Source: an uncultured Bacteroidales bacterium
GTDB taxonomy: Bacteria; Bacteroidota; Bacteroidia; Bacteroidales; Paludibacteraceae
Assembly: GCA_946617165.1 (NCBI GenBank)
Contig: CAMOJP010000012.1
Coordinates: 1 to 37,094, forward strand
Direction of reading: 5' to 3'
Length of the DNA: 37,094 nucleotides
Shown: positions 1-37,094 of the stretch, piece after piece
Position numbering within the stretch: position 1 is the first letter of the stretch
How the letters are laid out: each line of letters opens with the position of its first letter
Notes under the pieces: generated by a model
Databases searched by the model: none
What the model saw: only the letters and a program-made list of their open reading frames with translations
Told to the model about the DNA's origin: nothing
Position numbers and translations under genes: made by a program

Positions 1-165
1 AGTTGGTGAAGTCCCGGTGATGTCCCCCTTTGCTACGGGGGTTCGGCATAGTGCGGCTGCCGATAAGGGGCGAGTTAGTCGGCGGGAGCGAAGGTCATCG
101 AACGGGGATTAGCGCAAGCGTCGCTTGCTCAATGGTGAAATGGTGACGCTGCGCTTAATGGTGAA

Positions 166-193
166 AAGAGCACCGCTGACATGCGGTGCTCTT
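166..193 (-). terminator. Rho-independent terminator for the minus-strand OM protein gene
   Basis: Perfect 11-bp inverted repeat AAGAGCACCGC-TGACAT-GCGGTGCTCTT just past the stop of the 197..712 ORF. Read on the minus strand it runs into TTTTC. Confidence 0.75.
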
Positions 194-196
194 GGT

Positions 197-712
197 TTAG
201 AACGCGTAACGGACGGCAAGGACGAGCGACCAGTCCAAAGCGTGCATCTGACCTCCGTCTGCGAACAGTAATGCATAACCCGGGCGGAAGTCAAACGTGA
301 CAGCAATAGGAATATTGGCGGTCATCTCAAGACCGGCAATACCGTTAATACCGAACTTACCTGCCGGATTGCCACCTAAATCGGCGTAGCCGAGACTCGT
401 ACCGCCACCTCCGTAAAAACTGAGGTCCAAACCTCTGCCGCTGGTCAGCTTCTGCTCAAAAGCAAGGTTCACATTGTCCTGCAAACCCATGTAGCCGAAT
501 TGCATGGTACCTGTACCATTGCCGCTTCCTACAGTTCCAGGATTGAGGAACCAAACAAGGTCGTTTAAGAGCGTGAGGTGCTCCGTGAAATTAACTTTTA
601 ACGTCGGACCATACTCCAAGCCTGTCGCTAAACCGACTGCAATCTTATACGATCTCGCGGATACGGTAGTAGCTATCAAAGCTACAAAACATAAAGTGAA
701 GACTTTTTTCAT
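197..712 (-). CDS. Secreted outer-membrane beta-barrel-like protein
   Basis: 171-aa ORF with signal peptide MKKVFTLCFVALIATTVSARS, glycine/aromatic-rich alternating pattern and terminal VRYAF. 25 bp downstream of the RNase ORF on the same strand. Confidence 0.7.
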   Translation of the reverse strand: MKKVFTLCFVALIATTVSARSYKIAVGLATGLEYGPTLKVNFTEHLTLLNDLVWFLNPGTVGSGNGTGTMQFGYMGLQDNVNLAFEQKLTSGRGLDLSFYGGGGTSLGYADLGGNPAGKFGINGIAGLEMTANIPIAVTFDFRPGYALLFADGGQMHALDWSLVLAVRYAF

Positions 713-737
713 AATACACTTTTTTAATAGTTAGATA

Positions 738-2129
738 TTATAGTTTGTTAATTAGTTCAAAATCTATTTGACGCTTCTCTATATCTGCACGGAGCAGTTT
801 GACATGCAATCGGTCGCCGATGGTGAATGTTGTGCCCGTACGGTCACCAATAAGACGGAAATTCTTCGTGTCATTGAGCATGTAATCATCCTTCACCAGT
901 TCGGTGATATGAATAAGCCCCTCGCAACAGTTATCGTCCAAACGCACAAACAAACCGAAATCCGTTACGCTCACGATAGTGCCGTCAAACTCCTCGCCTA
1001 TATGGTCTGCCATCCAAATGGTCTGCATCTCTTTTACGGAAGCGCGTTCCTCCTGTTGCGCCAACTGCTCCATCTCGGAACAGTGCTCACACGCCTCTTC
1101 TAACCCATCAGGCGCAACGGCTGAACGAGTCCGCTCGCCTAAGATGAATTTAGCGACCAAACGATGCACCATCACATCCGGATAACGGCGAATAGGCGAA
1201 GTGAAATGGGTGTAGTAATCAAAAGCTAATCCGTAGTGCCCGATGTTCTTGGTGGAATAGACCGCTTTCGCCATCGCCCGAATAGTGAGCATCTCAATAA
1301 CAGACGAAGGAATAGTATCTCCAAATCGCTTGGTAAAAGCACCTACTTGCTCTAATTTCTCAGTATCGGGTTTATCGTGTATGCGGTAAACAAATTCATG
1401 TCCGCGTTTCCCCATCTCAGTGGCTATCGTTCTGTTGGCCAGCAACATAAACTCTTCAATCAGATGATTGGCATCAGTCGGTTTATGGAAGATAATCTTG
1501 ATAGGATGCTTGTTTTCGTCCAATTCAAACTGAACCTCTTCCTGTTCAATGTCCAAAGCACCATTTGCCATCCGCTCACGACGTAAAATATTGGCAAAAG
1601 CGTTGAGCTTCTTGAGTGCCGTTTCCAACTTGCAAGAGTGGCGCAAGAGTGGCGCAACCTCTGCTGAATCGTCCAATATGTTTTGAGCATCTTCATACGC
1701 CAACCGGAAATCGGAGCGAATAATCGTGCGGCAGATTTTATACTTCAGCACCTTGGCGTTATCGTCCATCGTGAAGATAACCGACATCGTCAGCTTGTCT
1801 TCGTCGGGACGGAGTGAGCACAGGTTATTGCACAATTCTTCGGGTAACATAGGTGCGACATGATCGACATAGTAGATGGAAGTCGCTTTCTCATATGCAG
1901 ATTTGTCAACCTCTGAACCGGACTGCACAAAATAGGTCACATCGGCAATATGTACCCCTATCTGATATGTGCCGTCTTCCTGTTCTGCAAAAGAAAGAGC
2001 ATCGTCAAAATCCTTGGCGTCCTTGGGGTCTATAGTGAAGGTGAACACCTCTCTCATGTCCCTTCGGCGGACTACCTCTTTTTGAAGGTCGGGCACGAAA
2101 AATTGCTGTATGTGAGTATCATTTTGCAT
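738..2129 (-). CDS. RNase R/RNB-family exoribonuclease, N-terminally short (RNB + S1 only)
   Basis: Translation contains TFTIDPKDAKDFDDALS, GVHIADVTYFV, HYGLAFDYYTHFTSPIRRYPDVMVHR and a C-terminal S1-like GTIVSVTDFGLFVRLDDNCCEGLIHI. The start is placed at the internal Met (MQNDTHIQQFF) because a promoter lies inside the longer ORF (738..2303). Confidence 0.88.
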   Translation of the reverse strand: MQNDTHIQQFFVPDLQKEVVRRRDMREVFTFTIDPKDAKDFDDALSFAEQEDGTYQIGVHIADVTYFVQSGSEVDKSAYEKATSIYYVDHVAPMLPEELCNNLCSLRPDEDKLTMSVIFTMDDNAKVLKYKICRTIIRSDFRLAYEDAQNILDDSAEVAPLLRHSCKLETALKKLNAFANILRRERMANGALDIEQEEVQFELDENKHPIKIIFHKPTDANHLIEEFMLLANRTIATEMGKRGHEFVYRIHDKPDTEKLEQVGAFTKRFGDTIPSSVIEMLTIRAMAKAVYSTKNIGHYGLAFDYYTHFTSPIRRYPDVMVHRLVAKFILGERTRSAVAPDGLEEACEHCSEMEQLAQQEERASVKEMQTIWMADHIGEEFDGTIVSVTDFGLFVRLDDNCCEGLIHITELVKDDYMLNDTKNFRLIGDRTGTTFTIGDRLHVKLLRADIEKRQIDFELINKL

Positions 2130-2139
2130 AAATCCGCTG

Positions 2140-2170
2140 CAAAAGTATAAAAATATTTGCGTATGTGCAA
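2140..2170 (-). promoter_or_regulatory. Bacteroidota sigma-A-type promoter for the RNase gene
   Basis: Minus strand: TTG (2168-2170), 20-bp spacer, TACTTTTG (2140-2147), matching TTG-N19/20-TAnnTTTG. Confidence 0.65.
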
Positions 2171-2187
2171 ATTTAATTGTATCTTTG
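2157..2187 (+). promoter_or_regulatory. Bacteroidota sigma-A-type promoter for alpha-glucan phosphorylase
   Basis: TTG (2157-2159), 20-bp spacer, TATCTTTG (2180-2187), about 60 bp upstream of the start. Confidence 0.7.
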
Positions 2188-2246
2188 CGCGCTTTTTTAC
2201 AGTAAAGGCAATAAGAATAGTATAAAAATATTAATAAAAATACATT

Positions 2247-4811
2247 ATGCAAGTAAAAGTAAGTGAAGTAAATCAACCAGCGTGGCATGAGATGATTATC
2301 CATGCCAATCTGCCTGAGAACTTGAAGAAACTGCAGGAAATCGCATACAACCTGTGGTGGGTGTGGAATTCCGATGCGAAGAATTTATTCCGCGACATTG
2401 ACATCGAAGCCTGGCATCGTGCTCAATCCAATCCTGTACAACTGCTCAATATCATCAGTTTTGAGCGTATGACAGAACTGAGCAACGACAAGACTTTTAT
2501 GAAGAAACTGGACGATGTCTATGCTGCCTTCCGCGCCTATATGGATGAACCGCGTGACACGAAAAAACCTTCTATTGCTTATTTCTCTATGGAATATGGG
2601 TTGACCCATGTCCTTAAAATCTATAGTGGCGGTCTGGGAATCTTGGCAGGCGACTACCTCAAAGAGGCGTCCGACTGCAATGTGGATATGACCGCTATCG
2701 GCTTCCTCTATCGTTATGGCTATTTCACACAGACCCTTTCTCCCGAAGGACAGCAGATTGCCAATTACGAGGCTCAAAACTTCCAGAACTTGCCTATGGA
2801 GCAAGTGAAGAACGCCGACGGAACACCGATGGTTATTGATGTTCCCTATCCGGATCGTTTCGTACACGCCTATCTGTGGCGCGTAGCTGTTGGACGTATC
2901 AGCCTCTATCTGCTTGATACCGATAATGAACTTAACAGCGAATGGGACCGCTCTATCACCCACCAGCTCTATGGCGGTGACTGGGAAAACCGTATCAAAC
3001 AGGAGATTCTGCTCGGTATCGGAGGTACACTCGCACTTAAGAAACTGGGTATCAAGAAGGACGTGTACCACTGCAACGAGGGGCACGCCGCACTCATGGG
3101 ACTGCAACGTCTTGTGGATTATGTACAAGAGGAAGGACTGACCTTTGACGAGGCTAAAGAAGTGGTACGCGCAAGCGGCCTGTACACATGCCATACTCCT
3201 GTACCTGCAGGCCACGACTACTTCGAGGAAGGCTTGTTCTACAAATATATGAGCGAGTATCCGGCTAAGTTAGGTATCGAATGGGATGACCTGATTGGCT
3301 TGGGACGTCAGAACCCGGAAGATAAAAGCGAGAAGTTCTCTATGTCTGTCTTTGCTCTCAATACCTGCCAGGAAGCGAACGGCGTATCGTGGCTACATGG
3401 CGAAGTGAGCAAGAAAATGTTCGCGCCTGTATGGCCCGGATACTTCCCGGAAGAACTGCATGTGGATTACGTAACGAACGGCGTTCATATGCCTACATGG
3501 GCAGCATCAGAGTGGAAAACCGTGTATAACGCTAAATTCCCGCAAGGTTGGTGGAAAGACCAGTCAAACCTCAATATGTGGAAAGCCTATAACGATATCC
3601 CGGACGAGGAGATTTGGGCTACCCGTATGCAACTCAAACAGAAACTTATTGACTATATCAAAGTGCAGTTCCGCGAGGACTGGATGAAGAGCCAGGGGGA
3701 TCCCGCACGTATCGTTCGCGCACTCAACGAAATGAATGCCAATACCCTCATTATCGGTTTCGGTCGTCGTTTCGCAACCTACAAACGTGCCCATCTGCTC
3801 TTTACGGATCTGGAGCGCTTGGATAAACTGGTTAATAACCCGAACTATCCCGTTCAGTTCCTGTTCACCGGTAAAGCTCACCCGGCTGATGGCGCAGGAC
3901 AAGGACTTATCAAACGTATTATTGAGATTAGCCGTATGCCGCAGTTCTTAGGTAAGATTATCTTCCTTGAGAACTATGATATGCGCTTGGCTAAACGTCT
4001 GGTGAGCGGTGTGGATATATGGCTCAATACACCAACCCGTCCGCTTGAGGCTTCCGGTACATCCGGCGAAAAAGCACAGATGAACGGAGTATTGAACTTC
4101 TCCGTACTGGACGGTTGGTGGCTGGAAGGTTACGTGGAAGGTGCAGGTTGGGCTTTGACCGACAAACGTACCTACGAGAATCAGGCTCACCAAGACCAAT
4201 TGGATGCCGCTACAATCTATCAGATGCTCGAGAGCGAAATCATTCCGATGTACTACTCCAAGAACGCTAAAGGCTACTCGCCGCAATGGGTTCAGACAAT
4301 TAAGAACTCCGTCACCAAAATCACTCCGCGCTTTACCACAAAGCGTATGATGGACGACTATTTTGCCAAATTCTACAACAAACTGGCTAAACGTCACGCT
4401 ATGCTTGAGGCGGACAACTTCAAGAAAGCAAAAGAACTGGCTGCTTGGAAAGAAGATGTGGCTTCCAAGTGGGACAAGATCGAAGTTATCAAAGCGGGTT
4501 ATAGCGATGTATATAATCAGCCAAATGTCGGCGACACACTCGGCTTCCAGGCAGAGATTGATATCAAAGACATCCAGGATAAGAACAGTATCGGAGTTGA
4601 GTTGGTTGCTATCCGCACCTCTCTCCACAACAACGACAAACTCTATGCGACCAAACCGCTTAAACTCGTTAAAGTGGAAGGAAGTCACCTGTTCTTTGAA
4701 TTGCCGTATCAGCTCAACTATGCCGGCGGTATGAAATTCGCTATGCGTATGTATCCGCAGCATGAACTGCTGCCGCATCGGATGGACTTCGCATACGTTC
4801 GTTGGATGTAA
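2247..4811 (+). CDS. glgP: Alpha-glucan (glycogen/maltodextrin) phosphorylase family protein
   Basis: 854-aa ORF with AYFSMEYGLTHVLKIYSGGLGILAGDYLKEASD, FGRRFATYKRAHLL, FTGKAHPADGAGQGLIKRI and NTPTRPLEASGTSGEKAQMNGVLNFSVLDGWW, characteristic of the alpha-glucan phosphorylase family. Confidence 0.93.
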   Translation: MQVKVSEVNQPAWHEMIIHANLPENLKKLQEIAYNLWWVWNSDAKNLFRDIDIEAWHRAQSNPVQLLNIISFERMTELSNDKTFMKKLDDVYAAFRAYMDEPRDTKKPSIAYFSMEYGLTHVLKIYSGGLGILAGDYLKEASDCNVDMTAIGFLYRYGYFTQTLSPEGQQIANYEAQNFQNLPMEQVKNADGTPMVIDVPYPDRFVHAYLWRVAVGRISLYLLDTDNELNSEWDRSITHQLYGGDWENRIKQEILLGIGGTLALKKLGIKKDVYHCNEGHAALMGLQRLVDYVQEEGLTFDEAKEVVRASGLYTCHTPVPAGHDYFEEGLFYKYMSEYPAKLGIEWDDLIGLGRQNPEDKSEKFSMSVFALNTCQEANGVSWLHGEVSKKMFAPVWPGYFPEELHVDYVTNGVHMPTWAASEWKTVYNAKFPQGWWKDQSNLNMWKAYNDIPDEEIWATRMQLKQKLIDYIKVQFREDWMKSQGDPARIVRALNEMNANTLIIGFGRRFATYKRAHLLFTDLERLDKLVNNPNYPVQFLFTGKAHPADGAGQGLIKRIIEISRMPQFLGKIIFLENYDMRLAKRLVSGVDIWLNTPTRPLEASGTSGEKAQMNGVLNFSVLDGWWLEGYVEGAGWALTDKRTYENQAHQDQLDAATIYQMLESEIIPMYYSKNAKGYSPQWVQTIKNSVTKITPRFTTKRMMDDYFAKFYNKLAKRHAMLEADNFKKAKELAAWKEDVASKWDKIEVIKAGYSDVYNQPNVGDTLGFQAEIDIKDIQDKNSIGVELVAIRTSLHNNDKLYATKPLKLVKVEGSHLFFELPYQLNYAGGMKFAMRMYPQHELLPHRMDFAYVRWM

Positions 4812-4835
4812 GAAGAATAGGATTAATAACACAAT

Positions 4836-6023
4836 ATGAACAAGAGATTAACATTAGTAATAGCAACCGCTATTTGTGCGTGCAACCTCTTCGCTCAGAC
4901 GCTTTACGACGCTATGGGACCGGTTCCCATAGCGGTATGTAAAGTGGCTCCTCTGCCCAAAGCACAAGCTGAGGCTAAAGCGCAGTTAGAAAAAGAAAAA
5001 GCACGCAAACTCATCAAACAAGGGATGTCTATCCCCGCTGTGGATGCCAAAGTGTTAGCCAGTAAAAACAAGTATGTTACGAACGGTAACGGTGTCTATC
5101 GCCTCACGCTTGATCCGAAAGGAGTGACCGTCAAACTGCCTGTTTATACCATTAAAAACACCTCTCACGGACAAGAGGGCGTGAAAAGCGGTAACGAGAA
5201 GTTTAACGTCAAGAAAGACCGTATCTCAAGTGCTGTCATTTCCGGCGGACAATACATCCAAATCGTTAACCGCAACGATAAGAAATGTAATATGGACGAG
5301 TTCATCTTTGAGGCGGATAACAAGGCTGTCAAGATGAATGGCAATAAGATTGAACTCCAAGTCCCCGTACTCCATATCGCTGCCGGAATGTATCCGTCTG
5401 ACTATAAAATCACATGTATCCATGAACCGTCCGCAGCGAAGTATATCTTCGACTTGCACATGGACTGGCGTGAGGAGATCTCCTGCAGCGGTGCTGATGG
5501 CGCGTATAGCTTTGATGTGTTCCCGAGCGACACCTTCCCGGATTTGGCACTCATGTGCAATCTCAATAGTAAAGAACTCGAAGTGGTCAGACTGCCGTTT
5601 ACGTTTGCTGCAGATGGGTACGCCGGCTCGGATGGACGCCGGGGCGTGAATGGCGCGAACGGAAAGAACGAATCGGAATATACCGATAGTGACGGTAAAA
5701 AACACTATATCAAAGGTACTTGCGGCAAGCCCGGAGAGGATGGCCACCCGGGCTCAGACGGTACCGATGGAGGTACGTTCCTTTTCTGCGTGAGTGATGC
5801 TCTGCTTAACAGCTTCGGATTGGAAGCCGTCTCAGCCACTGTTGATGGCGGCAAAGGCGGTAAAGGAGGTGCCGGAGGCAAAGGGGGAAGACACGGCGAA
5901 GGAAGCGGATGCTCCGGTAAGGCGGCTGACGGGAAAACAGGTGCTAACGGTAAAGACGGTAAAAGAGGAGACTTCCTTTACCTGATAACGGATGTTAACG
6001 AATTCTATTACTCAATACCCTAA
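4836..6023 (+). CDS. Secreted protein with C-terminal collagen-like glycine repeats
   Basis: 395-aa ORF with signal peptide MNKRLTLVIATAICACNLFAQ. Gly-X-Y-like tracts: GYAGSDGRRGVNGANGKN, GKPGEDGHPGSDGTDGG, GGKGGKGGAGGKGGRHGEG and GKTGANGKDGKRGD. Confidence 0.75.
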   Translation: MNKRLTLVIATAICACNLFAQTLYDAMGPVPIAVCKVAPLPKAQAEAKAQLEKEKARKLIKQGMSIPAVDAKVLASKNKYVTNGNGVYRLTLDPKGVTVKLPVYTIKNTSHGQEGVKSGNEKFNVKKDRISSAVISGGQYIQIVNRNDKKCNMDEFIFEADNKAVKMNGNKIELQVPVLHIAAGMYPSDYKITCIHEPSAAKYIFDLHMDWREEISCSGADGAYSFDVFPSDTFPDLALMCNLNSKELEVVRLPFTFAADGYAGSDGRRGVNGANGKNESEYTDSDGKKHYIKGTCGKPGEDGHPGSDGTDGGTFLFCVSDALLNSFGLEAVSATVDGGKGGKGGAGGKGGRHGEGSGCSGKAADGKTGANGKDGKRGDFLYLITDVNEFYYSIP

Positions 6024-6026
6024 GAT

Positions 6027-7340
6027 ATGAAAAGACTGTTTATTATATCAATAAGTGCTATCTTTGCGGTAGTGAGTTGGGCGCAGACGAATAATATCAA
6101 TACACCCTATTATCGTAATGCGCTTACCAGTATGATGATTTATCATCCCGAAGACGAATTCGGATATGATGTATATAAGATATTCTCACACCTCCCTGCG
6201 TTGGAGAAGTTTGATAATCACGACGTCGACCTGCGTGTAATAAATAACGATGCCGTAACCGGTGTGCAAGGTAAGGACAAAGGCTTCCATCGCCAGCAAT
6301 ATGGTGGCAGTATGGTGCTTACGGCTGCCGAGAAAAACAAAAATGCCGTCGTTATAGAGAAACTGCTCAACGATGCCCAGATGGGTAAGCGTATGGTAGC
6401 TAAGTGGTTTAACCTGCAGGGGAACTCCGTTGACTCTGCCACCTTCTCCACCAAAGTGCTCGAGAGCCGCTCGGATTATAACGTAACTATTTCTGAAGCC
6501 ATTATGGCGCGCTATACGACGGAAGGCATTAACGTGCTGCAGACTGTAAGCAACGACCTGATTGAGCACTCGTTCATTTTGGTGAGCGACATGACCTATA
6601 TCACGGCTGAGCAGCGCGCTGAGGTGGGTAAGAAAGTGCTTGCAGGGCTCGGAGAGGTCTTCGATGCGGTGTTTACAGGTTCTAACTTAGGAGACCACGC
6701 AGCTCGACTTGGGGAGGAGATAGCGGACAGCTTTACAGGATTTAAGGTGATGACGCATAGTTATCTCTTCCAGTTGGAATGGAACGACAGTATATCGAAT
6801 ATCTTCTATACGAAATACTATACCCAGACTCCTAATCCCGAGCGTATAAAGGCATTCCTTGCCGACAAATCGCTCTTTAAAGTGAAATACCTCGGAGCAG
6901 AGTCGTCGGTATATGAGAAGACGCAAAAGAAAGGCAAATATACCCGCACGGGCTTGCTCGAACTCATTACACGCCGCTCAATTGATAAGAATATTGCCGA
7001 GTTACAAAGCCAGTATGAAGCTTTCCGTATCAAAACACCTATAATGGGAGCGGAGTACAATAATAAAGGTAAACTATTAGGCTATCGGGCCTTGGTGGGA
7101 CAAAAAGAAGGCGTGAGCGAAGGACGTAAATACGAGGTCATCGAAACCGTTATTGATGCCAAAGGGCGTGTCAGGTACAATCGCGTAGCTACCATCAAAC
7201 CGGTGACTAACCAAATTTGGGATAACCGATTCAATGCCCTGCTGGAGAATGATGTGGACGGTACAGAGGGAACTCTGTTTACAGTAGTGAGCTCTGTCAA
7301 ACAGATTCAACCCGGTATGTTAATCAGAGAACAAAAATAA
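6027..7340 (+). CDS. Secreted protein of unknown function
   Basis: 437-aa ORF with signal peptide MKRLFIISISAIFAVVSWAQ; 3-bp gap to the upstream gene. Confidence 0.75.
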   Translation: MKRLFIISISAIFAVVSWAQTNNINTPYYRNALTSMMIYHPEDEFGYDVYKIFSHLPALEKFDNHDVDLRVINNDAVTGVQGKDKGFHRQQYGGSMVLTAAEKNKNAVVIEKLLNDAQMGKRMVAKWFNLQGNSVDSATFSTKVLESRSDYNVTISEAIMARYTTEGINVLQTVSNDLIEHSFILVSDMTYITAEQRAEVGKKVLAGLGEVFDAVFTGSNLGDHAARLGEEIADSFTGFKVMTHSYLFQLEWNDSISNIFYTKYYTQTPNPERIKAFLADKSLFKVKYLGAESSVYEKTQKKGKYTRTGLLELITRRSIDKNIAELQSQYEAFRIKTPIMGAEYNNKGKLLGYRALVGQKEGVSEGRKYEVIETVIDAKGRVRYNRVATIKPVTNQIWDNRFNALLENDVDGTEGTLFTVVSSVKQIQPGMLIREQK

Positions 7341-7359
7341 CCTATAAAAACAATCAGTT

Positions 7360-8769
7360 ATGAGAAAGATTCTTACTCTACTTGCAGTCGCATTGTGTAT
7401 ATTCGGTGCTTCTGCCCAACAGAAGAAAGCAGACAAACAAACGGCTCAGTGGCGTTACGAAATCCAACCTGTAATAGGTGAAGCCGCGCAAGGGTCTGCA
7501 TTGGTTCGTGTTTGGACCTATTCCAAAAGCAACAAAGTGGCTGTTTCCCAAGCCGCTAAAAACGCTGTTCACGGTATCATGTTCATGGGCTATCCCGCTT
7601 CTAATGACGGAACACGTATTGTAGGACGTGAGCCGATTATTGCTGACCCTGCTATCGAAGAAGCTAACGCCGAGTACTTCGAACAGTTCTTCAAAGAGGG
7701 GGGCGCATACCAACGTTATGTGTCCTTCGTGAATAATGGAGTCCCTGACCAAATCCTTAAAGTAAACAAAGAGTACAAGATCGGCATCACTGTTGTTGTC
7801 CTTGTTGACCAACTTCGTGAGCGCCTTGAAGCCGACGGCATCATCGCAACAACAGCTACCGTACAAGGTAAAATGCCTACCGTAATGATCGTCCCGAGCA
7901 AAGTGTATTGTAATAATCACAAATGCTTGAAAACCTACAATAACCAGGGCGTAACCGAATATATAGCAGATTATGACAAAGCCTTGCTGGATAACGAACT
8001 TAATCAGGCTATCACAGCACTCAACGCCCGCCTTACCTCTCGCGGTTTCGAGGTGAAGAACCTTAGTTCGGCTCTCGCAACGCTGAAAACCGAGAAGGCG
8101 GAGAACGCTGTCATGATGAGCATTGAAGGTGGGGCTTCCGTTGCCGAGACACCGATTGATGTGTTACGCCGCGTGGCGCAGGCTGATATCTGGATTGAGA
8201 TTAACTGGACGGAGAACGTAATCAAAGGCGGAAGTGAGAAAACACTCACTTTCTCGATGAGCGCCATCGACGCTTATACCGACTTCGTAGTAGGTGGTAT
8301 TCCTCCTACCACAAGCCATAACTCCTATAGCAGCAATTTCAACATCCCCCTGATGATTGAGTCCGCTATACAAGGGCAGTTCGATCCGTTCTGCAACACG
8401 ATGGTTGATTATTTCAAGACCCTCGCTGCCAAAGGACGTGCTATCAAAGTACGTGTACTGTGCTGGGACGATTGGGATGGCAACCTCATGGAAGAATACG
8501 ACGGCGACGAACTCAATGAAATCATTGAGGATTGGCTCGCTGATAACACTGTCAAAGGTAAGTTCGGCGCACCGAGCATCAGCCCATCAGGAAAAATGAT
8601 GACTATCGAACAAGTGCGTATGCCGCTTACAGATAATAAGGGTCGCGACAATGACCCGCGTCGTTGGGCTCGTGGACTGAGAACCAAACTTAAAGACGAC
8701 TATTCTATTCCTGCTAATATCTCTACTAAGGGATTAGGCGAACTGTTAATTGTTGTTGGTAGTAAATAA
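7360..8769 (+). CDS. Secreted DUF6175-like protein with an additional N-terminal domain
   Basis: 469-aa ORF with signal peptide MRKILTLLAVALCIFGASAQ. The C-terminal part (VMIVPSKVYCN... EYDGDELNEIIEDWLADNTVKG... EQVRMPLTDNKGRDNDPRRWARGLR) resembles the DUF6175 family from memory; not searched. Confidence 0.7.
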   Translation: MRKILTLLAVALCIFGASAQQKKADKQTAQWRYEIQPVIGEAAQGSALVRVWTYSKSNKVAVSQAAKNAVHGIMFMGYPASNDGTRIVGREPIIADPAIEEANAEYFEQFFKEGGAYQRYVSFVNNGVPDQILKVNKEYKIGITVVVLVDQLRERLEADGIIATTATVQGKMPTVMIVPSKVYCNNHKCLKTYNNQGVTEYIADYDKALLDNELNQAITALNARLTSRGFEVKNLSSALATLKTEKAENAVMMSIEGGASVAETPIDVLRRVAQADIWIEINWTENVIKGGSEKTLTFSMSAIDAYTDFVVGGIPPTTSHNSYSSNFNIPLMIESAIQGQFDPFCNTMVDYFKTLAAKGRAIKVRVLCWDDWDGNLMEEYDGDELNEIIEDWLADNTVKGKFGAPSISPSGKMMTIEQVRMPLTDNKGRDNDPRRWARGLRTKLKDDYSIPANISTKGLGELLIVVGSK

Positions 8770-8777
8770 TTGAACCT

Positions 8778-9332
8778 ATGAAAACGAAATCTTTAGTCAT
8801 CCTTACTCTTTGTTGCTTGCTCCTTGCTCCTTGCATGGCGCAAAATGACAACCAGAAACTCTACGAGATTATTCCGCTGACACCGTATATTTCGGCCGAG
8901 ACCAATATGGCACCGGACGCTGAAGCTCTCTTACTCAACCGAATGCGGCAGGCTGCACTCAAAAACGGATTGAGCGCAATGGAAAATCAAGTGTATGTGC
9001 TTACTTCTTCCGTCAACGTGATTGACAAACAACTCACAGCTTCCGTTCCCCAAAATTGGGTAGTGGAGGTGGAAGTGCATTTCTTTATAGGTAATGGCGT
9101 CGATGGAACATTATATGCTTCCACAGCTATCACACGCAAAGGGGTTGCTGCATCCGAACAAAAAGCATATCTGAATGCTATCAAGGCTATTTCGGCGAAC
9201 GATAAAGCCTTCAAACCTTTCTTCAACAAAGGTAAACAGCGTATTATCGAAGAACTCCTCGCGCAACCGGAACCACAACAGCCCACCGAGGATCAACCGC
9301 AACCGGATTATAACGTAAATAATTGGCAATAA
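8778..9332 (+). CDS. Small secreted protein, unknown (possibly CsgG/FlgT-like N-terminal fold)
   Basis: 184-aa ORF with signal peptide MKTKSLVILTLCCLLLAPCMAQ; 8-bp gap from the upstream gene and 1-bp gap to the next. Confidence 0.65.
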   Translation: MKTKSLVILTLCCLLLAPCMAQNDNQKLYEIIPLTPYISAETNMAPDAEALLLNRMRQAALKNGLSAMENQVYVLTSSVNVIDKQLTASVPQNWVVEVEVHFFIGNGVDGTLYASTAITRKGVAASEQKAYLNAIKAISANDKAFKPFFNKGKQRIIEELLAQPEPQQPTEDQPQPDYNVNNWQ

Positions 9333-9333
9333 T

Positions 9334-10260
9334 ATGAAAACTAAGTCTATTATTATTCTTGCTCTTAGCGCCCTCTTCGTACTGCCTGCCTTCGCGGGGG
9401 GAGAGAAAGTGGTCGACAAGTCCGGCAAACAACCTAAATGGGTGTACTCAGCCGGCACGGACTTTATCGTCGTTTCCGCTGAGGCTGCTGATATTGAAAC
9501 GGCTAAGGACAAAGCCATGATCCAGGTCAAAAAGCAAATCCTTGCCGCTATCGCTGAGAACGTTCAATCATCTTCATCTATTGATACAAAAGAAAAGGGC
9601 GTGAATGGGAAGTATAATATCCTCGAGGAGTATAATAACCTCGTGGAGACTCAAAGTGCGCTTATCCCCTTCCTTAGCGAAGTCAGTGTGTCAAGGGTGG
9701 AGGATTACTATTGGGAGAAACTAAAACGTGGGAAAGACTATTGCTATCGGTACCATATCAAGTATCCCTTCGACCGATTTGACCTCATGCGTCTCTCGGA
9801 CGATTTTCTCACTCGTGAGCGTGAAATCAATCAGCAGATTGCAGACTTTACTAAGGATAACTTCACGTCCTATACCTCCACGGAGCAAATGGTTCAGCGA
9901 CTCAAAGAGGTGCGACTGCTCCGAGCTTCACTCATGGAGAAAGATGCTCGACGTGCTACCTGCCAGAATATAGAAAAAGTCTATAACGGCTATCTTAAAT
10001 CTATAACGATCAGACTGCTCTCTGTTAATAAGCAGCAACTCGTTTATGCGCCTTATTTCGGCGAAAAGCAACTCTCTTCGACTCTGCAACCAAAACTGGA
10101 GTCGAATTGTCTGTCTGACTTGCAGTTCGTACCTAACAACGGCAAGTGCGTCGTTACATACGATTACGAAACATCGTGTTATGACGGCGAAGAAAATAAC
10201 CTCGTTATTACATTGAATATCGAGGGAAACAAAGTAAAAAATACCTTCATGGTAAAATAA
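9334..10260 (+). CDS. Secreted LPP20/FlgT-N-like protein
   Basis: 308-aa ORF with signal peptide MKTKSIIILALSALFVLPAFAGG, then KQPKWVYSAGTDFIVVSAEAADIETAKDKAMIQVKKQILAAIAENV, similar in pattern to LPP20/FlgT N-terminal domains. Confidence 0.65.
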   Translation: MKTKSIIILALSALFVLPAFAGGEKVVDKSGKQPKWVYSAGTDFIVVSAEAADIETAKDKAMIQVKKQILAAIAENVQSSSSIDTKEKGVNGKYNILEEYNNLVETQSALIPFLSEVSVSRVEDYYWEKLKRGKDYCYRYHIKYPFDRFDLMRLSDDFLTREREINQQIADFTKDNFTSYTSTEQMVQRLKEVRLLRASLMEKDARRATCQNIEKVYNGYLKSITIRLLSVNKQQLVYAPYFGEKQLSSTLQPKLESNCLSDLQFVPNNGKCVVTYDYETSCYDGEENNLVITLNIEGNKVKNTFMVK

Positions 10261-10289
10261 AATCATTATTAACTTAAATTATTCCTTTT

Positions 10290-10862
10290 ATGAAAAAAGT
10301 ACTTTTAATCATGGCAGCTGCATTGGTTATGGTTAGCTGCGGTTCAAAGAAAGTCGCTCCTACTAAAGGTGAAGTAGAAGTAAACGTACCTTGCAAAGAG
10401 TTCAAAACTGACAAAAAGACCCTTCGCGCTAACGGTAATGCTATCTCGCCTAACATGCAGAACGCTACTGACAAAGCTTTAGCTGCTGCTCGTCGTGAAA
10501 TGGCTACATCAGTGGAGTCTCTCGTTAAACGTGTCGTTGAGACATATGCTTCTTCTTACGACCTCGATAACGCTGCTGACTTCCGTAGCAAAATGCAAGA
10601 CATGGCGCGTATCGTTACTAACCAAACGCTCCGCGGTTCGGTTCCTGTATGCGACAAAGTGACCAAAGTAGAGAACAAAGATGGCGTAATGTATCACGCT
10701 TATGTAGCTCTCGAACTCACTTCTAACGAGTACATCGAAGCTCTCACACAAGAGACCAACAAACGTATCTCTAACGACGAGAAACTGCGCACCGATTTCG
10801 AACTTGAGAAATTCAAGAAAGTATTCGAAGAGGAAATGGCTTCTTTCGCGGAAGGTAAGTAA
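10290..10862 (+). CDS. LPP20-like lipoprotein
   Basis: 190-aa ORF with lipobox MKKVLLIMAAALVMVSCGSKK and an Ala-rich LRANGNAISPNMQNATDKALAAARREMATSVESLVKRVVE helix resembling LPP20-type proteins. Confidence 0.68.
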   Translation: MKKVLLIMAAALVMVSCGSKKVAPTKGEVEVNVPCKEFKTDKKTLRANGNAISPNMQNATDKALAAARREMATSVESLVKRVVETYASSYDLDNAADFRSKMQDMARIVTNQTLRGSVPVCDKVTKVENKDGVMYHAYVALELTSNEYIEALTQETNKRISNDEKLRTDFELEKFKKVFEEEMASFAEGK

Positions 10863-10900
10863 TTATATCTTACTGTTGTAAGAAAATAATTCCTAACGAG

Positions 10901-10931
10901 TAAGTGTCGCTCACGTAGCGGCACTTATTTT
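10901..10931 (+). terminator. Rho-independent terminator ending the secreted-gene cluster
   Basis: TAAGTGTCGCT-CACGT-AGCGGCACTTA stem-loop (11-bp stem with one G:U) followed by TTTTG. Confidence 0.75.
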
Positions 10932-10942
10932 GTCTGTATCCC

Positions 10943-10981
10943 ACCGACCGATGACCGACCGATGACCGAGAGATGACCGAC
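10943..10981 (+). repeat. Short tandem repeat, 11-bp unit ACCGACCGATG
   Basis: ACCGACCGATG x2, ACCGAGAGATG, then a partial ACCGAC. Confidence 0.85.
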
Positions 10982-11012
10982 ACAAGAAAATCGCGCAAAT
11001 CACATAAAATAT

Positions 11013-11043
11013 TTGCACAATTCTAAAAAAAGCAGTACCTTTG
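11013..11043 (+). promoter_or_regulatory. Bacteroidota promoter for the TPM-LemA pair
   Basis: TTG (11013-11015), 20-bp spacer, TACCTTTG (11036-11043). Confidence 0.7.
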
Positions 11044-11063
11044 CAGCGTAAATGGTAACGATT

Positions 11064-12332
11064 ATGAAAAAACTATCTCAATTTATTACTTTATTAAGCC
11101 TTATTCTCCTGCCAATTTACGCACAAGCAGTGGATTATATGCCACAAACCGTTCCTAATCCTAAAACCTACGGACAGGACTTTTATGTCTCTAATCCGGA
11201 TCGTGTATTATTCAATGTGACGGATACGCTCCTCAATCAAAAGCTGAAAGAGCTGCAACTTAATACTGGTGTCGAAATGGCGGTTGTTGCGATTGACGGA
11301 TACAATGAAAATAAATATCTCATTGCCCGGGATTTTGCAATAGATTTGTTTAACTATTGGGGGATTGGAGATAAAGATAAAAATACAGGTCTCCTGCTAT
11401 TCCTTGCCCAGAGAAGTCGTGAAATTGAAATCATTACCGGTAGTGGTATCGAAGGAATTATGACCGATGCTGTCTGTGGGAAAATATTAGATGATGCCAT
11501 CCCGCTCCTTAGAGTAGACAATTTCGATTCTGCTATCCAGTGGATTACCGGTGATATATATAATTACCTCATGGAGCCCGATAACAGGATGGAACTCTTA
11601 TCCGGCAAACGACCGGCTAATCCCCAAGATGCGCAAGACACAGCAAATTACTTTATCATTGGCTTTTTATTGATGATTGTATTTGCGTTCATAGCATACA
11701 AACGACTTAATGGTAAACCGGGACAACCTAAGGAAGAAATTCAAAAGCTGGCACAGCCCGCGCAAACCAGCCTCGGATGTCTGGCGTTTATTTTCCCTAT
11801 ACCCCTGCTCTTCTTCTATCTCTACTATCGATATGCGAGAAAGCATGTTAAAATGACACCGCCTAAATGTGAAAAATGCGGACATGATATGGACATGTTG
11901 CCCGAAGAACAAATGTTGGCTATGATGGACAAAACACAACAGGTGGAGAATGAAATCCAAAGCAGATCCTTTAGTGCATGGAGATGTCCTGATTGCGGAG
12001 AAGAACAACTGCTTATCAATAAGGGAGATAAGGGAAAAGTATATGGTATATGCCCAACCTGTGGGGCTAAAGCCTACAAATTGACGGCGCAAAAAGTGCT
12101 TATCGCTCCTACTTATACCCATGGCGGAGAAAGAGAAGAAGCTTACTTATGCGCTTGCTGCGGACATGAGGAACTAAAAAAAGTCAACCTTCCCATTAAG
12201 CAAAGAAGTAGTTATTCAAGTGGAAGTTCCTCATCTTCAAGCTATAGAGGTGGGGGATATGGACGATCTTCTTCCTCTGGTTCCTGGGGGGGAGGACACT
12301 CCTCAGGAGGCGGAGCAGGAAGACGATTCTGA
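11064..12332 (+). CDS. TPM-domain (YgcG-like) membrane protein with zinc-ribbon and Ser/Gly-rich tail
   Basis: ORF 11052..12332, with the start preferred at 11064 (MKKLSQFITLLSLILLPIYAQA signal peptide). TPM motif region LNTGVEMAVVAIDGY...GIGDKDKNTGLLLFLAQRSREIEIITGSGIEGIMTD, CxxC pairs, and terminal GGGHSSGGGAGRRF. Confidence 0.87.
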   Translation: MKKLSQFITLLSLILLPIYAQAVDYMPQTVPNPKTYGQDFYVSNPDRVLFNVTDTLLNQKLKELQLNTGVEMAVVAIDGYNENKYLIARDFAIDLFNYWGIGDKDKNTGLLLFLAQRSREIEIITGSGIEGIMTDAVCGKILDDAIPLLRVDNFDSAIQWITGDIYNYLMEPDNRMELLSGKRPANPQDAQDTANYFIIGFLLMIVFAFIAYKRLNGKPGQPKEEIQKLAQPAQTSLGCLAFIFPIPLLFFYLYYRYARKHVKMTPPKCEKCGHDMDMLPEEQMLAMMDKTQQVENEIQSRSFSAWRCPDCGEEQLLINKGDKGKVYGICPTCGAKAYKLTAQKVLIAPTYTHGGEREEAYLCACCGHEELKKVNLPIKQRSSYSSGSSSSSSYRGGGYGRSSSSGSWGGGHSSGGGAGRRF

Positions 12333-12368
12333 ATGTAACTAATATTAACTAACTAAATATTACCTATT

Positions 12369-12959
12369 ATGAACAAATCAGTTTTGACTACTATTGTAGT
12401 GATTGCCGTGCTCGGCATCATCGTTGTATGGATGATGGGACGTTACAACGCCATGGTTACCATGCAAGAAAATGTGGAAAATGCTTGGGGACAAGTGGAA
12501 AACCAGTATCAACGTCGTATTGATCTCATCCCTAACCTCGTATCTACCGTTAAGGGATACGCTAAGCACGAACAAGAAACCTACACCAGTGTAATGGAAG
12601 CTCGGGCTAAAGCAACACAAATCACCATTGACCCTACTAATGCTACTCCCGAACAACTCGCCGCTTACCAGAATGCACAAGGAGAACTCTCACAAGCTCT
12701 CGGACGACTCCTCGCAGTCGCTGAAAACTATCCCGAATTGAAGGCTAACGAACACTTCTCACAGTTGATTGACCAACTGGAAGGAACCGAGAACCGTATC
12801 ACTTTTGCGCGCAACACCTTTAACGATGCGGCTAAAGAGTATAATACCTATATCCGTCAGTTCCCGTCCAATATCATAGCATCTATGTTCGGCTTCGAGC
12901 GTAAACCGTACTTCCAAGCGGAAGAAGGTGCCAACAAAGCTCCTAAGGTAGAATTCTAA
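12369..12959 (+). CDS. lemA: LemA family protein
   Basis: 196-aa ORF with N-terminal TM, YNAMVTMQENVENAWGQVENQYQRRIDLIPNLVSTVKGYAKHEQ, ENRITFARNTFNDAAKEYNTYIRQFPSNIIASMFGF; classic LemA. Confidence 0.95.
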   Translation: MNKSVLTTIVVIAVLGIIVVWMMGRYNAMVTMQENVENAWGQVENQYQRRIDLIPNLVSTVKGYAKHEQETYTSVMEARAKATQITIDPTNATPEQLAAYQNAQGELSQALGRLLAVAENYPELKANEHFSQLIDQLEGTENRITFARNTFNDAAKEYNTYIRQFPSNIIASMFGFERKPYFQAEEGANKAPKVEF

Positions 12960-13909
12960 TGGGAAGAATGAAGCAGAGCAAGGTATTCTTGCTCCGACTG
13001 ACCCGGGGTGGGGTGAAACTCGGCTTTGCTGAGTAATCCTAAGGCCCACAAATCCATAATAGTGCTATACCCGCTACGGGCAATGATATGCTCAGCGCCG
13101 TATAGCACTTCTTTTAGTGCTTCATCGTCTAAAGACGGCACTAAGGTGATGTTCTTATGAGTTAGCCGTATATTCGGCTCGCCTGTCTTACCGCGCACAA
13201 TCAGTACGCGCTTCGCGCTGTCGCTGTAGCGGTTGACAAGATCATGCTCAAAGAGACTGCGCTGAGGCTCCAAACCCGACAGCATTGCCACAATATCATA
13301 ATCACTCTTCACCCTTTCACACTTTAATCTCTCACCCTTTAACGCAAATCTGGACAACGGACCTATATATTTTACGCGTGCGTCCACGCGCGCAGGATGG
13401 CCGAGTGCACCGGATAATAACTCACCCGTCTTGTTATCAGGCACCCATATCTCATCGTAATGGGTATATAAACGGGCATGTACACGGTCGGCTAAGGGCT
13501 CTAACCACTGCCAACCGTGGGGAAGGCATATATGTAACTGATGGGTCATGTAAATACTGTGGCATTTGGAACTGTAAACACCGAAACAGTTATCCGATAG
13601 AATCACATCTATACACATCGCTTGTACAATCTGCTCCACGCGCTTGCGGTTACCTCCGTAGAAACGAATAAATGCAGGTAGCGAACGCAGCATAGCACCC
13701 ACCTGACTCGTGCCGTAACTGTATCGCAACTGCAGTGGAGCTAATTCAACCGACGTCAGTTCGGGAAAATGCTTGCGTAGTAACTGTAGGGACGAGCCTG
13801 TACCACCCAAAATAACATCAGCACCTTCATTCAGGTACTGACGTATAAGGGGAATACAGCGCGTGGCGTGACCTAATCCCCAATTCAGTGGAGCAATCAG
13901 TATTCTCAT
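12956..13909 (-). CDS. Glycosyltransferase-like protein (MJ1255/UDP-GlcNAc-transferase-like fold)
   Basis: 317-aa ORF: MRILIAPLNWGLGHATRCIPLIRQYLNEGADVILGGTGSS... and C-terminal GAEHIIARSGYSTIMDLWALG. Confidence 0.78.
   Translation of the reverse strand: MRILIAPLNWGLGHATRCIPLIRQYLNEGADVILGGTGSSLQLLRKHFPELTSVELAPLQLRYSYGTSQVGAMLRSLPAFIRFYGGNRKRVEQIVQAMCIDVILSDNCFGVYSSKCHSIYMTHQLHICLPHGWQWLEPLADRVHARLYTHYDEIWVPDNKTGELLSGALGHPARVDARVKYIGPLSRFALKGERLKCERVKSDYDIVAMLSGLEPQRSLFEHDLVNRYSDSAKRVLIVRGKTGEPNIRLTHKNITLVPSLDDEALKEVLYGAEHIIARSGYSTIMDLWALGLLSKAEFHPTPGQSEQEYLALLHSSH
13301..13344 (-). repeat. Degenerate heptamer tract inside the glycosyltransferase gene
   Basis: Minus strand units TTAAAGG GTGAGAG ATTAAAG TGTGAAA GGGTGAA GAGTGAT, encoding the KGERLKCERVKSD segment. 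Confidence 0.6.
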
Positions 13910-14676
13910 GCACTTACAATAACATCATAACCCTTCGCACGTAGTGGAGCGGCAATAGACTCCATCTTGTCACGACTGATCTTCTCTAATGTCTCACAGG
14001 GCGTCTTGCGGTCGATGATGTATATCATGATTTGCTTGGGGTGCAATATATCTACGGCTTTGTACCATGCCGCTAACTCCTCTGAGGTGGTATTGTCTAT
14101 TGCTGATTCACCGTCTCCGTCAGGCACTACACCGCGTACAAAACACGTCTGCAAAGTGAAATCCCCCTCAAAGTGTTGCAGCCGTTCTATAATGGTAGAT
14201 ACCGTCAGCGATGCATTAGTCGGACGGTCTATCAGGCGCATGGTGCGGTCTATTGCACTGTCTAATTTCATAATGCGGTTGTCGCATCGCTTGAGGGCAC
14301 GGAACACATCCTCGCGATACACTTGCGTCGAGTTACTAAGTACACTGACTTTCGCTTGGGGACAATATTGGTCGCGCAGACGGCAAGTATCTTCTATGAT
14401 GCCCTCAAAATCAGGATGCATCGTCGGCTCGCCGTTGCCGCTGAAGGTCAGCACGTCCGGTAACTGAATAAGTCCTTGTAGGGTGTGCTCTAAAGATTTC
14501 CGCACATCCTCTCGGGACGGCAGACGGGGATGACTCACTGGACGGTTCCAGCCTATCTCGCAGTACACACAGTCGAAACTGCATAATTTATGGTCCGTAG
14601 GCATCAGATTAATACCTAACGACACCCCTAAGCGCCGAGAATGAATAGGACCATATACAATACTCTCAAATAGCAT
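13906..14676 (-). CDS. Radical SAM protein
   Basis: 256-aa ORF with CSFDCVYCEIGW (CxxxCxxC), YGPIHSRRLGVSLGINLMP and TFSGNGEPTMHPDF. Confidence 0.88.
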   Translation of the reverse strand: MLFESIVYGPIHSRRLGVSLGINLMPTDHKLCSFDCVYCEIGWNRPVSHPRLPSREDVRKSLEHTLQGLIQLPDVLTFSGNGEPTMHPDFEGIIEDTCRLRDQYCPQAKVSVLSNSTQVYREDVFRALKRCDNRIMKLDSAIDRTMRLIDRPTNASLTVSTIIERLQHFEGDFTLQTCFVRGVVPDGDGESAIDNTTSEELAAWYKAVDILHPKQIMIYIIDRKTPCETLEKISRDKMESIAAPLRAKGYDVIVSA

Positions 14677-14677
14677 C

Positions 14678-16714
14678 TTATAACGTAATAACCCGATTAC
14701 CTAACTGCTTGCAGATAGTGTTCTTTATCTCTAATAACGCAGGTTGTGTGCTTAATAACTGGCTCAGAAGCTCAAAGTCGTTATCGGCTTCTGCCTGACG
14801 TATCATCTTGCCTAATTGCTCAATACGTTGGTTAACAATCGTGAATTTGAGCTCTAACAGAAGCTGAGGTACTAACTCGGCTAACTTATCCTCATCTGTC
14901 TGGACCTTTACGGAGCGGGTGATATTCTCCGATACGTTCTGTTTGGTGTAGATACTGCTCAGTTGATATTTGTCTGCAATCAGGTCTATCGCTAACTGCA
15001 TGACCTCCGGGTCCGGGTGGAACTTAAAGAAACGCTCAGCTGCAAAGCCGGGCTCTTTCTCATGACCGAGAAACTCGGCAATCACTTTCTGATAGAGCGC
15101 ATTAGGAGCCTCAATGGCGTCCTCTTGCAGCGTCTGTATAATATAGTCGCCTACATTGATATACTGGTCTCCTTCTAATTGATAGAGCGGCCTCTCACCA
15201 TAGCGGATTATCACCTGCAACAGGTTACGATAATTCTCGTCTAACTTGCTACCGGCTACTCCGTCACTTGTTGCTCTTTCCCCCTTCACCCTGTCGTCCC
15301 TGACGCCTTCGTCTTTTACTTCCTCTGCAATCTTGCGGGCGCGCTCATTCTCCTCTTCTTTTTGACGGGACTCGGTGCCTTCAATGGCTTTCTCGCGACG
15401 CTTGAAGCCTACCTCACGGGTAAGCAGTTGCTCTTGGATATGAAGTAGGTCCGAGCAGTCTTTGATATATACTTGCCGGGTGATACTGTCCGGTATATGG
15501 GAAATCGATTCTACGATATCCTTTATCAAATCTGCACGCTTCTGGGGATCATTGGCGGCTTCCTTTTGAAGCAGTTGTGCCTTAAAGCGGATAAAGTCCA
15601 CTTGGTGGTCTTTGATATACTGTATGAACTCGTCGGCGTTATGGCTGTTAGCAAAGGAATCAGGGTCCTCACCCTCCGGTAACAGCACAATCTTTACATT
15701 AAAGCCTGCTTCGAGAAACATGTCTATGCCTCGTAACGCAGCATGAATACCGGCGGCGTCACCGTCGTACAGTTCTATGATATTGTTCGTGAAACGCTGA
15801 ATGAGTTTAATCTGAGGCTTGGTCAATGCCGTCCCGCCGTTTGCCACTACGTTCTCTATTCCTGCTTGGTGCATGGATATAACATCCATCTGCCCCTCTA
15901 CAATATAGCATAAGTTCTCGCGCACAATAGCGGACTTGGCTAAATAGATACCGTATAACTCATTCGTCTTGGAGTAGATAATCGAGTCCGGAGAGTTAAC
16001 GTACTTGCCTACGTTATCTTTCTTCTTCAATATACGTCCCGCAAAGGCTACAGGTTTACCCGATACCGTATGGATAGGGAACATCACACGGTCGCGGAAC
16101 CGGTCATAAACACGACCGTCATCCGCTTTGCCGCACAGACCCGTTCCTAACTTGGTGTCCACATCGTTGACTACGTATTTCTCTACAAACCCTTTCTTCT
16201 TCAGCGCTGCGGCTAACAGATTACCTTTCTCCGGAGAATAGCCTAACTGGAACTTGTGTATGATATCATCTCTCAGTCCGCGGTGACGGAAATAGCTCAA
16301 GCCGATTGCCTTACCTTCCTCCGTCTCCCATAACTGCTCCTGGAACCATTTGTTGGCGAACTCATTGACTACGAACATCGACTCGCGGTCATCCTGACGC
16401 TGTTGCTCCTCGGCGGTGAGTTCTTTCTCTTGGACCTCAATATGATATTTCTTGGCGACTTGTTTGACGGCCTCCGCAAATCCGCATTGCTCAATCTCCA
16501 TCACAAAACCTATTGCGTTGCCCGCTTTACCGCAACCGAAACATTTGTACAGGCTCTTGCTCGGGGACACAGTAAAAGAACCGGTCTTCTCCGTATGGAA
16601 CGGGCATAGACCGATATAGTTGGCGCCGCGACGCTTCAGCTTCACGTAATCGCCGACGACTTCTTCTATCTTTGCCGCTGCAAAAACCCTATCTATTGTC
16701 TCGCGGGGTATCAT
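14678..16714 (-). CDS. dnaG: DNA primase
   Basis: 678-aa ORF with N-terminal zinc-binding YIGLCPFHTEKTGSFTVSPSKSLYKCFGCGKAGNAIGFVM, TOPRIM VEGQMDVISMHQAGIENVVANGGTAL and ELYDGDAAG. Confidence 0.96.
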   Translation of the reverse strand: MIPRETIDRVFAAAKIEEVVGDYVKLKRRGANYIGLCPFHTEKTGSFTVSPSKSLYKCFGCGKAGNAIGFVMEIEQCGFAEAVKQVAKKYHIEVQEKELTAEEQQRQDDRESMFVVNEFANKWFQEQLWETEEGKAIGLSYFRHRGLRDDIIHKFQLGYSPEKGNLLAAALKKKGFVEKYVVNDVDTKLGTGLCGKADDGRVYDRFRDRVMFPIHTVSGKPVAFAGRILKKKDNVGKYVNSPDSIIYSKTNELYGIYLAKSAIVRENLCYIVEGQMDVISMHQAGIENVVANGGTALTKPQIKLIQRFTNNIIELYDGDAAGIHAALRGIDMFLEAGFNVKIVLLPEGEDPDSFANSHNADEFIQYIKDHQVDFIRFKAQLLQKEAANDPQKRADLIKDIVESISHIPDSITRQVYIKDCSDLLHIQEQLLTREVGFKRREKAIEGTESRQKEEENERARKIAEEVKDEGVRDDRVKGERATSDGVAGSKLDENYRNLLQVIIRYGERPLYQLEGDQYINVGDYIIQTLQEDAIEAPNALYQKVIAEFLGHEKEPGFAAERFFKFHPDPEVMQLAIDLIADKYQLSSIYTKQNVSENITRSVKVQTDEDKLAELVPQLLLELKFTIVNQRIEQLGKMIRQAEADNDFELLSQLLSTQPALLEIKNTICKQLGNRVITL
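15256..15330 (-). repeat. Degenerate purine-rich heptamer-like tract inside dnaG
   Basis: Minus strand GACGAAG GCGTCAG GGACGAC AGGGTGA AGGGGGA AAGAGCA ACAAGTG, encoding EVKDEGVRDDRVKGERATSDG. Confidence 0.5.
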
Positions 16715-17466
16715 TTATCGCTTTGCCAGAAGAATATACCTAACTTTATGCTCCATTGGTCAACACGTCCGCGCGTTGCACGGCCGCTGTCGCTGTTCTC
16801 TCCATATACAGGACCAAAAACCTCACTGAAGTCACCAATCTTATAGGGATTAATCAGACCGAAGTCATATCCGCCCCGGATATAGTAGCGGTCGTATTGA
16901 AAGCCAACACCTACACCCCACGTTACGTTAATACGCTTATAGTCCGTATGAATGTCTGCATCGTTATAGTCATAGCGGTGAATAGTATGACTCGTCTTGT
17001 CCTCACCATTGACGGTACGGACAAACTCGGTTTCCGTCAGGGCTAAATGGCATTGAAGCGTCGGACCGGTGTACAGTATAATATAGGTGTCACCTGCTAT
17101 CTGGAACTTGTACTGCCAATCCACAAACAACTCCAACTGGTGGTACGTATCCTGAGTCTTGATCTTTGGATACTCAAACAGTTCGTTCTTTGATACCCAT
17201 CCGCTGCTGTGGGTACCGAAGGTGTAGTTCAATCCTATCATCGAACCGAAACCTTTAACGAATGTGGCATCCCACACAAAACCTATTTTGGTACCATTCA
17301 GTCCCAAGTTAGACAACTCTTTACCGTCTGCTTTAGGATCCCAACTGTTCGTACGGAAGTCTGTCTGGGCAAAGCCGAACTGAAGACCTAGTGCCGAACT
17401 ACCTTCTTGCGCCGCGACGCTTACTGCTATTGCGCTTATCATTAGCGCTATTAATACTTTCTTCAT
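16711..17466 (-). CDS. Outer-membrane beta-barrel protein
   Basis: 251-aa ORF with signal peptide MKKVLIALMISAIAVSVAAQ and an alternating aromatic pattern ending WSIKLGIFFWQSDK. Overlaps the upstream gene by 68 bp. Confidence 0.75.
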   Translation of the reverse strand: MKKVLIALMISAIAVSVAAQEGSSALGLQFGFAQTDFRTNSWDPKADGKELSNLGLNGTKIGFVWDATFVKGFGSMIGLNYTFGTHSSGWVSKNELFEYPKIKTQDTYHQLELFVDWQYKFQIAGDTYIILYTGPTLQCHLALTETEFVRTVNGEDKTSHTIHRYDYNDADIHTDYKRINVTWGVGVGFQYDRYYIRGGYDFGLINPYKIGDFSEVFGPVYGENSDSGRATRGRVDQWSIKLGIFFWQSDK

Positions 17467-19141
17467 TAACTGTTTGTTTATATTTAGTCTTATTACCCAT
17501 TGTCCGCTTGATAGTAGATGTCGGAGAAGCCTTCTTATTATCCTTATCCAACGCGGTTGCGCTTACCGGCGCACTGGACGGACGCGGAGTGCGCGGCGGA
17601 TTGTCAAATACATCACCGGGCTTTAACGGACGCTCCTGAGTCGCCCAGAAAAATGCGTGTAACTGGTCCGCACCGATCGGTATCTGGTCTAAAGGATACA
17701 TCGTACCTATCGTCTCTGTCGTGAACAGAACATGCTCCACCTCCTCGTTGACGAAGAAGATCTGTACGTTACTGGACTGGGTGGTGTTCATGCCGATGAA
17801 GTCTCCGTTATCTTCCTTAGGGTAGAAAATAGTCTCGGCGTTACCGCTTACGTCAACCATCTTCAGTTCCCCGTCTCTGATATATGCTTTCATCACCTTG
17901 CCGCTCATTTGGTCAAAGTAACGGTCGGTTTCTTGCTTGACCGTCAGGGCGGCACCGGTGCCTTTGGCATAATCCACTTTTCCGTCTTTCATAAATATCT
18001 CTATCGAGTCTGCTGAAATCTGGTTCTGCTCGTTCCAGCATACCGGCTCGATATAGAGAGTCATAATAGAGTCCAAACCGTTATAGACAAGCGAGTCGCA
18101 AACAGCCTGCATATCAGTCCGGTAAAGCCGTACGCCATGGTGAGCACGTATACGCTTATAGGTGGTGTCTATAACAACCGAGTCTAAACTCAAACTGTCC
18201 GTATAATTGTAGTGTACGTCTTCCGTAAAAAGCGTATCAGCATGCATATAACCGTAGTCCTCTTCGTCAGACCAATCAACCATAAGCGCCGAGTCCGTAG
18301 CAAAACCACGGCTGTCTTCTTCGTACATCTCACCATAGTTGCCATACAACGTAGCCTTCTGTACGGTATCTCGCATCTCCATATTACCCCATACGCGACC
18401 GAATCCTACTTTCTTGTCGTAGAAAATAGTATCACCCGTCATCGTCTTCCCGTCCGTATGTATAACCTTCGAACGGTCGTACAACTCCGATTGCTCTGTC
18501 TCCGTGTTGTACTGTCCGTTTGTGGATAGAATGGTCGTTTCTTCCTCATAGACAATGGTGGTAGGACCGACTATATCGGCTATGTGGCTTTCGGTGTTGT
18601 ACTTAAGCGTGTCGGAGGTCAGCGTAAAATTAGGGTTAACCAAAACCACATCGTGGCGGAACTCCGCCTGTTTGCTCCGGGGATGATATTGCCCCCAGAT
18701 AGAGGTGAGGGTATTGAGGTTATCCACTATCTTGCCTCCGCTGAAGTAATACGCCAAATCGCTCTTGCGGTTGTAGTTCAGACTGTCCGTCGTCAATACG
18801 GTCTCGAAGTGTACTAATCGTACGTTATTGCGGATTCGGGCTATCTTGGTATTGCCGTCGTAGTACAACGCATCGCCGTAGCCGAAAAGCGTATCACCTT
18901 GAACGAAACGCACGTTGCTGAAGGCGTGAAGCGAGTTCTGCTTGTCGAAGAAATAGGCGGAGTCGCAGTACATAAGCGCCTCGTCATGGCGGAATACAAC
19001 ATCGCCGCGTAAAATCTGGGCATTGGGCAATCGCTTCTCGTCAAAATTCAGCGAGTTGGAGTGAATAAGATACACCATGTTTTGTCCTTGCACCATCACG
19101 GCAAGAACTAACAGCAGCAATATGTTAACAATCCGTTTCAA
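17399..19141 (-). CDS. OstA/LptA-like periplasmic protein
   Basis: 580-aa ORF with signal peptide, ANAQILRGDVVFRHDEALMYCDSAYFFDKQNSLHAFSNVRFVQGDTLFGYGDALYYDG and repeated OstA-type beta-repeat motifs. Confidence 0.85.
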   Translation of the reverse strand: MKRIVNILLLLVLAVMVQGQNMVYLIHSNSLNFDEKRLPNAQILRGDVVFRHDEALMYCDSAYFFDKQNSLHAFSNVRFVQGDTLFGYGDALYYDGNTKIARIRNNVRLVHFETVLTTDSLNYNRKSDLAYYFSGGKIVDNLNTLTSIWGQYHPRSKQAEFRHDVVLVNPNFTLTSDTLKYNTESHIADIVGPTTIVYEEETTILSTNGQYNTETEQSELYDRSKVIHTDGKTMTGDTIFYDKKVGFGRVWGNMEMRDTVQKATLYGNYGEMYEEDSRGFATDSALMVDWSDEEDYGYMHADTLFTEDVHYNYTDSLSLDSVVIDTTYKRIRAHHGVRLYRTDMQAVCDSLVYNGLDSIMTLYIEPVCWNEQNQISADSIEIFMKDGKVDYAKGTGAALTVKQETDRYFDQMSGKVMKAYIRDGELKMVDVSGNAETIFYPKEDNGDFIGMNTTQSSNVQIFFVNEEVEHVLFTTETIGTMYPLDQIPIGADQLHAFFWATQERPLKPGDVFDNPPRTPRPSSAPVSATALDKDNKKASPTSTIKRTMGNKTKYKQTVNEESINSANDKRNSSKRRGARR

Positions 19142-19180
19142 AATTATTTATCTCTTTTCCGACAAGACGTAGCTTAAGCG

Positions 19181-20533
19181 TCAATCATGCACCCAACCCG
19201 GATACTCAAAATCGCATCCTCTCCATTTATCGTCGATATGGACATATACTTCTTTTTGCTTCTTGAGAACCCAGTCGTGGATAAAGTCGCGTGCCATCTG
19301 TGCCTCAAGCATACTTTTTATCGTCTGGAAGTCCTCGACCAGGTTGGCTTTATGAATGTCGGCTTTGCTCTTCACCTTAACGATAGCGCACACTTCTTTG
19401 TTCTTCATAGGGTCCATCATAATGAACGGCTTCGACACTTCGCCTTCTTTCATCGTATATACTTGTTTGGCAACGTCGGAAGGCAGGTCTTGGAACTCAA
19501 ACTGGCTGCTTCCCGTCATCTGATTGGTCATCAGTCCGGCATTCATCACGGTATTCTTGTCCTGAGAGTATTTGATGACCGCCTGTTCAAACGTCAGCTT
19601 GGCGCTATCTACAATCAGAGCGCGGATGGAGTCCAATTTCTCTAACGAGTGAATCTTGTCCGTTGCCGATACGCGGGGGCGGAGAAGAATATGCCTGCAG
19701 TTGATGCGGTCGCCTTTCTTCTCGATAAGTTGAATGATGTGATAACCATACTCCGTCTGTACAATACGGGATACGCGTTTCGGGTCGCTCATGTTAAACG
19801 CCACATCTGCGAACTCGCTGACTAACTGGCCTTTGCCTACAAATCCTAATTCGCCGCCACGCTTGGCGCTCTCCGTATCTTCGGAGTACAGACGAGCTAA
19901 CATCGAGAAGTCTGCTTTCCCGCTGGTCACACGTTCCGTGAACTCGCGTAGTTGTCCTTTGATTCGGTCTATCTCCTCTTGTGGAACAATTGGCTCGAAA
20001 CTCAGCACTTGTACTTCAACGTGCGCCGGTACAATAGGTATCGAGTCGGCAGGTAGCGTGTTGTAGTAGCGGCGTATATCGGCGGGAGTCGGCTTGATAT
20101 GCTCTGTCAGCTTGCTCTGCATCTGCTGTATCGTCATCTGATTGCGGACGGAGGTCATCATCTCTTCGCGTATCTCGCTCGAGGTCTTGCGGAAATACTC
20201 CTCCATCTTCTCTTTAGAACCTATCTGGGAGATATAGTAGTCCATACGCATATCTACCTGGTGGCTCACCGTCGATTCGTTAACAACGATAGAGTCTAAT
20301 TCCGCTTGGTGGAGGAAGAGCTTCTGTATTGCTAACTGTTCCGGAATATAGCAGTACGGATCGCCTTGGATATGGTGACCCTCGTACTGGGCGCGGATAC
20401 GCTCTTCTTCTACTTCACTGCGCAAAATAGCTTCGTCACCGACAACCCATATCACTTCGTCTATTACATTATCGGCGCATAAAGGTACGCTGATAAACAA
20501 CAGCGCTGCTATCAATAACTTCTTACTTCTCAT
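19181..20533 (-). CDS. SurA-like periplasmic peptidyl-prolyl isomerase
   Basis: 450-aa ORF with signal peptide, IDEVIWVVGDEAILRSEVE, and parvulin motifs LARLYSEDTESAKRGGELGFVGKGQLVSEFADVAFNM and YGYHIIQLIEKKGDRINCRHILL. Confidence 0.9.
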   Translation of the reverse strand: MRSKKLLIAALLFISVPLCADNVIDEVIWVVGDEAILRSEVEEERIRAQYEGHHIQGDPYCYIPEQLAIQKLFLHQAELDSIVVNESTVSHQVDMRMDYYISQIGSKEKMEEYFRKTSSEIREEMMTSVRNQMTIQQMQSKLTEHIKPTPADIRRYYNTLPADSIPIVPAHVEVQVLSFEPIVPQEEIDRIKGQLREFTERVTSGKADFSMLARLYSEDTESAKRGGELGFVGKGQLVSEFADVAFNMSDPKRVSRIVQTEYGYHIIQLIEKKGDRINCRHILLRPRVSATDKIHSLEKLDSIRALIVDSAKLTFEQAVIKYSQDKNTVMNAGLMTNQMTGSSQFEFQDLPSDVAKQVYTMKEGEVSKPFIMMDPMKNKEVCAIVKVKSKADIHKANLVEDFQTIKSMLEAQMARDFIHDWVLKKQKEVYVHIDDKWRGCDFEYPGWVHD

Positions 20534-21368
20534 AACGGTGTATTTTCTTAAAGCGAACCCCTTCTTCGTAGATTCGGTTACGCTCGTTCTCTAAATAACT
20601 TGTGGCGCGCTCGCGCAACAGCACGGGTTCAATCTCGGACTTGGCGTACTCTACCGGCATAACGCTTCCCGCTGCCTGTATGTCATTCACTTGGAGCAGG
20701 TAGGTGGATACGGAGTCCGCTAACACCACTAAAGTGTTCGGCTTTAACTGTTTCTGCAACTCCACTTTCTTAAGCGGAATCCATACGGACAACTGGCTTA
20801 CCGTCACCCACTCGTCGATAAACAGCTCATAGCCCGTCGCATAGCGATAGGCGTACTTCTCTATATATTCGATAGAAGGCTCGTCCGTATTACGCATGGC
20901 TTTCTTTACTTTCTCTATTTCCGGCGCACCGTTTGGAACAATCAGCAGCATTCCTTTGGCTAATGCGTCTTTGAGAATATATTGGCTCTGGTGGATGTTG
21001 TAGAACGAGTCTATCTCCGCTTGTGCGATGGTCTTAGGCATACGCTGCAACACGTGCTCTGCGTAGGCATGTGCGTATAGACTGCGGCGATAGTCTTCCA
21101 CTAATGCCTCAATATGCTTGTCCTTCACTTTGCTCTTGGCTTTGTCGTACAGCAGCACTTCGATCGCCCATTGCTTGATATAGTTGTCTGCTACAAGGGC
21201 GCTGTCTTCACCGGTCAATCCTGCCGTTAACTTGTCTAAATCTGTGTACTCTAAGTAGTTGCCGTTTACTTCTACAGCAACTCCCGCACGATGTTTCTTC
21301 GTGAATACCGAGCATGAGCATAAACCCATACCCACCATCACCATGACTATCAATTGTATTTTCCTCAT
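20523..21368 (-). CDS. PPIase-like lipoprotein (SurA/PpiC N-terminal-like chaperone)
   Basis: 281-aa ORF with lipobox VMVGMGLCSCSVF and SurA_N-like organisation, directly upstream of surA-like (11-bp overlap). No strong parvulin active-site motif seen. Confidence 0.68.
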   Translation of the reverse strand: MRKIQLIVMVMVGMGLCSCSVFTKKHRAGVAVEVNGNYLEYTDLDKLTAGLTGEDSALVADNYIKQWAIEVLLYDKAKSKVKDKHIEALVEDYRRSLYAHAYAEHVLQRMPKTIAQAEIDSFYNIHQSQYILKDALAKGMLLIVPNGAPEIEKVKKAMRNTDEPSIEYIEKYAYRYATGYELFIDEWVTVSQLSVWIPLKKVELQKQLKPNTLVVLADSVSTYLLQVNDIQAAGSVMPVEYAKSEIEPVLLRERATSYLENERNRIYEEGVRFKKIHRYEK

Positions 21369-21371
21369 ATA

Positions 21372-22361
21372 TCAATCCTTCATTTGCCCTTCGGGCGCCT
21401 TAATTCCTTCACCGATACGCATCTCACCTTGCTCTACATGCACCTCGTCGTATATGCCGCTCTCGATAATATGGTTCAGCACTTGAGCACCGCCCTCTAC
21501 TAATACCGAGTGTATTCCGCGTTTCGCCAAGTCTGCCAGTACGTATGTCCATTCCGTGTTGTCGCTATATACAATCGTCTCGGCGTCAGCGGAGAAGATA
21601 TTACTCGCTTTGGGTACGCGCCGCCGCCGGTCTAACAGAACGCGTATCGGATTACGGCCTACCCAGTGCGTTGTCGTCAGCTTGGGGTTGTCTAACAGCG
21701 CCGTGTTGGACCCCACCAAAATAGCCATGTTCTCCGCCCGCATCTTGTGTACTTCGCATTTGCTGAGCGGAGTGGAGATGACTAATGGCGTCGTTGTGGA
21801 CAACTCGCCTGCCGGTGGAATCGGACGTTTACGGTCCATATACCCGTCGGCGGTCTGTGCCCATTTGAGAATGACATACGGGCGGTGCTTTTCATGCAGA
21901 CACAAGAAACGTTTGTTCAATTCCCTGCACTCCGCCTCCATCACTCCTACAACAACTTCTATGCCATTCGCGCGCAAACGCGATATACCTTGACCTGCTA
22001 CTTGCGGATTGGGGTCTAATAGCCCTACTACAACGCGTTTGACTCCTTTGCGGATAATCAGGTCGGCGCAGGGAGGGGTCTTACCGAAATGGGAACAGGG
22101 CTCCAGACTCACAAACAGAGTACTATCCTTTATTTTCCCTTCGTCTTCCGGTCGTACACTGGCGAAACAGTTCACTTCGGCATGCGGGCCGCCATATTGC
22201 TTGTGCCAACCCTCGCCGATAATCCTTTCTTCGCTTAATCCATCAACATCGTCACCGCCGTACACCAGTACCGCACCAACCATCGGGTTTGGCGCTACAT
22301 AATAGCGTCCTAACTCCGCTAATTGCAGACAACGTGAAATATATTTTGCGTATTCCAACAT
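21372..22361 (-). CDS. ribD: Riboflavin biosynthesis protein RibD (deaminase/reductase)
   Basis: 329-aa ORF with YVAPNPMVGAVLVYGG, GGPHAEVNCFA, SLEPCSHFGKTPPCADLII, GLLDPNPQVAGQGI and reductase HSVLVEGGAQVLNHII. Confidence 0.95.
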   Translation of the reverse strand: MLEYAKYISRCLQLAELGRYYVAPNPMVGAVLVYGGDDVDGLSEERIIGEGWHKQYGGPHAEVNCFASVRPEDEGKIKDSTLFVSLEPCSHFGKTPPCADLIIRKGVKRVVVGLLDPNPQVAGQGISRLRANGIEVVVGVMEAECRELNKRFLCLHEKHRPYVILKWAQTADGYMDRKRPIPPAGELSTTTPLVISTPLSKCEVHKMRAENMAILVGSNTALLDNPKLTTTHWVGRNPIRVLLDRRRRVPKASNIFSADAETIVYSDNTEWTYVLADLAKRGIHSVLVEGGAQVLNHIIESGIYDEVHVEQGEMRIGEGIKAPEGQMKD

Positions 22362-22376
22362 TTTTTTGTAATTTTG
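22346..22376 (+). promoter_or_regulatory. Promoter of prmC, overlapping the ribD 5' end
   Basis: TTG (22346-22348), 20-bp spacer, TAATTTTG (22369-22376), 4 nt before the GTG start. Confidence 0.62.
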
Positions 22377-22380
22377 CAGC

Positions 22381-23217
22381 GTGAATCCGATAATCGACTA
22401 TATTCAGGCCCAATTAGCGCCGTTCTACTCACCCGAAGAGGCGAAAGAATTGGCGTTTTGGGTGCTCGAAGAGACCACAGGATTGTCACGCGCCGCCATT
22501 TCAGCCCGCAAAGATACACAAAATATTTCGAATATCGAAATAATTTTGAAAAGATTGCAAAAAAAAGAGCCGATTCAGTATATTTTCGGGCATACTTTGT
22601 GGTTCGGACTGGATTTATTGGTCAATTCCTCGACGCTTATACCTCGTCCCGAGACGGCGGAACTCGTCGAATGGATATTGGCGGAACATACTGACGGTCA
22701 GCCCCTGTCCGTACTCGATATCGGTACCGGGTCGGGCTGTATAGCTATCGCACTCAAAAAACGCCGCCCCATGTGGTCCGTTACAGGACTTGATATATCG
22801 CCTCAAGCACTGCAAGTGGCGCAGCGGAATGCACAACGAAACGGAGTAGAGGTGGACTGGGTGAAAACGGATATTTTCTCCGATTTCATCGGAACTTTTG
22901 ACATCATCGTCTCTAATCCGCCCTATATCACCGAAACGGAAAAATATTCGATGGAATCGACGGTTTTGGACTATGAACCACATTCGGCGCTCTTCGTGCC
23001 CGACGATGACCCGCTCCGGTTTTATCGGCGTATTTGTTCGATGACGAAATCGTTCATGGGAGATAAGAAATCGGGGCTGATGCTTTACTTCGAAGTGAAC
23101 GGGCGTTTCGCGCAACAGGTCGCTCGGCTCATGCGCCATAATGGTTATGATAATGTACAAATAAAAAAGGATATTTATGAAAAACAAAGAATGGTCTGCG
23201 GAAGAATTAAAAACTAA
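22381..23217 (+). CDS. prmC: Peptide chain release factor N5-glutamine methyltransferase PrmC/HemK
   Basis: 278-aa ORF, GTG start, with LIPRPETAELVEWI, VLDIGTGSGCIAIALKK and DIIVSNPPYITE (NPPY). Confidence 0.95.
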   Translation: MNPIIDYIQAQLAPFYSPEEAKELAFWVLEETTGLSRAAISARKDTQNISNIEIILKRLQKKEPIQYIFGHTLWFGLDLLVNSSTLIPRPETAELVEWILAEHTDGQPLSVLDIGTGSGCIAIALKKRRPMWSVTGLDISPQALQVAQRNAQRNGVEVDWVKTDIFSDFIGTFDIIVSNPPYITETEKYSMESTVLDYEPHSALFVPDDDPLRFYRRICSMTKSFMGDKKSGLMLYFEVNGRFAQQVARLMRHNGYDNVQIKKDIYEKQRMVCGRIKN

Positions 23218-23725
23218 ACTGGAGGCTTATTGTGCAGCTTCCGAGCATTGTGAGACCGAAGCGCGGATGCGTCTTCGACAGTTGAACTGTGACCCGGCTA
23301 CCGAGGACATCATCATTGACCATCTTATTGCCGATAACTTCATTTCTGACGAACGCTATGCCAAAGCCTTCGTCCATGACAAATTGCTCTATCAGGGTTG
23401 GGGGAGAGTGAAGATTGCCTACATGTTGCGTGGCAAAAAAATTGATTATAATATTGTGCAATCCGCGCTTCAAACTATCGATGAAACCGAGTATATCCGC
23501 GTGCTTTCCCATCTCATTTCCCAACGTCTCCCGCAAAAAACTGATTCCTCCCAAGCGGTCGACACTCCCTCCCCATCGCTTGACACTTCCTCTCAGCCAA
23601 TTAGTAAATCTGAATTGGATTCTCTGTATCGTTTCCTGACCCAGCGTGGCTTCACCCTCGACGAAATCAAATCCACCCTCAACGAAATAAATTCCACCCT
23701 CACAACTCCCGGCTCCCTACGATAG
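23177..23725 (+). CDS. recX: Regulatory protein RecX with Ser/Thr-rich C-terminal extension
   Basis: 182-aa ORF: ARMRLRQLNCDPATEDIIIDHLIADNFISDERYAKAFVHDKLLYQGWGRVKIAYMLRGKKI is RecX-like. Overlaps prmC by 41 bp. Confidence 0.8.
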   Translation: MKNKEWSAEELKTKLEAYCAASEHCETEARMRLRQLNCDPATEDIIIDHLIADNFISDERYAKAFVHDKLLYQGWGRVKIAYMLRGKKIDYNIVQSALQTIDETEYIRVLSHLISQRLPQKTDSSQAVDTPSPSLDTSSQPISKSELDSLYRFLTQRGFTLDEIKSTLNEINSTLTTPGSLR

Positions 23726-23738
23726 ATACACGATAGAT

Positions 23739-23783
23739 GATTGATTAGCTGACGACTAACAATCAACCACTTTTTTACTTTTT
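23739..23783 (+). terminator. Probable terminator after recX
   Basis: GATTGATTAG-CTGACGA-CTAACAATC imperfect hairpin followed by AACCACTTTTTTACTTTTTTTT. Confidence 0.5.
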
Positions 23784-23816
23784 TTTGCCCTTTTGGCATA
23801 AAAATTGCTTTTTTAT

Positions 23817-23847
23817 TTGTGTATATCAATTAAAAGCTGTACTTTTG
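23817..23847 (+). promoter_or_regulatory. Promoter of the giant surface-protein gene
   Basis: TTG (23817-23819), 20-bp spacer, TACTTTTG (23840-23847); start codon about 87 bp downstream. Confidence 0.68.
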
Positions 23848-23933
23848 CGCGCTTTTTTGCGTTCTTACGCTCCATATGCGTACACGCATTAAGCGGTATT
23901 GGTCGTGTAACTATAAAATAAAAAAATACAATA

Positions 23934-26900
23934 ATGAAACATTCAATTAATCAGTCATTTAAATCTCTTTTTGTTATTCTATTTACTCTCTTTGTGGTAG
24001 TGAATGTTGTAAGTGGACAAGATGAAACACCTTCAGGGCAACCGTTTTATTTGGCGGCTTTCAAGGCTGAGAATTCTAATGCCTCTACAGGTTCAGGTTT
24101 TGTCAAACTTACATGGATTGATGCGCAGGGAGAGCTTTTTGCAAATCCCTTAGCTGCTTTTTTAAATGATCCCAATCAAATGCCTTATGCCACAGGGAAC
24201 CCCTCGAATAGTGATAATTTTAGTTCAGAGGCCATGGTTGTAGGTGCAACACTGACAGCAACAGAAAGTGTAGAAGATTCTGATCCTAACAGTCAGGTGA
24301 ATGGGATATTAAGGAATCTGCTTACAGGTAATAAAAATTCACCCAACATATTCATGACACCTTTTGCATATTTTAAGGCGGATGCTCAGGGTGCTGAAGG
24401 CTCGTATTTTGTAGAATGGACGTTTAATGATGCCAAAGTTATTCGTCAAGATACTGCGATGGACAAAGAACACCCGGAAAGCGCATATTATAAAGTATTA
24501 CCTAATTCGGCTAACGTCTTTTACATGAAATCGCAGACTGAAGTTGCAGGACTAACCGAGGCATATTTCGGCGCCGTCGCTGCCCCCAATACCATCTATG
24601 CGGTATTCAAAAAGTATCTGCTCGCTAATCCTGTTGTAGTTAATAATGGCGTAGTTGGCACTTCCGCGAATGCGACAACTACTCTCGATATGTATATTGA
24701 TGTTGAAGGAGATATGTCGCAACTTAAAGACGATTATGCTGATTTTAATTTTCCGGCATCTACTTTTGCGTTTGATGATGATGTGGAATGGTCTTGGACA
24801 TTGGCGGATAATCCCTTTGGGAAGTTGAGTGCTGCAAAAGGACGTGTGCACATCATAGTCTCTTTTAAAACCAAAAAAGATATAGAGGAAGGAACCTACC
24901 GAACAGTGTTCCCCGTAAGTATGCAGGGCACAAATCCGTCTACATTGGATGTTAAGTTGTCTGTATATGCACGGCCTATGAGTATCAATGTGGCAAGTGT
25001 TAAAATAGGAAACTTGGATCCTGTAGAATATGAAACACTAGCCGAAGCAGTGGATGCGGCTAATGGCGCGACAGGAGATGTGACACTTACTTTGCTAAAG
25101 AATATAGCAGTATATAGTTCTGTCACGCTATCCAACACCATCAAACTGGATCTCAACGGATATGTTTTGAGTGCCGCTCCTACAGTAGATATGGTTGGTC
25201 AACCAGTATTAAAAATCGCTGGTGTAGGAAAAACAGTGACTTTAGTTTACAATAAGCAAGGCGGAGCTATTCAAGCAGCTCCGGCTGTTGGTGCGCTTGG
25301 TGTCATGGGAGGTCTCGGCGTTGAGGTTGCTGCAGGAACATTGGTTCTCAATGGTGGTACGATTGCATCCGAAAACGCTTTAACTACTTATGACGAGGCT
25401 GCCCAAACGGCAGCAATCAAAGTAAATGCAGGTGCTACGTTAATCCAAAACGGCGCAACGATTACTGCTACGTCCGCTGGACCGAATGCAATCGGTATCT
25501 ACAATGAAGGTACTGTACAGATTAAGGAAGGTTCTGTTTCCGCGGAGGCAGGTTTCAATAATGCCATGGCTGTGTATGCGTTGAATGGTTCATCAACCAC
25601 TATAGACGGCGGTTCGCTCTCCGCTTTGGCGAAAGAACAAGATGGAACAACAGATTTTAGTGATGCTATACCTAATGGCATTCCTACTTGGACCAATGCC
25701 TATGCCGTCAATGTAGCAGAAGGAAGTACGGTTACCGTTAACGGAGGAGATTTATACGCAGAGGCTACCAATGCTAATCGTGCATATGCTGTTTCTGCCT
25801 TGGCGGGGTTTGGAGGAAAACTGATTGTAAATAAAGGTGCAACGGTTCGTGCCAAATCTCCGAATAGCATGTATTCTTTCCCTGTGGCGCTTATGACTGG
25901 TGATGTTACTATCAACGGAGGTAAGTTTGACGGAAAATACATGGATAATATCACAGGAGAAACTAATAACCCTGCTGTGTTCGGCGTAAATTATGAAAAA
26001 TTTTCATTTGTTTCTGGAACGTGCAAGACTGAGAAATTTTTTACTGAAAACGCTAACTTTCCTACTTCTTATAATCATCCAACATATAAAAAATATAGTG
26101 TTGTCAAAGCTAGTCAAGACTATATTGACGGCTATCGTTATATTGCAGTAGCGGAAGATGCGGATTTGGCAAGTGTTGTTCCTGCTTGCCGTATAGGTTC
26201 GGTGGGTTATAATACTTTAGAGGATGCCATAGCTTATGCTAACAATAATCCGTCAGAGGAAGTTGTTATTTTTATGATGAGAAATTATACACTTCCTGCC
26301 GGATATTACACTTTGCCTGCTAAAGCAACTATTGTTGTACCAATGAGTGATGAACAAGCTAAAGAAATCAATCTTGTACCTTTGCACATAACATTCAATG
26401 ATATCCATAGTGAAAATCCTTATGTTGAGAATGTTCCTCAAGAGTTCCGTCGGTTAACCTTCGCAGAAGGTGTAAACATGGAGGTCTTTGGCGATATAGA
26501 AGTAACTTGTACACAATTAGCGAGTAACGAAGCGTATACTTCTCAACCAGTTGGTCCTTATGGACGTTTGGTTCTTGCTCCTGGTAGTCATATTACGCTG
26601 CAATCTGGATCAAACCTTCGTGCATGGGGATTCGTTACAGGAGATGGCACTATCGGCAAAGATGGAACTTATCTATCAGGAGAGATTGATGCTCGTCGCG
26701 GCGCAAATGTATACGAAATGTTCCAATTAGGCGACTGGAAAGGTGCTACGACATCGGTCGCCATTACTGGTATGATGGGAAATGAAGAAATTGCGAAGAA
26801 AAAAATATTCCCGGTAACGCAATACTTTATCCAAAATATAGAGTCTCCTGTTAAATATCACCCCGGAGCCATTCTTTCTACTTCTGCTACTGTGTCAGAA

Positions 26901-29900
26901 GGTATTCAAGGATTTGGAGGAATTTCAGTTACAATGAACGCTCCTGATATCAAGATAGTTAGTGTTACTCCCGATCAGGCTATTTTCTTGATGGATCAGG
27001 AAGCGGATGCAGAAAATACGTGGGTTCGTAAGTGGTATGATGTCAAAAATGATGTCCAAACTTATGAAGTGAATAGTGGTGCTCATATTGGCTCTATGGT
27101 CTTAGATATGGGAAGATTGTCATTGGCAGGTTTTGATGTGCCAGTGCAACTCAATTCTGCTAAATATGATTTACCAATCACTTCTAATATGAAAATCCAT
27201 CTCCTTACAGGAGAAATGGACTTCCTACAGAACACAAGTTTGCTTCCTGGTGCTGAAGTAGAGGTGGACAAAGAGTCTACTGTTAGTGTTTCTATGAGTG
27301 AAGAAGAATTAGAGGCGAAAAATAATAACGAAGATAGAGTTTATTATACAGGTGCTCTTTATGTTTATGATAAGCAAGATTGGGATAAATATGCATATTG
27401 TAAAGAATATACTGGGAAGAAATTTGTCTCAAGTACTGCGTACACTAAAACCGTACGCTATGCACCTTCTTGGAATGGGCAACCTACTATACGTAATGAG
27501 CAAGAGTGCCCAGCATCCGCAGCAATCAATGTTCATGGTACATTCCAAACAGCAACAGGATTTGTTTATACCTCTGAACATGGTGCAAATATTTTTTCTA
27601 CAAACAAAGATGCAGGTACATTTATTTTCAATAATGCCGCAAGCGAAGCGGCTGACCGAGAAGTGTGGAATGTTTATGGAAGTGGAGATTGGAAATCCCA
27701 AATTTTCTATCCTGCTCGTCTTAAAAATGGGAACAATGAATATGTAAATACAGACGAAGCTAAGGCTGGTGATGCATACTGTTATATCAACAATGAATGG
27801 ACTACTATGTATGCCGATCCAGATAATACATGTTTCATTGTGAAGCGTAATGATGAAACAGGGGATACTTATTATGCTAAACCTGCTGAGTATGTGGCAA
27901 TACAAGTAGAAAAACGGCTCAATAATGTGAATCCTGATGATCAGTTCTATGAGTATATTGGCAACCCCGACCATACCTACTCTGATGCCGATGGCGCAGG
28001 AAGACTCTTTATCCTGACGAGTAATTGCCAATGGTGGGAAGTAGAAAAGAAAGACAACCTATATCATTGTATCCATCCGCAGAACGATACTTATTATCAT
28101 TGGGTTTCTGCCATTGATGGTGAATCTGGTATTGATTATGGCCACTGGGAAGAAAAACGTTTTAACATCACATGGAAAAACTGGGATGGAACTATAATCC
28201 AAACCGGGAATGCGGATGGTGACGATGACGACGAATATTCTGTCACCTATGGCACGATGGCTGAGTTCCTCGGAACCAACCCGACTCGTAAACCGGATAT
28301 TGACTATACCTACGACTTTACGGGTTGGTCGCCTGAACTCGCTCCTGTCACTTCCAATGTCACATACACGGCTACATACGAGAAGAAAGAGCGCAAATAC
28401 ACCATTACCTTCTTGCAAGAGGGTGGTGTGGAAATCGAACGCCAGTTCTTGCCTCACAATGCCGTTCCTGTCTGCGAGAATACGCCGACTAAGATTGGTC
28501 ACACGCTCGTTTGGAGTCCGGCTATTGCCGCTGTAACAGGCGATGCAACCTATACCGCTACGTGGAAAGAAGAACCGCCTACTGAGTATGAGGTTACTTT
28601 CTACGATTATGACGGAACTACTCTTCTCCAACAAAGTGATGTCAATGTGGGCGATAAGCCTACGCCACCTGTAATTGAGGACGGAAAACCAGTATGCGAT
28701 GGTGGATGCGAAAGTGGTAAGACATCATCTACTGGAGAATTTACTTATGTCTTCGACCACTGGTCACCAGAACCGGAAGTTGTTTCTGCTACCAGTGTGA
28801 AATCCTATGTCGCTGTTTACAGCGAAGTGCCTAAGAAATATACGATATATTACTTCATGGAAGACGGTAAAATTCCAAATCCGACCAAACCATCTGAAGA
28901 ATTACCATATGGTGCAACTCCTACGCCTCCGGCTGTTAGTAAAGAGAATTCTGAAGCTGGTTATACATATACATTGGTATGGAAAACTTTGGATGAATCC
29001 GGGAATATTGAAACTGTTCGCGGGACCGCTTCCTATAAACCTACATATGAAAGGGAAGAAAATCGGTATAATCGCTTCACGGTTACTCTTGCTACCAATA
29101 TACCTAAAGGATGTATGCTAAGGGGAACGGGTACATATGATTATGGAGACAATGCTACTATTGAGGCAATGCCCGTGGAAGGATATGGATTTGTTCGCTG
29201 GGAAGATGGCAGTACCGAAAATCCTCGTACAATAACTGTATCAACCGATGTTTCCTATACTGCTATCGTTCGGGAGGATAAAACGGTGGCAATTGGAGAT
29301 GTCTTTAATGCTGATGGCGATATCGTTAATGACCTCATCCTTGAGTCTAACGGATCAGCTTCCGGACAAATAACAAATGCTAATGCTTTATCCGTAGAAG
29401 GCAATGCTTACTTCGACCTCACGCTTAATGCAAACGCCGAGACATGGTACGCCTTCGGTCTGCCGTGGCAGGTGAACACAAACGGTGGCATCTCCGCGGA
29501 CGGACGTACTTTAGTCCTACAAAACAACTGCTATCTCCTTGAGTTTGATGGCGAACTTGCTGCTAATGGAGCTCTCGATCCTGAAACGCAAAGCACGTGG
29601 CGTTATGTCAAGAGTGGTATACTCCAGCCCGGAAAACTCTATATGATTTATCTCCGTTATGCCGCTTCTACTATTCGCTTCGCTAAAGCCGCCGGCGCTG
29701 ACTTGGTTAATAACACCATCACGTTAGAGGCCAACCCTTCTGCAGTGGATGCTGCTGCCGGATGGAATGCAATAGCTAACCCGACTACCTACTACGCACA
29801 ACTCACTACCGATGCTATCCCGACGCATAAGGGACAAGCATACGTTCCCGGTGTGCCTGATTCCAATGGTAATGCAACGGATACCTATATGCCGGTTGAC

Positions 29901-30563
29901 CTCACTTCTGATAAACTCATCGTTGGACAACCGCTCTTCGTACAGATTTCGCCTTCAGATGCAGGAGATATTGTGGCTAAGAACAATGTCTTTGCCGCTC
30001 CGCGTCGTGCGCCGCAGACATCAACAGAGTATGAAGTGCGTATCGCTCCGCATAATGGTGCTTATATCGACCGACTCTATATCAGCACTTCCGACGAAAA
30101 GGAGGATAAGTATATTATCGGACAAGACCTCGCTAAGATTAGCGTAGCTACCGGCGTCGCTCAGATGTGGGTGAACCGCTATGATGCCAAACTCTGCGCT
30201 AATGTGACCGAGATGATGAATAACCAGGCTACTTTCCCGTTAGGTATCTATGCACCTAAGACCGGACAATATACCCTCTCTACCGTCTCGACGACCGCAG
30301 ACGATGAGGAACTGTATGTGACGATTGACGGAACACCGGTTTGGGACCTCGCAACTGGGGCATATACCATTGACCTCCAACAGGGTAATACTAACGAATA
30401 CGGACTCCTTATTATCCGTCGTCCGGCACCGGAAGTAACGACCGGATGCCAGAATGTCGAAGCAAGTGAAAACGCTTCCGTTCGTAAAGTGCTCATTAAC
30501 GGTCAGGTATTTATCCTCCGCGATGGTGCAGTTTATACCATCTTCGGACAAAAGGCTAAATAA
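23934..30563 (+). CDS. Giant secreted surface protein: beta-helix-like regions, InlB/Flg_new-type repeats, C-terminal sorting-like tail
   Basis: 2209-aa ORF with signal peptide MKHSINQSFKSLFVILFTLFVVVNVVSGQ. Includes two TLxxAVDAAN/TLEDAIAYAN-type segments, NGGTI/GGSLSA/NGGDLYA/NGGKFDG ladder, repeated YTxTWxxxDG...TYDFTGWSPE...VTYTATYEKK-type repeats, and terminal VRKVLINGQVFILRDGAVYTIFGQKAK. Confidence 0.85.
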   Translation: MKHSINQSFKSLFVILFTLFVVVNVVSGQDETPSGQPFYLAAFKAENSNASTGSGFVKLTWIDAQGELFANPLAAFLNDPNQMPYATGNPSNSDNFSSEAMVVGATLTATESVEDSDPNSQVNGILRNLLTGNKNSPNIFMTPFAYFKADAQGAEGSYFVEWTFNDAKVIRQDTAMDKEHPESAYYKVLPNSANVFYMKSQTEVAGLTEAYFGAVAAPNTIYAVFKKYLLANPVVVNNGVVGTSANATTTLDMYIDVEGDMSQLKDDYADFNFPASTFAFDDDVEWSWTLADNPFGKLSAAKGRVHIIVSFKTKKDIEEGTYRTVFPVSMQGTNPSTLDVKLSVYARPMSINVASVKIGNLDPVEYETLAEAVDAANGATGDVTLTLLKNIAVYSSVTLSNTIKLDLNGYVLSAAPTVDMVGQPVLKIAGVGKTVTLVYNKQGGAIQAAPAVGALGVMGGLGVEVAAGTLVLNGGTIASENALTTYDEAAQTAAIKVNAGATLIQNGATITATSAGPNAIGIYNEGTVQIKEGSVSAEAGFNNAMAVYALNGSSTTIDGGSLSALAKEQDGTTDFSDAIPNGIPTWTNAYAVNVAEGSTVTVNGGDLYAEATNANRAYAVSALAGFGGKLIVNKGATVRAKSPNSMYSFPVALMTGDVTINGGKFDGKYMDNITGETNNPAVFGVNYEKFSFVSGTCKTEKFFTENANFPTSYNHPTYKKYSVVKASQDYIDGYRYIAVAEDADLASVVPACRIGSVGYNTLEDAIAYANNNPSEEVVIFMMRNYTLPAGYYTLPAKATIVVPMSDEQAKEINLVPLHITFNDIHSENPYVENVPQEFRRLTFAEGVNMEVFGDIEVTCTQLASNEAYTSQPVGPYGRLVLAPGSHITLQSGSNLRAWGFVTGDGTIGKDGTYLSGEIDARRGANVYEMFQLGDWKGATTSVAITGMMGNEEIAKKKIFPVTQYFIQNIESPVKYHPGAILSTSATVSEGIQGFGGISVTMNAPDIKIVSVTPDQAIFLMDQEADAENTWVRKWYDVKNDVQTYEVNSGAHIGSMVLDMGRLSLAGFDVPVQLNSAKYDLPITSNMKIHLLTGEMDFLQNTSLLPGAEVEVDKESTVSVSMSEEELEAKNNNEDRVYYTGALYVYDKQDWDKYAYCKEYTGKKFVSSTAYTKTVRYAPSWNGQPTIRNEQECPASAAINVHGTFQTATGFVYTSEHGANIFSTNKDAGTFIFNNAASEAADREVWNVYGSGDWKSQIFYPARLKNGNNEYVNTDEAKAGDAYCYINNEWTTMYADPDNTCFIVKRNDETGDTYYAKPAEYVAIQVEKRLNNVNPDDQFYEYIGNPDHTYSDADGAGRLFILTSNCQWWEVEKKDNLYHCIHPQNDTYYHWVSAIDGESGIDYGHWEEKRFNITWKNWDGTIIQTGNADGDDDDEYSVTYGTMAEFLGTNPTRKPDIDYTYDFTGWSPELAPVTSNVTYTATYEKKERKYTITFLQEGGVEIERQFLPHNAVPVCENTPTKIGHTLVWSPAIAAVTGDATYTATWKEEPPTEYEVTFYDYDGTTLLQQSDVNVGDKPTPPVIEDGKPVCDGGCESGKTSSTGEFTYVFDHWSPEPEVVSATSVKSYVAVYSEVPKKYTIYYFMEDGKIPNPTKPSEELPYGATPTPPAVSKENSEAGYTYTLVWKTLDESGNIETVRGTASYKPTYEREENRYNRFTVTLATNIPKGCMLRGTGTYDYGDNATIEAMPVEGYGFVRWEDGSTENPRTITVSTDVSYTAIVREDKTVAIGDVFNADGDIVNDLILESNGSASGQITNANALSVEGNAYFDLTLNANAETWYAFGLPWQVNTNGGISADGRTLVLQNNCYLLEFDGELAANGALDPETQSTWRYVKSGILQPGKLYMIYLRYAASTIRFAKAAGADLVNNTITLEANPSAVDAAAGWNAIANPTTYYAQLTTDAIPTHKGQAYVPGVPDSNGNATDTYMPVDLTSDKLIVGQPLFVQISPSDAGDIVAKNNVFAAPRRAPQTSTEYEVRIAPHNGAYIDRLYISTSDEKEDKYIIGQDLAKISVATGVAQMWVNRYDAKLCANVTEMMNNQATFPLGIYAPKTGQYTLSTVSTTADDEELYVTIDGTPVWDLATGAYTIDLQQGNTNEYGLLIIRRPAPEVTTGCQNVEASENASVRKVLINGQVFILRDGAVYTIFGQKAK

Positions 30564-30606
30564 TGACTGCTGATAACTGATTACTGACTACTAAAAAATT
30601 ACGATT

Positions 30607-30723
30607 ATGAAACGCAAAAAATATACAGCTCCTCAAACGCAGGAGTACAAAATCGAAACAACAGGAGTCTTAATGGGCTCATTTCCGAACTATATGCCGT
30701 TAACTCCTGTAACTAATCCCTAA
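30607..30723 (+). CDS. Small 38-aa peptide ORF of MKxxYxxP type
   Basis: Not in the supplied ORF track (below length cutoff). Translated by hand: MKRKKYTAPQTQEYKIETTGVLMGSFPNYMPLTPVTNP*. 43 bp after the giant gene stop. Confidence 0.5.
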   Translation: MKRKKYTAPQTQEYKIETTGVLMGSFPNYMPLTPVTNP

Positions 30724-30751
30724 TGGATTATTCTCGCTATAGGGCGTATGT

Positions 30752-30768
30752 GTCGTCGCTATGACGAC
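30752..30768 (+). other. Perfect short hairpin GTCGTC-GCTAT-GACGAC
   Basis: 6-bp perfect stem downstream of the small ORF, just before a larger hairpin. Confidence 0.45.
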
Positions 30769-30780
30769 TTATAGAAGTGT

Positions 30781-30818
30781 ACGACCTGCCTCGTGGTTTC
30801 TCACCCGCGGTAGGTCGT
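30781..30818 (+). terminator. Long imperfect hairpin, probable terminator or mRNA 3' structure
   Basis: ACGACCTGCCTCGTGG...CCCGCGGTAGGTCGT, 7-bp perfect base extended with G:U and mismatches; weak T tract. Confidence 0.5.
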
Positions 30819-30877
30819 ATCTTTCACCCTTCACCCCCTTAAAACTATAACGGTAATAATAAAAAATGCGATTTCTT

Positions 30878-30908
30878 TTGCATATATCAAAAAATAGCAC
30901 TACCTTTG
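30878..30908 (+). promoter_or_regulatory. Promoter of the DUF4105-like gene
   Basis: TTG (30878-30880), 20-bp spacer, TACCTTTG (30901-30908). Confidence 0.66.
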
Positions 30909-30991
30909 CGCTGCATTTATAATATACATCTGTAAAAGGTCAAAGCTACATAAAAAGAGATAATATCATTTATTATGAATGTATTGATATA

Positions 30992-32200
30992 ATGAAGAAG
31001 TTGTTATATATCTATATATTGCTTTATGCTAATATCGCATGTTTGTGGGCCAATACAGATTCTCTTTCCGTCGCCGAACGAAACGCTCTCCAAGGTTTCA
31101 ACGATACCATTGACCGCTCCGCTCCGGATTTTGTTAAAGTGAGTTTGGTCGTATGTGATCCTTGCGATGTCCTTTATTCTACACTCGGACACGCAGCGCT
31201 GCACCTACAATGCCCAACCTTTAATCTGGATTATATTTTTTCTTATGAAGGAGAGAACGTACGCAAAAAAATATGGACTTTCCTCAGAGGTGATTTGAAG
31301 ATGGGTATGTTTGCTATGACTCCCAATGAGTTTCTGGCATCTTACAGCGAATCAGGAAGAGGAGTTCGGGAATATACCATCAACTTGAGCCCTCAACAAA
31401 AGCAAAAATTGTGGGAGGTGATGGACAATCATGTGACAGAAGGCGCCAATCTTCCATATGACTATTTTCGTCGTGGTTGTGCAAAGTCCGTCGTGCGAGT
31501 GATACACGAGGCGCTTGGCAAAAATGCTATACATTATGCGCCTTGGCCTGACAAATATACCAAACAGACATTGAGGGAAATAGTACGCAATTTCATTACC
31601 GATGCACCATGGGAGGAATTTATGTTGTATTTTCTCATTGGAGTTGAAGGTGACAAGTCTTATCCATGTGAGCAGAAATTGATTGTTCCAACAGACCTGG
31701 TGGAGGTGTGGTTGCAAGCAACTTTGGATAATGGTGAACCGGTTTTGGATAGCGAAGCACGTATACTTTTGCCGTCAAATCGTCATAATGAGGGCACTTG
31801 GTGCACACCCTTGTTAGTGGCGATTGTGCTATTGTTGATGGCTTTGTTTAGTATGGGTACATTATGGATAAAACATAAAAAATACGTAATTGCGGGAGAT
31901 GTTATGGACTATGTTGTGCTATCCGTTGTAACCTGCTTAGGCGTGCTTATGACCTATTTATTGTGTTTCTCATCTCTCCCATGCACTTCTTGGAACTGGC
32001 TAATTATACCCTTTAATATCCTGCCTGCAATTGCTTGGCACTGGCGTAAATATTGGGCGTTGCCTTATGCTGTTATATGTGCTATATGGTTGATAGTTGT
32101 GCTTTTATATCCGCATCGTCTCATTGACCCTGCTATAATTCCTCTTACCCTTGCTTGGATACTCATCCTGTTTAAACAGTATCTCCTAAACCGTAAATAA
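30992..32200 (+). CDS. DUF4105 / Lnb N-terminal periplasmic domain-like membrane protein
   Basis: 402-aa ORF with signal peptide, DVLYSTLGHAALHLQCPTFNLDYIFSYEGE, LPYDYFRRGCAKSVVRVI (conserved Cys), and several C-terminal TM segments. Confidence 0.78.
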   Translation: MKKLLYIYILLYANIACLWANTDSLSVAERNALQGFNDTIDRSAPDFVKVSLVVCDPCDVLYSTLGHAALHLQCPTFNLDYIFSYEGENVRKKIWTFLRGDLKMGMFAMTPNEFLASYSESGRGVREYTINLSPQQKQKLWEVMDNHVTEGANLPYDYFRRGCAKSVVRVIHEALGKNAIHYAPWPDKYTKQTLREIVRNFITDAPWEEFMLYFLIGVEGDKSYPCEQKLIVPTDLVEVWLQATLDNGEPVLDSEARILLPSNRHNEGTWCTPLLVAIVLLLMALFSMGTLWIKHKKYVIAGDVMDYVVLSVVTCLGVLMTYLLCFSSLPCTSWNWLIIPFNILPAIAWHWRKYWALPYAVICAIWLIVVLLYPHRLIDPAIIPLTLAWILILFKQYLLNRK

Positions 32201-32207
32201 CGAAGTT

Positions 32208-32233
32208 AAATCGCACTAAAATGCGATTTTTCT
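32208..32233 (+). terminator. Rho-independent terminator
   Basis: AAATCGCA-CTAAAA-TGCGATTT followed by TTCTTC. Confidence 0.7.
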
Positions 32234-32254
32234 TCATTTTCTTTCCATAATATT

Positions 32255-32284
32255 TTGTCATATCTAAAATTATTTGTACTTTTG
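32255..32284 (+). promoter_or_regulatory. Promoter of HipBA-like module 1
   Basis: TTG (32255-32257), 19-bp spacer, TACTTTTG (32277-32284). Confidence 0.67.
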
Positions 32285-32354
32285 CAGCGGATTTAAAATA
32301 TCATAAAATATAGTATAGTCACTTTACTGCTTTATTATAAGATAGATTACGATT

Positions 32355-32672
32355 ATGCCAAAGAGTACAATGGGAAATAATTTGCCGCGAAGAGCGGAGC
32401 AAAACCTGCATATAGTGGGAGAACAGATCCGGCTGGCGCGCTTGCGTCGGGATTTGAGTATCGCGCAGATAGCCGAACGGGCGAGTTGTAGCGAGTTGAC
32501 TGTTATGCGCGTGGAAAAAGGAACTCCAACAGTGGCTATCGGTATATACCTGCGCATCTTATTTGCGCTGGGATTGGATGAGAGTATTCTATTCCTTGCC
32601 AAAGATGATGATCTGGGCCGCACGCTGCAGGATCTGGACTTGAAACATCGCCAAAGAGCATCTAAGAAATGA
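32355..32672 (+). CDS. HTH (XRE/HipB-like) antitoxin/regulator, module 1
   Basis: 105-aa ORF: IVGEQIRLARLRRDLSIAQIAERASCSELTVMRVEKGTPTVAIGIYLRILFALGL. 4-bp overlap with the downstream HipA-like ORF. Confidence 0.86.
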   Translation: MPKSTMGNNLPRRAEQNLHIVGEQIRLARLRRDLSIAQIAERASCSELTVMRVEKGTPTVAIGIYLRILFALGLDESILFLAKDDDLGRTLQDLDLKHRQRASKK

Positions 32673-33898
32673 AATATATCCAAATCGATATGGACGCCAA
32701 GAGTCTCCCGCAGACAATGCCTGTAGGTGCGCTTGGCTGTGACATGATACGCGGCAATGCGGCGTATCAATGGGAGTACGATGCGCACTGGCTTCATGAT
32801 CACCGAAATATTCAGTTAAGCGGAGATTTGTTGAATGCAGGTGGTTTGCAGTATGGCTCGGGACGTTTGTTCGGTTTCCTGCAGGACGCCATGCCGGATA
32901 GATGGGGCAGGAGACTGATTGACAAGCGCGAGCGACTGTTGGCATCGCAAGAAGGAAGAGTCGTGCGACGCCTGACGGATATTGATTACCTTACGCAGAT
33001 TGATGATACGACCCGCATGGGAGCTTTGCGCTTACGCGAAGGAGAGCAATTATTAGGAACTCAGTTTGCCGATACGCCTGTTCCGCCTTTGGCTCATCTT
33101 CGAGAATTCGTGGACATGGCGCAGATGTATGAGCGACAGGATGAACAAGGCGGCGCAATTCGTGAGGAATGGCTGTTGAATTTGTATAAGCAGGGTTCCT
33201 CTTTAGGAGGTGCGCGTCCAAAAGCTAACGTGCGAGATACGGATGGGGCCTTGTGGATTGCTAAAATTCCTTCCGTCAACGACGATTATGATGTGGCGTT
33301 ATGGGAGTTTTGGGCGCATAAGATGGCGCGTGTAGCAGGGATAGAAGTGCCGGAGATGCGATTGCTAACACTCCCGGGTCAGAAGTACCATACCCTGTTA
33401 TCCAAGCGCTTCGACAGAGACGGAGAGCAACGCATTCATTTCGCATCTGCAATGACGCTTTGCGGATTGCAAGACGGGGCGGATGCAACAACCGGGAATG
33501 GTTATTTGGATATAGTCGATGTGATTGTGGGGAATGCAGGGTTTGCAGATCCGCAGAGCGCGCTGGAGCAGTTATACCGGCGTGTGGCGTTCTCTATATG
33601 TATCCGCAACCACGATGACCATTTTCGTAATCACGGCTTTTTGTTAACAGAAAAAGGGTGGATATGGTCTCCTGCTTATGATCTTAATCCGTCCGATTTT
33701 AACACACAAAGCCTGCTTGTCTCGCGCGACAGTAACGATTCCTCTTTAGAGGTGCTGTCGGCTGCAGCATCCGATTATTTGCTCAGTGCTACCCAAGCCG
33801 AGCGGATTCTTAACGAGGTGCGCGCTGCGATGACCAATGTCCGCCGAATTGCCGGTCAATGTGGCATCTCCGATCAAGAAATGGCGCGGTTCTTCTAA
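32669..33898 (+). CDS. HipA-like serine/threonine kinase, module 1
   Basis: 409-aa ORF with GRLFGFLQDAMPDRWGRRLI, GSSLGGARPKANV, LWIAKIPS, CIRNHDDHFRNHGFL and WSPAYDLNPS. Confidence 0.9.
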   Translation: MKYIQIDMDAKSLPQTMPVGALGCDMIRGNAAYQWEYDAHWLHDHRNIQLSGDLLNAGGLQYGSGRLFGFLQDAMPDRWGRRLIDKRERLLASQEGRVVRRLTDIDYLTQIDDTTRMGALRLREGEQLLGTQFADTPVPPLAHLREFVDMAQMYERQDEQGGAIREEWLLNLYKQGSSLGGARPKANVRDTDGALWIAKIPSVNDDYDVALWEFWAHKMARVAGIEVPEMRLLTLPGQKYHTLLSKRFDRDGEQRIHFASAMTLCGLQDGADATTGNGYLDIVDVIVGNAGFADPQSALEQLYRRVAFSICIRNHDDHFRNHGFLLTEKGWIWSPAYDLNPSDFNTQSLLVSRDSNDSSLEVLSAAASDYLLSATQAERILNEVRAAMTNVRRIAGQCGISDQEMARFF

Positions 33899-33919
33899 CC
33901 TCTAACCCTATACACAAAT

Positions 33920-33945
33920 AAATCGCATTTTGCTGCGATTTTTTT
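33920..33945 (+). terminator. Rho-independent terminator after module 1
   Basis: AAATCGCA-TTTTGC-TGCGATTT followed by a T run. Confidence 0.75.
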
Positions 33946-33956
33946 GTGTCCAATCC

Positions 33957-33987
33957 TTGCATAATTCAAAAAAAAGCAGTACTTTTG
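33957..33987 (+). promoter_or_regulatory. Promoter of HipBA-like module 2
   Basis: TTG (33957-33959), 20-bp spacer, TACTTTTG (33980-33987). Confidence 0.68.
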
Positions 33988-34060
33988 CAGCGGATTGAAT
34001 AATATACTATTTATTAGTTGTATAAAACGACGATAAGAGATATAATAATATCTGTAACAA

Positions 34061-34381
34061 ATGTATGAATTTGAGCAAATATCATCTGTAGAATTGATGG
34101 CGCAATTGGCACAACGATTACAGAGTCGCCGATTGGAGAAAGGCTTGTCTCGGCGGGCATTGGCGGACTTGTCCGGTGTGCCGGCGCCAACTATCGCGCG
34201 ATTTGAGCAGCATTATGCGATATCGATGCGTCAGTATGTGGATTTGGCGCTCGCGTTAGGATATACCGACCAGTTAACAATGCTCATGAAGGAGCCGATT
34301 TATAAGACGATGGAGGAATTGGAGACCATACGGCAAAATAAGGGTAGAAAACGAGGCAGGAATGAAGGTACTAAGGGATGA
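34061..34381 (+). CDS. HTH (XRE/HipB-like) antitoxin/regulator, module 2
   Basis: 106-aa ORF: LAQRLQSRRLEKGLSRRALADLSGVPAPTIARFEQHYAISMRQYVDLALALGY. 4-bp overlap with the next gene. Confidence 0.84.
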   Translation: MYEFEQISSVELMAQLAQRLQSRRLEKGLSRRALADLSGVPAPTIARFEQHYAISMRQYVDLALALGYTDQLTMLMKEPIYKTMEELETIRQNKGRKRGRNEGTKG

Positions 34382-35502
34382 GTGAGTTAAGGAACATAAA
34401 TAAACTAAATGTGAAATACCACGGTCAAATGGTAGGCTCGCTGATGATGTCGCCGGATAATGAGACGGCAGTGTTTTGCTATGATGACGAATGGCTGGCA
34501 ACAGGTTTTTCGATCTCTCCGTTGGAACTTCCATTGGAGAGGAAATTGTTTATTGCGCCCCGCACTCCCTTCTATGGTAATTTCGGTATTTTCGAGGATA
34601 GTCTTCCGGATGGATATGGGCGGTATCTCTTAAACCGTATCCTGAAGAAAGAAGGTATAGATGATTTCAACCTTACGCCCTTGCAACGTTTGGCTATAGT
34701 CGGTTCTGCCGGTATGGGCGCACTATGTTACGAACCGGCGCAAGGTCTGATTAAGGATGCTATTCTTCCTGAATTGGATGAACTGCAGCAGTTGGCATTG
34801 GATGTGCTCTCGGAGAAACAGACGGAAGGGGCAGACGTGCTCTATTTTAACAGTGGTAACTCCGGCGGTTGCCGACCCAAGTGTCTGATGCGCGAGGATG
34901 GTAAGGACTGGTTGGTGAAATTCCGCCATACGTATGATCCTATGGATATAGGTAAGCAAGAGTACCGATATATGATGCTGGCGGAGCGATGCGGAATCGA
35001 GATTCCCGAGTGTCGGCTGATAAAGGGGAAGTATTTCGCCTCCCGGCGTTTTGATATAGCTGCGAATGGAGAGCGTCTCCATGTTGCTACAGCTGCGGCT
35101 ATATTGTCAGAATCCATTAATCCTCCTCGAGCGGATTATAAGACCTTGCTGAGTTTGACCGGCTGGTTGACGCAATCCCCCGGGCAAGTGGAGCAGATGT
35201 TTCGCAGAATGGTATTCAATGTATTGATACAGAACAAGGATGACCATGCTAAGAACTTCTCCTTCGTCTGGCAGAACGGAACCTGGTGTTTGGCTCCTGC
35301 TTACGATCTTCTTCCTTACCCGGAAGGCTATCATGGCCAGCATGCTACGTCCGTGATGGGCAAAGGACTTCCGAACGAGGAAGACATGATTGCAGCCGGC
35401 GAAACGATACGTATCCCCGCGCGCCGCGCACGCTTAATAATAGAGGAGATAAAAACAAAGATAACAGATTCATCTAACCCCTTAACCCCTCTAACCCCCT
35501 AA
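34378..35502 (+). CDS. HipA-like serine/threonine kinase, module 2
   Basis: 374-aa ORF with GNFGIFEDSLPDGYGRYLLNRIL, NSGNSGGCRPKCLM, WLVKFRH, IQNKDDHAKNFSFV and LAPAYDLLPYPEG. Confidence 0.9.
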   Translation: MSELRNINKLNVKYHGQMVGSLMMSPDNETAVFCYDDEWLATGFSISPLELPLERKLFIAPRTPFYGNFGIFEDSLPDGYGRYLLNRILKKEGIDDFNLTPLQRLAIVGSAGMGALCYEPAQGLIKDAILPELDELQQLALDVLSEKQTEGADVLYFNSGNSGGCRPKCLMREDGKDWLVKFRHTYDPMDIGKQEYRYMMLAERCGIEIPECRLIKGKYFASRRFDIAANGERLHVATAAAILSESINPPRADYKTLLSLTGWLTQSPGQVEQMFRRMVFNVLIQNKDDHAKNFSFVWQNGTWCLAPAYDLLPYPEGYHGQHATSVMGKGLPNEEDMIAAGETIRIPARRARLIIEEIKTKITDSSNPLTPLTP

Positions 35503-35520
35503 CCCCCTAACCCCCAACCC
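35478..35520 (+). repeat. TAACCCC(C) tandem repeat; complementary strand is a G-quadruplex-type G-run array
   Basis: CCCCTTAACCCCTCTAACCCCCTAACCCCCTAACCCCCAACCC; six C runs of 3-5, mostly TAA-spaced. Confidence 0.8.
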
Positions 35521-36672
35521 ATGCTCCTATCTGACCACATATTTACGCCTAATCTGCGCTACGAAGCGCATCAGATGATTTACACCAAGGCGGGAGACGA
35601 GCCAATCGTGCTGACCGGTGTTCTTGGAGCAGCCGTGCTGGCGGCGTTGCTCGTTGATACAGATGAGGGCAACGCGCGCGGCATAGCTATCGATACGGAT
35701 GACGAGCGTCAGGCTTGGATTGTCCAATACGAACGCGAAGTAAGGCGCGACGACTGGGGATATCTTCACGCCGAGGTAGAGCAACTGAGCGACTCCTATG
35801 TTCAGTTGGCTTCCGGCGAGGTGCAACTTTCGGATATCTGTCCGAATATTCGGCTGCATGACTTGGCGCTGCAGTTGCTGGATATGTATATGAATCACCT
35901 TGTTCGCGAGACTTTTGGTGCGCATATCTGGGAGGCGGTGCCATGGCGCATGCCGTTTGCCCAATGGCTATGGGACGCCTCGCAGGTGGAGGGGCGGCGG
36001 CAAACCTTCCTTCATACCGACTGGACGCATGCTCCGCAGGTCTATGCCTTAGCCGAGTCAATAGACGAGGATAGTTCGCGCTCTTGGACGTTTGAGGGCG
36101 AACAGGCGGCAGACCTCATGGAGCAGTATGTACAATGGTTAGACGAGCAGTATGCGCTTATGAAGGGCGAACAGCCCGGAACGAAAATCACTCAAGCTGA
36201 CCGCAATTTCATCTTCGAGCAAGAGAGCAATTGGGCTTTCTTGTCCGAAGCCGTTGCGTCATTAGACTCGTCAGCGCTGAAAGAGTGGCAGCAGTGGAAG
36301 GACGCCTGGACTAAGTATATTCAGGTCCGCCTTAAACCGCAGCAAGACATTCGTTTCTGGGAGGACGAAGTGCCTGAGCATGTGCAATCCCGCCTGCTTG
36401 ATTATCTCCGCGAACAGGAGAGCAAGAAGAACCATTTCTACGCGCTGACCGCTACTATATATGCCTTGCGTCAGACCGGCTATATCCGCCGTAAACTGAC
36501 TGATAGCGCTATGCGGACATGGCTCAGCGACCATCTAACTATTGATTATACCTTGCGCCCCAACGCCTCGCAGTTCCAGCGTGCCATGAAGGAGCATGGT
36601 CGTTACACGCCGGAAGTGCGAAAGGCTGCTTTTTACCTAAAAGCGCTGGGTTTCCCGCCACTGAGAACTTAA
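35521..36672 (+). CDS. Uncharacterised protein downstream of HipA-like kinase
   Basis: 383-aa ORF, 18 bp after the kinase stop on the same strand; acidic, Trp-rich; no family recognised. Confidence 0.7.
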   Translation: MLLSDHIFTPNLRYEAHQMIYTKAGDEPIVLTGVLGAAVLAALLVDTDEGNARGIAIDTDDERQAWIVQYEREVRRDDWGYLHAEVEQLSDSYVQLASGEVQLSDICPNIRLHDLALQLLDMYMNHLVRETFGAHIWEAVPWRMPFAQWLWDASQVEGRRQTFLHTDWTHAPQVYALAESIDEDSSRSWTFEGEQAADLMEQYVQWLDEQYALMKGEQPGTKITQADRNFIFEQESNWAFLSEAVASLDSSALKEWQQWKDAWTKYIQVRLKPQQDIRFWEDEVPEHVQSRLLDYLREQESKKNHFYALTATIYALRQTGYIRRKLTDSAMRTWLSDHLTIDYTLRPNASQFQRAMKEHGRYTPEVRKAAFYLKALGFPPLRT

Positions 36673-37094
36673 GTATTCCTCAAAAGGCAAGTCCGAATAA
36701 AGGCGTCTAAACGAAGATAGATTTTGCGTTTGTTCGTTTTAGGATCGAAAGGTGCTTCTTTTTCTGGATGTTTGAGTTGTGCATTGTATCTGTCCGTCCA
36801 ATATTTTAGAGCCGCTATTTCCTCTTGAGTGGGCGTAGCTCCATTATGTTCTTTGGCGTACGCCTCCGGCTTGGAAGGAAGAAGGATACGTTTTGTCTCG
36901 GCGCAGGCCTGTTTGAAAAGAAGTTGGTGTTCCAGTTCTTTGCCTTTAGCCGGTTTTTTCTTCCAGTTTCGAGGATTACAGATTTTGTACGATTCGGGTT
37001 TAGACATACCTTTAATTCGACCATTGTCGTCTCGATAGATTTTGCGACGAAAAATTGTCCCGTCATTAGTGAAAGCTCCGTGCAATTCGCGCAC
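36669..37094 (-). CDS. Uncharacterised protein, truncated by the window edge
   Basis: Open to the right edge; 141 aa visible (HGAFTNDGTIFRRKIYRDDNGRIKGMSKPESYKICNPRNWKK...). The GTG at 37094 need not be the true start. Family not recognised. Confidence 0.55.
   Translation of the reverse strand: MRELHGAFTNDGTIFRRKIYRDDNGRIKGMSKPESYKICNPRNWKKKPAKGKELEHQLLFKQACAETKRILLPSKPEAYAKEHNGATPTQEEIAALKYWTDRYNAQLKHPEKEAPFDPKTNKRKIYLRLDAFIRTCLLRNT

Follow-up and report, generated by a model that had tools for sequence, protein, structure and literature searches.

A compact run of six genes for secreted proteins in a genome of the Paludibacteraceae from the rumen gut raises the question of what these proteins might build together. 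The genome has a size of 1.6 Mb and is about 80% complete, and the window, which is the whole stretch of 37,094 nucleotides that was analysed, is its contig C12. An earlier note had seen here a candidate undescribed envelope system that could export or anchor a collagen-like protein. Its description of the locus was exact: the ORF coordinates gave six consecutive plus-strand ORFs for secreted products, separated by gaps of 3, 19, 8, 1 and 29 bp. A signal peptide or lipobox had been claimed for every product. Type-I-like signal peptides were indeed recognised by eye in the products of genes 1 to 5, and gene 6 has the lipobox VMVSC|GSKK; 25 of the 30 short members of the gene-6 family have a lipobox-like motif. 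When all six genes were compared with their orthologues in the close relative RUG437 (L044), pS was 0.50-0.81 and pN was 0.04-0.18. Since the differences are mainly synonymous, the six are real coding genes under purifying selection.

The strong hairpin that had been noticed past the last gene was also confirmed. On the plus strand at 10898..10930, about 35 nt past gene 6, a 14-bp stem is followed by UUUU, and the fold of the region 10863-10990 had a z of -2.8. We regard it as a probable intrinsic terminator; a consensus terminator scanner did not include it in its list, and an Rfam scan of the window gave no match to a non-coding RNA. On the 5' side, a glgP-like gene of 854 codons (2247-4811) has its stop only 24 bp before the cluster, so that the transcript may start further upstream. 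This neighbour is kept in the closest relatives only.

Gene 2 (6027..7340, plus strand, 437 aa) had been called unrecognised, and at the level of sequence it is: FlgT Pfam domains were found neither in any protein of the window nor among the 25 families listed for 62 members of its family. The fold gave a different answer. An AlphaFold2 model built from 62 sequences (pLDDT 87, pTM 0.85) was compared with the PDB by Foldseek, and FlgT (3w1e, E 8.8e-7) was the best match, followed by the LPHT ring 8z5n (chain 0, E 1.2e-6). The two matches covered the whole chain, and no other was found below E 0.04. The probability was 1.00 for both, but the TM-scores were 0.21-0.27 and the rmsd was about 14. 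With such low TM-scores, the domain composition of gene 2 fits FlgT better than the domain arrangement does.

Gene 3 (7360..8769, plus strand, 469 aa) consists of an N-terminal domain (residues ~30-160) and a DUF6175 domain (171-466). The earlier designation as DUF6175-like is secure, with 280 bits against a cut-off of 23 for PF19672 (E 2.5e-83, model positions 1-292 of 293). Flavobacteria and most distant relatives encode these parts separately, and gene 3 of the window is therefore a fusion. Its AlphaFold2 model (83 sequences, pLDDT 92) matched CsgG (4uv2) best among the PDB structures, with E 5e-4, a probability of 1.00 and a TM-score of 0.3-0.4 of the target. GNA1162 and PelC came next, with TM-scores up to 0.59 of the target, and PqiC with weaker E-values; for CsgG and PelC, with TM-scores of 0.3-0.55 of the target, the rmsd was large, so that here too the domains may fit although their arrangement does not. 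The CsgG family PF03783 matched neither gene 3 nor any other protein of the genome. The strands 277-288 and 293-304, which were read as the counterpart of the membrane-hairpin pair of CsgG, need only a few loop residues to connect them in the model, and a long membrane hairpin is accordingly not visible. Among proteins with the CsgG fold, DUF6175 seems closer to those that form no pore. In the N-terminal part the model has the order strand-helix-(insert)-strand-strand-helix, a secondary structure that we read as resembling the SHS2/LPP20 topology.

The earlier note had also listed a pair of LPP20/FlgT-like proteins. The LPP20 half of this description seems to hold for genes 5 and 6, and the protein that is FlgT-like by predicted fold is gene 2. 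Gene 6 (10290..10862, plus strand, 190 aa) encodes an LPP20-like lipoprotein, the profile of which matched the solved LPP20 of H. pylori (5ok8) at positions 2-121 with E 1.9e-4. Gene 5 (9334..10260, plus strand, 308 aa) has an LPP20-like N-half and a C-terminal domain of ~120 aa. This N-half is homologous to gene 6, with 3e-7 for profiles that have no common members and an alignment that lies partly in the signal peptide, and with 7e-35 after iteration. When the profiles of the six families were compared with each other, only genes 5 and 6 were related; most other matches lay within signal peptides, and the pair of genes 1 and 4 reached a probability of 55%. The Pfam family PF02169 (LPP20) was not matched by gene 5 or gene 6 of the window and was weakly matched by 5 of 21 gene-6 family members. 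It gave no match in the own genome nor in any control genome, and single-sequence PDB searches with genes 5 and 6 were negative. A match of gene 5 to alpha-actinin (E 6e-4, residues 153-238) was discarded, since it appears to reflect a general helical resemblance. An anti-phage defence system was also rejected, PADLOC having returned only a weak SspB match to gene 5 (E 0.006, 14 bits).

Gene 4 (8778..9332, plus strand, 184 aa) is a short form of its family; elsewhere the members usually carry a TPR-like extension at the C-terminus and close with a YNxxW-type motif. Sequence-profile searches of the PDB with genes 1, 2, 3 and 4 gave nothing convincing. The fold types that had been proposed seem to be present as kinds, with their places reassigned: FlgT-like in gene 2, CsgG/PelC-like in gene 3 and LPP20-like in genes 5 and 6. 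An SHS2-like fold is common to FlgP, Lpp20 and FlgT, and this family forms rings (PMC12222027). The LPP20, FlgT and CsgG folds are widespread and are by themselves no proof of ring formation.

Gene 1 (4836..6023, plus strand, 395 aa) encodes a secreted protein, in which an N-terminal domain is followed by a C-terminal one rich in Gly-X-X. As in bacterial collagen-like proteins, glycine occupies every third residue in short runs, and to this periodicity alone the former label of a collagen-like protein applies. In gene 1 there are four runs of ~5-7 triplets; in 22 of 23 homologues the Gly region is framed by the same motifs and has a fixed length of ~125 residues, with 2-7 prolines. The long uninterrupted, proline-rich Gly-X-Y repeat of PF01391 is missing, and none of 17 family members matched the collagen family in Pfam. 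The collagen reading was given up on these grounds. That the number of repeats does not vary argues against a collagen fibre and for a folded Gly-rich domain, possibly, as we presume, a polyglycine-II bundle. A related Gly-rich domain was seen in three other loci (L147, L148 and L152), where it is fused to what by eye appear to be WG-type repeats.

A role in export would give these proteins another meaning: DUF6175 would be a CsgG-like pore in the outer membrane or a PelC-like collar under a barrel, and the substrate would be the gene-1 protein or a polysaccharide. The best structural matches of DUF6175 agree with this, and gene 1 directly precedes gene 2 in each of the 18 gene-1-bearing loci counted. 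Barrel genes also flank the operon in Flavobacteria. In 9 Flavobacterium-type loci, a gene for an outer membrane beta-barrel precedes gene 2 at a distance of 0-86 bp, or of 149 bp in the case of one gene-2 copy; in L112 it matched OMP_b-brl_2 with E 5e-25. In 5 other loci a DUF3575-type barrel gene starts 26-61 bp past gene 4. Among long variants of gene 2 the C-terminal tail matched outer membrane barrel families in 5 of 9 (best 3e-6), all under the Pfam cut-offs. In the window, gene 2 has no barrel tail and the unit has no barrel gene. Against export speak the missing long hairpin of gene 3, the absence of CsgF from the 9 genomes searched, and the lack of a polysaccharide synthase adjoining the unit. 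Gene 1, moreover, is missing in most of the operons and occurs in only 2 of 28 sampled genera. We consider an export system unlikely, and the idea of a collagen-like protein as its cargo was not upheld: the Gly region is proline-poor and of fixed length, most relatives of the operon do without gene 1, and DUF6175 is nearer to the non-pore members of its fold.

The gene order was compared among relatives, a test that had been set beforehand. The named relatives in the genome collection are Paludibacteraceae and other Bacteroidales, mostly from the ruminant gut. The full order from gene 1 to gene 6 is kept in the window and in six further genomes of the Paludibacteraceae (L043-L048). Three loci (L049, L059, L061) have the unit without gene 4, and in L050 and L052-L057 the order is rearranged to G5-G1-G2-G3-G4, usually with a 226-aa relative of gene 6 in front. 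The 5' neighbour is glgP in L043-L045 and LemA in L046-L048, and this difference between the outside neighbours marks the borders of the unit.

Some neighbours would fit a unit for envelope stress or cell-wall regulation, in which periplasmic LPP20/LpoB-type lipoproteins and TolB-like folds would modulate peptidoglycan or the maintenance of the outer membrane. In the window, L043 and L046-L048 the cluster has TPM and LemA genes as neighbours, in L052-L058 it is flanked by SPFH-like and zinc-ribbon genes, and weak LpoB matches were obtained with accessory proteins of L034 and L141 and with gene 6. Such neighbours, however, are confined to subsets of one family, and the probable terminator separates gene 6 from TPM and LemA. 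This explanation appears improbable to us.

Beyond the family, a core of genes 2, 3 and 4 was found across Bacteroidota, in which two or three separate genes often stand in place of gene 3. For Flavobacterium, Salegentibacter and other Bacteroidota, the arrangement is G2 - G3N - (G3N) - DUF6175 - G4, where G3N corresponds to the N-terminal part of gene 3. Among 81 DUF6175 loci, gene 2 lies within 2.6 kb upstream in 75 and gene 4 follows immediately downstream in 69. Because 80 of the compared loci had been chosen by patterns in gene 3, samples chosen without regard to neighbours were also checked. In the best 30 DUF6175 loci of the family, G3N adjoins in 28, and most have gene 4. Among 150 genomes of the family, DUF6175 occurs in 65 and gene 2 in 55, every one of which also has DUF6175; the hypergeometric value of 4e-31 overstates the significance, since the species are not independent. 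Of the 61 gene-2 loci there, 51 have a DUF6175 no more than 6 kb away, and gene 5 occurs in 13 of the 150 genomes, all with DUF6175. In the phylum as a whole the distribution of DUF6175 is scattered, with 12 of 299 genomes positive.

In other classes, the gene for a fused G3N-DUF6175 protein is succeeded by one that encodes 440-480 aa with an LPP20-like start. Two of these followers were scanned (L135, L137), and both matched PF02169 above the cut-off. In L135 a G2-like protein is encoded immediately 5' of this pair, and in L138 at a distance of about 5 kb. Within the same genus, L034 has a trio of an LpoB/G2-type protein, a DUF6175-like protein and a protein with LPP20 above the cut-off. As both the distant versions and this trio carry the two families, DUF6175 and LPP20 have probably been paired for a long time. 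The conservation of gene order that the earlier note had called for was thus found, complete in L043-L048 and as a core that recurs patchily across Bacteroidota. That unrelated secreted genes are kept together by chance or by general co-regulation is very unlikely, because every gene-2 genome of the 150 also has DUF6175, the order is kept across classes, parts that are separate elsewhere occur fused and the folds have a common theme, although the composition varies by lineage, with genes 1, 5 and 6 missing in most relatives of the operon, and in G103 and G107 genes 1 and 2 form a separate pair apart from genes 3 and 4.

Taken together, we lean towards the view that the six genes are one transcription unit for a periplasmic ring or disc complex that is attached to the outer membrane and used without a flagellum. 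It would be made from the fold families of the H-ring and basal disc of polar flagella (FlgO/FlgP/FlgT) and of the CsgG and PelC rings, and the barrel genes and barrel-like gene-2 tails of other lineages point to a link with the outer membrane. The gene set, its conservation, the purifying selection and the fold resemblances of genes 2, 3 and 6, with gene 5 by homology to gene 6, are what was observed; by analogy with FlgO/FlgP/FlgT we infer ring formation, interaction and location. The lipoprotein of gene 6 and the gene-5 protein would line the outer membrane on its inner face as an LPP20-type layer, and gene 2 would act at this membrane as a FlgT-like linker. Gene 3 would supply a CsgG/PelC-type ring subunit without membrane hairpins, and gene 4 an accessory subunit, which in other lineages would have TPR arms. 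Gene 1 might be a lineage-specific Gly-rich module in the periplasm or at the surface, acting together with gene 2. Probably the complex has a structural role, for instance to stabilise or gate a site in the outer membrane or to anchor a surface component, and is not a secretion pore itself.

FlgO, FlgP and FlgT are usually treated as additions to the flagellum, and LPP20-type rings as specialisations of polar motors. If our view is correct, the same set of folds serves bacteria without flagella and the use of the outer membrane ring toolkit extends beyond the flagellum. A first mechanistic hypothesis would then be available for DUF6175 and for several unannotated families, and it is testable in Flavobacterium relatives that can be cultured and mutated. 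In the open-access literature searched, we found no paper naming DUF6175 and none on an LPP20-family operon or a CsgG-like lipoprotein of Bacteroidetes. The operon, with its order kept across relatives, is apparently the undescribed envelope gene set that it had been taken for.

Among known systems, PF19672 counts the C-terminal part of gene 3 as a clear member; this family has no described function, and the member in the window differs by its fusion to an N-terminal domain that is separate in most distant relatives. The ring lipoproteins CsgG, PelC and GNA1162 are the best PDB matches of the DUF6175 model, but gene 3 has a type-I-like signal instead of a lipobox and an extra C-terminal region. 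CsgG differs further by its membrane hairpin, not evident in gene 3, and by its partner CsgF, not found in 9 carrier genomes. The flagellar rod family PF00460 was absent from 15 carrier genomes, while 4 of 14 control genomes were positive; with neither this family nor CsgF, the unit is not part of a flagellum or of known curli. There is also a close likeness to the H-ring of Vibrio, which consists of FlgO, FlgP and FlgT (PMC7990780, PMC6375700), and to the FlgP basal disc of Campylobacter. The common features are a gene 2 that is FlgT-like by fold search, LPP20/FlgP-like genes 5 and 6, a CsgG-type fold in gene 3, secretion, a lipoprotein member and linked genes. The operon differs in that no flagellum was detected, FlgT is not matched at the level of sequence, gene 3 is fused, Gly-rich and TPR-family members are added and some lineages have an outer membrane barrel. 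In conclusion, we tentatively suggest that Bacteroidota might have a non-flagellar, non-curli ring machine of the outer membrane with its own FlgT-like, CsgG/PelC-like and LPP20-like subunits and an outer membrane barrel, in which the parts list of the H-ring serves another surface structure.

Downstream of the six-gene cluster, the window encodes a TPM-domain protein with a zinc-ribbon-like region (11052-12332) and a LemA protein (12369-12959). The same TPM and LemA pair was observed in the related loci L046-L048, where it is placed upstream of gene 1 and not, as in the window, downstream of the cluster. Since the pair adjoins the cluster in the window and gene 1 in L046-L048, an envelope-stress context is hinted at. 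Upstream of the rearranged operon, which has the gene order 5-1-2-3-4 in L050 and L052-L057, genes for zinc-ribbon and SPFH-like proteins were found in L052-L058, and zinc-ribbon proteins are also encoded upstream in L062-L066.

Two short tandem repeats were observed in the window. The 11 bp unit ACCGACCGATG occurs in 3.5 copies at 10943-10981, directly 3' of the terminator hairpin of the cluster, and about 6 copies of CTAACCCC are found at 35473-35520, between the ORFs 34378-35502 and 35521-36672.

Homologues of the cluster genes also occur in other arrangements. In L147, L148 and L152, proteins with apparent WG repeats end in a Gly-rich domain related to gene 1, and in L148 the core operon of genes 2, 3 and 4 follows downstream of this protein. 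In L153 (9600-14751), from a relative with a larger genome, a second gene set is convergent with the core operon and comprises an LPP20-type protein, assigned by eye, a gene 6 homologue and other secreted proteins. L149, L150 and L151 carry stand-alone gene 2 paralogues that occur in pairs with another gene, whose product is secreted, has about 310-390 residues and was judged by eye to be DUF4412-like.
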